This document shows, in pieces, positions 1 through 48,006 of a stretch of 48,006 bases of DNA. Source of the DNA: a bacterium (GTDB lineage: Bacteria > Cyanobacteriota > Vampirovibrionia > Gastranaerophilales > Gastranaerophilaceae); contig JAFXYZ010000020.1 in assembly GCA_017541465.1 (NCBI GenBank), positions 1 to 48,006 on the forward strand, given 5' to 3'. Below the pieces are notes generated by a model that saw only the letters and a list, made by a program, of their open reading frames with translations, ran no database searches and was not told the DNA's origin. The stretch's first letter is position 1. Each line of letters opens with the position of its first letter. A program made the translations under genes and the position numbers.

Positions 1-123
1 AGGAATGCCCAACTTACGTTTTTATAATCGGTAGACTAAAGTCTACCCTGTGAACTCTGATTGTCGTGTTTTACAACACGACCTATCTGCTTTTTTATTT
101 TTGTCAGGCAATGCCTGACCTAC
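1..123. repeat. Cluster of four short palindromic (REP-like) repeats
   Basis: Four different palindromes lie in tandem: 1-17 (cut by the window edge, family GTAAGTTGGGCATTCC), 30-49 (GGTAGACTAAAGTCTACCCT), 63-86 (stem GTCGTGTT/AACACGAC) and 103-123 (stem GTCAGGCA/TGCCTGAC). On the minus strand each begins with a GTAGG- or GTAAG-like foot followed by the palindrome. Copies of two of these families recur elsewhere in the window. The stem sequences are unrelated but the architecture is the same, as in REP elements with a GTRG foot. The rest of 1-172 holds no gene. Confidence 0.75.
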
Positions 124-172
124 ATTTTATGATAATTATTGACAACTCTGAAAAAATTCTTATATAAAAAAT

Positions 173-544
173 ATGTTTAATTTAATGAAAATGTTTAATG
201 AGTGTAAGCATGAGAAGGTCAGCTATCTGGTAAAAAGTTCTTACTGTCCCGACTGCGGTGCGTATATCGAAAACAAGTTTTATCTTGTCAGGTGTTCGTG
301 CTGCAACATCAAAAGAAAAGGGCTGCTCAGGGGGGAAGAAATAATCGCGGAGGACACCTTCTGCCACAACTGCGGTTCAAATAGGTTCTATATTGAAGAA
401 CTGCCCTCCCCCACCATATTTGATATGGAATATATGGTGATAAAAAAGGAGGCAAAAGTACTTGCAAAAAGACATCCGACCTGCCAAATATGGGTTGAAA
501 CACCGCAGATTATCAAACCAAAGATGCTGACATTAAACGATTAA
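173..544 (+). CDS. Small cysteine-rich (zinc-ribbon-like) protein
   Basis: A 123-residue soluble protein of unknown function. It has three cysteine pairs or clusters, CPDCG (about residues 25-29), CSCC (41-44) and CHNCG (64-68), spaced like two zinc ribbons sharing a middle knuckle. The C-terminal third has no cysteines and looks like a small mixed alpha/beta tail. No signal peptide or membrane segment is visible. The first ATG has no clear Shine-Dalgarno; a start at the ATG of 188 (MKMFNECKHEK) would lose only five residues and keep every cysteine. The gene stands alone and ends in a strong hairpin terminator shared with the convergent DHH gene. The zinc binding is inferred from the cysteine spacing; I do not recognise the family. 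Confidence 0.6.
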   Translation: MFNLMKMFNECKHEKVSYLVKSSYCPDCGAYIENKFYLVRCSCCNIKRKGLLRGEEIIAEDTFCHNCGSNRFYIEELPSPTIFDMEYMVIKKEAKVLAKRHPTCQIWVETPQIIKPKMLTLND

Positions 545-570
545 AAGGGTTCAACAGAACCCTTTTATTT
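543..570. terminator. Bidirectional intrinsic terminator
   Basis: Perfect 10-bp stem AAAAGGGTTC / GAACCCTTTT with a short loop, flanked by A and T runs. It overlaps the stop codon of the zinc-ribbon gene and sits at the 3' end of the convergent DHH gene, so it can end both transcripts. Confidence 0.85.
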
Positions 571-1494
571 TTAAACTCTGAATCTGTCAATTAATTCATT
601 CAAAACATCGGTTGCCCTGTAGTTTTCTATCTGGCATGAACCCGAGTTTGAATGACCTCCGCCGCCGTATTCGTTCATTATCTCGGCAATATCAACATCA
701 GCCGAACGGTTAACAATTGACTTACCGACCGCAAAGGTGGTTTTGTCGTTATGCCCCTTCATACAGTATATAGAAATATTACAATGAGGGAAAAGCGCAT
801 AAACCATAAACCTGTTGCCTGCATAAATGATGTTTTCATCTCTTATATCAACAATAACTACATTGTCTTTTACTCTTGAACACTGTTTTATCTGCTTTTT
901 GAAGGAATATTCTTCTCTCTTATACATCTTAATTCTCTCGATAATATCCTGCTGGTCGAGAATTTCATCAAGAGTCATAGTTCTTAAATAATCAACAAAA
1001 TTATGCATCAAAACATAGTTTGAAACACTGAAGTTTTTATATCTTCCAAGCCCTGTACGGGGATCAACAATATAATTAAGCAATACCCATCCTTTAGGGT
1101 TCAGTATATCTTCTTTTGTATAACTTGTTGTATCGGCTCTGTCAACAGCATCGATCAATTCAACAAACTTATCCCCGAATTTTTCCTCACCGCCAAGATA
1201 TTCATAAACAAGCCTTGAAGAAGAAGGCGCGCTGGTCTCAAGAATAAGGTTATCCTTAGGTTCATCAGCCCTGTATTTGCCGCTGGCATGGTGGTCGAAC
1301 GCCAAATAAACATTCTTACAATACGGCAAACCTGTTGTAATGTGCTTATCGGTAACCTCAACAAGCCCATCCTGAACGTCCTGGGGATGAACAAATTCAA
1401 TCTCCTCGACTATTCCCGCTTCTTTTAATAATGCCGCACTGACAAGCCCGTCAAAATTACTTCTCGTCAGTAATGTATATTTTTCGCTGTCCAC
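571..1494 (-). CDS. DHH/DHHA1-family phosphoesterase
   Basis: A metal-dependent phosphoesterase of the DHH superfamily, which includes RecJ, NrnA-type oligoribonucleases and c-di-AMP phosphodiesterases. The N-terminal DHH domain shows an NFDGLVSA metal motif near residue 13 and the signature FDHHASG near residue 67; the C-terminal DHHA1 domain carries the glycine-rich substrate loop GGGGHSNSGS near residue 278. The upstream ATG at 1527 has no ribosome site, whereas GTG at 1494 is preceded by GGAGG with a 7-base gap, so I place the start there (307 residues). It follows valS by 54 bases and is probably cotranscribed with it. The middle region is longer than in NrnA, and the exact substrate cannot be read from the sequence. 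Confidence 0.85.
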   Translation of the reverse strand: MDSEKYTLLTRSNFDGLVSAALLKEAGIVEEIEFVHPQDVQDGLVEVTDKHITTGLPYCKNVYLAFDHHASGKYRADEPKDNLILETSAPSSSRLVYEYLGGEEKFGDKFVELIDAVDRADTTSYTKEDILNPKGWVLLNYIVDPRTGLGRYKNFSVSNYVLMHNFVDYLRTMTLDEILDQQDIIERIKMYKREEYSFKKQIKQCSRVKDNVVIVDIRDENIIYAGNRFMVYALFPHCNISIYCMKGHNDKTTFAVGKSIVNRSADVDIAEIMNEYGGGGHSNSGSCQIENYRATDVLNELIDRFRV

Positions 1495-1548
1495 TATCTT
1501 GCCTCCATAATATATATAAAATACCAAATTTTATATAATTAATCAACT

Positions 1549-4200
1549 TTATATTTTTAATGACTCAACAAGTTCTTCTATCGCCTTTTGAGTTTGTTCG
1601 AGCTCCTCAATTCTTTCCTTTGTCTGATTAACAAGCTCAACAGGTGCGTTTGCAACAAACTTCGGATTATTTACCCTGCCAAGAAGCGACTTTTTCTCAT
1701 TAAGAATTTTTTCGAGTTTTTTATTTTGTCTTTCTATCTCAGAGTTAATATCGATAAGGTCTTTAAGCGGAATAATAATCTTGGAATTGCCGACAATGGC
1801 GGAGGCAGACTGTTTAATGCCTTCACCTTCTTTCGCATCAATGTATTTTATTCCTTCAACCCTCGCCAAACGCTTGATATAGGCTTCAATATCCTTAAAT
1901 ATTTCCTCTTCTTTACCCTCCGAAATAATTTCTATATTCATCTTTAAAGAAACAGGGATGTTGAACGCCTGTCTTACGTTTCTCAGAGATTTAATAGTCT
2001 CAAAGACAAACTCCATCTCTCTCGCTTCCGTTTCAAAAGAGAGTTTTTCACTGTAGGTCGGAAACTTAGACTTCATTAACAATTTTTCATCTTTCTGAAG
2101 CGGAAGTTTTTGCCAGATAGCCTCTGTAATATGCGGCATAATCGGATGAAGAAGTCTTAAAGTCTGATCAAGTACATATAACAATACTCTCTGGGTATTT
2201 GCTTTTAGTTTTTCATCGTTCAGCTGAATTTTGGCGATTTCAACATACCAATCGCAGTATGAATTCCAGAAAAATTCATAGAGAGTATGCGCGGTTTCGC
2301 CTATTCTGTAGTTTTCGATGTTCTCATTTATTTCTTTTGCAGTCTTGTTGAGTTTATCGAGAATCCATTTGTCCGCAATAGTCAGACTGCCAAAATCTAT
2401 CGGCTTGTTATCAACACCATCAAGGTTAATCATAACAAATCTTGAAGCATTCCAGATTTTGTTTGCGAAGTTTCTTCCGTACTCAAACCGCTCATCGCTG
2501 ATTTTAATATCCTGTCCGCCGTAAGTACAGAGAGAAGTTAAGGTAAATCTCAGAGCATCACAGCCGTATTTATCAATAATTCCGACAGGATCAATAGTGT
2601 TTCCTTTTGATTTTGACATCTTCTGCCCGAGTTCATCTCTGATAAGCCCGTGGATATAAACGGTTGAGAAGGGAGCTTTGCCCGAAAACTCATAACCGCT
2701 GACTATCATTCTGGCCACCCAGAAGAAGATAATATCAAATCCCGTAACCAAAACACTTGTCGGATAGAATTTCTTAAAATCGGGATTTTCCGTATTCGGC
2801 CAGCCGAGTGTGGATAGAGGCCATAAGCCCGATGAAAACCAGGTATCCATAACGTCTGAATCCTGAACGTAATTCTCGGGATCAGGGTTTTCTTTTGCAA
2901 CCACCATTTCCCCTGTCGTCTTGTGGTAGTATGCGGGAATCTGATGTCCCCACCACAACTGACGGGAAATACACCAGTCGCGGATATTTGTCATCCACCC
3001 GAGATAATTCTTTGTCCACCTTTCGGGAACAAACCTGAGTTCGCCCTTATCAATAGCTTCAATAGCGGCTTTTGCAAGCGGTTCCATTTTGACAAACCAC
3101 TGTTCGGATAAAAGCGGTTCTATTGTTGTATTACATCTCTGGCACTTGCCTACATTGTGTTCAATAGGTACAATTCTTATCAATGAATTGTTTAATTTTA
3201 AAAGCCCGACTGTCTTTTCTCTTGCTTCAAATCTGTCTAAGCCCTGAACATCAGGGTGTACTTCTTCGCAGGTTTTCATTTTGCCCTGTTCATCAATAAC
3301 CCAGATAGGTTTAAGCCCGTGTCTTTTGCCTACTTCATAGTCGTTAGGATCGTGTGCGGGTGTAATTTTGAGTGCGCCCGTTCCAAAACTCTTATCTACA
3401 TAATCATCTGCAATAATCGGAATTTCTCTGCCCGTCAGAGGTATGCAGACTGTCTTTCCGACCAAATCTTTATATTTGTAGTCTGTCGGGTTTACTGCTA
3501 TCGCAACATCACCATAAATTGTTTCAGGTCTTGTTGTTGCAACAACAATAGCGCCGGGTTCATCTTTTAAGGGGTAGCTGATTTCCCAGAGGTTGCTCTT
3601 TTCTGTTTCATAGTCCGTTTCGATGTCTGAAATAGCGCTCTGGCAACGGGGACACCAGTTTACAATATATGCACCTTTATAGATTAAACCCTTTTCATAT
3701 AATCTGACAAAAACCTCTTTTACCGCGTCAGAGCAGCCTTTATCCAGAGTAAATCTTTCTCTTGAACGGTCAAAAGAAGCGCCCAGTCTCTTAAACTGGT
3801 TTAAAATAGAGCTTTTATGCTCGTTTGCCCAAACCCATGTTTTTTCAACAAATTTTTCTCTGCCAAGGTCAAATCTTGTTTTGCCTTCCATTCTCAAATT
3901 CTTTTCAACAACGTTCTGAGTGGCAATTCCGGCGTGGTCTGTTCCCGGAACCCAAAGGGTTTCATAACCTGACATTCTGTGGTAGCGGACAAGAATATCC
4001 TGCAAAGTACCGTCAAGAGCATGCCCCATGTGAAGAACACCCGTAACATTCGGAGGGGGAATAACTATTGAATACGGTGGTTTTTGAGAGGAGGAATCAG
4101 CCTTAAATGCGTCCTCACTTTCCCACAACTTATAAATTTCTTCCTCTGTATTCTTTGCATCATAAACTGCCGGAATACTGTCTATATCAACTGTTGCCAT
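1549..4200 (-). CDS. valS: Valyl-tRNA synthetase
   Basis: Class I aminoacyl-tRNA synthetase that charges tRNA-Val in the cytoplasm. At 883 residues it has the normal bacterial length. Visible motifs are the HIGH box as HMGH (residues 57-60, after PPPNVTG), the KMSKS box (about 527-531), the inserted editing domain that hydrolyses mischarged Thr-tRNA (with the TTRPET segment), and a C-terminal coiled-coil arm (roughly 815-880, rich in E, K and Q). The start ATG follows an AGGG ribosome site. An extended -10 (TG-T-TATGAT, minus strand about 4243-4250) is a possible promoter. No T-box specifier or antiterminator was found in the 160-base leader. Confidence 0.98.
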   Translation of the reverse strand: MATVDIDSIPAVYDAKNTEEEIYKLWESEDAFKADSSSQKPPYSIVIPPPNVTGVLHMGHALDGTLQDILVRYHRMSGYETLWVPGTDHAGIATQNVVEKNLRMEGKTRFDLGREKFVEKTWVWANEHKSSILNQFKRLGASFDRSRERFTLDKGCSDAVKEVFVRLYEKGLIYKGAYIVNWCPRCQSAISDIETDYETEKSNLWEISYPLKDEPGAIVVATTRPETIYGDVAIAVNPTDYKYKDLVGKTVCIPLTGREIPIIADDYVDKSFGTGALKITPAHDPNDYEVGKRHGLKPIWVIDEQGKMKTCEEVHPDVQGLDRFEAREKTVGLLKLNNSLIRIVPIEHNVGKCQRCNTTIEPLLSEQWFVKMEPLAKAAIEAIDKGELRFVPERWTKNYLGWMTNIRDWCISRQLWWGHQIPAYYHKTTGEMVVAKENPDPENYVQDSDVMDTWFSSGLWPLSTLGWPNTENPDFKKFYPTSVLVTGFDIIFFWVARMIVSGYEFSGKAPFSTVYIHGLIRDELGQKMSKSKGNTIDPVGIIDKYGCDALRFTLTSLCTYGGQDIKISDERFEYGRNFANKIWNASRFVMINLDGVDNKPIDFGSLTIADKWILDKLNKTAKEINENIENYRIGETAHTLYEFFWNSYCDWYVEIAKIQLNDEKLKANTQRVLLYVLDQTLRLLHPIMPHITEAIWQKLPLQKDEKLLMKSKFPTYSEKLSFETEAREMEFVFETIKSLRNVRQAFNIPVSLKMNIEIISEGKEEEIFKDIEAYIKRLARVEGIKYIDAKEGEGIKQSASAIVGNSKIIIPLKDLIDINSEIERQNKKLEKILNEKKSLLGRVNNPKFVANAPVELVNQTKERIEELEQTQKAIEELVESLKI

Positions 4201-4363
4201 AATATTTTACCCTTTTGGTTTGTGTAAACTAATCTATAAAAAATCATAACACAAACGCTCTTTTTTTGTTCAAAAAAGAGCATTAAATTTATTTTTAATA
4301 TTGGTAGACTAAAGTCTACCCTACTGACTGACTTTTATCACATAATCTACAAACTAAAAACTT
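4201..4363. repeat. Intergenic hairpin and REP-like palindrome
   Basis: Between pilin 1 and valS there are two inverted repeats. 4257-4281 has stem GCTCTTTTTT/AAAAAAGAGC, a possible terminator for pilin 1. 4303-4322 is GGTAGACTAAAGTCTACCCT, identical to the copies at 30-49 and 47128-47147. Confidence 0.7.
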
Positions 4364-5176
4364 TTAATAATTCATTTTCCAGCCTTCACGCATAATCTTT
4401 CCGGCACAAGTCCAACCACTGCTTGTTCCATTAGGATCACACTGTTCATCAACTGTTTCTTTTGTTTCATAAGGCCAACTTTTACTTGCAGTGTTATATT
4501 CACCTCCAGCAATATATGTCCCATCCGGCATTACATTATTCGTAAAAGGAAATAAATTAATTGAAAATAAATCTCTACCAATTTGATTAGGCTTTCTATG
4601 TCCATTTACATCAATATCAAAACAAATACAACGAGTTTTATTTTCTATACATTGATCAAATAATTCAATATACATTAATGAACCATCATTCAATACAATT
4701 TTATAATAATTGTTTGATACATTATCATAAATAGCTCCCTCAACACCATTAATCTTTTTATATTTTGTATTTTTAGGAAAACAACCTTCACCTGTACTAT
4801 AACCACAATTTTTTGAAATTTGTAAATATGGCAAAATATACTTTTTTATAAAAATTTCTCTTGTTTCATTTGTAGTAGCAGAAGAAAAATCCCATGTATC
4901 AACCGGACCGTTATCCATTTGACTTTTTTGCATAGCCTGAGAAATAACAGAATAATTCTTTTTAAAGGCAGTTGCAAAAGCCTCATTTCGATATTGTTGA
5001 ATCATAGTCGGAACAGTTATCGCTGCAATAACGCCAATGATAACAAGAGTTATCAAAACTTCTGCGAGGGTGAAGGCGTTTGCTACCCTCTCCGAGGGAG
5101 AGGGGCTGGGGGAGAGGGTTGTACTTTCATTTATTTTAACCCTACGGGCAGAACCCTCTCCTAAATCCTCTCCCAT
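4364..5176 (-). CDS. Type IV pilin-like protein (pilin 1); C-tract puts it out of frame with its true start
   Basis: Prepilin with the class III-like motif (A)FTLAEVLITLVIIG at about residues 34-48, a single hydrophobic N-terminal helix, then a polar head with paired cysteines and the motif DVNGHRKPNQIGRD shared by all four pilins here. It is expected to be cut by prepilin peptidase before F and to assemble in a pilus or pseudopilus. The ATG at 5176 lies inside a repeat hairpin and has no ribosome site. The natural start is ATG 5258, preceded by AGAGAG and a promoter matching those of pilins 2 and 3. From that ATG the nine-C tract (5219-5227) leads to TGA after 14 codons; eight C would join it to this frame. 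Either a phase-OFF gene or a frameshifted one. Confidence 0.8.
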   Translation of the reverse strand: MGEDLGEGSARRVKINESTTLSPSPSPSERVANAFTLAEVLITLVIIGVIAAITVPTMIQQYRNEAFATAFKKNYSVISQAMQKSQMDNGPVDTWDFSSATTNETREIFIKKYILPYLQISKNCGYSTGEGCFPKNTKYKKINGVEGAIYDNVSNNYYKIVLNDGSLMYIELFDQCIENKTRCICFDIDVNGHRKPNQIGRDLFSINLFPFTNNVMPDGTYIAGGEYNTASKSWPYETKETVDEQCDPNGTSSGWTCAGKIMREGWKMNY

Positions 5177-5183
5177 AGAGAGG
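5086..5183. repeat. Inverted REP doublet inside pilin 1 leader
   Basis: Two palindromic units face each other. 5086-5121 has stem CCCTCTCC/GGGAGAGG followed by tail CTGGGGGAGAGGGTTG. 5151-5183 is the opposite orientation, with tail GAACCCTCTCCTAAAT and stem CCTCTCCC/AGAGAGG. Read on the minus strand the doublet is translated, in the pilin frame, as part of the leader (it gives the ESTTLSPSPSPSERV stretch). The architecture matches the doublets in pilins 2 and 4 and the repeats around the DUF559 gene. Confidence 0.75.
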
Positions 5184-5218
5184 ACTTTAGTATTAATTAC
5201 ATAATCATTTATTTCATA

Positions 5219-5227
5219 GGGGGGGGG
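5219..5227 (-). repeat. Homopolymeric C9 tract in pilin 1 reading frame
   Basis: Nine G on the plus strand, read as nine C in the pilin message, 12 codons after ATG 5258 (codons GTT CCT A + C run). Nine is one too many to reach the pilin frame; eight or eleven would be in frame. Confidence 0.85.
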
Positions 5228-5291
5228 TAGGAACTAAGTCATTTTTTCTTGTAAACATAACTATCTCTCTTTCTCTAAAGTATTTAATAAT

Positions 5292-5320
5292 ATATTATCA
5301 AATATTCCCAATTTTGTAAA
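5292..5320 (-). promoter_or_regulatory. Conserved pilin promoter (pilin 1)
   Basis: Minus strand: -35 TTTACA (5315-5320), 17-base spacer, extended -10 TGA-TAATAT (5292-5297). The spacer is almost identical to those of pilins 2 and 3 (GGGAATATTTGA shared). A REP-like palindrome sits just upstream at 5336-5359. Confidence 0.75.
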
Positions 5321-5335
5321 TTTATAACATTTTTT

Positions 5336-5359
5336 GTTGGGCAGGAATGCCCAACTTAC
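5336..5359. repeat. REP-like palindrome upstream of pilin 1 promoter
   Basis: Stem GTTGGGCA/TGCCCAAC with foot GTAAG on the minus strand. The copy plus the following ~60 bases is an inverted duplicate of 13939-14006 upstream of pilin 2. Confidence 0.85.
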
Positions 5360-5443
5360 ATTTTACATTTTGATTCCGTATTTTGTCGGTAAAAGAAAGT
5401 TAAATAAGAAATCTAAAATTGTTCATTTTGAAAAATATTTTTT

Positions 5444-5452
5444 TGGTATAAT
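5444..5452 (+). promoter_or_regulatory. Extended -10 promoter for SNF2 helicase gene
   Basis: TGG-TATAAT at 5444-5452, preceded by a T run and no good -35. It lies about 19 bases upstream of the TTG start and just ahead of the AAGAGGA ribosome site. Confidence 0.55.
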
Positions 5453-5470
5453 GAACAAATAAGAGGAAAT

Positions 5471-8400
5471 TTGGAAAAAGTATTTATGACTCAGACAGAC
5501 ATTGACTATAAAGATTTTACGTTTTCATTCAAGAAAAATAACTTAGATGAACTCTTTCACAACCTGACTGAAAACCCTTTAGGGTTAGAGAAAAAAGATT
5601 TCAGACTGACTTTAAGCACACTCTATCAGGTGGTAGAGGATGAGTTTGAGCCCTATTTCGTTACCGCAAACAAGGTTTTGAGAAACACTGATTTCTATAT
5701 TTTCGACCAAAACGGCAAACTTTCGGTCTTTGTTACCCCCACAAACAACTTTGATTTCTTTGTTAAATCAAAAGGTTCTCTCTACCGTTTTTCCTCGACT
5801 ACAAAAGAAGTTAACGGCAGAGATGAGATAGGATATATTGTTCCCGTTGAGATTATCTGGGAATACTTTGCAGGATTTGAGTCCACGATTGATGTTGAAT
5901 ACGCAAGCGATTCTTTTAAACTTCTGAATATTTTAACTCAGTTTGTCAAAAAAGCAATAGCTAAGCTCTATTTCATGCCGAAGGTAACCAAAAAACAAAA
6001 CACCTTTTCAGTTTCCTATGAGCTCTATTCTTCAACAGACGAAATGCTCGATATTTTAGGAAGATTATACTCTCTCGACTTCAAAAACTTCGTGTCGGTT
6101 GACCATCCCGTTGATGTTTTAATCGAAAATTACCTTAATTATCAGCTTTTCCAGTTCCTCGGGCACAAGGCCTCAAGGTTTAAAGAGCTTATGGCGGGCA
6201 TTTATTTCATCAAACGCGGTGAAGCAAAAAGATATTACCGCTCGCTTGATGTCGCAGAAGCAATAGAAGAGTGGCTTGACGAGATTTATATCGGCAAATA
6301 CCCCGTTCTTCCGAGGTTTGATATTGAAAAAATAACGGAAGATGATTTTATTTTAACAATAAGTGTCAGAAGAAATGACAAAAAACCTTTAGAAGAACAG
6401 GAAACAATCCCGTTCGGTGAAATCTATAAACGTGATAAAATCTTCGATTTAAACGGTGATTATGTCGTTAATATAATCGAAAAACAACTCAATTATGCCC
6501 TTCGTTACTATCCCGAAATGGAGCCGTTGTTTGAGGATGAGGACAATTTAAAGCTCAATATGAACCTTAATGAGGTTTATAAACTCATGGCACAAACGGC
6601 ATATTACTTAAACAAAGCGGGAATTGACATCAGCTTCCCGCCAAACTTCGGCAATATCGTTGTCCCGAGAGCTTCTATCAACGCAAAAGTCAAGACTTCA
6701 AGACAGGCAGAGCTCGTTGAGTTCCTGAACGGCAACTCGGGAAGTATAAGTTTATCAAACATCTTTGATTTTTCATATAAAATCGCTATAGGAAACGAAA
6801 TGATTTCGGTTGAGGAGTTTGAAAAACTCGTCCATAACGCAAAAGGAATTGTTGCGTTTAAGGATAAATACATTCTCATTGACGAAACAGAAATTAAGAA
6901 AATTATAGACAAGGTCAAAAACCCGAAAATCGACAAGGTTACAAAGATGCAGATGCTCCACGCGGCGCTCTCGGGGAATCTTGAAGAATACGAATTTGAC
7001 TACGATGCAGCCTTCACGAACATCATAAAAGACCTCACAAAAACAGTAGAAATAAAAGTTCCTGAAACCCTCAACGGAGAATTAAGGCCATACCAGTTCA
7101 ACGGGTTAAAATGGCTCTATACAAACACCACAAAAGGTTTCGGCTCATGTATAGCAGACGATATGGGGCTTGGTAAAACTGTTCAGGTTATCAGTTTAAT
7201 CTTAAAATTAAAAGAAGAAAAGAAGTTAAAGCACCCCGTCATCGTTGTATGTCCGACAACACTTATGGGAAACTGGCTCAAAGAGCTTCAGGCATTTGCG
7301 CCCTCTCTCAAAGCCTCGGTTTACCACGGACCTGACAGAAAACTCGATTTAGAATCGGATATAATTATCACGACTTACGCGATTTTGAGAATAGACATTG
7401 AAGAGATAAAGAAAAACACCTGGGGACTTGTCGTTATTGATGAAGCGCAGAACATTAAAAACCCGGATACTTCCCAAACACTTGCGGTAAAAGAGTTAAA
7501 GGCGGATACAAAAATCGCTATGACGGGTACTCCCGTTGAAAACAAACTCACAGAGCTCTGGAGTATTTTTGATTTCATCAACAAAGGCTATTTAGGAACG
7601 ATAAGAGAGTTCCAGAAGAGCTATGCTATTCCTATTGAACGGTTTAAGCAGTATAACAGGGCGGATAAACTTAAACTGTCAATATCCCCCTTCTTATTAA
7701 GACGTTTAAAGACTGATAAATCAATCATCAACGACCTTCCCGAAAAACTCGTTATCGATGATTATTGCTATCTGACTAACCCTCAGGCGGCTTTATATGA
7801 GAAAACCCTCAATACTATTATGGATGAGATGCACAGTGCCTCGGGTATAAACAGACGTGGTATCATTTTTAAACTGATTACAGCTCTGAAACAGATATGT
7901 AACCACCCGTACCAGTATTTAAAATACGGGGATATGTCGAAGGATATTTCGGGAAAAACCGAAAAATTTATTTCACTTCTCTCTCAGATTATGGACAACA
8001 ACGAAAAAGTTATTGCCTTCACTCAGTATAAGGAAATGGGACATATTTTAGAGACCATAATCAAAAACGAGCTCGGAGTTGAGCCACTCTTCTTCCACGG
8101 CTCACTGAACCCCGTTCAGAGACAGAATATGCTCAATCAGTTTGAAACAGATAATAATTCAAAAATTATGCTTCTTTCTCTGAAAGCAGGGGGAACGGGT
8201 TTAAACCTGACCGGCGCAACAAACGTTATCCATTACGATTTATGGTGGAACCCCGCCGTTGAGGACCAGGCAACAGACAGAAGCTACCGTATCGGTCAGA
8301 CCAAAAACGTTATGGTACACAGACTTGTCACTATCGGAACCTTTGAAGAAAAGATAGACGAGATGATTAAGACGAAAAAAGAGCTCGTAAACCTTGCCGT

Positions 8401-8473
8401 CTTTGAAGGTGAAAAGAACATAACAGAACTGACCGATGAAGAAATTTACAACATCTTTTCTCTGTCAGGCTAG
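5471..8473 (+). CDS. SNF2-family helicase (HepA/RapA-like ATPase)
   Basis: A 1000-residue DNA-dependent ATPase/translocase of the SWI2/SNF2 class. The C-terminal half has the full motor: motif I DDMGLGKT (about 560-570), motif II DEAQ (about 656-659), motif III TGTPVENK, motif V GGTGLNL (about 905), motif VI DRSYRIGQ (about 935-941). The N-terminal 540 residues have no recognisable catalytic motif and probably bind DNA or partners. The TTG start at 5471 is close behind AAGAGGA; ATG 5486 (MTQTD) is an alternative with a long gap. The TAG stop overlaps the TAG stop of the convergent gene. Its job in the cell (transcription recycling, repair or defence) cannot be decided; no defence partners are adjacent. 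Confidence 0.92.
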   Translation: MEKVFMTQTDIDYKDFTFSFKKNNLDELFHNLTENPLGLEKKDFRLTLSTLYQVVEDEFEPYFVTANKVLRNTDFYIFDQNGKLSVFVTPTNNFDFFVKSKGSLYRFSSTTKEVNGRDEIGYIVPVEIIWEYFAGFESTIDVEYASDSFKLLNILTQFVKKAIAKLYFMPKVTKKQNTFSVSYELYSSTDEMLDILGRLYSLDFKNFVSVDHPVDVLIENYLNYQLFQFLGHKASRFKELMAGIYFIKRGEAKRYYRSLDVAEAIEEWLDEIYIGKYPVLPRFDIEKITEDDFILTISVRRNDKKPLEEQETIPFGEIYKRDKIFDLNGDYVVNIIEKQLNYALRYYPEMEPLFEDEDNLKLNMNLNEVYKLMAQTAYYLNKAGIDISFPPNFGNIVVPRASINAKVKTSRQAELVEFLNGNSGSISLSNIFDFSYKIAIGNEMISVEEFEKLVHNAKGIVAFKDKYILIDETEIKKIIDKVKNPKIDKVTKMQMLHAALSGNLEEYEFDYDAAFTNIIKDLTKTVEIKVPETLNGELRPYQFNGLKWLYTNTTKGFGSCIADDMGLGKTVQVISLILKLKEEKKLKHPVIVVCPTTLMGNWLKELQAFAPSLKASVYHGPDRKLDLESDIIITTYAILRIDIEEIKKNTWGLVVIDEAQNIKNPDTSQTLAVKELKADTKIAMTGTPVENKLTELWSIFDFINKGYLGTIREFQKSYAIPIERFKQYNRADKLKLSISPFLLRRLKTDKSIINDLPEKLVIDDYCYLTNPQAALYEKTLNTIMDEMHSASGINRRGIIFKLITALKQICNHPYQYLKYGDMSKDISGKTEKFISLLSQIMDNNEKVIAFTQYKEMGHILETIIKNELGVEPLFFHGSLNPVQRQNMLNQFETDNNSKIMLLSLKAGGTGLNLTGATNVIHYDLWWNPAVEDQATDRSYRIGQTKNVMVHRLVTIGTFEEKIDEMIKTKKELVNLAVFEGEKNITELTDEEIYNIFSLSG

Positions 8474-9096
8474 GCAACTGAGGATTCGGAAAATCTGAAA
8501 TCTTTATGGCGTGAAAGAACATCATTCATTGTATCGTAAACAATTTCATAACTGCCACTTTGGGTTCTGTGCCAAATTCTGAAAGTGTCCTTGTCCTTTT
8601 CAAGCATATCGGCTTTTGGATAATGGGCATCGCCTTCTTCAATTCTTTTTGCCTGACTTTCAACTATATATTCTGAGCCGCCCGAATAAAGATTATTTGC
8701 ACGTCCTTTTTCAAAATAAATAACTGAATAATTCTCTTTGGTATTTTGTTTTGGACGCACCGTTCCTGTTTCAAGGAAATCCCTGTATCCGCCTTCACCT
8801 ATCATCCGATAAAAACTGTTTGGCTGATAAGGAATATCGCACATAAAAATCGGGTTTCTGTCCAGAGTTATTTTCTTTGGCTTTTGCCTGATTAAAGTAT
8901 TATATTCAATCAATTCTTTAAACGCCTTTTTATCCTCTGAAATATTTATCCCTGACCTGATTTCAGCCGTTTTTGAATCGGAATACATTTTCATCACATC
9001 ATAACGTGAAACAACTTCTTTTTGTTCAGAAGTCGTTTTTTTAAGTTGAACCTTTTTCGGCAAGTGAGTAAATTGTATTTCGCTAATCTTATTCAT
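8470..9096 (-). CDS. Unknown protein, weakly ADP-ribosyltransferase-like
   Basis: A 208-residue soluble protein I do not recognise. After a lysine-rich N-terminus, the central part reads FYRMIGEGGYRDFLETG, then a TVRP turn, YSVIYFEKG and later YIVES. An arginine-strand, a helix, a G-x-V-x-P turn and a late Y/E strand resemble the layout of small ADP-ribosyltransferase folds, but this is only pattern resemblance. No signal peptide or membrane segment. Its message has no Shine-Dalgarno, and TATAAT lies about 20 bases before the ATG, so the leader is very short. It ends in overlapping stop codons with the SNF2 gene and diverges from the GNAT-like gene 90 bases away. Confidence 0.55.
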   Translation of the reverse strand: MNKISEIQFTHLPKKVQLKKTTSEQKEVVSRYDVMKMYSDSKTAEIRSGINISEDKKAFKELIEYNTLIRQKPKKITLDRNPIFMCDIPYQPNSFYRMIGEGGYRDFLETGTVRPKQNTKENYSVIYFEKGRANNLYSGGSEYIVESQAKRIEEGDAHYPKADMLEKDKDTFRIWHRTQSGSYEIVYDTMNDVLSRHKDFRFSESSVA

Positions 9097-9186
9097 ATAT
9101 AATAAAAAAGATTATAACAAATAAAAATTGATTAAAAGTAAAAAAAATTATCAAAAAATATTTTCAGACGTTTTTTAACAATTGCT

Positions 9187-9717
9187 ATGAACACAATTAA
9201 TTCTGCCTTATCCTTCGGCAAAAAAGTCGTAGGGAAATTTAAAGTAAAAAGAACAGACTCTGACGGAAAAAGCACAAATATTCCGGTTCAGGTTGTCAGA
9301 CTTGACAAGGAAGATTATTCGGACTGCTTTACCTACCAAAATTTAAAAAATATAAATATGCGAAATTTTTTCATCTCAAAACAACCTAAATGGGATGAAT
9401 TTGACTATGTTGTTGAAAAGAAAAGCAACGGTAAAATTTTGGGAATGGCAGAGTGCAGAGATAAAAAAGGAGAACTCATTTTAGACACAATAGGAACCAC
9501 GCAAAACCCACGATATAAAGGACTTGGACGTGTTCTTCTTGCAGGGATAGCAAAAGATATAAAAGGGAAATATCCCGAACTTCTTGTTCCGACAGCACTT
9601 CCTGATGCCTACGGATTTTACGATAAATGCCATTTTGACTATGATAATGAAAATTATACCTTTTTTCTTGAGGAGCAAAATTTCAAAAAATTAATCAGAG
9701 ATGCAAAAAAACATTAA
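9187..9717 (+). CDS. GNAT-like N-acetyltransferase
   Basis: A 176-residue protein whose second half fits the GNAT fold, which transfers an acetyl group from acetyl-CoA. The acetyl-CoA loop appears as NPRYKGLGRVLLAGIAK (about residues 107-123, R-x-x-G-x-G type), followed by the late motif AYGFYDKCHFD (about 141-151) where GNAT enzymes often place the general-acid tyrosine. The first 35 residues are basic and may bind the substrate or a partner. No good ribosome site precedes the ATG. It is alone on its strand and ends in an intrinsic terminator. The substrate is unknown. Confidence 0.65.
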   Translation: MNTINSALSFGKKVVGKFKVKRTDSDGKSTNIPVQVVRLDKEDYSDCFTYQNLKNINMRNFFISKQPKWDEFDYVVEKKSNGKILGMAECRDKKGELILDTIGTTQNPRYKGLGRVLLAGIAKDIKGKYPELLVPTALPDAYGFYDKCHFDYDNENYTFFLEEQNFKKLIRDAKKH

Positions 9718-9720
9718 AAA

Positions 9721-9745
9721 AGGAAGTTTAAAAACTTCCTTTTTC
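9721..9745. terminator. Bidirectional intrinsic terminator
   Basis: Stem AGGAAGTTT/AAACTTCCT with A run before and T run after, between the convergent GNAT-like and flavodiiron genes. Confidence 0.85.
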
Positions 9746-9748
9746 TGT

Positions 9749-11587
9749 TTACTCAATCTTTTCAAATGCCTCAACACCGTGTTTACAAATCGGGCAAATG
9801 TAATCATCAGGCAGAGTGTCGCCCTCATAAACGAAACCGCATATCTTGCAGACATAACCTTTTTTCTTTGCTGCGGCAACAGAGGGTTTTGGTTTGATAT
9901 TGTTTAAATAATAACTGTAGGTCAGAGCTTCAGCCGTTCCCAGGACCTTTGTTTCGGTAACGTCTGCGATAAAGAGGGTATGAGTACCCAAATCAACAGT
10001 TGAAATAACCTTTCCCGAAATAAACGCATTTGTCGTTTCGTCGATATAATAAATTCCGTTCTCGCTTCTCTTAGCATTCTCAAACCCGCTGAATTTATCC
10101 GTATCTTTTCCGCAGGCAAAACCAAAGCGTTTAATGAGCGAAAAGTCGGTTTCTTTTGTGAGAATTGAAACATTGAACTCTTTTGTTTTCATAATAAGGT
10201 CGTGGGTATAGTTTGCTTTATTAACCGTTACCGAAACTCGCTTAGGACTGTCCGTTACCTGCTGAAGAGTGTTAATGATGCAGGCATTATCCTTATTTCC
10301 GTCTTTTGCACTGAGTACAAAAATACCATAGACAATATTGTAAAAGGCGGTATTATCTGTTTTGCTCTCATCAATGGGTTTTGGCTTCGGAAGTGAATTA
10401 TAAATCGCCTCGGCAAGAGCCTCTATAGTTTCCGTTTGATTTTCTTTTAAGGCTGATTTTATTGTCAGAGTATTCTCAATTACTGTCGTATTCGGCAGAG
10501 AGCCTACTGTTTCCTTCATAAGTTTTGCGCTGGTCGGCATCCACGTTCCGTTTTCAATAAACGCAACCGTTCTGTTCTTTATTGAGTGCGCGGCATAAGC
10601 ATTTATAAAGTTTTCCATATTAACGAAAATGCCTGCGTTATAAGTGGTTGAAGCAAAGACAATGTGAGAACATCTGAAGGCTTCCGCGATTAAATAAGAG
10701 AAATGAGTAACCGAAACATCAAACATTCTGATGTTTTTAACCCCTTTTTCAGAAAGTTTTGTTGCCAAAATCTCGGCTGCTGTTCTCGTTCCGCCATATA
10801 CAGAGCCATAAATAATCAAAACAGAGTTTTCTTCGGGGGTATAAGTTGCCCATTTAACATATTTATCAACAAAATGGTTTATATTTTTCCTCCAGACAAA
10901 GCCGTGGAGAGGGCAAACCATTTTTATTTCAAGCTCAGAGGCTTTTGTCAGAAGGTTTTGAACCTGAGGGCCATACTTCCCGACAATGTTTGTATAGTAT
11001 CTTCTGGCTTCGTCCATATAATCAAGGTCAAAATCGACCTCATCGGCGAACAAATTACCGTCAACCGCGCCAAAAGTACCAAAGGCATCAGCAGAAAACA
11101 GAATTTTATCGGTCAGGTCATAAGTAACCATAACCTCGGGCCAGTGCACCATAGGAGCTTCAACAAAAGTCAGTTTGTGTCTGCCGACTTCAAGCACATC
11201 ACCCGTTTTTACAAGATGTTTTTTAGTGTCAATATCAAAACTGAAGAACTGTTTAATCATATTGATGGTTTTAATATTACAAACCACCTTAACTTCAGGG
11301 TAGAGCCTTACGATTTCTTCAAGAGTAGCGCAGTGATCGGGCTCCATGTGATTAACGACAACGTAATCAAGCTTTTTGTTCCCCAAAACATGCCTGAGGT
11401 TTTCAATAAACTGAGCGGCTTCAGAGCGCTCAACGGTATCAAACAACACTGTTTTTTCGTCAAACAAAACGTAAGAATTATATGAAACACCTTTAGGGAC
11501 AGGATAGACATTTTCAAAAAGCGCAAGCCTTCTTTCGTTTACCCCAACCCAGAACAAATCGTCCTGTATCTTCTTCACATTGTACAT
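9749..11587 (-). CDS. Flavodiiron protein fused to flavin reductase and rubredoxin
   Basis: A multidomain O2 or NO reductase for oxidative/nitrosative protection in anaerobes. In order: metallo-beta-lactamase diiron domain (about 1-245) with HMEPDH at 79-84 and further ligands in VHWPE, SADAFG and PLHG; a flavodoxin domain (about 255-400, IIYGSVYGGTRTA as FMN loop); a flavin-reductase-like domain (about 410-560); and a C-terminal rubredoxin (578-612, CKIC...CPIC). The last two equal the separate Hrb protein of acetogens, so the whole electron chain from NAD(P)H to the diiron site may sit in one 612-residue chain. AAGGAG precedes the ATG. It diverges from hydG across 106 bases. Confidence 0.95.
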   Translation of the reverse strand: MYNVKKIQDDLFWVGVNERRLALFENVYPVPKGVSYNSYVLFDEKTVLFDTVERSEAAQFIENLRHVLGNKKLDYVVVNHMEPDHCATLEEIVRLYPEVKVVCNIKTINMIKQFFSFDIDTKKHLVKTGDVLEVGRHKLTFVEAPMVHWPEVMVTYDLTDKILFSADAFGTFGAVDGNLFADEVDFDLDYMDEARRYYTNIVGKYGPQVQNLLTKASELEIKMVCPLHGFVWRKNINHFVDKYVKWATYTPEENSVLIIYGSVYGGTRTAAEILATKLSEKGVKNIRMFDVSVTHFSYLIAEAFRCSHIVFASTTYNAGIFVNMENFINAYAAHSIKNRTVAFIENGTWMPTSAKLMKETVGSLPNTTVIENTLTIKSALKENQTETIEALAEAIYNSLPKPKPIDESKTDNTAFYNIVYGIFVLSAKDGNKDNACIINTLQQVTDSPKRVSVTVNKANYTHDLIMKTKEFNVSILTKETDFSLIKRFGFACGKDTDKFSGFENAKRSENGIYYIDETTNAFISGKVISTVDLGTHTLFIADVTETKVLGTAEALTYSYYLNNIKPKPSVAAAKKKGYVCKICGFVYEGDTLPDDYICPICKHGVEAFEKIE

Positions 11588-11693
11588 TTCAAAACTCCTT
11601 TTTAAAATTAATCTTATTTTATCATGAAAATATATTTATTCTCTTTTATTTTTGGAGTATAACTGAATTGAACAGAAAATCGGGATAAAAATT

Positions 11694-13112
11694 ATGTATA
11701 ATGTTAAATCACAAAAGGCCGAAGAATTTATCGACCACAGGGAAGTTTTAGAGAGTGTCAGATGGGCAAAAGAGAACAAAAACAACCTTGAACTCATCGA
11801 TGAAGTTATAGAAAAAGCCAAGCTCAGAAAAGGTCTGAACCACCGAGAAGCCTCCCTTCTTCTTGCCTGCGAAGATAAAAGCAGAAACGAAGAAATTTTT
11901 AAACTTGCAAAACAGATAAAGAAAGATTATTACGGAAACAGAATAGTTCTGTTTGCACCGCTTTATCTTTCAAATTACTGTATTAACGGCTGTGTTTACT
12001 GCCCTTACCACGCAAAAAACAAACATATCCCGAGAAAAAAGATGACTCAGGAGGAGGTAAAGCGCGAGGTTATTGCCCTTCAGGATATGGGACACAAAAG
12101 ACTTGCCATAGAATCAGGCGAAGATCCCGTAAACAACCCGATTGAGTACATTTTAGAGTGCATAAAAACAATTTATTCAATTAAACACAAAAACGGAAGT
12201 ATAAGACGTGTGAACGTTAATATTGCCGCAACTACGGTTGAAAACTACAGAAAATTAAAAGAGGCAGGAATAGGAACTTACATCCTCTTCCAGGAAACCT
12301 ATAACAAAGAAAACTATGAAATGCTCCACCCGACAGGGCCGAAGCATAATTATGCCTACCACACCGAAGCTATGGACAGAGCTATGGAGGGCGGAATTGA
12401 CGATGTCGGCTTAGGAGTTCTCTTCGGTTTATCCGAATACGACTATGAATTTGCAGCACTTTTAATGCACGCCGAACACTTAGAGGCAGTACACGGTGTC
12501 GGACCTCACACAATTAGTGTTCCACGTATCAGAAAAGCCGATGATATTGATCCCGATGCGTTTAAAAATGCGATAGATGACGACACAATGGCAAAAATCG
12601 TTGCCTGCATAAGAATTGCCGTTCCATATACGGGCATGATTATTTCAACAAGAGAAAGCAAAAAATCGAGAGAAACCCTTCTGAACTTAGGTGTTTCTCA
12701 AATCAGCGGAGGTTCAAAAACCAGTGTGGGCGGATATTATGAACCGGAAAAAGAGGACGAGGACTCCAGCCAGTTTGATGTTGTTGATAACAGAACCCTC
12801 GATGAAGTTATCAAATGGCTCATTGACCTTAAATATATCCCGAGCTTCTGTACTGCGTGCTATCGTGAAGGCAGAACGGGGGACAGGTTTATGTCAATTT
12901 GTAAAAACCTCAAAATCCACGACTGCTGCCACCCTAACGCACTTTTAACTTTAAAAGAATACTTGGAGGACTACGCAAAACCCGACACAAAAGCCGCAGG
13001 GGAAGAAATGATAAAACACGAACTTCAGATGATTGACAACAGTGAGGTAAAATCTGTATTATTAAATAATCTGGAAAAAATAAAAAACGGAGAAAGAGAC
13101 TTTAGGTTCTGA
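11694..13112 (+). CDS. hydG: [FeFe]-hydrogenase maturase HydG (radical SAM tyrosine lyase)
   Basis: HydG splits tyrosine to make the CO and cyanide ligands of the hydrogenase H-cluster. At 472 residues it has HydG rather than ThiH length (about 377). The radical SAM cluster motif CINGCVYC (CX3CX2C, about 96-103) binds the SAM-cleaving cluster; the C-terminal CX2CX22C motif (CTAC at about 385-388, partner cysteine in HDCC) holds the second cluster specific to HydG. ATG 11694 has a weak ribosome site. The stop overlaps the thiM start by one base. No hydE, hydF or hydrogenase subunit lies in the window. Confidence 0.95.
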   Translation: MYNVKSQKAEEFIDHREVLESVRWAKENKNNLELIDEVIEKAKLRKGLNHREASLLLACEDKSRNEEIFKLAKQIKKDYYGNRIVLFAPLYLSNYCINGCVYCPYHAKNKHIPRKKMTQEEVKREVIALQDMGHKRLAIESGEDPVNNPIEYILECIKTIYSIKHKNGSIRRVNVNIAATTVENYRKLKEAGIGTYILFQETYNKENYEMLHPTGPKHNYAYHTEAMDRAMEGGIDDVGLGVLFGLSEYDYEFAALLMHAEHLEAVHGVGPHTISVPRIRKADDIDPDAFKNAIDDDTMAKIVACIRIAVPYTGMIISTRESKKSRETLLNLGVSQISGGSKTSVGGYYEPEKEDEDSSQFDVVDNRTLDEVIKWLIDLKYIPSFCTACYREGRTGDRFMSICKNLKIHDCCHPNALLTLKEYLEDYAKPDTKAAGEEMIKHELQMIDNSEVKSVLLNNLEKIKNGERDFRF

Positions 13113-13921
13113 TGATAAACCAGGTTGCAAATATACACGATGCTCTGAAGGAAATCAGCCCGATTGTGCAGATGATTCACAACTACGTCAGTGCAAACGA
13201 ATGCGCTGATGGTGTTATCGCAGTCGGAGCTTCACCCATCATCACCGCCTCCGTTCAGGAGGCAGAACAGGTCGCCTACAGAGCAAATTCTATCTCTATG
13301 AATACAGGCACTATCAACGACGGACAGGTTGAATCGATGATTTTAGCAGGTACAATGGCAAATGATGCGAACATTCCCATCGTTTTTGATCCTGTCGGTG
13401 TTTCCTTCTCTAAATACAGAGCCCAGCAGATATTAAAAATACTCAATAAAATCAAGGTTTCGATTATAAAAGGAAACTATTCCGAAATAGCCTTCCTGGC
13501 AGGTGAAAATGTCAGCTCAAAAGGGCTCGATACCTTTGAAGCAGATGAGTATGACTGCGTCAATGTTGCACTCAAGCTCGCCGATAAATACTCCTGTACG
13601 GTCATCCTGACAAGCCAGACGGATATTGTAGCAGACTCAACAGATGTAATTAAAATATATAACGGAACACCTATGCTCCAGAAGCTCTTTTGCTCGGGGG
13701 ATATGGTCGGAACACTCGCGGCTGCCTACTGCGGAATTTCAAGGAATTTCTTAACAGCTTCAACCGCAGCAACGGCGATGGTTAGTTTAGCAGGCGAACT
13801 AGCTGCCGAAAACCTGGCAAATGACCTCGATACAGGAACTTTTAAAATAAATTTCTTTAACCAGCTCTCTAAAATCGACTCCGATACAATTAAAAACAGA
13901 CTGCAGCTTTTGGTGTATTAA
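13112..13921 (+). CDS. thiM: Hydroxyethylthiazole kinase
   Basis: ThiM phosphorylates 4-methyl-5-(2-hydroxyethyl)thiazole in the thiamine salvage pathway. The 269-residue protein shows the family start HNYVSANECADG (about 23-34), GASPII, VFDPVGVS and the late anion-hole segment CSGDMVGTLAAA (about 198-209; GTGCMV is the common form, so the glycine-cysteine order differs). The ATG overlaps the hydG stop as TGATG, implying translational coupling. No thiE, thiD or thi-box riboswitch is visible nearby. Function is well supported by the family; the slightly altered active-site loop is worth noting. Confidence 0.9.
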   Translation: MINQVANIHDALKEISPIVQMIHNYVSANECADGVIAVGASPIITASVQEAEQVAYRANSISMNTGTINDGQVESMILAGTMANDANIPIVFDPVGVSFSKYRAQQILKILNKIKVSIIKGNYSEIAFLAGENVSSKGLDTFEADEYDCVNVALKLADKYSCTVILTSQTDIVADSTDVIKIYNGTPMLQKLFCSGDMVGTLAAAYCGISRNFLTASTAATAMVSLAGELAAENLANDLDTGTFKINFFNQLSKIDSDTIKNRLQLLVY

Positions 13922-13938
13922 AATTATTGAAAAAATTT

Positions 13939-13962
13939 GTAAGTTGGGCATTCCTGCCCAAC
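13939..13962. repeat. REP-like palindrome upstream of pilin 2 promoter
   Basis: Foot GTAAG and stem TTGGGCA/TGCCCAA. It matches 5336-5359 exactly in inverted orientation and 40462-40487 with one extra loop base. Confidence 0.85.
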
Positions 13963-13977
13963 AAAAAATGTTATAAA

Positions 13978-14006
13978 TTTACAAAAACGGGAATATTTGA
14001 TAATAT
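13978..14006 (+). promoter_or_regulatory. Conserved pilin promoter (pilin 2)
   Basis: -35 TTTACA (13978-13983), 17-base spacer containing CGGGAATATTTGA, extended -10 TGA-TAATAT (14001-14006). An AGAGAGG ribosome site follows before ATG 14042. Confidence 0.75.
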
Positions 14007-14072
14007 AAATATTAATCAGAGAATTAAGAGAGGTTTTTAGTATGTTTAATTTCAAAAATAAACTTGTTCCTA

Positions 14073-14081
14073 CCCCCCCCC
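14073..14081 (+). repeat. Homopolymeric C9 tract, in frame (pilin 2)
   Basis: Nine C after GTTCCTA, eleven codons from the ATG. With nine the upstream ATG is in frame with the pilin domain (reads VPTPPLQN). Confidence 0.85.
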
Positions 14082-14134
14082 TACAAAATTATTTAAAATA
14101 TATTTCGCTATGGAAAAACAATATAAAGGATTTT

Positions 14135-14224
14135 CCTCCCCTTGATAGGAGAGGTCAGGAGGGGTGTCGATTCAGAAATAATTGTTTATTCAACCCTCTC
14201 CCTAGCCCTCTCCCCAGGAGAGGG
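14135..14224. repeat. 90-bp inverted REP doublet inside pilin 2 leader
   Basis: 14135-14166 has stem CCTCCCC/GGAGAGG then tail TCAGGAGGGGTG. 14191-14224 has tail CAACCCTCTCCCTAG then stem CCCTCTCC/GGAGAGGG. The order is hairpin-tail...tail-hairpin. The 90 bases keep the reading frame and are translated (PPLDRRGQEG ... NPLPSPLPRRG). The same doublet, also 90 bp, is in pilin 4. Confidence 0.8.
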
Positions 14225-14861
14225 AACGTGTTGGGCTTCACTCTCGCAGAGGTTCTTATAACTCTCGTTATCATCGGTGTTATTGCTGCAATAACCATTC
14301 CGAGTTTAATCAATAAAACAAATAATTAGGAAACAATATCAAGGCTCAAGAAAGCCTATTCTACAATGGCTCAGGCAACAAACCTGATTATTTCAGAAGA
14401 AGGTCCTGTAAAAACCTGGACTACATCTGCTGATAATATATTTAATCTATACAAAAAAAAATTATTCAATGCAAAAGAATGTGGATCAAGTTCTGGTTGT
14501 TTTAGCGGACCATATAAATATCCAAGTGGTTCCAATACTTCTAATTGGAGTACTAGACAAGATTTTTATAATTTAGTTCTATCTGATGGAGTAATTATAG
14601 GTTTCGGTGGCGATAATACTGAGTTTAAGTCAAGTTGTGACTTAAATGTCGCAATATCGGGAGATAACAATGTTTGTCAAATAATTGTTGTAGATACAAA
14701 TGGAAGTAAAAAGCCAAATACGGTTGGAAAAGATACATTCATGTTTATTTTAACAGAAAAAGGTCTTCTTCCTGCAGGCTGTCAAAATAACAATACTTGT
14801 CCAGGAGCAGGATTCGGTTGCACTTGCAGAATAATCAGAGAAAGTTCTGTAAAATATATGT

Positions 14862-14885
14862 AAATGTCAGGCAATACCCGACATT
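14862..14885. terminator. Hairpin after pilin 2
   Basis: Stem AAATGTCRGG/CCCGACATTT around GCAATA, directly at the pilin stop codon. It resembles the GTCAGGCA palindrome at 103-123. It could end the pilin message, although no long T run follows. Confidence 0.45.
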
Positions 14886-14898
14886 TGGATTTACCCCA

Positions 14899-15543
14899 TT
14901 ATTTCTTCAAATACTCATCAAAATTCTGTTTTAAGTCGTCATAGAGTTTTTGCATATCTTCTTCAAGTTTAAGCCGATACTCTTCTATCTGCTCTTTTGT
15001 TGCATCTGAGGGAACATACATCGGTTCACCAAAGCTGACAAGAATTTTTATAAACCCGATAGGCACTCTCAGACCATCCCAAGAAGATTTTATATTTAGA
15101 AAATTCTTCTCAGGGGAATACCACACCAAAGGAACAATGGGCACCTGAGTTTGTTTTGCGATAACGATTATCCCTTCTTTAACCTTCCTTCTCGGTCCCT
15201 TCGGTCCATCTATCGTTATTGCGATGTTTTCACCCTGTTCAAGTTTCTGAATGAGTTCAATGGAAGCCCTCGCCCCGCCTCTGTTTTGAGAGCCCCTGAC
15301 GACATTTATCCCCATAAATTTTGTTGCTCTTGTGATAATCTCACCGTCTCTTGATTTACTAATCAAAACATTGAGTTTATCTTTATCCTCGCAGCAATAA
15401 AGCGCACACTGGTGGGCATGCCAGAGTGCAAAAATAACCTGCTTCTGAGAGGGATAATTTATATTTTTAAACCACGCAAACTGCTCTTCTATCTTAAAAA
15501 AAGCCTTTACAAGAAAACTTAAAAAATCTACCTTAAAATCCAT
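14899..15543 (-). CDS. DUF374 lysophospholipid-acyltransferase-like protein
   Basis: A 214-residue member of the LPLAT-like DUF374 family, thought to transfer acyl chains to lipid acceptors at the inner membrane. The family blocks are present: WHAHQ (about 41-45, histidine in place of the HX4D histidine), SKSRDGEIITR (about 62-72), RGSQNRGGARA (about 82-92) and TIDGPKGPRRKVK (about 113-125). There is no clear transmembrane helix, only an amphipathic N-terminus. AAGGATTTT precedes the ATG. It lies downstream of rplA but beyond a terminator, so it probably has its own weak transcription. The acyl acceptor is unknown. Confidence 0.85.
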   Translation of the reverse strand: MDFKVDFLSFLVKAFFKIEEQFAWFKNINYPSQKQVIFALWHAHQCALYCCEDKDKLNVLISKSRDGEIITRATKFMGINVVRGSQNRGGARASIELIQKLEQGENIAITIDGPKGPRRKVKEGIIVIAKQTQVPIVPLVWYSPEKNFLNIKSSWDGLRVPIGFIKILVSFGEPMYVPSDATKEQIEEYRLKLEEDMQKLYDDLKQNFDEYLKK

Positions 15544-15560
15544 CTAAAATCCTTAATAAA

Positions 15561-15592
15561 AAAGAGCCGTCTATAGTTAATGGCGGCTCTTC
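15561..15592 (-). terminator. Terminator of the secE-nusG-rplKA operon
   Basis: Stem AAGAGCCGYC/GACGGCTCTT, followed on the minus strand by TTTTTT. It lies 17 bases after the rplA stop. Confidence 0.8.
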
Positions 15593-15608
15593 TTTATCTA
15601 TTAATTTA

Positions 15609-16334
15609 TTAACCCAAGTATTCTTTTACTTCAGCGGCAACGTTCTTGGAATCAAGTTTAATTCCCGGTCCCATAGTGGTGGTGAGAAATACTGATTTTA
15701 AGAAAGTACCTTTTGAACTTGACGGTTTTGCTCTTAAAATAGCATCGATTAAAGTTGAATAGTTCTTCATCAAATCTTCCTGAGTGAACTGAATTTTACC
15801 GATAGGAACGTGAATCATACCCTGTTTATCGGCTCTGAATTCAACTTTACCTGCTTTGGCATCTTTGACTGCTTTACCGACTTCGAGTGTAACGGTACCT
15901 GTTTTCGGGTTCGGCATCAAGCCTTTAGGTCCTAAAACTCTACCGAGTTTACCGAGCATACCCATACAATCAGGTGTTGCAATCAAAGTATCAAATTCAA
16001 ACCAACCGCCTGCGATTTTGTCGATAATATCTTCAGTACCTGCTTCATCAGCACCTGCTTCTTTAGCTTCGGTAACCTTTGCACCTTTAGCGATAACGCA
16101 GACTCTGACTGTCTTACCGAGACCTGCAGGAAGAACTGTGGTGGAACGAATCTGCTGGTCAGCGTGTCTGACATCGATACCTAATCTCAGGTGGCATTCA
16201 ACTGTTTCATTGAATTTGCTTGTTTCTTTAGCGACTTCCTGCAATTTTGCAATAGCATCTTTAGCGCTTGCGGGCTGCACAAAGCCTTCCATTAACTGTT
16301 CTATTTTTTGTTGTTTTTTAGTTTGTTTAGACAT
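15609..16334 (-). CDS. rplA: 50S ribosomal protein L1
   Basis: Universal ribosomal protein of the L1 stalk, binding 23S rRNA and often its own mRNA. The 241-residue sequence has normal length and the signature segment [14 protein letters not shown] (about 138-151). AGAAGGAG precedes the ATG. It is the last gene of the operon and is followed by a strong terminator; rplJ and rplL, which often come next, are absent here. The leader just upstream folds into a GTGG/CCAC hairpin like the one before rplK. Confidence 0.98.
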
Positions 16335-16348
16335 TTTATTCTCCTTCT

Positions 16349-16375
16349 GTGGTAATAACGCTTTTCGGCTTCCAC
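16349..16375 (-). promoter_or_regulatory. Leader hairpin before rplA
   Basis: On the minus strand GTGGAAGCC...ATTACCAC forms a basal stem GTGG/CCAC directly before the AGAAGGAG ribosome site of rplA. A related element precedes rplK. Possible translational control site, for example by L1; this is inference. Confidence 0.4.
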
Positions 16376-16399
16376 AATTAATGTAACCTTTGGGTGTTG

Positions 16400-16825
16400 T
16401 TATTCAACAACAGTAACACCCATTGCTCTGCAAGAGCCTTTAATCATCTTAACGGCAGCTTCAACGGAAGTTGCATTAAGGTCTGCCATTTTTGTTTTGG
16501 CGATTTCTTCAACCTGAGCCATAGTAATTTGACCTACTTTGGTCTTGTTGGGAGTAGCAGAACCTTTGGGAAGATTAATTGCTTTTTTAATCAATACGGC
16601 TGCGGGAGGTGTTTTTGTAACGAAAGTAAACGACCTGTCCTCAAATACATCAATAACAACAGGAATGATGTATCCTGCCTGTGATTCGGTTCTTGCATTG
16701 AACTGTTTGCAAAAGTCCATTATGTTGACACCGTGCTGACCTAATGCAGGACCAACCGGAGGTGACGGATTTGCTTTGCCTGCTTCAATCTGAAGCTTAA
16801 TTTTGCCTACCAATTTTTTTGCCAT
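16400..16825 (-). CDS. rplK: 50S ribosomal protein L11
   Basis: Ribosomal protein of the GTPase-associated centre. The 141-residue length is standard, with the L11 N-terminal block [20 protein letters not shown] (about 12-31) and the C-terminal rRNA-binding domain ([11 protein letters not shown] near 74). AAAGGAG lies before the ATG. It sits between nusG and rplA in the conserved order. Confidence 0.98.
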
Positions 16826-16842
16826 TTTTTATTTCTCCTTTC

Positions 16843-16873
16843 GTGGTACGGGCGGAATTTTCATTCCTTCCAC
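16843..16873 (-). promoter_or_regulatory. Leader hairpin before rplK
   Basis: On the minus strand GTGGAAGGAAT...ACCAC: an inner hairpin GGAAT-GAAA-ATTCC inside a basal GTGG/CCAC stem, directly before AAAGGAG of rplK. The same basal stem and position occur before rplA. Confidence 0.45.
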
Positions 16874-16893
16874 ATTTTATTGGTTTTTATTAA

Positions 16894-17565
16894 TTACAGT
16901 TTCTGAATTTGTTTATATTCAAGCTCAACGGGGGTTTCACGACCGAAGATGGAAACCATCGCTCTGAGTTTTGATTTATCCGGATATACTTCAATAATAT
17001 CACCCGGAAAGTCAGAGAACGGACCTGAAACGATTCTGACTTTATCACCCACTTTAACATCAAGCTCAATTTTGTTAGACTGGCTCTGAGTTCTGTGGAT
17101 AATTCTTTTGATTTCGCTGTCTTTTGCAGGAATAGGTTTCTTGGCTGAGCCGACAAATTTTGTTACCCCTGCAGTATGTCTTACTACATACCAGCTGTCA
17201 TCGTCCATAATCATTTCAACAAGAACATAACCCGGGAAGATTTTTTCTTCTCTGTCCTGCTTCTTACCGTCTTTGATTTTGGTAATAGTTTTTTGGGGAA
17301 CTTCAACTCTGAAGATTTTGTCAGCCATATTCATGTATTCAATACGTTTTTCAAGATTTACTTTAACCTTATTTTCGTGACCTGAATAGGTGTGAACAAT
17401 ATACCATTTCTTTTGAGGTGCTTTTGAATCTTTAACGGTTTCTTCCGCTTTGGGAGCTTCGCTGACTTCTTCTTTAGGAGCTTCGCTCTCGGAAACAGGC
17501 TCACCTGTAGAACCTAAGTCCATTGAAGATAAATGTTCAATAATCTCGTTATCTTTTTTAGCCAT
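16894..17565 (-). CDS. nusG: Transcription elongation/antitermination factor NusG
   Basis: NusG binds RNA polymerase and couples it to Rho or the ribosome. The NGN domain starts at KKWYIVHTYSGHENKVK (about 52-68) and the KOW domain at VGDKVRIVSGPFSDFPG (about 166-182). The 223-residue protein carries an acidic, low-complexity N-terminal extension of about 50 residues (E/A/P/S-rich), not present in E. coli NusG. It is 12 bases from secE in the same operon. Confidence 0.97.
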   Translation of the reverse strand: MAKKDNEIIEHLSSMDLGSTGEPVSESEAPKEEVSEAPKAEETVKDSKAPQKKWYIVHTYSGHENKVKVNLEKRIEYMNMADKIFRVEVPQKTITKIKDGKKQDREEKIFPGYVLVEMIMDDDSWYVVRHTAGVTKFVGSAKKPIPAKDSEIKRIIHRTQSQSNKIELDVKVGDKVRIVSGPFSDFPGDIIEVYPDKSKLRAMVSIFGRETPVELEYKQIQKL

Positions 17566-17577
17566 TCTTTATATTTC

Positions 17578-17793
17578 CTATCTGCTTAATTTCAATACAT
17601 CGATAATCCAGAGGAAGAACTTGTCTAACCCGTAGGTGAAGATAGTAAAAATCGTAACAATGACGACAACCGCGATTGTCTGAGAAACGATTTGATTCTT
17701 TTCAGGCCAGGTTATCTTACCCCATTCCAAACGGACACCTTTAAAGTATTGAATTATACTGTCTTTAAATGATATTGATTTGTCTTTATCCAC
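17578..17793 (-). CDS. secE: Preprotein translocase subunit SecE
   Basis: Small 71-residue single-span subunit of the SecYEG channel. It has the amphipathic segment ending GKITWPEKNQ (about 24-33) and one transmembrane helix (about 40-62). The position between tRNA-Trp and nusG is the canonical one. Confidence 0.95.
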   Translation of the reverse strand: MDKDKSISFKDSIIQYFKGVRLEWGKITWPEKNQIVSQTIAVVVIVTIFTIFTYGLDKFFLWIIDVLKLSR

Positions 17794-17821
17794 TGATATT
17801 TCCTTTAAAATTCCTTAAAAT

Positions 17822-17894
17822 CGCGCCCTGAAGGACTTGAACCCACGACATTCGGTTTTGGAGACCGACGTTCTACCAACTGAACTAAGGACGC
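17822..17894 (-). tRNA. tRNA-Trp (CCA anticodon)
   Basis: Minus strand. The acceptor arms GCGTCCT/AGGGCGC pair with one G-U; the D arm has TTCAGTTGGTAGAA, the anticodon loop reads CTCCAAAA (anticodon CCA), and the T arm has GGGTTCAAGTCC. The discriminator base is G, as expected for bacterial tRNA-Trp. The 3' CCA is not encoded. It lies between rpmG and secE, a widely conserved arrangement. Confidence 0.97.
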
Positions 17895-17904
17895 ACTTTA
17901 AGAA

Positions 17905-18072
17905 TTATTTTGTTTCTTTGTGTGTCGTATGTTGTTTGCAGAACGGACAATATTTATTGAGTTCCATTCTTTCTTTTAATGTTTTCTTGTTTTTTGTTGT
18001 GGTATAGTTTCTTCTTTTGCATTCGTCGCAAGCGAGAACTACCATTTTATCGTTTTTTCCTTTGATTCCCAT
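17905..18072 (-). CDS. rpmG: 50S ribosomal protein L33
   Basis: A 55-residue zinc-ribbon ribosomal protein with both cysteine pairs (CDEC at about 15-18, CPFC at about 42-45), so the zinc-binding (C+) form. I place the start at ATG 18072 (MGIKGKND), behind AAGGTG; the longer frame from 18114 would add 14 residues not seen in L33. First gene of the rpmG-trnW-secE-nusG-rplKA operon. Confidence 0.95.
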
Positions 18073-18307
18073 TTTGCACCTTTTCTGATTGACTTGTGTG
18101 GCTTTTCTTAACATTAGAAATTTATAGAACGCTCTTTATTTTTGCGTTCTATTTTCCGTTTCAGTTAAATCATATAATAAACATATTTTTTTTCAAAGAA
18201 TTTCTTAACATTCCTTAAACTTTATTTTTTAAAAAGTCAATTTTAAAAATCAAATTGTTTTTATTATATCAGGTAGGTTAATTAGTTTATTTAAAGGTAG
18301 GTTAGAA

Positions 18308-19096
18308 ATGGGTACTTATACAGAACTTGAAGCAAACAAAGGTTTCGGTAACTGGATTAAACATATTTTTACCGGCAGAGATTATTATACTTCAGAATCA
18401 GGGGTAACTGTTTCAGGTAATAACGGTTCTGTTTTTGAAGATGAAAACGGATATGTTTATGTTGACTGTATGGAAAATACTTACATTGACGGTTCAAACC
18501 ACGATGACACCATCATTGTTGAAAACAGTCAGGTAAACAAAATTTCAGGTAACAACGGTGATGATTACATCGAAGTTACAGATACAAAAATAAATGAAAT
18601 GTATGGCGGAAAAGGAAATGATTATTTAATATCCTTCAATTCCGATGTAAAGAAAATGGAAGGTAACAGAGGAAACGATTACCTCTTCGCAAGCGGCGGA
18701 AGTGTTGACTATATGCACGGAGCTCAGGATAACGACCTCTTCTACACTCAGGAAGGTGCTAAAGTCAGAAAAATGGACGGCGGCAGAGGCGATGACAACT
18801 TTGAAGTTCACGAAAGCGAAATTGAAGAAATCGTCGGATACTGGGGCAGTGACAATATAGAAGTTTATGACAGTGCAGTTTCCAGAATATATGGTAATAC
18901 CGGTTCAGATACAATCAGAGCTGAAAGAAGCAAAATCGGTAAAGCAGACGGCGGCTGGGGCCTCTTCGGAAACGATAACATCTACTCATTAGACAGCACT
19001 ATCGATGAATATGTCTGGGCTAAATACCACAAACAATCAACCACTCACAAATCAACAAAAAATAAAGTTCACGCAGGAGTCAGCGGAACCTACTAA
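18308..19096 (+). CDS. Protein of nine 19-residue Ca-binding-like (RTX-type) repeats
   Basis: A 262-residue acidic protein. From about residue 60 to 240 it is built of about nine repeats of 18-20 residues with the pattern G-x-x-G-(N/D/S)-D-x-(I/L)-x-V-x-x-S-x-(V/I)-x-x-(I/M). Half of each resembles one RTX nonapeptide (GGKGNDYL, GGRGDDNF) and the other half a strand ending in Ile/Met. This suggests a one-sided beta-roll or right-handed beta-helix with Ca2+ sites on one edge. There is no Sec signal peptide; the basic, S/T/K-rich C-terminus could be a secretion tail, but none is proven. AAAGGTAGG precedes ATG; the 10-mer AGGTAGGTTA occurs twice in the leader. Confidence 0.7.
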   Translation: MGTYTELEANKGFGNWIKHIFTGRDYYTSESGVTVSGNNGSVFEDENGYVYVDCMENTYIDGSNHDDTIIVENSQVNKISGNNGDDYIEVTDTKINEMYGGKGNDYLISFNSDVKKMEGNRGNDYLFASGGSVDYMHGAQDNDLFYTQEGAKVRKMDGGRGDDNFEVHESEIEEIVGYWGSDNIEVYDSAVSRIYGNTGSDTIRAERSKIGKADGGWGLFGNDNIYSLDSTIDEYVWAKYHKQSTTHKSTKNKVHAGVSGTY

Positions 19097-19135
19097 AAAG
19101 ATTACCCTGTGGAAATATAATATAATACATCAAAG

Positions 19136-19172
19136 CATCACCCGACCAAAAAAAGTCGGGTGATGTTGTTTT
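19136..19172. terminator. Intrinsic terminator after the repeat protein
   Basis: Stem CATCACCCGAC/GTCGGGTGATG (11 bp, perfect) with an A-rich loop and TTGTTTTT after it. Also at the 3' end of the convergent parvulin gene. Confidence 0.85.
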
Positions 19173-19177
19173 TAAAA

Positions 19178-19540
19178 CTATCTTTTATCGTAAACCTTAA
19201 TCAGATGCCAGCCGAACTGCGTCTGAACAGGCTCTGAGACTTCACCCGTCTTAGTTGAAAACGCGGCAACTTCAAACGGCTTCACCATCTGTCGTTTGCC
19301 AAAGTACCCCAAATCACCTCCGTTGCTTTTGGAAGGGCATTTGGAATATTTTTTTGCAAGCGCTTCAAAACTCTCACCGTTATCAATTTTAGTCTTTAAT
19401 TCCTTTGCTTCCTGTTCACTGTCAACAAGAATATGCCCTGCGTGTACCTGAGAATACGGCTGGGAATAAAGAGTTCCCGCGTTTGATATTCCAAACAGGC
19501 CCAGGACAAAACAAAAGAACCCGATAACTATTTTTTTCAT
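19178..19540 (-). CDS. Exported parvulin-type peptidyl-prolyl isomerase
   Basis: A single-domain PpiC/parvulin rotamase. The first 21 residues form a Sec signal peptide (MKK, hydrophobic core, cut near SNA-G). The parvulin core follows: VHAGHILV (about 32-39), SKCPSKSNGGDLGYF (about 66-80) and TQFGWHLIKV at the end. It assists folding of exported proteins in the periplasm. At 120 residues it is a minimal enzyme without the SurA or PrsA chaperone arms. Confidence 0.9.
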   Translation of the reverse strand: MKKIVIGFFCFVLGLFGISNAGTLYSQPYSQVHAGHILVDSEQEAKELKTKIDNGESFEALAKKYSKCPSKSNGGDLGYFGKRQMVKPFEVAAFSTKTGEVSEPVQTQFGWHLIKVYDKR

Positions 19541-19877
19541 AATTTACCTCTCTGATATTTTTTCTTTTATATTATCCCAAAATATTAACCGGGGCAATTA
19601 CTTCAGAGAATTAAACCTCTGAAATATTTTTGTAAAACATTGTTAAATTTTTCATGTTTAAAGTAAATTTAAAACCTTTATGTTCATTAATCAAAGCATA
19701 AATTAAAAGAAGTAAGTATAAAAACCCAAAAGGACAGTGAAATTAAGCTGCCATATAACCCTACAAAGAAATGATAATAACCTAACGAAAAAGAATAATT
19801 TTGGAGTGATAAATTTATCGCTCCATTTTTTTGTTGTGATATAATCTGAAGAGAAAGATTTTGAGAAAGGATTTATT
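19541..19877. other. 337-base gap with an orphan terminator
   Basis: No convincing gene. A perfect-looking terminator (stem GGAGTGAT/ATCGCTCC at 19803-19824, then seven T) faces the plus strand although no plus-strand gene ends there. Upstream is a 15-codon frame (about 19655-19700). A small RNA or decayed gene is possible. The promoter TGA-TATAAT of the next gene is at 19837-19845. Confidence 0.5.
19837..19845 (+). promoter_or_regulatory. Extended -10 promoter of SIMPL gene
   Basis: TGA-TATAAT, 33 bases before the ATG and immediately after the T run of the orphan terminator. Almost the same string (TGATATAATC) precedes the ABC exporter gene. Confidence 0.55.
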
Positions 19878-20612
19878 ATGTGTTTTTTATGTGAAAAATT
19901 AAAAGAATACCAGCTGTTTCTTTTTGGGATTATCCTCGGTATTGCAATTGTTGCGGCTGCCGTTATTACAACGGGAAATATCAGACAGGAAGGTATTTTT
20001 ATGACAGGCTCAAGTGAAGAGATAGTAAGAGCCGACAATGCTACCTGGACAATTTCCATTGAAACAGAAAGACCGACAAGAGCGGAAGGGTATCAGTCCA
20101 TTCAGCGCCAGCTTCCCATTGTTCAGAAATTTCTGAAGGATAACGGAATAAATGAAAGTGACATTGATGTTGAACCGCTAAACTACTGGACAAAAAACAA
20201 AACTCTTCCTAACGGAAACTATACAAACGAAATAGGGGCTTATGTTTATACCCAGAATATAAAAGTAAGCTCTAATGACGTTGATAAAATCAAAGCGCTT
20301 TCAACGGATATTCAAAAACTCATTGAACAGGGTGTTGACCTCTCTTCAAGAAAACCTGAATATCAGTATTCAAAACTTGCGGATTTAAAAGTACAGTTAA
20401 TCGAAAAAGCGGCTATTGACGCAAAAGCAAGAGCAGATGCAGCGCTGAAGGTCAACGGCAACAGAACGGGAAAGATTCTGAATGTTAAAACGGGAGTTTT
20501 CCAAATCACCGCACCTGATTCAACAATGGTATCAGATGGCGGTATGAACGACACCGAAACACTCGAAAAGAAAGTTTCCGCAGTTGTTAAAGTAACGTTT
20601 GAGATAAGATAA
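19878..20612 (+). CDS. SIMPL-domain (DUF541) membrane-anchored protein
   Basis: A 244-residue protein with one N-terminal transmembrane anchor (about 13-33) and a SIMPL/DUF541 domain facing the periplasm (about 38-243). Family features are the early GSSEEIVRADNATWTISIE strand, the S-x-D-V-x-x-I central helix (SSNDVDKIKAL) and the DAKARADAALK helix. The family forms oligomeric periplasmic assemblies linked to envelope and oxidative stress, but no enzyme activity is established. AAAGGA lies before the ATG. It is monocistronic between its own promoter and terminator. Confidence 0.88.
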   Translation: MCFLCEKLKEYQLFLFGIILGIAIVAAAVITTGNIRQEGIFMTGSSEEIVRADNATWTISIETERPTRAEGYQSIQRQLPIVQKFLKDNGINESDIDVEPLNYWTKNKTLPNGNYTNEIGAYVYTQNIKVSSNDVDKIKALSTDIQKLIEQGVDLSSRKPEYQYSKLADLKVQLIEKAAIDAKARADAALKVNGNRTGKILNVKTGVFQITAPDSTMVSDGGMNDTETLEKKVSAVVKVTFEIR

Positions 20613-20650
20613 TTTTATATCAATAAACAAAAAATTAACACAGGAAAACA

Positions 20651-20676
20651 ACGGACAGAAAAATCTGTCCGTTTTC
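20651..20676. terminator. Intrinsic terminator
   Basis: Stem ACGGACAGA/TCTGTCCGT followed by TTT, between the convergent SIMPL gene and the membrane protein gene. Confidence 0.8.
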
Positions 20677-20686
20677 TGTTAGAGTA

Positions 20687-21103
20687 CTACGCAGCTTTAA
20701 AGATAGTCTTTTTCGGTTTTGATTTTATACCCGAAATTTTGAGTAATCTGAGCTGAGCTTTTTGTTTGGAAATCGGTTTACAGAGCAAAACATAAGATTT
20801 TGAGGGTTTTCTGAGCGCACTCAAAAATGAAAGTCCTATAATTGTTAACCCCAAAAAGAAATTAAACGGAAGAAGAAGGCTTCCACAAAAGGATAAAATC
20901 ACCTCAAGAGAAAGATTAACGGGCTTATTTATTTTGATTAATCTTTCATCTTCAAACGAAAATATGCTCTCTGCTTTAAATTCTCTGAACTTAACTCCGT
21001 TTTTGCCCGACAAATAAAGGCTTATAGTATCATTATCGAGCACCACCCTGCAATCTTGTCTGAAGGAGTTATTCATAAAAACACCAAAATATTCTCTGTC
21101 CAT
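20687..21103 (-). CDS. Small membrane protein of unknown function
   Basis: A 138-residue protein I do not recognise. Residues 1-62 are a beta-rich soluble part; about 63-97 is a hydrophobic stretch broken near the middle (LLPFNFF), consistent with a hairpin of two helices; the C-terminus is very basic (KSKPKKTIFK) and likely cytoplasmic. AGGAGA precedes the ATG. The PH-like soluble part plus hairpin is inference only. Confidence 0.55.
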   Translation of the reverse strand: MDREYFGVFMNNSFRQDCRVVLDNDTISLYLSGKNGVKFREFKAESIFSFEDERLIKINKPVNLSLEVILSFCGSLLLPFNFFLGLTIIGLSFLSALRKPSKSYVLLCKPISKQKAQLRLLKISGIKSKPKKTIFKAA

Positions 21104-21248
21104 TTTTCTTATCTCCTGTTGCTCTATATTTATAATTTACACCCTCTATACATCACCTTCGGACACATAAAATTATTTTTCTGTGGAAATTTTTTGTTAA
21201 TATTGCTATAATACAAATCGGAATACATCAGAATAGGAAGTAAAAAAA

Positions 21249-22241
21249 ATGGAAAAAGGTGACAGATACGCAGGTGTCGGTGAAATCATCAATCTTGCCG
21301 TTGAGTTAATGAAAAGAAGTCAGGGAATGACACTCAATGAAATTCAGAAATTCTATGGCAACTGTTCAAGAAGCACCGCCGAGCGCAGAAGAGATTGTCT
21401 TAGAAAATGCGATTTAGGGATAACAGAGCTTCCCCCTGCAACAGGAAGTCTGGAAAAGCGCTGGGGTTTTAGTTCCATTGATGCTCAGAGCAGAAACTTT
21501 ATCAGAATTACCGCAGAAGATGTTGCAAACGTAAAAAAAGCAAGTAAAAAGGTCTCTCAGGCGGACAAACTCCTTCTTAAAGACACCATTTCAAAACTTG
21601 AAGCAATTTGTAAATCGAAAAAGCAGTCCGCAGATGATGAAATTGAGGATATTTTAAGAACGGAATTTGTTGTAAACAAACAAAAAGCGAACTATAAGGT
21701 CGATGCAGTGGTCTTAAAACGGCTAATAGAAGGGATAAGGGGTTCTTACAAAACAAAACTCAAATACACGAAAAAAGGGGTAACCACTCAACGCACCCTT
21801 CTTCCCTTAGGGCTTGTTTCAAAGGATAAAACCTACCTGATAGCAAGAAAAGACGGCGATGCCGAGGACAAAATAGCGACCTATTCCCTTCACAAAATTT
21901 CTGATGTTCACGTCACAATTCAGCAGTTTGACAGAAAAGGATTTGACTTAAAAGAGTATTCCAACAGGTCGTTCGGGGTTTGGCAGGACGATAACCCGAT
22001 GAACGTTGAGCTTCTGTTCAGCAAAGCCGTTGCAGAAGATGTTGAATGCTATAAATTTCACCCTTCCCAAAAATTCATAAAGCAAAAAGACGGCTCAATT
22101 AAAGTTCAGTTTACGGCAGGCGGAAAAAGAGAAATCATCTGGCATCTTTTCACCTGGGGCGATAACGTCAAAATCATTAAGCCAAAAGAATTAAAAGATG
22201 AATATAAGAGCTACATCGACTCGGTTTTAAAAACGTTATAA
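21249..22241 (+). CDS. WYL-domain transcriptional regulator
   Basis: A 330-residue regulator: N-terminal winged helix (about 10-60, with STAERRRDCLRKC as the likely recognition region), then a WYL domain (about 180-240, with LGLVSKDKTYLIARK where W-Y-L becomes T-Y-L) and the WYL C-terminal extension. WYL domains sense nucleic-acid or nucleotide ligands, and such proteins often control DNA-damage or defence genes. AGGAAG lies before the ATG. It is convergent with the helicase-nuclease gene, so the link to that gene is only positional. Confidence 0.88.
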   Translation: MEKGDRYAGVGEIINLAVELMKRSQGMTLNEIQKFYGNCSRSTAERRRDCLRKCDLGITELPPATGSLEKRWGFSSIDAQSRNFIRITAEDVANVKKASKKVSQADKLLLKDTISKLEAICKSKKQSADDEIEDILRTEFVVNKQKANYKVDAVVLKRLIEGIRGSYKTKLKYTKKGVTTQRTLLPLGLVSKDKTYLIARKDGDAEDKIATYSLHKISDVHVTIQQFDRKGFDLKEYSNRSFGVWQDDNPMNVELLFSKAVAEDVECYKFHPSQKFIKQKDGSIKVQFTAGGKREIIWHLFTWGDNVKIIKPKELKDEYKSYIDSVLKTL

Positions 22242-22243
22242 CC

Positions 22244-22276
22244 TTAAAAGAGGTGATTAAAAATCACCTCTTTTAA
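22244..22276. terminator. Strong bidirectional terminator
   Basis: A 15-bp perfect stem TTAAAAGAGGTGATT / AATCACCTCTTTTAA with a 3-base loop, between the WYL and helicase genes. Confidence 0.9.
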
Positions 22277-22277
22277 T

Positions 22278-25200
22278 TTATGAATAAATCGCCTCATCAA
22301 ATTTATTTTTGCAGTACATCTGATACGGGCAATACTTCTGGCAGAAGAAAGAAGTCCTGTTTTTGAGCGCATAATCCGTCTTAAACTCTTTCTTTCTTAT
22401 CTGTTCATAGACCGCAAGAAAATCAGAGATTATTTCCTTATTAGAATCCGGGGACAAATTCGGAGTGACGTTACAAACACAGAGTTCGTCCTCATCATCA
22501 ACGTCAGGGCAGATTATGGCAACCTTTGTGACCTCAGATTTAAAACCGCTGAGTTTTTCAAACGCAAGTTTATAAATTCTGAGCTGGTTGAAATAATCCT
22601 CGTGAGAAGCGCCTTTTTTAATGTCGCTTGGCTTTTTCCTGTTGCCTGTCTTGTAATCATATATGGTATAAGTATTTGAACCGTCATTATTTTTAACAAC
22701 AAGGTCAATTTTACCAGTTACGCAGATATAATTCTTTTTGTCGTCCTCTCTCAGCTCTTTTTCCTCAAAGACTTCTGAGGTTTTCGGGTTGATATAGATT
22801 TCAAACGGAAGCTCAGCGCTGACGATATTTGAAGGTTCAAACTTCTTCGTAAATTTTGAATAGAAGGAGGGCAGGTCTCTTTTCCCGTTCTCAAGCATAT
22901 TTTCCATAACGAGAGAAGAAGAGAATTTTTCCTCTTTCGTGACGGAATACTCAAAATCAGAGAGAAATTCCCCGCACGAGGGGAAGGCTTTCGGCTCTTT
23001 CTGTTCAGCCGTTTTTTCCGCAAGCTTCTGGCAGGCATAGTGAACGGCATTACCGTAAGATGCACTGTCCATATTGTTCAGGCTGGAAGAATTAACCCAT
23101 AAGCCCCAAATATAGCCGAACATGTAGTTTTTCGGACAGGTGATATATTTATTCATCTGTGAAACACTGAACTCAATTCCTTCTATTTTGCGGTTGAGGT
23201 AGTCATCAAACTCTTTTTTATAGATACTTTCCGCCTCATCATAAGAAACCATGGTAAGGGCATTTACCTCGTTTTGTACTGCCACCTCTGCATTTTCGTT
23301 ATTGCCGGGGTTTGAAAAGTCATAGTGTTCAAACACTCTCGACTCTTCGGGTGCGTTTTTGTCGTTGTTGACAAAATCAAGAAGATTTGTCAGATCTGCT
23401 TCGCCTTTTTTGGTGGTGGTACAGGACAGATACAAATACCTCTTCGCCCTTGTGAGTGCAACAAAGAGATATTTTGCCTGCTCGGAGTATTTTAAATCCT
23501 TATACTCAGACTCGAGAATTATTTCATCCTTCGGGATAAACGAATCATCATAAGGGAAATGGTTGCTTTCCCAGGAGGAAGGAGTGAGCTTCGGAAGGAA
23601 TACATGTTCATACTCATTACCCTTTGAAGAGTGTACCGTTACGAGCTGAACGGCATTCAGAGAAGCCTCTGAGACAGGTGTTTTAATACTTTCGCTGTCA
23701 TTCAGCTTTGAAGCAAAATTGAGATAATACGCAAAATCACCCAAAGTGCTTTCTGGCTTTTCTTCGAAAAGCTCGCCCGCTTCCTTTATAATTTGCTTTA
23801 TAACTAGAATGTTTTCGAGCTTATCGGGATTATCCTTAATGTAGTAGTCAATTATCCCCGAATAGTTGGCTATTGTAAGAACAATCTCTGCTAAATCAGT
23901 CTTATCGCTTATGGTCCTTTTTATTTTGGCATAATTCCCGAAGAATTTTTCAATAACTTCTTTGTTCTGGAACTTATCCCAGTTGTCCTTAAACTTTTCT
24001 TTTACTATCTGAACAAGGTTTCCGCCTGAGAGATACTCTGAAAAACACTTCTTCAAATCGTTTTTATAATACAGAAAATATTCATAATCGCTCATCGAGA
24101 AGTTAAAGGGCGGGTTAATCATCAGCATAAGCATTTTGTCAAAGTTTTGGAGTGCATCGACGACAAAAAGCAGGTAAAAATAGAGTACAAGCGAAGATTT
24201 TACCTTAAAAATATCTTTCCCGTAGCGGTATTCATAGGGTATTCCCTTTCGAGCCAGAATTTTCGCGTACTCATCACACTCGGAGTTTGATTTTGAGATG
24301 ATGGCAATTTCATTGTATCTGACTTCGCCGTTTTTGTCCTTTATTTCTTTGGAATTTACAATATCAAGAATTTTGGAAATAACCGCATTTCTTTCCTGCT
24401 CACCGTCTTTATACTGCGTTAAAACAACCTTATCCTTAACATCCTTATACGTTTCGTTCATGGATTTTAATTTCTTGCTGATACTGTATTTTGAAGAAAA
24501 ATCTTTGTCGTGAATAAGCCTGAAATCGTCTTTATCGATTTCAATATTAGCTAAATCAAGTACAGGCTGGCTCGAGCGCATGTTTTCATATAACGGAATA
24601 ACCTCGGGAGAATACTTTGAAATGAATTTTTTAAAGGTATCCTTCTTTGCACCCTGAAATCTGAACAAAAGCTGGTCGTCATCGCCGACAACAAAGATAT
24701 TCTTTTCCTCTGTACTGTCAACAAGCAGGAAAATCAGGGTATTTTGGACATTGTTCGTGTCCTGGTATTCATCAACAAAGTAATAATCATACCTTCCCGC
24801 AATTTCAGCAAGGAATTGTTTGTCTTTTTCAAACTCATCAATGACGGAATTTATCATATCCTCAAAGTCGATGTAGCCCTCTTCGTCCATAAGCTCAATA
24901 TATCTTTTGTAAACCTCCAGGAAGGATTTACCCTGTTTTTCCTTCTGAACGAACTTATCATAAGTCTTTTGATAATCTTCCCTTTGTGCCTTCAGCGCAC
25001 TTCTTTGGGAAATTAAATCTTTCTTGCCGCCTGCCGGAGCATTATTGACTTCTGCAATTTTTTTCTCGTGCGCTTCGATTATTTCATCAAGACTAATTTT
25101 GAATTTTAAAATTTCAGACCGTTGTTTATTCCATCTTTCAAGGTATTTTTCGGGGGTGAGGCGCTCGAGTTTTGTTTGTTTGATACAGGTTTCAATCGCA

Positions 25201-25607
25201 TCACCTATTTTCAGAAACTCAGGGTTTACCTCTTCAAACGCTCTTTTGATAAGCATTTTTTGGGTAACGCTTCCTATTGTTTTTTTGTTTGAAGAAAATC
25301 TGTCGGGGAATTCGTTTCTGATTTCGTTACAAAAACTGTGATAGTTCGTTATGGTCATCTTTGAGGCTTTTTCGTCCCCGATTTTTTCGGAAATTTTCTT
25401 CACCATAATATCCGATGCCGTATTGGAAAAAGACATACAGAGTATTCTCTCGGGCGAAATACCGAGGTGATTTACCATATAATCAATACGTTCAACAAGA
25501 GTAAACGTCTTGCCTGTACCCGGGCCTGCAAGTGCAACAACGGGGCCCTGAACTTTTTCGATACACTTTTGCTGTTGTTCGTTTGGTTTAATTTCAATAA
25601 CTGCCAT
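22278..25607 (-). CDS. UvrD/Rep-type helicase fused to a PD-(D/E)XK Fe-S nuclease
   Basis: A 1109-residue single-chain superfamily 1A helicase-nuclease, similar in plan to AddAB or AdnAB halves and likely acting in double-strand-break processing. Motifs: Walker A GPGTGKT (about 28-34), Walker B DEYQDT, motif III GDDDQLLFRFQGA, motif V VTVHSSKGNEY, motif VI VALTRAKR. The C-terminal nuclease has GKIDLVV...YDYKTG (D and DxK of the active site) and a CX3CX5C group near the end (CQKYCPYQMYC) plus an upstream ITCPKNY cysteine, the usual 4Fe-4S set of AddB and Cas4-type nucleases. ATG 25607 has AGAGA before it; the longer TTG start at 25637 lacks one. No addB partner is in the window. Confidence 0.9.
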   Translation of the reverse strand: MAVIEIKPNEQQQKCIEKVQGPVVALAGPGTGKTFTLVERIDYMVNHLGISPERILCMSFSNTASDIMVKKISEKIGDEKASKMTITNYHSFCNEIRNEFPDRFSSNKKTIGSVTQKMLIKRAFEEVNPEFLKIGDAIETCIKQTKLERLTPEKYLERWNKQRSEILKFKISLDEIIEAHEKKIAEVNNAPAGGKKDLISQRSALKAQREDYQKTYDKFVQKEKQGKSFLEVYKRYIELMDEEGYIDFEDMINSVIDEFEKDKQFLAEIAGRYDYYFVDEYQDTNNVQNTLIFLLVDSTEEKNIFVVGDDDQLLFRFQGAKKDTFKKFISKYSPEVIPLYENMRSSQPVLDLANIEIDKDDFRLIHDKDFSSKYSISKKLKSMNETYKDVKDKVVLTQYKDGEQERNAVISKILDIVNSKEIKDKNGEVRYNEIAIISKSNSECDEYAKILARKGIPYEYRYGKDIFKVKSSLVLYFYLLFVVDALQNFDKMLMLMINPPFNFSMSDYEYFLYYKNDLKKCFSEYLSGGNLVQIVKEKFKDNWDKFQNKEVIEKFFGNYAKIKRTISDKTDLAEIVLTIANYSGIIDYYIKDNPDKLENILVIKQIIKEAGELFEEKPESTLGDFAYYLNFASKLNDSESIKTPVSEASLNAVQLVTVHSSKGNEYEHVFLPKLTPSSWESNHFPYDDSFIPKDEIILESEYKDLKYSEQAKYLFVALTRAKRYLYLSCTTTKKGEADLTNLLDFVNNDKNAPEESRVFEHYDFSNPGNNENAEVAVQNEVNALTMVSYDEAESIYKKEFDDYLNRKIEGIEFSVSQMNKYITCPKNYMFGYIWGLWVNSSSLNNMDSASYGNAVHYACQKLAEKTAEQKEPKAFPSCGEFLSDFEYSVTKEEKFSSSLVMENMLENGKRDLPSFYSKFTKKFEPSNIVSAELPFEIYINPKTSEVFEEKELREDDKKNYICVTGKIDLVVKNNDGSNTYTIYDYKTGNRKKPSDIKKGASHEDYFNQLRIYKLAFEKLSGFKSEVTKVAIICPDVDDEDELCVCNVTPNLSPDSNKEIISDFLAVYEQIRKKEFKTDYALKNRTSFFCQKYCPYQMYCKNKFDEAIYS

Positions 25608-25681
25608 GTTTAATTCTCTTTCATTATCTGCTAACAATTTTATTCTAAAGCAAGGGTATGTCAGATTCGGCTGTATAAAAA

Positions 25682-26293
25682 TTATTCTTTTTCAATTCTG
25701 TTCTGAATGTCCGCAAAAAGCATAACGAAAATAAATCCGATTAAATATCCCCCGAGAAGGTCTGTAGGGTAATGTACCCCGAGCCACAAACGGGTAAAGC
25801 CCGTAAAGGGTATCATAAGCGCGCAAAGCACTATCAGTGTCCATTTTAAGGCATCATTTTTAATATATCGGTTCAAAAGATAAATACAAATACCCCAGAA
25901 GCACATAGCCATAAGCGAATGCCCCGAAGGAAAGGACGGATTATCAAGAGGAATAACCCTCATTTCCATAGGAGGACGAACGCGCCCTATTATGGTTTTC
26001 AGAATATCAGAGGTCAGATATGCCGTCTGTATGGTAATTAACATAAGCACAACAGAAGCATATTTCCTTTTAATTACAAGAATAAGCGCAACAATCAAAA
26101 TGGGAATCCAGTATTTTGCACCATAGGTCAAATCACTTACTGTGATAGGAATTTGCTTTGAAAAATCTGCCATCGCACTCTGAACATTGGCGATTATCGA
26201 AATATCAAGCCTTGTAACACTCGGAAATCCGACCGCAAGACAGGTTACGATTAAAAACAATACAAAAACTATGAGATATTTTCTTATATCCAT
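25682..26293 (-). CDS. PAP2-family membrane phosphatase
   Basis: A 203-residue integral membrane phosphatase with five or six helices. The three catalytic blocks are clear: KTIIGRVRP (KX6RP, about 99-107), PSGH (about 122-125) and TRLWLGVHYPTD (RX5-type-HX3D, about 167-178; Thr replaces the usual Ser before Arg). Such enzymes remove phosphate from lipid phosphates such as undecaprenyl diphosphate or phosphatidic acid. Its start overlaps the PHP gene by 10 bases, so it is the last gene of the matrixin-ugd-PHP operon. Confidence 0.9.
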   Translation of the reverse strand: MDIRKYLIVFVLFLIVTCLAVGFPSVTRLDISIIANVQSAMADFSKQIPITVSDLTYGAKYWIPILIVALILVIKRKYASVVLMLITIQTAYLTSDILKTIIGRVRPPMEMRVIPLDNPSFPSGHSLMAMCFWGICIYLLNRYIKNDALKWTLIVLCALMIPFTGFTRLWLGVHYPTDLLGGYLIGFIFVMLFADIQNRIEKE

Positions 26294-27339
26294 TTTGCTT
26301 CTCCTTTTTCCGTAAATCTGATGGGGTTGGTAAAAATCCAGCCTTTTGATTTTAAATAAACTTCAACTCTGTATTTCCCGGGATATTTTATCCTGAAAAC
26401 CGCGCGGTTCTTTTTCCTTTCGCAAAGCCAGGGAAGACCATCCTTTATAAGTCTTATATCGGCTTTTTCAGGAAGGCTGACTGTAATTGCGCAGTCATCA
26501 TCGAGCTCGAGAGCTTCCCCGAAGAGGCAGGCATAATCTTTATTATGGGCAGAAAATTCCGCCCCGAAGGTTCCCCTTCTTAAATCAATAATATAGTGCC
26601 TGCCTGTTTTTATGGAGTTTAAAATAAACCTTTTTGCTTCCTCAAAATTTTCACTTAACTTTTCTTTTGAAGGAATTACGTTGACAACGGTTTTAAACAT
26701 AATGTAGTAGGGGTAAACGGGAAATTTAAAAAGAAACTTTTTAAACATTATCTTATGAGCATCAAGTCCGCCTATTGCAAATTTTATATTTTCAGAGGAA
26801 ATATTCATTCTGTCCCAGAGGGCAAGTGTATCTTTTTTAGGCTCATTCTTTAAAAAATTGCCGAAGAGATAATAAAAAGCCTGGGACATAACGTTTTTAT
26901 CGCAATATAAATCGGTCCAGTTTGAAAAATAGTTCCAGATTTCAACCCCGTCAACGAGCCTGAGGTCATCATACTCCCACCTTATCGGTTTATAGGGGTT
27001 TTTCCTGTTCATACTCTCGTGGGGGTGACAGATACAGCTCATTGCACTCTGTTTTTTTATTTCAAAAAGATACTCCTCGGGGTTTTCAGTGTTGTCAATA
27101 TTACTTCTAAGCCCTAAGGCCATACAGTGGTTGGTATCGGAAGATGGTGAAATTTCTTCTCCGACAAGTACATACACACCGTTATATATTCCCTCTTTCA
27201 CCTCCATCTTGTTATGGTCGGTGATAATCAGCCAGTCGAGCCCCGCTCTTTTTGCCGATCTTGAGATTTCATTTATATCACCGCTTCCGTCAGAGCAGGT
27301 GGTATGAATGTGTATTGCGCCTTTCAGGAAATATGTCAT
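26284..27339 (-). CDS. PHP-domain metallophosphoesterase
   Basis: A 351-residue protein with a PHP-type trinuclear metal domain. The ligand motifs are visible: HIHTTCSDG (about 9-17), ITDHN (about 39-43), GEEIS (about 60-64), CHPHE (about 100-104) and GGLDAHK late in the chain. The last ~80 residues form a separate beta-rich domain. Relatives hydrolyse phosphate mono- or diesters; the substrate is unknown. ATG overlaps the ugd stop by four bases (ATGA), a typical coupled arrangement. Confidence 0.88.
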   Translation of the reverse strand: MTYFLKGAIHIHTTCSDGSGDINEISRSAKRAGLDWLIITDHNKMEVKEGIYNGVYVLVGEEISPSSDTNHCMALGLRSNIDNTENPEEYLFEIKKQSAMSCICHPHESMNRKNPYKPIRWEYDDLRLVDGVEIWNYFSNWTDLYCDKNVMSQAFYYLFGNFLKNEPKKDTLALWDRMNISSENIKFAIGGLDAHKIMFKKFLFKFPVYPYYIMFKTVVNVIPSKEKLSENFEEAKRFILNSIKTGRHYIIDLRRGTFGAEFSAHNKDYACLFGEALELDDDCAITVSLPEKADIRLIKDGLPWLCERKKNRAVFRIKYPGKYRVEVYLKSKGWIFTNPIRFTEKGEAKWI

Positions 27340-28661
27340 TTCACATTTACCAGATTCTCGGTATGATAGCCCATTCTGTAATACTTAATTCCGTACTGTT
27401 TAAGGCGGTTTTCATCATACTGGTTTCTTCCGTCAAAGATAACGGCGGTTTTCATGGAATTTTTTATCCGCTCATAGTCGGGACGTCTGAATTCGTTCCA
27501 CTCCGTAAGCAGTAAAAGCGCGTCAACACCTTCAACTGCGCTGTAGGAGGAGGGCATATATTCAATTCTGTCTTTAAATATCCTCTTTGCACCTTCCATC
27601 GCTTTTGGATCATAAGCCTTAATGATTGCCCCTTTTTCAAGAAGTTTTTCAATAATTTTTATTGAAGGAGCTTCTCTCATATCGTTCGTTTTGGGCTTAA
27701 ACGATAAACCCCATACAGCAAAAACCTTCCCTTTTATATCACCCGAAAAGTGAGAATAAATTTTGTTTAAAAATACGTTTATCTGGGAATGATTGGTTTT
27801 TTGAACGGCTTTTAAGATGTCATTACCGCACCCGTACTCTTCTGCAAGTGCAATAAGTGCGCTGACATCTTTAGGAAAACAGCTTCCGCCGTAGCCGATA
27901 CCCGGGAACATAAACTTGTTGCCTATCCTCGGATCAGTCGTAACACCTATCCTGACTTTTTCAACATCAGCACCGATTTTTTCGCACATATTTGAAATCT
28001 CGTTCATAAACGAAATTTTTGTTGCAAGAAAAGCATTTGCTGTATATTTAGTCATTTCTGCCGATTTAACATCCATAATAACCACTCTGTTGCCGGTTCT
28101 GAAGAAGGTGGAATATATTTCCTGAAGCAACTCTATGGCTCTCGGGGACTCAGCGCCTATTATAACTCTGTCGGGGTAAAGGAAATCGTCAACCGCACTG
28201 CCCTGTTTTAAGAACTCGGGGTTGGAAACAACATCAAAATCAAACTTAGTTTGTGATTTTATTCTCTCAACGATGGTTTCGCCCGTTCCTACGGGAACTG
28301 TTGATTTTACTATGATTAATTTATAGCCGTTGATACTTTTTGCAATTTCATCAGCTACGGAATATACCGCGCTCAAATCACATGAGCCGTCATCACCCTG
28401 GGGAGTGCCGACCGCGATGAAGCAAACCAGAGATTTTTCCACCGCACTTTTTATATCGGTTGAGAAAATAAGCCGTTTTTCGGAGGTATTTATTTTGATT
28501 AATTCCTCGAGCCCGGGCTCATAAATGGGAACAACCGCATTTTTCAGCTGTTCAATTTTCTTTTCGTCACTGTCAACACAGATAACCTCGTTTCCCATAT
28601 CCGCAAGGCAGGTGCCTGCAACTAATCCGACGTATCCTGTGCCTATTACACAAATTTTCAT
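27336..28661 (-). CDS. ugd: UDP-glucose 6-dehydrogenase
   Basis: Oxidises UDP-glucose to UDP-glucuronate with two NAD+, feeding surface-polysaccharide synthesis. The 441-residue enzyme shows the Rossmann start ICVIGTGYVGLV (3-14), the substrate region STVPVGTG, and the catalytic segment GIGYGGSCFPKD (about 253-264, with the thiohemiacetal cysteine). It follows the matrixin gene by 12 bases. No glycosyltransferases are adjacent, so the polymer it serves is not in the window. Confidence 0.96.
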   Translation of the reverse strand: MKICVIGTGYVGLVAGTCLADMGNEVICVDSDEKKIEQLKNAVVPIYEPGLEELIKINTSEKRLIFSTDIKSAVEKSLVCFIAVGTPQGDDGSCDLSAVYSVADEIAKSINGYKLIIVKSTVPVGTGETIVERIKSQTKFDFDVVSNPEFLKQGSAVDDFLYPDRVIIGAESPRAIELLQEIYSTFFRTGNRVVIMDVKSAEMTKYTANAFLATKISFMNEISNMCEKIGADVEKVRIGVTTDPRIGNKFMFPGIGYGGSCFPKDVSALIALAEEYGCGNDILKAVQKTNHSQINVFLNKIYSHFSGDIKGKVFAVWGLSFKPKTNDMREAPSIKIIEKLLEKGAIIKAYDPKAMEGAKRIFKDRIEYMPSSYSAVEGVDALLLLTEWNEFRRPDYERIKNSMKTAVIFDGRNQYDENRLKQYGIKYYRMGYHTENLVNVK

Positions 28662-28673
28662 TTTTCTGTCCGT

Positions 28674-29678
28674 TTATTTTTTCTTTTTGCCGTCTAAATT
28701 CCCCTGAACAGTGATTAATGCGGACTGAATTGCTCTGTCCATAATTGCATCATCGTGTTCAATAATATATTTATCTAAATATTTATAAAGTTCTTTATCG
28801 TGATTTGTATCAAGCGCAATAGAGATATAGCCGTAGAGGAAGGCTTTGTTAGTTTCATCGGTGGCAAGCGCTTTTTTAACATATTTATAAGCCTCTTTGC
28901 CGTTGCCGAGGGAATAATAGCATTTTGCCATACCGAAATATGCATCACCCTGCTCTAAACCTGTTGAGAGAACTTTTTTATAGAGCTCAAGCGCAGGTTC
29001 ATACTGCATATTTGCGAGCATCATATCAGCTCTCTGAAGCTCTGCACTTCTGTTTGAAGAGGTTGTATCTATTGAAGAAGTCTTTGTTTTCGTTGTTACA
29101 TCGGTGTCATAGATGAGTTTTATCGTATTTTTATCCCTTTGGGAAAGTCCGTTCTGACGTGCGGTTTTTGTTGCATACATAATATCTGCGGGGTTAGGGC
29201 TGTGATTTGTTATCCCGAGAGCATGCCCGACCTCATGAAGCACCGCAAAATTCTTTAAGGGGTTTGTCAGAATATCATCATAAAGGAATAAATCGGCGCG
29301 TCTGATTTCGCCATCTTTAAAGGACAGTCTTGTAAACCCTGATTTTTTGCCCAGATACTGATTTTCATAGTGGACATAAATATCTGCGTTTCTTTCTATC
29401 GCAACCTTTTCAAAAATAATATTTCCGCCAAGCACGTTTTCCCAAATCTTAAACTGGCTCCAGACAAACTGCTCTCTGGCATCCTGCGGGATATAAACCA
29501 AAATATAGTTCTTTTTCCAGCTGACTATCTGCTTATATTTTGTATAAACCTCATCAATATAGGTATCGCCATAATTGTTCGGACTACCTACACCGTAAGA
29601 AATCAAAGGCGCAAAGCAGAAGAGTCCGAGCACAACCATAACCATTACTTTCACTAAACCATAATTATATTTTTTCAT
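28674..29678 (-). CDS. Exported matrixin-like zinc protease with TPR tail
   Basis: A 334-residue exported protein. A signal peptide or anchor spans about 8-30. The protease core has HEVGHALGITNH (148-159), the full HEXXHXXGXXH zinc motif of metzincins, with Met-turn DIMYA (about 165-169), as in matrixins. Residues about 208-310 form three to four TPR-like helical repeats. It probably cuts or binds envelope or host-side proteins. First gene of the operon with ugd, PHP and PAP2, preceded by GAGGGATG. Confidence 0.88.
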   Translation of the reverse strand: MKKYNYGLVKVMVMVVLGLFCFAPLISYGVGSPNNYGDTYIDEVYTKYKQIVSWKKNYILVYIPQDAREQFVWSQFKIWENVLGGNIIFEKVAIERNADIYVHYENQYLGKKSGFTRLSFKDGEIRRADLFLYDDILTNPLKNFAVLHEVGHALGITNHSPNPADIMYATKTARQNGLSQRDKNTIKLIYDTDVTTKTKTSSIDTTSSNRSAELQRADMMLANMQYEPALELYKKVLSTGLEQGDAYFGMAKCYYSLGNGKEAYKYVKKALATDETNKAFLYGYISIALDTNHDKELYKYLDKYIIEHDDAIMDRAIQSALITVQGNLDGKKKK

Positions 29679-29924
29679 TACACATCCCTCAAAATAAACC
29701 TTTTAACATGTATTTTACCAAAAGCGAATTAAAAATGGTAATTATTAATAATAACAAATATATATAAAAAGAAATTCGGGGAATTTTCGTTACAAAACTA
29801 CATATTAAGAGAGAAAAAACATAAAGAAAATAAAAAATCTGCCGATTTGAGAAAAAGTAAAGTTAAAATGTTTACTTTTGAGAAAGAATCATTATTAAAA
29901 AGGTAAGTGCAAACGGAGGTAAGT

Positions 29925-30491
29925 ATGGGTTTAATAAATGGTCAAACACTATTTACGGGTGTCGGTTCAAATCTGAGCGCGACATATTCCACATTGTTAT
30001 CGACAATGAGTAAATCAGGGAAAGGACTTACTCTATCCGATTTATCGGGCACACTGACTCCCTCAACACTCACTGCTCTCGGAACTAACAATGTTTTTCT
30101 GAGTTATCTCAAAAATAATTTTTCCGCTCTTGATGTTGACGGAGACGGGGAAATCACCTCAAAGGATATGGATACAACCCTTGATAATATACAGTCTCAG
30201 GGGCTGACTTATAATGAAATTCAGCAATTGTGCTCCAATTCGGGAAATTCCACCCTGTATAACACAGTGCTTGAATACTTTAACCAGATTGACACAAATG
30301 GTGACGGAAAAGTAACAAGCGCAGAGATTACCGCCTTTAACTACAAATGCGACCGCTTCAGAATGGAGCAGAAGTATCACAGTTATAAGGCAACAAGTGC
30401 AAGTCTTTTTTACTCTGACGGAGTTGAAAACGACACCTCCAGTGTACTCGATTCGATGATTCCGGATATGAACGCAAAATCGAATAATTAA
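29925..30491 (+). CDS. EF-hand calcium-binding protein
   Basis: A 188-residue S/T-rich protein with two canonical EF-hand loops, DVDGDGEITSKD (about 69-80) and DTNGDGKVTSAE (about 124-135), spaced 55 residues apart as a pair. No signal peptide. The start is ATG 29925 behind CGGAGG with a 5-base gap; the six codons upstream have no ribosome site. Calcium sensing or buffering is likely; no partner is evident. A terminator follows. Confidence 0.85.
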   Translation: MGLINGQTLFTGVGSNLSATYSTLLSTMSKSGKGLTLSDLSGTLTPSTLTALGTNNVFLSYLKNNFSALDVDGDGEITSKDMDTTLDNIQSQGLTYNEIQQLCSNSGNSTLYNTVLEYFNQIDTNGDGKVTSAEITAFNYKCDRFRMEQKYHSYKATSASLFYSDGVENDTSSVLDSMIPDMNAKSNN

Positions 30492-30536
30492 AATTAATTA
30501 CTACTAATTCTTCATACACACAAGCAAAACAAAACA

Positions 30537-30570
30537 GGGAAGCTGAAATAATCGGCTTTCCTTTTTTTTT
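30537..30570 (+). terminator. Intrinsic terminator
   Basis: Stem GGGAAGC/GCTTTCC with an AT-rich loop and nine or ten T, after the EF-hand gene. Confidence 0.8.
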
Positions 30571-30578
30571 GGAATTTA

Positions 30579-30587
30579 TGATATAAT
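30579..30587 (+). promoter_or_regulatory. Extended -10 promoter of ABC exporter
   Basis: TGA-TATAAT, 22 bases before ATG 30610, directly after the terminator T run. Confidence 0.55.
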
Positions 30588-30609
30588 CGAAGATGAATAA
30601 GGCAGAGTT

Positions 30610-32436
30610 ATGTTTCAGAATTACAAACGATTTTTCAAATTTATAAAATATTTCGGAGCGGGATATAAAATAGAACTTGTAAAGATGCTCATTTTTGCGT
30701 TTTTCACAAGTTTTCTTGAATTTATAAGCATCGTACTGGTTTTCCCGTTCATCATTATGCTTGTAAACCCGGGACAGTTTATCCACAGTATTTTCGGACA
30801 ATATATAGCGGAGCATCTGAAATTTTCCATCAGCTCCGACAGTATGAATAAAGACATTTTAATCATAATTGCCTGCACGTTTATCACTCTTATTATCCTC
30901 AAAAACATTTTCAGCATAACAATTCTCTACTGGCAAAACAGAATTATTCATAAATGGTGCTTATCCGTTAAAAATCAGATAATGAAATTCTTTCTCTATT
31001 CCCCTTATGAACTTGATTTAAAGAAGGCAAAAACTGATTTTATACAAAAAATCACCGATAATATCGACAAAGTCTTTGATTTCTTCGTGTTTAAAGTCAT
31101 TATTCTGACCTCAAACACAATAGTTGTAGCAATAATCTTTGCGCTTCTTGTCTGGCTGATGCCTGTTTATACCGTTATAGCTATTGTATTCTTTACCGTT
31201 GCCTCATCGCTTCAGAATAAATTCTTCAAAAACTGGGGCAGGAAAATTGCGGATAAGAAATATGAACTTGTTGCTGGCGAATATAACTCTGTTATGGAAA
31301 GTATGGGACACGTCAAAGACATCAAAATCAACGGATGCCAGGAATTTTTCTTTTATGTTTACAGAAAAATATCCGAAAAAATCATTCCTCTTGATGAGAA
31401 ATTGAACCTTATTCCGATTATTCCACAACATGTCATTGAATTAATCTTTATTTTTACAATGGTTATCTTCGGTGCGGGGGTATTTTTGCAATACGGAACG
31501 GACTCAACCAGCGTTGCACTAACACTGACTATCGTTGCGATTTCAATTTACAGAATGGCTCCTCAGATTTATAAGAGCCAGGTTTGTATGAACTATATGG
31601 AATTTTATAAGGACAGAGTAGATGATCTGTTTGAGGTGTATGAAGAATACCGGAGACACATAGACGAAATGCAGACACCGACAAAAGAAAAGATGAGCTT
31701 TAATGATTCTGTCATTGTTCGGAATTTGAATTATTCCTATAATACTTCCGCTCAGATACTGAAGGATATAAATTTTGAAATTAAGAAGGGTGAATTTGTC
31801 GGAATTATAGGGCTTTCAGGAGCAGGAAAAAGCACTCTGGTCGATTGTCTTTTAGGCTTACTCGGGTATCAGGGTGAAATTTTGGTTGACGGGGTAAAGC
31901 TGGATAACCAAAATACAAGAAAATTCCAGAATATTATAGGCTATGTAGCACAGGAAATACATACAATCGGAGGTGATGTTGCCGATAACGTCGCCTGGGG
32001 TGTAAAAAGAGAGGAGATAGATGAAGAAAGGGTTATCGAAAGCCTCAAAACCGCCCAGATTTATGAAATTTTAGAAGAAAAAGAGGGAATACATACCCCG
32101 ATAAGAGAGGATGGAACAGGTTTATCGCAGGGACAAAAGCAGAGAATAGGCATCGCAAGAGCACTGTATAGAGAACCTGAGATTATCATTCTTGATGAGG
32201 CAACTTCAAACCTCGATGTCAAAATCGAAAACGAATTAACCCAGATTATGACTGATTTGAAGGGCAAAAAGACAATTATTGCTATTGCTCACAGAATAAG
32301 CACACTTGTAAACTGCGATAAAATCATATATCTGAAAGATGGAAATATAGTTGATATAGGAACATTTGAAGCACTCAGCGAAAAACATCCAGACTTCAAG
32401 GAAATTATTTCTTTATCAAGAGTGAAAATTGATTAA
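30610..32436 (+). CDS. ABC exporter, fused permease and ATPase (MsbA/PglK type)
   Basis: A 608-residue half-transporter. Residues about 20-330 hold six transmembrane helices of the type I exporter fold. The nucleotide-binding domain has Walker A GLSGAGKST (about 400-408), signature LSQGQKQR (about 502-509), Walker B IIILDEAT and an H-loop (IAHRI). It must work as a homodimer, since no second half lies nearby. Lipid, lipid-linked oligosaccharide or peptide are possible cargoes; resemblance to PglK-type flippases is by layout. The ATG has a modest AAGGCAG ribosome site. Confidence 0.92.
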   Translation: MFQNYKRFFKFIKYFGAGYKIELVKMLIFAFFTSFLEFISIVLVFPFIIMLVNPGQFIHSIFGQYIAEHLKFSISSDSMNKDILIIIACTFITLIILKNIFSITILYWQNRIIHKWCLSVKNQIMKFFLYSPYELDLKKAKTDFIQKITDNIDKVFDFFVFKVIILTSNTIVVAIIFALLVWLMPVYTVIAIVFFTVASSLQNKFFKNWGRKIADKKYELVAGEYNSVMESMGHVKDIKINGCQEFFFYVYRKISEKIIPLDEKLNLIPIIPQHVIELIFIFTMVIFGAGVFLQYGTDSTSVALTLTIVAISIYRMAPQIYKSQVCMNYMEFYKDRVDDLFEVYEEYRRHIDEMQTPTKEKMSFNDSVIVRNLNYSYNTSAQILKDINFEIKKGEFVGIIGLSGAGKSTLVDCLLGLLGYQGEILVDGVKLDNQNTRKFQNIIGYVAQEIHTIGGDVADNVAWGVKREEIDEERVIESLKTAQIYEILEEKEGIHTPIREDGTGLSQGQKQRIGIARALYREPEIIILDEATSNLDVKIENELTQIMTDLKGKKTIIAIAHRISTLVNCDKIIYLKDGNIVDIGTFEALSEKHPDFKEIISLSRVKID

Positions 32437-32463
32437 TTATTATCTATGTCAAATGTAAGCCCC

Positions 32464-32485
32464 GTAGGGTAGACTTTAGTCTACC
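32464..32485. repeat. REP-like palindrome upstream of pilin 3 promoter
   Basis: GTAGG foot and stem GGTAGAC/GTCTACC. It takes the position held by the GTTGGGCA family before pilins 1 and 2. Confidence 0.8.
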
Positions 32486-32504
32486 GAAAAATAAATGTTA
32501 TAAA

Positions 32505-32533
32505 TTGTCAAAATCGGGAATATTTGATAATAT
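32505..32533 (+). promoter_or_regulatory. Conserved pilin promoter (pilin 3)
   Basis: -35 TTGTCA (32505-32510), 17-base spacer with CGGGAATATTTGA, extended -10 TGA-TAATAT (32528-32533), then AGAGAGGA before ATG 32565. Confidence 0.75.
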
Positions 32534-32564
32534 ATTAAAATAATAGAGAAGAGAGGATATTTTT

Positions 32565-33321
32565 ATGTTTAATATAAAAAACAAATCAGTTCCTACCCCC
32601 CCCCTACTTCTTTTACAAAAGAAGTAGGCAAGAAAACTTTCGTAGTTTTTCAAGTTCTATCAATAATTTACTAAATCATTGTGATGGTAAAAGTAATGGT
32701 TTCACTCTTGCAGAGGTTTTGATAACTCTTGTCATCATCGGAGTAATTGCAGCAATAACTGTTCCTACTTTAATTAATAAGACTAATAATCAGGAATATG
32801 TATCAAAATTAAAAAAAGCATACTCAACTCTTGCACAGGCAACTAACTTGATTATTGCGGAAGAAGGTCCAGCTACAGAATGGGCAACATCTCGAAGTAA
32901 TGTTTTTAATCTATACCAAAAAAAATTAGTAAATGCTAAAGTTTGCGGAACGAGTTCAGAATGTTTACCACAGGGTGGTTTTTATAAGAAATTAAATGGT
33001 GATATAGATACATATAATGTTAGTTCTGAAGCATACCATAAACTTGTATTATCAGATGGTGTTCAAATTATTTTTAGTGATGCAACAAATTTATGCAATA
33101 TTAATTTTGGTTATACAGAGAATCCTCAATATTGTGCAAAAATTTTTATTGATATAAATGGAGCAAAAAAACCAAATACAATGGGAAGAGATTATTTTGG
33201 TTTTGCTCTAAAAAAGAATTCTTTAGTTCCTATGGGATGTGAACCCAGTGCAAATTGTGAAACATCTGCTGGAAGTATTTGTACCTGCAAAGTTCTTCGC
33301 GAAGGTGCGATAAATTATTAG
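32565..33321 (+). CDS. Type IV pilin-like gene (pilin 3), out of frame by one C
   Basis: ATG 32565 has the family promoter and ribosome site and begins MFNIKNKSVPTPPL. With nine C the frame ends at TAG (32625-32627) after 20 codons. The pilin frame (GFTLAEVLITLVIIG, then a 180-residue head with paired cysteines, DINGAKKPNTMGRD and a C-terminal CTCKVLREG) is open from just upstream of the C tract to TAA 33321, but contains no ATG, GTG or TTG before the TTG inside EVL. One C fewer would join ATG to the pilin with a leader of about 45 residues. So it is either phase-OFF or frameshifted. The head is close to that of pilin 2. Confidence 0.82.
32596..32604 (+). repeat. Homopolymeric C9 tract, out of frame (pilin 3)
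   Basis: Nine C after GTTCCTA. Eight or eleven would connect the ATG to the pilin frame. Confidence 0.85.
32604..32627. repeat. Perfect palindrome in pilin 3 leader
   Basis: 11-bp arms CTACTTCTTTT/AAAAGAAGTAG directly after the C tract. It is a different repeat family from those in pilins 1, 2 and 4, but inserted at the same place. Confidence 0.7.
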
Positions 33322-33331
33322 TATTCATTCT

Positions 33332-33365
33332 CCCGCCCTGGACGGGGCGGGCAGGGGTGGGGTGA
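33332..33365. repeat. Left inverted repeat of the DUF559 unit
   Basis: Hairpin CCCGCCC/GGGCGGG then tail CAGGGGTGGGGTGA. It matches the right copy (33749-33782) in inverted orientation at 31 of 34 bases. Confidence 0.85.
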
Positions 33366-33398
33366 TTTTCTTTAAGAGAAATGCTACAATACATAATT

Positions 33399-33740
33399 AT
33401 GAATAATTTAAAACAAAAAGCACAAAAACTTAGAAAAAACACTACACCTCAAGAACGAAAACTATGGACTATATTAAGGAACAGACAATTTTATGGTCAT
33501 TATTTCAGACGTCAATTTATTATTGAACCGTATATTGTCGATTTTGTATGCAGAGAACAAAAAATTATTATTGAATTAGATGGTTCTCAACACCTTCAAC
33601 CATCAGATATTGAATATGATAAAAAAAGAACTATATATTTAAATTCATTAGGATATACAGTAATAAGATTTAAGAATAATGAAATTGATAATAATATTGA
33701 GGGTGTTTACGATTATTTAAAAACTGTTTTTAGAATTTAA
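33399..33740 (+). CDS. DUF559 endonuclease-like protein between inverted repeats
   Basis: A 113-residue DUF559 protein, related to Vsr and PD-(D/E)XK nucleases. The family start LRKNTTPQERKLW (about 11-23) and the core FRRQFIIEPYIVDFVC...KIIIELDGSQH (about 38-66; D, E-x-D and Q-H of the active site) are intact, ending VIRFKNNEI (about 88-96). ATG 33399 fits the family N-terminus; ATG 33381 would add six residues. A possible TACAAT -10 lies just before it. The gene is tightly bracketed by 34-base inverted repeats (33332-33365, 33749-33782), making a unit of about 450 bases. It is more AT-rich than ppdK next to it. I infer a mobile or repeat-associated nuclease. Confidence 0.85.
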   Translation: MNNLKQKAQKLRKNTTPQERKLWTILRNRQFYGHYFRRQFIIEPYIVDFVCREQKIIIELDGSQHLQPSDIEYDKKRTIYLNSLGYTVIRFKNNEIDNNIEGVYDYLKTVFRI

Positions 33741-33748
33741 AATTTATT

Positions 33749-33782
33749 TCACCCCACCCTAACCCGCCCCGTCCAGGGCGGG
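33749..33782. repeat. Right inverted repeat of the DUF559 unit
   Basis: Tail TCACCCCACCCTAA then hairpin CCCGCCC/GGGCGGG. The layout (tail then C-rich hairpin) is that of the repeats in the pilin leaders and at 36627, 42035 and 46260. Confidence 0.85.
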
Positions 33783-33890
33783 AATATACTTTCTTAATAC
33801 TTTTAAAACTCTGTTGAGTTCAAAACATGTTCATGGTAGTCTTTTGGCATAGGTTACTCAGTAGAGTTAATTAGAAAGTTAGGAGAAATT

Positions 33891-36560
33891 ATGACAGAAA
33901 AAAGAGTATGGCTTTTCGAAGAGGGAAATGCCGATATGCGTAATCTCCTTGGCGGAAAAGGTGCAAACCTTGCAGAGATGACAAATCTCGGTTTGCCTGT
34001 TCCTCCCGGATTGACGATTACAACAGAAACTTGTATGGACTACATCAACCACGGCAACAAAATGCCCGCAGGTTTGATGGACGAAGTAAAAGAAAAACTC
34101 AAATCAGTTGAACAAAAAGCAGGAAAGAAATTTGGCGATAAAACAAATCCTCTCCTTGTTTCAGTTCGTTCAGGCGCAAGAATTTCAATGCCGGGTATGA
34201 TGGAAACCATCCTTAACCTCGGTTTAAACGATGAAACAGTTGAGGCTATGGTTAAATTAACAAACAACCCGAGATTCTGCTATGACAGCTACCGCAGATT
34301 TTTAACAATGTTCGGTTCGGTTGCCTGGGAAATGGACAGACAAAAATACTTTGAATCGGAAGTTGAAAAACTCAAAGCAAAAGAAGGCGTCAAAGAAGAT
34401 ACTCAAATCTCGGCTGAAGGCTGGAAGTCTTTAATTCCTGTTTACAAAAACACAATTAAAGAAGTTACCGGAAAAGAATTTCCCCAGGATCCTTATGTAC
34501 AGCTTGAAGAGGCTATTGAAGCTGTATTCCGTTCATGGAATATTCCGAGAGCCGTTGCTTACAGAAACATGAACAAAATCGACCACAACTACGGAACTGC
34601 CGTAAACGTACAGACAATGGTATTCGGTAATATGGGCGATGACTGTGCAACAGGTGTTTCATTCACAAGAAACCCTGCAACAGGCGAAAACAAATTCTAC
34701 GGTGAATATCTGGTAAATGCACAGGGCGAAGACGTTGTTGCAGGTATCAGAACACCGAAACAAATCGCAGAACTCGAAACAGATATGCCCGAACTTTATA
34801 AGCAGTATGTTACTATTGCAAAACAACTTGAAAACGGCTATCACGATGTTCAGGATATGGAATTTACAATTGAAAGAGGCAAACTCTGGATTCTTCAGAC
34901 AAGAAACGGTAAGAGAACGGCAAAAGCGGCTATCAAGATTGCCGTTGATATGTTTGAAGAGGGTATCATAACAAAAGAACAGGCAATTAAACTTGTTGAC
35001 CCGTATTCAGTATATCAGGTTTTACTCCCCTGCTTTAATCCTGCAGCAGTAAAACACGCACACAAGATTTCAAAGGGTGTAAACGCATCTCCGGGTGCTG
35101 CAGTAGGTAAAATCGTATTTGATACCGAAGAAGCAGCAGAAAGAGGAGCAAAAGGCGAAAAAGTTATCCTCGTCAGAATTGAAACCTGCCCTGATGACAT
35201 TCACGGTATGGCAGTTGCTCAGGGTGTTTTGACACTCAGAGGCGGTGCTACATCACACGCAGCGGTTGTTGCAAAAGGTATGGGCAAACCCTGCGTTTCA
35301 GGTTGCGAAGATTTGGTTATCAACCTTAAAGACGGCACCATCACTTGTAAAGACGGCTCTGTATTCCACAAAGATGATATTATCTCTCTTGACGGCGGAA
35401 CAGGTGAAGTTATGGAAGGCGCTATCGAGCTTGTTGAAGCAGGTATCGATGCCGACTTTGAAAAATTCTTCGGCTGGGTAAACGAAATCAAACAACTCAA
35501 GGTTGAAGCAAATGCAGATACTCCGAAGGATATTGAAAACGCTCTTAAATTCGGCGCAGAGGGTGTCGGTCTTTGCAGAACCGAACACATGTTCATGGAT
35601 CCTGACAGACTTCCCTGGGTTCAAAAGATGATTATCGCAGGAACCCCCGAAGCAAGAAAAGAAGCTTTAGACCACCTTCTCCCGATGCAGTATTCAGACT
35701 TCTATGCAATGTTCAAGGCACTCGGCGAGAAACCTTTAACAGTAAGACTTCTCGATCCTCCGCTTCACGAATTTTTGCCTTCTAAGATAGAATTAATCGA
35801 AGAAGTTGCAACAAAGAAAGCCTTAAAACAAGACTATGCTGAAGCAGAAAAGATGCTCGAAATCGTTGAAAACCTCTCTGAATCTAACCCGATGATGGGC
35901 CTCAGAGGTTGCAGACTCGGTTTAACTTACCCTGAAATCAACGAAATGCAGGTCAGAGCAATCTTTGAAGCATGCTGCGATTTGACAAAAGAAGGCTATA
36001 AGGTAAAACCGTGGGTTATGGTTCCTTTAATCGGACACGTAAACGAACTCAAGGTTGTAAAAGAGAGCCTTGTTAAAGTTGCAGACAAAGTAATGCTTGA
36101 AAAAGGCGTTAAAGTTGACTATAAATTCGGTACAATGATTGAAATTCCGCGCGCAGCACTGACTGCAAACGAAATCGCCGATTACGCAGAGTTCTTCTCA
36201 TTTGGTACTAACGACTTAACCCAGATGACCTTTGGTTATTCAAGAGACGATGCGGAAGGCAAATTCTTAAAGAACTATGTTGAACAAAAGATATTACCTT
36301 CTAACCCGTTTGTAACCTTAGACCAAAGCGGTGTCGGACAGTTAATCGAAATGTCAATGGAAAAAGGCAAATCCGTAAACTCGGCACTCGTTGGCGGTGT
36401 ATGCGGTGAACACGGCGGAGATCCCGATTCAGTCAAATTCTGCCACAGAATTGGTTTGAATTACGTTTCCTGCTCACCGTTCAGAGTACCTCAGGCAAGA
36501 CTTGCAGCTGCTCAGGCGGTTATTGAAGAAAAAGCCAAAAAACAGCCCTGCTGCTGCTAA
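33891..36560 (+). CDS. ppdK: Pyruvate, phosphate dikinase
   Basis: Interconverts pyruvate, ATP and Pi with phosphoenolpyruvate, AMP and PPi; in anaerobes it works in glycolysis or gluconeogenesis. The 889-residue enzyme has all three parts: the ATP-grasp domain (start GGKGANLAEMTNLGLPVPPG, about 22-41), the swivelling phosphohistidine domain (GGATSHAAVVAKGMGKPCV, His near 455) and the C-terminal PEP/pyruvate TIM barrel (GLCRTEHMF near 560, FSFGTNDLTQM, GVCGEHGGDP). TTAGGAG precedes the ATG. It is monocistronic, with a terminator 24 bases downstream. Confidence 0.98.
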   Translation: MTEKRVWLFEEGNADMRNLLGGKGANLAEMTNLGLPVPPGLTITTETCMDYINHGNKMPAGLMDEVKEKLKSVEQKAGKKFGDKTNPLLVSVRSGARISMPGMMETILNLGLNDETVEAMVKLTNNPRFCYDSYRRFLTMFGSVAWEMDRQKYFESEVEKLKAKEGVKEDTQISAEGWKSLIPVYKNTIKEVTGKEFPQDPYVQLEEAIEAVFRSWNIPRAVAYRNMNKIDHNYGTAVNVQTMVFGNMGDDCATGVSFTRNPATGENKFYGEYLVNAQGEDVVAGIRTPKQIAELETDMPELYKQYVTIAKQLENGYHDVQDMEFTIERGKLWILQTRNGKRTAKAAIKIAVDMFEEGIITKEQAIKLVDPYSVYQVLLPCFNPAAVKHAHKISKGVNASPGAAVGKIVFDTEEAAERGAKGEKVILVRIETCPDDIHGMAVAQGVLTLRGGATSHAAVVAKGMGKPCVSGCEDLVINLKDGTITCKDGSVFHKDDIISLDGGTGEVMEGAIELVEAGIDADFEKFFGWVNEIKQLKVEANADTPKDIENALKFGAEGVGLCRTEHMFMDPDRLPWVQKMIIAGTPEARKEALDHLLPMQYSDFYAMFKALGEKPLTVRLLDPPLHEFLPSKIELIEEVATKKALKQDYAEAEKMLEIVENLSESNPMMGLRGCRLGLTYPEINEMQVRAIFEACCDLTKEGYKVKPWVMVPLIGHVNELKVVKESLVKVADKVMLEKGVKVDYKFGTMIEIPRAALTANEIADYAEFFSFGTNDLTQMTFGYSRDDAEGKFLKNYVEQKILPSNPFVTLDQSGVGQLIEMSMEKGKSVNSALVGGVCGEHGGDPDSVKFCHRIGLNYVSCSPFRVPQARLAAAQAVIEEKAKKQPCCC

Positions 36561-36584
36561 TAACGGCTGATTAATAAAAAAGTT

Positions 36585-36620
36585 AAGAAAACCTGCTCGA
36601 GAGAGTGGGTTTTCTTTTTT
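36585..36620 (+). terminator. Terminator of ppdK
   Basis: Stem AAGAAAACCTGCTC / GAGTGGGTTTTCTT with two mismatches and a T run to 36621. Confidence 0.85.
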
Positions 36621-36626
36621 TATTAT

Positions 36627-36661
36627 CAACCCTCACCCCAGCCCTCTCCCATTGGAGAGGG
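36627..36661. repeat. Single REP element (C-rich class)
   Basis: Tail CAACCCTCACCCCAG and stem CCCTCTCC/GGAGAGGG. Same class as the pilin-leader repeats; here it sits between converging genes. Confidence 0.8.
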
Positions 36662-36666
36662 AGAGC

Positions 36667-37542
36667 TTATACAAAATTTTTCAAATTCTCAATAATGCTG
36701 TTTACCCAGGCGATACCGTTATCGATAATATTCTTGACTGACTCGGGAATTTCGGTTTTTTCCTTCTTCTTTTCAACGTATTTAAAATAAGATTTCACAT
36801 CATCAACAACGCCGTCACCGTCCGTATCTTTTTTGGTGGTTACGACTATTCCGACTTCATTTCCGTCAGCATCGAGTATTTTCTCTTCGTCCTCGCTCAC
36901 GACATAATCGTTCTTTTCCAAATCCTCCTGATTAATCGCTTCAACGGTTTTGCCGTCACCTGTTGTAATCGTGCCGTCATCGTCAAGTGTCCAGCCTTCG
37001 GGGAGGTCGGGTTCATCTTCTTTTACTTTAATATCGGATAAATCAATAAAATCATCGTCGAGAGTGCCGTTCCATGACCTTTTTGCAATTTCATTGTTGC
37101 AGGCAACGATGTAGTCCTCGACATTGTCATAGCTTGCTCTTTTTGTTGTCAGTTTATTTTTGTCGGCAATCTGCTCATAAACATCGGCAAGTTTTTCAAG
37201 CCCTTTTTCATCATTCAGGTCGATGTTAAAATATGCCGCAATATCCGTCATATACTGAAGCGAAACGTCCTCAAAATAGGTATCTTTATTTGTGACGTGG
37301 TATTCATCATAGTATTTGTCTATATCAAGATACGTCGCTTTTGAATCTTTATCGTCAGGCTTTGTCTGATAATTGATTATGGCTTCACGCCCGCTTTTGG
37401 TGCGGTCATAATCAGACTCGGTAAAAATACTGTCCTCGGAGGCAAAATTACTCGCTTTTGGCTTGTCCTCGTCCTTCTCGACACCGTATTGTTTCCACAG
37501 CTCCTGCGCTTTATTTACATTATTATCAACTGTTTCGGACAT
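36667..37542 (-). CDS. Acidic protein with a Ca-binding DxDGDG loop
   Basis: A 291-residue, very acidic (D/E-rich) protein without signal peptide. Residues about 75-150 are helical, with DKYYDEYHV...YMTDIAAYF. Near the C-terminus is DTDGDGVVDDVKSYF (about 240-254), a calcium loop of the EF-hand/dockerin or thrombospondin-3 type, and it ends in an amphipathic helix (about 265-291). GAGAGGA lies before the ATG. It is not a recognised family. With the EF-hand protein and the 19-residue-repeat protein it is the third likely Ca2+-binding protein here. Confidence 0.7.
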   Translation of the reverse strand: MSETVDNNVNKAQELWKQYGVEKDEDKPKASNFASEDSIFTESDYDRTKSGREAIINYQTKPDDKDSKATYLDIDKYYDEYHVTNKDTYFEDVSLQYMTDIAAYFNIDLNDEKGLEKLADVYEQIADKNKLTTKRASYDNVEDYIVACNNEIAKRSWNGTLDDDFIDLSDIKVKEDEPDLPEGWTLDDDGTITTGDGKTVEAINQEDLEKNDYVVSEDEEKILDADGNEVGIVVTTKKDTDGDGVVDDVKSYFKYVEKKKEKTEIPESVKNIIDNGIAWVNSIIENLKNFV

Positions 37543-37692
37543 AAGTCCCCCATCCTCTCTTAATTTGGTGCATATTTAAACCTTTGGGCAGAAAAATGCA
37601 CAAAAATACTTTTATCCCTCTTAATAATATAAAGTCAAACCTTAGTATAAAATTGACTTTGAATTTCATATTTATTAATTTCTATATTTTTT

Positions 37693-37721
37693 TTTACAAG
37701 GAACTTTGGTTATCATATAAT
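37693..37721 (+). promoter_or_regulatory. Promoter giving a leaderless MCE message
   Basis: -35 TTTACA (37693-37698), 17-base spacer, -10 TATAAT (37716-37721). A start of transcription 7 bases on falls on the ATG at 37728, and no ribosome site lies between. Confidence 0.6.
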
Positions 37722-37727
37722 TATTAT

Positions 37728-38402
37728 ATGAACAAGAAACTTATATGGCTGATAGAATTTTTACTCTGGCTCTTTCTGATAGTGGGGCTGGCGATTTTTT
37801 CCGTTTACGTTAAATCGACACACGATATTGCGCACAACACCTACTACATGTTCTTTAACGATGTTGACGGGCTTGTTAAGGGCTCCCAGGTCAGGGTTAT
37901 GGGACTTGAAATCGGCTATATCCAGGATATAAGGGTTTTTGACAATAAGGTTTTTGTTTCATTTATTGTAACGAAGAAAAATTTCCCTATTCCAAAACAC
38001 GCAATTGCAACTGTTGAATTTTACGGGCTCGGCGGAAGTGTTTCGCTTGAACTCTCACCTGTTTCGGCAGAGGAAACGGGTGAAGGGATTATCAAAACAA
38101 AAGAGCCGTATCGTATCCAGAACTATTACGACACCTCAAAAAATATTTCCATTATGCTTATGAATATGTACACGGGTTTAGGTCAGGCTATTGATAAATC
38201 AAAGATTTTAGACCATAAACACCTCTTAAAGCCAAGCCACTATACGGTTGACGCGCTTGAAGTTGTGGATAAAATTGATGACTCACTCGTTAAGACTATT
38301 TACAGTTACTATGAACTCAAATCAAGGTCGGTACTTCCCCAAAAGATAGAAATTGACGAAGATTCGCTCGAAATCATAGAACAGACAAACGGGGATGATT
38401 AA
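37728..38402 (+). CDS. MCE/MlaD-domain lipid-transport protein
   Basis: A 224-residue substrate-binding protein of an Mla-type phospholipid transporter. It has one N-terminal anchor (about 4-26) and an MCE domain: YYMFFNDVDGLVKGSQVRVMG (about 38-58) and FYGLGGSVSLEL (about 97-108). It is expected in the periplasm, bound to the inner membrane, which supports an envelope with two membranes. I place the start at ATG 37728 (MNKKLIWLIEF); the open frame extends back to 37584 but that part looks like non-coding AT-rich sequence and includes the promoter. The stop overlaps pgeF by one base (TAATG). No MlaE or MlaF is nearby. Confidence 0.88.
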   Translation: MNKKLIWLIEFLLWLFLIVGLAIFSVYVKSTHDIAHNTYYMFFNDVDGLVKGSQVRVMGLEIGYIQDIRVFDNKVFVSFIVTKKNFPIPKHAIATVEFYGLGGSVSLELSPVSAEETGEGIIKTKEPYRIQNYYDTSKNISIMLMNMYTGLGQAIDKSKILDHKHLLKPSHYTVDALEVVDKIDDSLVKTIYSYYELKSRSVLPQKIEIDEDSLEIIEQTNGDD

Positions 38403-39136
38403 TGTTCTATTTTGATTCCTTCCTCGGTAAAAAAGTTCTTAAATCAACCCTGCTCGACGGCATTGACCACTTTTTTACGACAAGAGAATTTCCTCTGACT
38501 TATGCGGACAGAGAGGATTTGAAGGAGGAAGCAGAGCAGAACAGAAAGAAATTAACCGAAGAATTTAAAATTAAAGCTCTCAAAACCGCAAAGCAAACCC
38601 ACTCTGACCATATTCAAATCGTAAAAGAGAATCAGGATTTTTATGACGATACGGATGCGCTGATTTCAAATATAGAAAACTCAGCGATGATACTGAATTT
38701 TGCCGACTGTACCCCGATTATTCTATATTCTTATAAAGATAACGCAGGGGCACTTGTCCACGCAGGCTGGAGGGGTACTGAAAAGGAAATCGTTTATAAG
38801 ACGGTTTTAAAAATGGAAAAAGAGTTAAATGTTGAGCCGAAAAATCTTACGGCAGTGATAGGTCCGGCCATAGGGATAGAGTGTTTTGAGGTCTCGGAAG
38901 AGGTTTTTAATAAGTTAATAAAACCCGATTACCCTGAAAACACTTATAAAATCAAGGATGGGAAGTTTTTTTGCGATTTAAAGCAGATAAACAAATTCCA
39001 AATCGAAAGCTCAGGAGTTGTAAAAATAGATAGAACAAACTATTGCACTTCATGTATGTCTGATATATTTTTTTCATATAGGAAAGAAAACGGAAAAACT
39101 GCCCGGCATAGCAGTATATTAAAAATAAGGGGATAA
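38402..39136 (+). CDS. pgeF: Peptidoglycan-editing factor/multicopper-type YfiH protein
   Basis: A 244-residue zinc-binding YfiH (PgeF, LACC1-like) protein. The family is linked to purine nucleoside phosphorylase/adenosine deaminase activity and to removal of wrongly built peptidoglycan precursors. The metal ligands are clear: KQTHSDHI (about 64-71), NFADCTPIIL (about 98-107), VHAGWRG (about 117-123), ECFEVSEEV. The C-terminal C-T-S-C...FFSYRKENGKTARH fits the family end. Translation is coupled to the MCE gene; the SEC-C gene follows after 2 bases. Confidence 0.92.
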   Translation: MFYFDSFLGKKVLKSTLLDGIDHFFTTREFPLTYADREDLKEEAEQNRKKLTEEFKIKALKTAKQTHSDHIQIVKENQDFYDDTDALISNIENSAMILNFADCTPIILYSYKDNAGALVHAGWRGTEKEIVYKTVLKMEKELNVEPKNLTAVIGPAIGIECFEVSEEVFNKLIKPDYPENTYKIKDGKFFCDLKQINKFQIESSGVVKIDRTNYCTSCMSDIFFSYRKENGKTARHSSILKIRG

Positions 39137-39138
39137 AA

Positions 39139-40458
39139 ATGTCAGTTATTGAACAATTATCAGCAATTTCAAACTCGATGACAAGATTAATAAATTTTGT
39201 TTCAACAGATGATGTTATAAAAGGTGATTTTGAAGAGTATTTAAAGACGGTAGGCGCGGTAAATCTTCCGCCCGAGAAAATGCAGTCGGTCGTTATACCC
39301 TACATTTTTGAAAGAAAATTGCCCGACAATAAAACTGTTATAGGGCTGTTTTTGGAAACCCAGAGTGTCAAAGGGGAAGAGAAGAAGATTATTTCCTCAC
39401 TTTCAAACGCCATAACCTCAATTTTTGAGATTGAAAAGGTCAACCCGAACGGCTTTGATATGTACAGTATTTTGAACGAAAAGAAGTATAAAATTGTTTC
39501 GCTCGTCAAAATGAACAACTTTAGGGGCGTTCACGCAGGTCAGTTCGCTATCTGCAGAATTTTTGAATACAAAGATGAATATTATCTTCTCGAAATCGAA
39601 AATGTTATGTCAAGCATAATGAGAGATGAGATTTATAAATACGCAGTCGCTAAAATCATTGAAAGACCGGAGGATGCCTATCTTGATAACCCCGATAAGA
39701 TTGAACGAATTGAAGCGCAGATAAAAGATTTTAATAAGAAATTTATAAAATTCTTCGGTCAGGATGAAGTTATCACAAACAACCACTGCGCAGATAACCT
39801 GATTAACCTCTTTAACGCATACTGCGAGGACAATACGGAAATTGACAAAGAGGAAATCGAAAAAAATATCGTTCCCGTTGAGGAAAACAAATATTTCGTT
39901 GTCGAGGATTTTCAGAACACTTACGATAACTTTATGGAAAAATCGCTTTCAGGATTTTCCGTTCACAATTCAACCTACGACATCGGTCTGATTTTTGACA
40001 AAAAGCTCGGGCTGTTTGTAATTCCTTTCTATGAAACCTTTAACAAGATTTATGAGGTTGAGGACTATACCAAAATCGAAGGTTATAAAGAGTGCGTGGT
40101 AAGTTTTCTCGAAAACGACAAACTTCCGGCTGCAATTATCGAGAGAGTTGCAAAAAAACACGAAAACTTTATGGAAAGAACAAATAAGATTTTAGAGAGC
40201 GATTACAATGAAAAATCTTTGCTCGAACACTATAAAATAGATTCTTTAAACAACAAAATCTACTCTTCAACGAGTGTTTTATACTCTTCTAAAATCTTTT
40301 CAAAGGTAATGGAAGCCGTTACAGACAAGGTCGAAAACGAGGATAAACAGGGAATTGACTATTCAAATGTGGGAAGAAACGATCCCTGCCCCTGCGGAAG
40401 CGGTAAAAAGTTCAAAAAATGCTGCCTCGACAGAGTAATGGCTCAACAGTTGAGATAA
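39139..40458 (+). CDS. SEC-C-motif protein of unknown function
   Basis: A 439-residue soluble protein. The only recognisable part is the C-terminal SEC-C motif NDPCPCGSGKKFKKCC (about 414-429), a small zinc knuckle as in SecA and in many unrelated proteins. The remaining ~410 residues are alpha/beta without known signature. It is the third gene of the MCE-pgeF operon. A plain GGGGATAAAA lies before the ATG. Role unknown; zinc binding is inferred from the motif. Confidence 0.8.
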   Translation: MSVIEQLSAISNSMTRLINFVSTDDVIKGDFEEYLKTVGAVNLPPEKMQSVVIPYIFERKLPDNKTVIGLFLETQSVKGEEKKIISSLSNAITSIFEIEKVNPNGFDMYSILNEKKYKIVSLVKMNNFRGVHAGQFAICRIFEYKDEYYLLEIENVMSSIMRDEIYKYAVAKIIERPEDAYLDNPDKIERIEAQIKDFNKKFIKFFGQDEVITNNHCADNLINLFNAYCEDNTEIDKEEIEKNIVPVEENKYFVVEDFQNTYDNFMEKSLSGFSVHNSTYDIGLIFDKKLGLFVIPFYETFNKIYEVEDYTKIEGYKECVVSFLENDKLPAAIIERVAKKHENFMERTNKILESDYNEKSLLEHYKIDSLNNKIYSSTSVLYSSKIFSKVMEAVTDKVENEDKQGIDYSNVGRNDPCPCGSGKKFKKCCLDRVMAQQLR

Positions 40459-40461
40459 TCT

Positions 40462-40487
40462 GTAAGTTGGGCATTCCTTGCCCAACA
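40462..40487. repeat. REP-like palindrome
   Basis: Foot GTAAG and stem TTGGGCA/TGCCCAA, with one extra T in the loop relative to 13939-13962. Confidence 0.85.
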
Positions 40488-40503
40488 AATATAAAAAGAA
40501 TAA

Positions 40504-40535
40504 AAAATGAGAGGTCTGAAAACCTCTCATTTTTT
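40504..40535. terminator. Bidirectional intrinsic terminator
   Basis: Stem AATGAGAGGT/ACCTCTCATT with A run before and T run after, between the convergent SEC-C and GGDEF genes. Confidence 0.85.
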
Positions 40536-40551
40536 GATATTTAATAAAATC

Positions 40552-41430
40552 TTACATCTCTAAATTAACCTGAGAGAAGAGAACGACTTTATTTTTTCCT
40601 CTCTTCTTTGCGTTATAGAGTGCGTGTTCTGCGTATCTGATTAATGTATTTGCATTTTCATTGACGTTCTTCATGCAGGGATAAGATGAAATACCGCCCG
40701 AAATCGTAATCGGGTGTTTTTCTTCCTCGCCTGCAGGGATAAATTCCATTTTTTCAACGTCACGTCTGAATCTTTCAGCAAATACAAACGCATTTTCTTC
40801 CGTAGTATTAGGAAGAATAACCATAAATTCTTCATCGCCGTAACGTGTTAAAATATCCTCTTTTCTGACAAAAGCAGAGAGCATTTCAGAAATTTTCTTT
40901 AACAGGACATCGCCCCATTCATAGCCGTACATATCATTGACGACCTTAAAGTAGTCAATATCAAATAACAAGCACGAAAGTGTTGTATCATATCTCTTGC
41001 TTCTTGAAATTTCAGCGTCAAGTCTTTCCTGTAAGAATTTTCTGTTATGAAGCCCTGTGAGTTCATCGGTTGTTGAAACAATATTGACTGTATCTTTGAG
41101 TTCCTTAACTTTATCCATATTTTTCAGACGTGTTTTGAGTTCAAACTCGTTAAGAGGTTTGAGGATAAAATCATAATAATCACCCCTAACAATAAGCGGT
41201 TCAGGAACTTTATCAAGCACGCTCAGGGCAGGAACCTTGAATTTAGTAACCATTGCTACTTCTCTGAGTTTTTCCTCCGGTAAATCGAGAATAACGGCAG
41301 AGGGATTGTATTTATCCATATCTCTGATTTCGATTACGTCTTTAACACGAACATCAGCATCGCTGCAAGCCTTAACGATATTTTCAACGTCGCTTTTTCC
41401 GTCAACCGCGTAGATAATAACATTTTTCAT
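40552..41430 (-). CDS. Receiver-like protein with degenerate GGDEF domain
   Basis: A 292-residue protein. Residues 1-110 resemble a response-regulator receiver (VILDLP as possible phospho-site near 50, ILKP near 89) though the usual acidic pair at the N-terminus is reduced to one Asp. Residues about 115-285 are a GGDEF domain: TDELTGLHNRKF (start), DIDYFKVVND (metal and base binding), then RYGDEEF near 199-205, where normal enzymes have RYGGEEF. The second glycine of the active loop is replaced by Asp. Catalysis of c-di-GMP synthesis is therefore doubtful; a binding or regulatory role is possible. Confidence 0.88.
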   Translation of the reverse strand: MKNVIIYAVDGKSDVENIVKACSDADVRVKDVIEIRDMDKYNPSAVILDLPEEKLREVAMVTKFKVPALSVLDKVPEPLIVRGDYYDFILKPLNEFELKTRLKNMDKVKELKDTVNIVSTTDELTGLHNRKFLQERLDAEISRSKRYDTTLSCLLFDIDYFKVVNDMYGYEWGDVLLKKISEMLSAFVRKEDILTRYGDEEFMVILPNTTEENAFVFAERFRRDVEKMEFIPAGEEEKHPITISGGISSYPCMKNVNENANTLIRYAEHALYNAKKRGKNKVVLFSQVNLEM

Positions 41431-41504
41431 ATTACTTATTCCTATACCAAATACAAGCCTATTCTACCAAATTTTTAAGAGTTATACAAGTCATTAACAT
41501 GCAA

Positions 41505-41531
41505 AATGCGGGTACAAACCGCACCCGCATT
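41505..41531 (-). terminator. Hairpin after hpf
   Basis: Stem AATGCGGGT/ACCCGCATT, followed on the minus strand by a short TTTTG. It probably ends the hpf message. Confidence 0.6.
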
Positions 41532-41558
41532 ATAAAAATATTTAATTTAAACTGAGAA

Positions 41559-41918
41559 CTATACTTTTTCTTCCTCTTCTTCCTTCGGCATATCCGTTCT
41601 GATAGATTCAGACTTAGAATAGCTCATTTGTTTGTCCTTAAACTTTTTAACCTGTCTGACGAGTTTGTCTGCAACCAAATCGATACTTGCATACATAGAC
41701 TCTGCCGATTCTTCTGCCTGGATAGAGCCTGCCGGCAGTTTACAAAGGACTTCTGCGGTATGCCCCTGGGCAACTGACGGGTTTTTCGTTACGTTCAAAA
41801 CTACTTCAATAGATTGGATTTGGTCATAACAACTGAGTGCCTTTCCGATTTTTTCTTCTGCGTAACTTCTGATAGCGTCAGTGATTTCAATGTTGCGTCC
41901 TTTGACTGTAATTCGCAT
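41559..41918 (-). CDS. hpf: Ribosome hibernation-promoting factor (short form)
   Basis: A 119-residue HPF/RaiA domain protein. It binds the decoding centre of 70S ribosomes in stationary phase and blocks translation. The family block GRNIEITDAIRSYAEEKIGK (about 8-27) and VEVVLNV-type strand are clear, as is YASIDLVADKLVRQVKKFKDK (about 76-96). It lacks the C-terminal dimerisation domain of long HPF, so it is the short form; the tail is poly-E. Usual ribosome site TGGAGG before the ATG. Confidence 0.93.
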   Translation of the reverse strand: MRITVKGRNIEITDAIRSYAEEKIGKALSCYDQIQSIEVVLNVTKNPSVAQGHTAEVLCKLPAGSIQAEESAESMYASIDLVADKLVRQVKKFKDKQMSYSKSESIRTDMPKEEEEEKV

Positions 41919-42034
41919 GTATTTGCCTCCATAAAATGTACTAAATCATTATAACCCATTTAGGCAAACTTTTAAAGGTGTTTTAATAAAAAAATAATAT
42001 TTATTGCGAAAAAAATTGCGACAATTCAGAATAT

Positions 42035-42184
42035 CCCTACGGGCAAACCCTCACCCCTGCCCTCTATCTTGAAATTTCTTTACGCTCAAGCAGTCGTCCT
42101 TTTTTGGACTTCGTCCACATCGGACTTTTGCTTTCGCTACCCGAGTTTCACTCGTCCGAAATTCCGCTCCCAAAGGAGAGGGAG
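42035..42184. repeat. REP element interrupted by a ~103-base insert
   Basis: The left arm 42035-42065 (CCCTACGGGCAAACCCTC, then ACCCCTGCCCTCT) and the right arm 42169-42184 (CCCAAAGGAGAGGGAG) are the halves of one C-rich REP. Between them, 42066-42168 is a dense set of small palindromes (GTCC-TTTTTT-GGAC, CGAGTTTCACTCG). The insert is not seen elsewhere in the window. Confidence 0.6.
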
Positions 42185-42191
42185 TAAAAAA

Positions 42192-43793
42192 TCACCCGTT
42201 CAGAATTTTTTCTATATCCTCTTTCGCACTATCAGAAATCATTTTTACCCCAAAATTATCAACAAGCCCTTTAACAAAATTAGGGTTCATAACATTCGGA
42301 AAACAGGGCGGAAGGTAGATGTCCTTTATCCCGAGCGCCCTTAAATTGAAAATATTTGAAACCGCCTTTGAATTACACCTCGTCAGAAACACTGAAATCG
42401 GGTAATTTTTAAGCCCGTATTCACGGTTTAATTTTTCAAGCATCCCCCACAAAAGCTGAAAATCGTAGTGAGAGTTGATATGCAAAAGATTTTCTTTGTC
42501 GAAGTTATAGGAAAACGAAATCACAAAACAGTCTTTTCCGCACTTATCCATAAAATTTTTAAAATAGTTATCCTGTCCCTGAAACCTGTCGAGCCCTCCT
42601 AAAACAAAAATGTGTTTAATCTCGCCCCGGTTGACCTTTTCCCCGAGCTCTTCCATTCTTGCTTTTATTTCCTCACTGTCGTACCCGACACTTATTCTTG
42701 TTTCAAGCGTGTCCTTCAAAAACCCCTGGGCATTTTGAGCATACTTAATGACAGGCTCAAAATCATCATTTTCAATTCTTGCCAGCCCAAACACAGAGAA
42801 GTTATCCACCGTATAAATCTGCCCTCTTATAATCTCGGTATGCGGAATAGAGTGGCTTGTTATCAAAATAGGCCCCGGGAATGAAGCAAAATCAAGCTGA
42901 ATATTGTTATAAGCCCTCTGGTAGTGTCCTTTGAGGTGAGGATACTTTGAAAATTTTTCGTAAGAGTGCGCCATTAACAAATCTGCGTGGGTATAGACAT
43001 TAATATCAAGCCCTTTTGTTGCTTCAAGAATTTTCTCTAAATCTTTATAAAAATGCCCCGTCACAAGAATAGCTTTACCCTTCACCGCATTTGTCGGAAT
43101 TTTATGGCGGTTGACAGGTCCGTAAGTCTGAGACAAAACATTTGTGAGCGCAAGATTTAAGCGGTAATTGACCTTTGAAAATTCATCAATCGTTTTCTCC
43201 CAGACCTCATTCGGCTCAGACGAAAAATTACATTTTGCAAGAATTTTAACGACCTCATCGGCACTTTTGGTGTCGTTTATCCCGTATTCCTTTAATTCGG
43301 TTATCAAAATTGAAGCACTCTGAACAAGTTTCATGATTATTTCATAAAAAACCCGTTTTGAAGGAGGAAAAACAGAGTTTTTGAGATAGTTTTGCCTTTC
43401 CTCTAAACCGATTTCTTTGATTTTTCCAGCCTTCAGCCCTGAAATTTCTTTTTCCGTCAATACTTCAGGCTCAACAGATTTTTCGGCGCAGGCTGAAATA
43501 TAGAGCTCCTCGAGTTTATCCTTATTATCCTCCAAATCTTTTATAAGAAACTCAAATTTTTCACGCTTCAGATATAAATTCGTTATCACAACAGTGATAA
43601 AATCAACCAGCCTGTCTCTCTTAGCGCTGATGTCAACCCCCAGAGAAGAGAGTTTAAAGATATAATAGGCAATTTGCTGAAGTTCAAACATCAAAAGCTC
43701 TTTTAAGGGGATAACAGTGGAATCGTAAGCAAAAGATACAGAAGATGTTCCCTCTGAACAGGAAGGATGGAAATAGTGAAAATATTTGTTCAT
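42192..43793 (-). CDS. Hybrid-cluster-protein (Hcp)-like protein lacking cluster ligands
   Basis: A 533-residue homologue of Hcp (hydroxylamine/NO reductase) over its length: SGH-like TGHFYKDLEKIL near 245, VYTHADLLMAHSY near 266, FPGPILITS near 305, HIFVLGGLD near 400 and a late LRALGIKDIYL matching Hcp order. Yet the ligands are gone. TSNC is TSHS, GGCDG is GGLDR, ACGKYRFN is FSYNFDK, GQCND is INSHYD, and WFEQKA is TRCNSKA. The N-terminal cysteine cluster is also absent; only the first cluster His remains. So the fold is kept without the 4Fe-2S-2O cluster or the cubane. It is intact and not decaying. A regulatory or different-metal role is inferred. ACGGAG is the only ribosome site. Confidence 0.85.
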   Translation of the reverse strand: MNKYFHYFHPSCSEGTSSVSFAYDSTVIPLKELLMFELQQIAYYIFKLSSLGVDISAKRDRLVDFITVVITNLYLKREKFEFLIKDLEDNKDKLEELYISACAEKSVEPEVLTEKEISGLKAGKIKEIGLEERQNYLKNSVFPPSKRVFYEIIMKLVQSASILITELKEYGINDTKSADEVVKILAKCNFSSEPNEVWEKTIDEFSKVNYRLNLALTNVLSQTYGPVNRHKIPTNAVKGKAILVTGHFYKDLEKILEATKGLDINVYTHADLLMAHSYEKFSKYPHLKGHYQRAYNNIQLDFASFPGPILITSHSIPHTEIIRGQIYTVDNFSVFGLARIENDDFEPVIKYAQNAQGFLKDTLETRISVGYDSEEIKARMEELGEKVNRGEIKHIFVLGGLDRFQGQDNYFKNFMDKCGKDCFVISFSYNFDKENLLHINSHYDFQLLWGMLEKLNREYGLKNYPISVFLTRCNSKAVSNIFNLRALGIKDIYLPPCFPNVMNPNFVKGLVDNFGVKMISDSAKEDIEKILNG

Positions 43794-43877
43794 AAGTTTT
43801 TTACTCCGTCTGACTACATATTAAAATTAACCAAATCAGACAAAGGTTTATATTAGCCTTATGTATATTTCGGGTGG

Positions 43878-44210
43878 TTAATACTTTACAGAAATAAAAA
43901 ATTTATACATTAATCTCGTTAATTTCTCACTTTTTTTCATTTCTGTAACCATTTCATTTAATAATTGCTGATAATCATCATTATGTCCAAAACAGAAAAA
44001 CTCAACAGGTGTAATATTTAAAACTTTAAAAATATTATCCATATTCTCTGAGCTCGGGAAATATCTGCCATTTTCAATATTGCTGATAGATGATGTATCA
44101 ACCCCAATATATTCAGCAAGTTGTTCCTGAGTAAGTTTTTTTGCTTTTCTGATTTCTTTAAGTCTTTTACCAAATAATTCCTTAATCATAGTACTGTTAT
44201 TATCTAACAT
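43878..44210 (-). CDS. XRE-family HTH regulator
   Basis: A 110-residue DNA-binding protein with a clear helix-turn-helix of the Cro/CI type (RLKEIRKAKKLTQEQLAEYIGVDTSSISNIENG, about 16-48; the recognition helix carries SSISNIE). The C-terminal half is helical and probably dimerises. It diverges from the acyltransferase gene by 137 bases, so it may control that gene. Confidence 0.88.
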   Translation of the reverse strand: MLDNNSTMIKELFGKRLKEIRKAKKLTQEQLAEYIGVDTSSISNIENGRYFPSSENMDNIFKVLNITPVEFFCFGHNDDYQQLLNEMVTEMKKSEKLTRLMYKFFISVKY

Positions 44211-44347
44211 TTTGCTTAGATATTAAACCAAGTAAAACTCATGATTTTTACAATAATATTGTGCTTTACAAAATATTATATTTGTATTACTCTTGCTTTT
44301 GTATTATTTACGCTGTTTAGCAAAATAAAAAAAAAAGGGTTAATAAA

Positions 44348-45472
44348 ATGACAGAAGAAATAAAACGGAATAGTACTTTTGACATAATAAAAGGAATAGC
44401 AATTATTCTTATGGTACTCGGACACACTTCACACATTTTTGGACAATATGTTGGTTTATTTCATATGGGAATATTTTTTATTTGTTCAGGCTATTTTTTT
44501 AAAGACAAATGCTACGAAAGCATAGAAAGTGTAAAAAAATTCATTAAAAATAAAATTATTCATTTATATCTACCTTTTATTATTTTCAACGGAATACTAA
44601 CGCTATTACATAATTTCTTTTTGAAAATAAATATCTATACAACAAACCCTGATTTTCTTAATTTAGAAGGTTCACATTGGGGATTAGCATATTATTATAC
44701 TTTTAGTGTTATGCTGAAGAAATTATTATATACTTTGCTATTTTTACAAAACGAACAAATGGGGGGAGGAACTTGGTTTGTAAGAGTATTATTTTGGATT
44801 TTAATAATTAACTGTATTTTTCATTTTATAATAAAAAAAATTATTAAAAATGAAAAAAATTTTAAATCTATTCGTTTACTTTTGTTTATTTTTACATTCT
44901 TACTCGGTTATTTATGTCAAAAACTAAATTATAATTTTTATTCGATTGGAACAACATTATCTTGTTCTTTTCTATATTTTATTGGAATTACATACAAAGA
45001 CTATAAAGATAAATTAAGTATTAACAAATATACTCTTATCATAAGCACAATAGTTTTTATAATTGTTCTATACTATTTTGCAGGTTTCAATAACTTCGTT
45101 GATAATAAATATAAGAATATTTTTACGTATCTAATTGCAAATATAACAGGATTTTATTGGGTTCACAACATTTCATTTTACATAAATAAAATCAATAAAA
45201 TAAATAAAATATTTGAATACATAGGACAGCACACTCTCAGCATATTATTTTTTCATTTTCTTGCATTCAAAATTATAACTTATATACAAGTAATTATTTA
45301 TGATAAACCAGATTATTATCTCGCCTCCTTCACAACATTAATAACATCTGAATGGTGGTGGATACTTTATGTACTCGCAGGCACATTGATTCCGCTTCTG
45401 CTTGCATTCATATACAGTAAAATAAAACAAAGCAAACTGATTACTTCTTTAAGTTTTCTAAAACTGCCTTAA
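44348..45472 (+). CDS. Membrane acyltransferase, family 3
   Basis: A 374-residue multi-pass protein (about ten helices) of the acyltransferase-3 family, which O-acetylates or succinylates surface sugars. Family features: start FDIIKGIAIILMVLGHTSHIF (about 10-30, with the His of the active site) and HMGIFFICSGYFFK (about 38-51). It is markedly more AT-rich than its neighbours (poly-A and poly-T codons throughout), and I/N/K/F-rich, which suggests recent arrival. AAAGGG precedes the ATG. The last 32 bases overlap the convergent TPR gene. Confidence 0.85.
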   Translation: MTEEIKRNSTFDIIKGIAIILMVLGHTSHIFGQYVGLFHMGIFFICSGYFFKDKCYESIESVKKFIKNKIIHLYLPFIIFNGILTLLHNFFLKINIYTTNPDFLNLEGSHWGLAYYYTFSVMLKKLLYTLLFLQNEQMGGGTWFVRVLFWILIINCIFHFIIKKIIKNEKNFKSIRLLLFIFTFLLGYLCQKLNYNFYSIGTTLSCSFLYFIGITYKDYKDKLSINKYTLIISTIVFIIVLYYFAGFNNFVDNKYKNIFTYLIANITGFYWVHNISFYINKINKINKIFEYIGQHTLSILFFHFLAFKIITYIQVIIYDKPDYYLASFTTLITSEWWWILYVLAGTLIPLLLAFIYSKIKQSKLITSLSFLKLP

Positions 45473-46211
45473 TCGTTTCGACCTCATCCTTCGGAAGGTC
45501 GTATTTTAAATATTCCTCAAAATTTTCAATGGCGCTTTCTTTATCCCCTCTTGCAGAGAATAAAATTCCGAGTTTTTTATAGGAGGGATAAAAATTAGGG
45601 TTATAAGAAACCGCTTTTAAATGGTAGGAAAGTGCCTTATCAAGCTCATCCGCCGCCTCACATGCCGCCGCCGTCTGGAAATACATAACGGAATTATCTG
45701 TAATTTTTTCTAAAACTATCTCATAGTGCGCAATTGCGTTTTCGTATTCGCCCGTTTCAAAAAAGACATTACCTAAATCCCAGGCAGCATCAACATTGTC
45801 GGGCTCCATGTCAAGAATTTCGCTCAATTCGGTTATAGCCAAATCATATCTGACATCCTCGATATAAAATCTTGCCAGACAGTTCTTTAAAACTGTGTTT
45901 TCAGGCATAAGGGTTACTGCCGTTTCAAGCATGTTAATAGCTTCAATGATTTTCTTCTCTTTATAATAAACATCCGAGAGGTTTATATAGGTCTGAACGA
46001 GCTTTGAATCAAGCTGAAGGGCTTTTAAATAGTATTCAATAGCCTTATCGTTCTCTTCCAGATTAGCATAGCATAACCCGAGGTTGTTCAGAATACCCGG
46101 GTTATCAGGTTCTTCAGTGTTTAATTCTTCAAAACCCTTTACAGCGGCTTTATAATCCCCATTTTTAAAGGAATTTAAAGCATTTTCCAATTTATTATCG
46201 TGTTTTTCCAT
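45441..46211 (-). CDS. Tetratricopeptide-repeat protein
   Basis: A 256-residue all-helical protein of about seven TPR units (canonical NNLGLCYANLEENDKAIEYY at about 41-60 and five more). No signal peptide, so a cytoplasmic scaffold or binding protein. It overlaps the 3' end of the acyltransferase gene by 32 bases on the opposite strand. No partner can be named from context. Confidence 0.9.
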   Translation of the reverse strand: MEKHDNKLENALNSFKNGDYKAAVKGFEELNTEEPDNPGILNNLGLCYANLEENDKAIEYYLKALQLDSKLVQTYINLSDVYYKEKKIIEAINMLETAVTLMPENTVLKNCLARFYIEDVRYDLAITELSEILDMEPDNVDAAWDLGNVFFETGEYENAIAHYEIVLEKITDNSVMYFQTAAACEAADELDKALSYHLKAVSYNPNFYPSYKKLGILFSARGDKESAIENFEEYLKYDLPKDEVETIKAVLENLKK

Positions 46212-46259
46212 ATATTCATATTATAATAAAAACATAATAGTGTAAACGAACTTTTTATT

Positions 46260-46306
46260 CCCCCTCTCCGAGGGAGAGGGTTGGGGTGAGGGTTGAACCC
46301 GTAGGG
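46260..46306. repeat. REP element (C-rich class)
   Basis: Stem CCCTCTCC/GGAGAGGG then tail TTGGGGTGAGGGTTGAACCC and GTAGGG. The end motif CCCTACGGG (minus strand) is the same as at 42035 and in pilin 1. It lies between the divergent TPR and yebC genes. Confidence 0.8.
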
Positions 46307-46329
46307 AAAAGTAAAAAAGGAAAAATTTT

Positions 46330-47082
46330 ATGTCAGGACATTCAAAATGGGCAAATATCAAGAATAAAAAAGCAAAAGTCGATTCTCAAAAAGGAGTAAC
46401 TTTTCAGAAGTTTTCAAGAGAATTAATCGTTGCAGCAAAAATGGGCGGAGCTGATCCTGCGGGAAACTTCCGTTTAAGAACCGCAATAGACAGAGCCAAA
46501 GCGGCAGGGCTTCCGAATGACAACATCAAAAGAGCCATTGAAAAAGGTGCAGGCTCGGGAAGTGCCGACAGCTATGAAGAATTAACCTATGAAGGCTACG
46601 GCGCAGGCGGAAGTGCTATCTTTATTGAAGCAATGACTGACAACCGCAACAGAACCGCAGGCGACATCAGAAGTTTCTTCACCAAATTCAACGGCAACCT
46701 CGGTGAAACAGGATGCGTAGGCTGGATGTTCAAACAAATCGGCGCTATTGATTTTTCAAAAGATACGATAGACTATGACAAACTCTTTGAAATGTCCATA
46801 GAAGCAAATGCTCAGGACGTAACTGATGAAGATGATTTCTTCAGGGTTGTAACTCTTCCCGAAGATTTTCAGGCTTGCGTTGAATACTTTGAAAAAGCAG
46901 GGTTAAAGTATGAACAGGCAGAACTCACAAGGGTTGCAGAGAATACGGTTGAAGTAACAGACGTTAAAATCGCAACTAATATTTTAAGATTAATGGAAAA
47001 ACTCGAAGAACACGACGATGTCCAGCACGTCTATTCAAACTTCGATATTCCTGATGAGATTATGGATCAGGTGAGTGTATAA
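46330..47082 (+). CDS. yebC: YebC/PmpR-family DNA-binding protein
   Basis: A 250-residue member of the YebC (TACO1) family, DNA-binding regulators now also linked to relief of ribosome stalling. The start is diagnostic: MSGHSKWANIKNKKAKVDS (1-19), followed by AAKMGGADPAGNFRLR and GAGSGSADSYEELTYEGYG (about 70-88). AAAGGA precedes the ATG. It is alone, with a strong terminator after it. Confidence 0.96.
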   Translation: MSGHSKWANIKNKKAKVDSQKGVTFQKFSRELIVAAKMGGADPAGNFRLRTAIDRAKAAGLPNDNIKRAIEKGAGSGSADSYEELTYEGYGAGGSAIFIEAMTDNRNRTAGDIRSFFTKFNGNLGETGCVGWMFKQIGAIDFSKDTIDYDKLFEMSIEANAQDVTDEDDFFRVVTLPEDFQACVEYFEKAGLKYEQAELTRVAENTVEVTDVKIATNILRLMEKLEEHDDVQHVYSNFDIPDEIMDQVSV

Positions 47083-47088
47083 AACAAA

Positions 47089-47148
47089 AAAACGAGGTTT
47101 AAAACCTCGTTTTTTATTATTTATTTTGGTAGACTAAAGTCTACCCTA
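47089..47148. terminator. Terminator of yebC followed by a REP palindrome
   Basis: Stem AAAACGAGGTTT/AAACCTCGTTTT and T run (47089-47116). Then, at 47128-47147, GGTAGACTAAAGTCTACCCT, the same palindrome as at 30-49 and 4303-4322. Confidence 0.85.
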
Positions 47149-47152
47149 TTTT

Positions 47153-48004
47153 TTATTTTTTTAAGTAATCTTTAAAATCAACTTTTCTGCCGTTTATATT
47201 AACAGGTGCTCCATAACCAATACAAACCTTGCCTCTTTTAAGGGCATTATCTTGTTCATTTTTATTATCAATAGCAAAGTAAACAATACCATCTACTCCT
47301 AATAGAAATGAAAAAATATCTTTACCAATTAAGTTTGGACCTTTTTCACAATTTGTATCCACTGAAATATGTGCATCATCGAACCCTATAGCCCAAGCCG
47401 ACCAACATATTCCATCAACTGTTACCCAAGAATATCTTTGGGCAAGTAAATTTTCCTGATCAGGAATAACGCCATATCTTTCATATTCTTTAGGCCAACA
47501 ACCGTCATCATTTACACAAGTTTTTATAACCTTCATCTGTTTTTTAAAGGCTTCTGCTCTGCCATCTCGAGCATTTACATCTCCTGTTTCCCCTGAAGGC
47601 CAATTGCAGCCAGACCAACCACCTTTTTCTGTATATTGTCCCAAATTATCATAAGCTGCTCTTTTCCAAGCTTCACTGGCAACCTGATAGGCTTTTTTGA
47701 AAGACGTTTTGTATTGTTGTTCTCTGACATTATTCATAACTGTCGGAACGGTTATTGCCGCAATTACACCTATAATAACGAGTGTAATCAAAACCTCTGC
47801 GAGAGTGAAACCCAACACGTTCCCTCTCTGTGGGAGAGGGCTGGGGAGAGGGTTGAATACCCCATTATTTCTAAACAGACACCCTTCCTGACCTCTCCTA
47901 TCAAGGGGAGGAAAACCCTTTATATTGTTTTTCCATAGCGAAATATATTTTAAATAATTTTGTAGGGGGGGGGTAGGAATGAATTTATTTTTGAAATTAT
48001 ACAT
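47153..48004 (-). CDS. Type IV pilin-like protein (pilin 4), C-tract in frame
   Basis: A 283-residue prepilin. From ATG 48004 the leader MYNFKNKFIPTPPLQN, nine-C tract, REP doublet (NPLPSPLPQRG) and VLGFTLAEVLITLVIIG are almost identical to pilin 2. After about residue 90 the head is different (six cysteines, VDTNCEKGPNLIGKD as the shared motif, ending KVDFKDYLKK). Its ribosome site and promoter lie beyond the window. Prepilin peptidase should cut before F, discarding a leader of about 70 residues. This is the only one of the four that is both in frame and free of stops. Confidence 0.88.
   Translation of the reverse strand: MYNFKNKFIPTPPLQNYLKYISLWKNNIKGFPPLDRRGQEGCLFRNNGVFNPLPSPLPQRGNVLGFTLAEVLITLVIIGVIAAITVPTVMNNVREQQYKTSFKKAYQVASEAWKRAAYDNLGQYTEKGGWSGCNWPSGETGDVNARDGRAEAFKKQMKVIKTCVNDDGCWPKEYERYGVIPDQENLLAQRYSWVTVDGICWSAWAIGFDDAHISVDTNCEKGPNLIGKDIFSFLLGVDGIVYFAIDNKNEQDNALKRGKVCIGYGAPVNINGRKVDFKDYLKK
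47822..47911. repeat. 90-bp inverted REP doublet inside pilin 4 leader
   Basis: Two facing units: 47822-47855 (stem CCCTCTC/GAGAGGG, tail CTGGGGAGAGGGTTG) and 47880-47911 (tail CACCCTTCCTGA, stem CCTCTCC/GGGGAGG). Length and layout equal those of pilin 2. Confidence 0.8.
47965..47973 (-). repeat. Homopolymeric C9 tract, in frame (pilin 4)
   Basis: Nine G on the plus strand, read as nine C after ATTCCTA. In frame with the pilin domain. Confidence 0.85.
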
Positions 48005-48006
48005 AA

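Follow-up and report, generated by a model that had tools for sequence, protein, structure and literature searches.

A cytosine tract in a prepilin leader and its genome-wide counterparts suggest translational phase variation of pilins in Gastranaerophilaceae

The gene referred to here as pilin 1, on the minus strand of a 48,006-nt stretch of Gastranaerophilaceae DNA (the window, meaning the whole stretch that was analysed), carries a well-placed start and an intact pilin in two different reading frames, with a run of nine cytosines between them. This raises the question of whether the gene is broken, starts elsewhere, is read by a programmed shift of frame, or is controlled by the length of the run. 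From comparison of the locus with its sister genes we infer, with a probability of roughly 0.85, that these genes are subject to translational phase variation by slipped-strand mispairing.

The features of pilin 1 and of the three other pilin genes of the window are collected in Table 1. The promoter of pilin 1, TTTACA-N17-TAATAT, runs on the minus strand from position 5320 to 5292 and precedes an AGAGAG site and ATG 5258; the earlier note had also given this ATG a promoter and an AGAGAG site. The frame read from this ATG is MFTRKNDLVPTPPL; it has ten head codons, reads MFTRKNDLVPT and runs into the tract, and with nine cytosines translation meets TGA after 14 codons. The other frame, YEINDYVINTKVLSMGEDLGEG...ANA/FTLAEV (the slash marks the prepilin cleavage site), is open through to the pilin stop at 4364; from the tract onward the pilin frame reads YEINDYVINTKVLS...ANA/FTLAEV... 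and lies one base out of register with ATG 5258. Reading of the tract itself bore out the proposal that pilin 1 is out of frame by one cytosine and that eight would join the head to the pilin via the leader. At C9 the gene would accordingly be off, and one cytosine fewer, or two more, would turn it on. An intergenic palindrome of the GTTGGGCAGGAATGCCCAAC type recurs close to pilin promoters, at window positions ~1–30, 5338–5358 and 13940–13965.

Table 1. Positions of pilin gene features in the window
Feature	Position	Strand	Basis
Pilin 1 promoter, -35-like hexamer TTTACA	5315..5320	-	sequence reading
Pilin 1 promoter, -10-like hexamer TAATAT, 17 nt from -35	5292..5297	-	sequence reading
Pilin 1 Shine-Dalgarno-like AGAGAG	5265..5270	-	sequence reading
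Pilin 1 start codon and truncated leader ORF in the C9 state (ATG 5256-5258, 14 codons, TGA 5214-5216)	5214..5258	-	
Pilin 1 C9 homopolymeric tract, 31 nt past first base of ATG	5219..5227	-	
Pilin 1 leader, tract to prepilin cleavage site, with inserted repeat hairpin (arms ~5100-5120 / 5152-5172)	5075..5218	-	
Mature pilin 1, 236 aa plus stop, begins FTLAEVLITLVIIGVIAA	4364..5074	-	TIGR02532 over cut-off, structure model, profile matches
Pilin 2, tract C9 at 14073-14081, in frame across tract; TAG 14327-14329 in mature part	14042..14863	+	
Pilin 3, tract C9 at 32596-32604, out of frame	32565..33321	+	
Pilin 4, tract C9 at 47965-47973, in frame, mature part 218 aa	47153..48004	-	

The product has the hallmarks of a type IV pilin-like protein, namely, a prepilin cleavage/methylation motif and a long N-terminal helix. 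Pilin 1 scores 18.0 bits against TIGR02532 (cut-off 16.3) and 21.1 against Pfam N_methyl, slightly under the cut-off of 21.2, while its profile matches the PilA, PilE1, geopilin and GspG chains of solved structures. The structure model (mean pLDDT 88) comprises a 53-residue N-terminal helix (residues 3–55) and a beta-rich head, and an alignment of 61 mature proteins revealed an invariant FTLAE..IT.VI.G...A start and conserved cysteines. A Foldseek search of the PDB with the model returned no significant match, and VIA-align 2 superposed pilin 1 on PAK pilin with Z 4.9 over 121 residues, no higher than unrelated rows; in these two comparisons the head has no clear solved counterpart. A single prepilin peptidase gene was identified (PF01478, G000:C61:3737-4081, 38.5 bits, over cut-off), and a published single-cell genome of Gastranaerophilales has pilA, pilB, pilC, pilT and pilD (PMC5877343).

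Exactly four runs of at least eight cytosines occur in the window, each of them C9 and each located inside a pilin leader; 8-mer matches to C number eight, against a mean of 0.31 in shuffled sequences. At this common length pilins 1 and 3 are out of frame and pilins 2 and 4 are in frame, since the length of the leader after the tract differs. The earlier note had read the four genes as two off and two in frame at equal length, and the frames are as it claimed, although pilin 2 proved to be truncated by an in-frame TAG 30 codons into the mature part, where a sibling gene reads CAG, so that this gene is not an intact ON copy.

The same design recurs throughout the genome to which the window belongs, a draft assembly (G000) of 2.1 Mb in 74 contigs in which the stretches around pattern matches were scored by script. 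It contains 78 prepilin motifs of the FTLAE type and 40 TTCCTACCCCC sites, both with no matches in reversed controls, and 56 ATG-N28-C7 sites against five for the control. A pure C7–C10 tract lies in the leader of 65 prepilin genes, 64 found by the script and one (L178) added later; further copies (L079, L085 and L369) are cut by contig ends. As is typical of contingency loci, the repeat is placed in the coding region near the 5' end, exactly 31 nt from the ATG in 55 of the 64 script-scored copies. A promoter-like block ends 31–37 nt ahead of the ATG in most of these copies, and a GAGA-type site precedes nearly all of them. The shortest consist of an ATG, ten codons, C8 and then YNKA/FTLAEV, and because they show this bare design, the tract is regarded as a part of the prepilin leader itself. 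Among the long C runs seen in this genome only L023 and L067 are clearly outside pilin leaders.

The second typical trait, a tract length that joins or breaks the frame of an intact gene, is equally evident. Script scoring of the 64 copies gave 24 ON, 38 OFF, one with a stop in the leader and one without a visible start; with L178, which is ON, a start can be read in 63 copies, of which 25 are in frame and 38 out of frame. This proportion does not differ from the one third expected under free drift of tract length (binomial p 0.29). Four genes whose tracts are degenerate, being interrupted or lost (L179, L180, L320 and L366), are all in frame (Fisher p 0.03). Leaders with flanks that are 90–96% similar differ in tract length and state: of three copies that share one repeat, L017 is in frame at C8 and pilin 1 and L069 are out of frame at C9, and L027 is ON at C9 while L025 is OFF at C8; these are differences between paralogs, with a single genome per species, in a draft assembly where homopolymers may be miscounted. 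The leader repeats share common ancestry and the copy counts are not fully independent. The proposal that stochastic switching is the best reading, formulated on the four genes of the window, thus gains support from some 65 copies genome-wide, from which tract length would be expected to change between cells. Exchange between pilin cassettes by recombination at the tract was also weighed, and no finding requires it.

The pilin 1 leader, open in the pilin frame, contains the start chosen by gene callers (ATG 5174–5176), from which a product of 270 aa would be made. If this were the real start, the head and tract would be untranslated or a decoy. The earlier note had placed this ATG in a repeat hairpin lacking a ribosome site, and had let its reading depend on translation not beginning there; the hairpin around 5176 folds with an RNA z-score of -2.75, and no ribosome site was found ahead of the codon in the window sequence. 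Nor is the codon conserved, as siblings carrying the same repeat read TGG (L017) and GAG (L069) at the matching position. No in-frame ATG, GTG or TTG occurs between the tract and the cleavage site in 42 of the 64 copies, and an in-frame ATG is present in only eight. ATG 5176 is thus best regarded as an accident of the repeat, because the siblings lack it and most copies have no downstream start at all.

Further evidence against a downstream start comes from the leaders themselves, since such a start would leave the openness of their inserts unexplained. In 63 of the 64 copies no stop codon interrupts the pilin frame as far back as the tract. Additional sequence of 80 to 200 nt, often derived from repeats, separates the tract from the cleavage site in 42 copies. 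Within these long inserts the pilin frame is open to the tract in 41 cases and the other two frames in none, while shuffling predicts 2.9; as the repeats are mutually related, the 41 do not represent 41 independent events. This bias is hard to explain unless ribosomes cross the tract in the pilin frame, and initiation downstream of the tract consequently appears very improbable. The earlier observation stands, because the frames, the position of the gene-caller start in the hairpin and the location of all four C9 runs of the window in pilin leaders agree with it. Small hairpin repeats (CCCTCTCCC...GGGAGAGG and others) occupy positions 5075–5190, with counterparts at the corresponding site in about 40 other copies; the inserts stay open in the pilin frame and give prepilin leaders of up to ~80 residues. 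They resemble the in-gene palindromic elements of Rickettsia.

It might also be supposed that the pilin family has expanded and that its out-of-frame members are pseudogenes in decay. Some decay does happen, because pilin 2 and L017 have nonsense codons and L082 a stop codon in its leader. However, the two truncated mature frames, the only ones among the scored copies, both belong to ON copies, while the mature frame is of full length (201–240 aa) in all 38 OFF copies, which also retain promoters and ribosome sites. The pn/ps ratio is about 0.5 and equal for OFF-OFF, OFF-ON and ON-ON pairs, indicating the same constraint in both states, although this is a rough test because synonymous sites are near saturation. 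Judged from these sequences, the OFF copies do not appear to be decaying, and their origin as pseudogenes is the least probable of the explanations considered.

Close relatives of pilin 1 were not found in named genomes with pilin 1 as the query. With the conserved N-terminus as the query, 80 loci were recovered from named genomes, mostly of Candidatus Gastranaerophilales; among them the nearest relatives with a name are gut and rumen genomes of this group. In the named relatives 27 of 90 pilin motifs have a tract of at least seven within 300 nt, and the pilin frame is open to the tract in 25 of these 27. Across the family, a run of at least seven cytosines lies 5–35 nt from a prepilin motif in 32 of 276 genomes (8 of 41 genera) and a G run lies by the motif in 53 of 276 (13 of 41 genera), counts that are minima owing to the limit on the gap. 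A chance origin of the combination of tract and motif was rejected, as the reversed-pattern controls, for C and G runs alike, gave 0 in all 276 genomes. In a phylum-wide sample the G version was detected in 38 genomes of the family and, among the matches listed, in none of 216 genomes of other families. Contigs C35 and C86 of one relative, G121, have runs of C16 and C22 ahead of prepilin motifs, far above the lengths in the genome of the window.

The G tracts include a second design. Three relatives, G208, G010 and G040, were initially candidates for the same C-tract arrangement and were rejected because the runs lie on the opposite strand and are poly-G; matches to the ATG-N28-C7 pattern are skewed towards long tracts if the ATG is closer (28 nt) or lies on the opposite strand, and ON/OFF counts from samples of this kind were excluded. 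At loci L088 to L147 of G208 and G010 (genus g11; for example L089 and L118), poly-G11 lies in a separate short ORF (ATGCAAAAA...AATTTC-G11) before the pilin, which has its own ribosome site and ATG. A terminator-like hairpin, GCCGTGCC...GACACGG, is located between the two. With eleven guanines the short ORF ends 8 nt beyond the tract, and in the next frame it extends past or near the hairpin in most copies; this sample was selected for at least 11 G, and its lengths are biased accordingly. The arrangement looks like phase-variable attenuation of the kind described for pil1 of Streptococcus gallolyticus, in which GCAGA repeats act through a leader peptide (PMC3894217). There too a phase-variable leader ORF controls a pilus, matching the layout in G208 and G010; the difference from the genome of the window is that the short ORF of pil1 is separate and precedes a terminator, while here the tract lies in the leader of the pilin itself.

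A third possibility is that the DNA length is stable and RNA polymerase or ribosomes slip at the C run in a programmed manner, so that a fixed fraction of product enters the pilin frame with no genetic switching. Such slippage would account for out-of-frame copies that are intact and conserved, and for three relatives (G266, G206 and G118) in which the sampled tracts are nearly all of one length and in one wrong frame. This last pattern is not predicted by free drift alone; a default-off arrangement with rare ON cells, of which the reference genome of Bifidobacterium breve is an example (PMC9187656), would produce it, and programmed slippage would do so equally. In the genome of the window, however, the frame already fits in 25 copies, and the OFF copies miss it in both directions (remainder 1 in 24 and remainder 2 in 14), which counts against programmed slippage because a programmed shift would fix one direction. 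Tract lengths also vary, from C7–C10 in this genome to C11, C12 or C13 among seven copies with a near-identical flank in G060 and to the much longer runs of G121. Programmed slippage is accordingly considered unlikely.

Under phase variation by slipped-strand mispairing, pilin 1 would be one of many scattered prepilin genes, each of them a translational contingency locus. Transcription and translation would begin at the upstream promoter and ATG, and the first ten codons would lead into the C tract, which encodes prolines in the leader of the prepilin. Mispairing during replication of the DNA may add or remove a cytosine. At a fitting length the leader would join the pilin frame, prepilin peptidase would cut before FTLAEV and the pilin could assemble, presumably into a pilus; at any other length translation would end within a few dozen codons, so that the protein would be made only in the right frame and the OFF copies would yield none. 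In living cells such slippage may serve to vary the cell surface.

The closest functional parallel is provided by the opa genes of Neisseria, about 11 scattered genes with CTCTT repeats in the coding sequence of the leader peptide (PMC3745409). As in that system, many scattered paralogs carry a repeat in a leader that is later removed, the frame is set by repeat number and the genes would switch independently. Membership of the opa family was rejected, the tract being poly-C instead of CTCTT and the product a prepilin instead of a barrel, and the likeness is one of working only: the opa repeat is a pentamer and its product an outer-membrane barrel, while here a single base is repeated ahead of a type IV pilin-like protein with a class III leader, at several times more loci. 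Sortase-pilus genes of Bifidobacterium breve (bbr_0113 and bbr_1889) contain G tracts whose length in the reference genome breaks the frame, and the pilus is made once the frame is joined (PMC9187656). Pilin 1 similarly has a G/C homopolymer between the start or signal part and the pilin body, is out of frame in its assembly and has a downstream start, chosen by gene callers, that lacks a ribosome site. The present genes are not members of that family, which is defined by LPXTG pili, and comprise about 65 loci for type IV-like prepilins against two loci in a Gram-positive organism. In Neisseria meningitidis deep sequencing confirmed 115 repeat-mediated contingency genes, with homopolymers of at least eight forming the reliably variable class and G/C runs dominating the strong candidates (PMC5084427). 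Those genes span many families, unlike the present case, in which nearly all long C runs serve one protein family.

The kind of switch is already known, and what appears to be new is the host group, the protein family and the number of loci. A search of open-access papers, with subscription papers and preprints outside its range, found none coupling Gastranaerophilales with phase variation, and none of the open-access papers found treats these pilins. We think it rather likely that Gastranaerophilaceae, gut relatives of the cyanobacteria, possess a contingency system that ranks among the largest known for a single protein family: each genome would have tens of prepilin genes, all with a separate G or C switch in the leader, in a poly-C or poly-G form and in more than one leader design, including a short-ORF attenuator in one genus; each cell would then display one of astronomically many pilin combinations. 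If this is true, an uncultured and common gut lineage varies its surface on a Neisseria-like scale, and gene callers mis-start such pilins or call them truncated. Genome assembly may be affected as well: five contigs of G000 (C22, C32, C37, C50 and C61) start or stop no more than some tens of bases away from a C tract, and several contigs of relatives likewise start shortly ahead of a pilin, so that assemblies seem to break at the C tracts and shared leaders.

Follow-up and report, generated by a model that had tools for sequence, protein, structure and literature searches.

A candidate multigene slippage switch in the prepilin leaders of a Gastranaerophilales genome

The closest functional parallels to the pilin genes considered here are the opa family and pilC of Neisseria; the pilin family is unrelated to either, and works like them. 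In N. gonorrhoeae, ~11 opa genes carry CTCTT pentamer repeats in the leader-coding part, and each of them is switched (PMC3745409). The likeness lies in a scattered, multigene surface family with a leader repeat in each gene, three frames and independent switching. The differences are equally plain, since opa has a pentamer, an outer-membrane barrel, a Sec signal and 11 genes, whereas the present family has a single-base C or G tract, a pilin, a prepilin leader and ~60 genes; the hosts, moreover, are not Neisseria but uncultured, non-photosynthetic relatives of cyanobacteria, in which switching has not yet been observed. With a pilin domain and a single-base tract, and neither barrel nor pentamer, these genes fail as members of the Opa family. 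In Neisseria pilC1/pilC2, the frame of a poly-G tract decides the expression of a pilus-related gene (PMC5320596). The known switching tracts of pilC (9–15 G) and lgtG (10–12 C) are matched in length by those of the pilin family (PMC5320596). PilC, however, is a pilus-associated protein and not a pilin, and its gene is present in two copies.

The poly-G/C contingency genes of Campylobacter and Helicobacter have tracts of ~8–12 bases and belong to several unrelated surface gene families. Their tract lengths are like those described here; the difference is that a single pilin family accounts for 65 of the 68 long C tracts of the present genome, which also has MutS. Palindromic repeats set in frame inside coding genes are known from Rickettsia (the Rickettsia palindromic elements), and in-frame palindromic inserts occur in the present genes as well, although here only in the leader, between the tract and the cleavage site. 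As in gonococcal pilE/pilS, type IV pilin diversity arises from many copies per genome (PMC3547852), but in the gonococcus silent cassettes are converted into one expressed locus, whereas here each copy has start signals and a frame switch of its own.

The window, that is, the whole stretch of 48,006 nucleotides that was analysed, is part of a draft MAG (2.117 Mb, 74 contigs, 99.7% complete), hereafter the host genome, whose placement in Candidatus Gastranaerophilales is deduced from relatives that bear that name. A sequence-only reading of the window had proposed that its third pilin gene, pilin 3 (32565–33321, plus strand), is held one base out of frame by a nine-C tract, and the anatomy on which that proposal rested is borne out from promoter to stop. 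A −10-like promoter element, TTTGATAATAT (32523–32533), of a kind common to in-frame and wrong-frame copies of the family (its second main version is TGTGGTATTATAA), is followed by a ribosome binding site, GAGAGG (32551–32556), conserved across the family, and by the ATG at 32565. From this ATG, the leader reading frame (32565–32627), which begins MFNIKNKSVPTPP, runs through the nine-C tract (32596–32604), the putative frame switch, and translates as MFNIKNKSVPTPPLLLLQKK before it meets, at this tract length, a TAG (32625–32627) after 20 codons, exactly as first read. A perfect 12-bp hairpin, CCTACTTCTTTT/AAAAGAAGTAGG (32603–32628), overlaps the end of the tract and forms the start of the inserted leader segment; at least 13 paralogues have the same hairpin 3' of their tract. 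The variable leader insert itself, YFFYKRSRQENFRSFSSSINNLLNHCDGKSNG (32605–32700), lies in the pilin frame and extends to the Gly preceding the cleavage site.

Open from 32578 to 33321 on the same strand, the pilin (+1) frame reads ...LPPPYFFYKRSRQENFRSFSSSINNLLNHCDGKSNG-FTLAEVLITLVIIGVIAAIT... through to its stop codon at 33319–33321, in agreement with the earlier judgement that the frame is intact and the gene not decaying. It has no start codon of its own ahead of the helix: not one ATG, GTG or TTG stands 5' of GFTLAEVL. Because the ATG frame stops past the tract while the pilin frame remains open, two differently framed segments meet at the tract; on the slippage reading, the majority sequence as assembled has pilin 3 switched OFF. 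An alternative start in the pilin frame was considered and ruled out, as no candidate codon lies 5' of the helix; in out-of-frame relatives, too, no in-frame ATG, GTG or TTG was seen 5' of the helix on examination by eye.

Just upstream of pilin 3 is an ORF (29907–30491) with EF-hand/dockerin-type motifs, adjoining an ABC transporter (30610–32436), and directly 3' is a DUF559 gene (33381–33740; PF04480, 136 bits), restriction-endonuclease-like, with a 35-bp inverted repeat on its two sides (33331–33365 and 33749–33783, 91% complementary). The whole DUF559 unit (33331–33783) is arranged as in a small mobile unit.

That the switched product is a pilin is supported at several levels. The mature body, FTLAEVLITL...INY (32701–33318, plus strand), consists of a long N-terminal helix and a beta domain, and pilin 3 scores above the cut-off with both PF07963 (29.6 bits against 21.2) and TIGR02532 (27.6 bits against 16.3). 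The sequence features of a prepilin are present, namely a G/A-F cleavage site, Glu at +5 and a hydrophobic helix; FTLAEVLITL is invariant in the family. An AlphaFold2 model of the mature protein has a helix at residues 4–56 plus the beta domain (pLDDT 88), and a profile built from 30 paralogues matches the helices of GspG, PilA and geopilin. A Foldseek search of the model against the PDB gave no match at E ≤ 0.001, so it is the N-terminal signature, with the model as a whole, that identifies the pilin. Genes for a prepilin peptidase and for assembly ATPases are present in the host genome. The one paper found to describe pili of this lineage names pilA, pilB, pilC, pilT and pilD and says nothing of switching (PMC5877343). 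The residue 5' of the cleavage site, usually Gly, is often Ala in leaders of the host genome (and Ser in a relative, G266), which would call for a permissive prepilin peptidase.

Pilin 3 is one of 74 loci in the host genome that encode FTLAE[VT]LIT. A leader with a C tract, comprising an ATG and ~10 codons (typically MFNxKNKxVPTPP), is present in 63 of these, and all three frames are observed among them: 27 copies are in frame, 24 are one base off and 12 are two bases off. As two of the 27 in-frame copies have an interrupted tract, the uninterrupted set numbers 61, with 25 in frame; its tracts comprise 7–10 C, nearly all of them 8 or 9. In the whole genome there are only 68 runs of eight or more C, of which 65 sit in pilin leaders (60 ahead of a tabulated pilin body, and 5 in pilin-type leaders cut by contig ends or rearranged), the remaining three being unrelated to pilins. 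C tracts in pilin leaders are thus both longer and commoner than chance. The copies are dispersed over many contigs and form no single array. Three further members fall within the window, each with a nine-C tract: L093 (4364–5258, minus strand; tract ~5219–5227) has its body in frame 1 and is out of frame, L094 (14042–14329, plus strand; tract ~14073–14081) is in frame with a stop after 95 codons, and L095 (47153–48004, minus strand; tract ~47965–47973) is in frame with an intact body. The case of L094, a sister pilin (region 14042–14863) that is in frame across its tract yet halts so early, means that an in-frame tract is no guarantee of an intact pilin.

Seven contigs of this assembly (G000; C9, C22, C32, C37, C50, C55 and C61) start or finish within pilin leaders or tracts. 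The family thus appears to break short-read assembly, and the copy numbers given here are possibly low estimates. The contig ends were checked for a single gene present in two tract lengths, and no such overlap was found.

Several properties of these copies bear on whether the tract is passed by translation. In the stretch from tract to body, summed over the 61 copies, the pilin frame has no stop in 5,079 nt, whereas its two alternatives have 65 and 237 stops, and all 40 inserts of at least 60 nt have stops in both non-pilin frames. Upstream of the tract, it is the ATG frame that is open. Since the inserts between tract and body differ widely in length and origin, the absence of stops from this one frame implies that translation has been selected to pass the tract in the pilin frame. 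Nor do the wrong-frame bodies look abandoned: all 36 are observed without a premature stop (one runs off its stretch), and dN/dS for pairs of OFF copies (0.26–0.34) is inside the range for other pairs (0.15–0.37). Judged by these ratios, wrong-frame copies are under purifying selection like the in-frame copies. In addition, a ribosome site and an ATG accompany each typed copy, and −10-like elements stand 29–40 nt 5' of the ATG in nearly all of the 62 copies scored, whichever their frame state.

As to the leader inserts themselves, many resemble translated interspersed repeats (PHPNPLPRRGN, CHSELVSES, SPSPSEREA and TLTPALSQRRG, in L068, L083, L090, L097 and others). These repeat-like inserts are always open in the pilin frame, and leaders that contain them reach ~75 residues.

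The distribution of frames in the host genome has the look of chance. Whether a tract has 8 or 9 C is independent of which length opens the frame (Fisher p = 0.40), and the in-frame share of uninterrupted tracts (25/61) is compatible with one third (p = 0.22); tract length that is uncoupled from frame, together with frames in thirds, fits random slippage and not a fixed programmed frameshift. On a pilin tree with 61 tips, ON and OFF states need at least 16 changes, the mean for shuffled states being 19.6.

We consider it likely, on the strength of sequence alone, that these genes make up a multigene, independently switching, slipped-strand (contingency) system housed in a disposable prepilin leader, with neither single-locus variation nor expression as yet shown. 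Each of the ~60 prepilin genes would have its own promoter, ribosome site, start codon and leader C tract; slipped-strand mispairing would add or remove one C, and so join the start codon to the pilin frame or cut it off. With each gene switching independently, a population would come to show many combinations of pilins. The prepilin peptidase (PilD) would then cut off the leader, so that tract length and leader inserts would leave the mature pilin unaltered; the switch would thus be located in a segment that is discarded. Such a placement would be efficient, in that every in-frame tract length yields the same mature protein. High-rate slippage in living cells, control of expression, cleavage of the leader in these proteins and display at the surface are all inferred.

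Some observations sit less comfortably with slipped-strand switching. There is one genome per species and there are no reads, so that length variation at a single locus has not been shown; other strains were sought among viral contigs as well, without a match. Loss of mismatch repair was examined as a cause of slippage and excluded, as MutS1 (mutS) is present; no repair defect is therefore at hand to account for high slippage, and a switching rate on a par with that of Campylobacter or Helicobacter is not to be taken for granted. The remaining difficulties come from the relatives.

When 84,980 species were scanned for the pattern, 41 stretches came back, 40 of them titled as Candidatus Gastranaerophilales MAGs and the 41st from a gut MAG matching a genome of the same family. 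Within the family, poly-C leaders were found in 11 of 288 genomes (6 genera), and 27 of the 288 (10 genera) have poly-G in the corresponding position of the leader; these counts are lower bounds, the patterns permitting no more than 30 nt from tract to pilin, and start codons in the relatives were assigned from ribosome site and openness, without experiment. That some genera use C and others G points to the design having evolved more than once. Two genomes picked as switch-less controls (G021 and G057) themselves turned out to carry the poly-G version. Tracts of 7–12 G replace poly-C in related genera (G007, G021, G041, G206, G229 and others; L212–L341). FTLAEVLIT pilins number 122–140 per genome in some genomes of the same family (G040 and G026, for example), and other genera have none or one.

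Differences in length are seen within G060, in which one and the same leader has 11 C twice and 12 C three times, and another has 11 C once and 12 C four times. Read from the assembled sequence, this is direct evidence that tract length has changed on its own, although between paralogues and not at a single locus. These one-C differences, together with the ~60 tract-bearing paralogues, the three frames and the intact OFF bodies, support the phase-OFF slippage that had been read from pilin 3; and a fixed tract length in relatives coupled with a decayed head, which would have refuted it, was not found. What that reading did not foresee is a conserved out-of-frame majority in several related genera.

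Among typed copies in relatives, only 2 of 43 with poly-C and 13 of 112 with poly-G are in frame, far below one third, although paralogues are not independent. G021, G007, G229 and G266 are nearly uniform and out of frame, and in genus g7, 50 of 58 copies have exactly 10 G and share the same wrong frame. Here the flank lengths occur in three modulo-3 combinations, yet their sum, and with it the net frame, is equal in 55 of 58 copies, a constancy that random switching alone does not predict. It seems that selection acts on the net frame in g7 and that a single base separates the usual length from an in-frame one, but the uniformity is partly owed to shared leader ancestry, and the three combinations may have come from as few as two events.

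These data invite a refinement of slipped-strand switching rather than a full rival to it, in which the leaders are tuned to lie one base off at the commonest tract length and each pilin is ON in only a minority of cells. The commonest length in relatives is indeed out of frame, and the in-frame copies are one step away (11 G in G021, 10 G in G229, 11 G in g7 and the single 13-C copy of G060). Against such tuning as a general account, in-frame copies are many in the host genome (27/63) and in G041 (6/11), and the uniform frames may in part reflect common descent of the leaders; overall we regard it as unlikely, though not lightly set aside.

A more distinct alternative, which we think improbable, is programmed slippage, whereby the out-of-frame arrangement is itself the functional state and a few ribosomes or RNA polymerases slip on the C or G run to give a low level of pilin. 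GGG or CCC codons in a run could plausibly serve as slip sites, and the near-fixed 10 G of g7, with its net frame kept across three flank combinations, speaks for such a device, as do the near-uniform out-of-frame copies of the four genomes named above and the perfect hairpin 3' of the tract in pilin 3 and at least 12 others. The hairpin, however, is absent from most copies, and the fixed out-of-frame relation, or fixed slip site, that is present in g7 is absent from the host genome, where each of the three frames is represented and tract length bears no relation to frame. The direction of slip that would be needed varies among genera, and even among the identical leaders of G060, and within g7 itself four of the five 11-G copies and the sole 8-G copy are in frame.

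The mixed frames of the host genome and of G041 favour DNA slippage as the common basis, while default-OFF tuning or programmed slippage in the relatives is not excluded. We would offer, tentatively and as less likely than not, a broader picture for the Gastranaerophilaceae as a lottery of pilins tuned to be mostly off, in which dozens of pilin genes per genome carry G or C runs in the prepilin leader, their flanks selected to leave the usual run one base out of frame, and each cell would make few pilins, whether by rare DNA slippage or by low-level slippage of ribosome or RNA polymerase.

The notion that wrong-frame copies are unexpressed cassettes, serving like gonococcal pilS as gene-conversion donors to expressed copies, draws on the size of the paralogue family and on its conserved N-terminal coding region and diverse bodies. 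Gonococcal pilS copies lack a start. The present copies do not fit the pattern of a cassette without promoter and start, since a ribosome site and ATG belong to every typed copy and a promoter-like element to nearly all, and they lie on many contigs and not in one array; we find this explanation very hard to sustain. Decaying pseudogenes or errors of homopolymer assembly deserve still less credence: single-base homopolymer errors are common and contigs often end at these repeats, but random errors would not put 65 of 68 long C tracts into pilin leaders, the 36 wrong-frame bodies are all free of premature stops with similar dN/dS, and the design recurs, with C or G, in independently assembled genomes.

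The sequence-only reading knew of no such switch described for this lineage, and the open-access literature agrees as far as it was searched: no report of phase variation or pilin switching in Gastranaerophilales or Melainabacteria was found there. If slipped-strand switching of these pilins is confirmed, the lineage would, within the open-access papers searched, have its first described case of slippage phase variation, and the family would be among the largest single-family sets of slippage switches known. The conserved out-of-frame state in relatives raises the testable question of whether their tracts are tuned for rare expression. More broadly, the arrangement suggests that these gut relatives of cyanobacteria diversify their surface fibres from one cell to the next, in the manner of mucosal pathogens.
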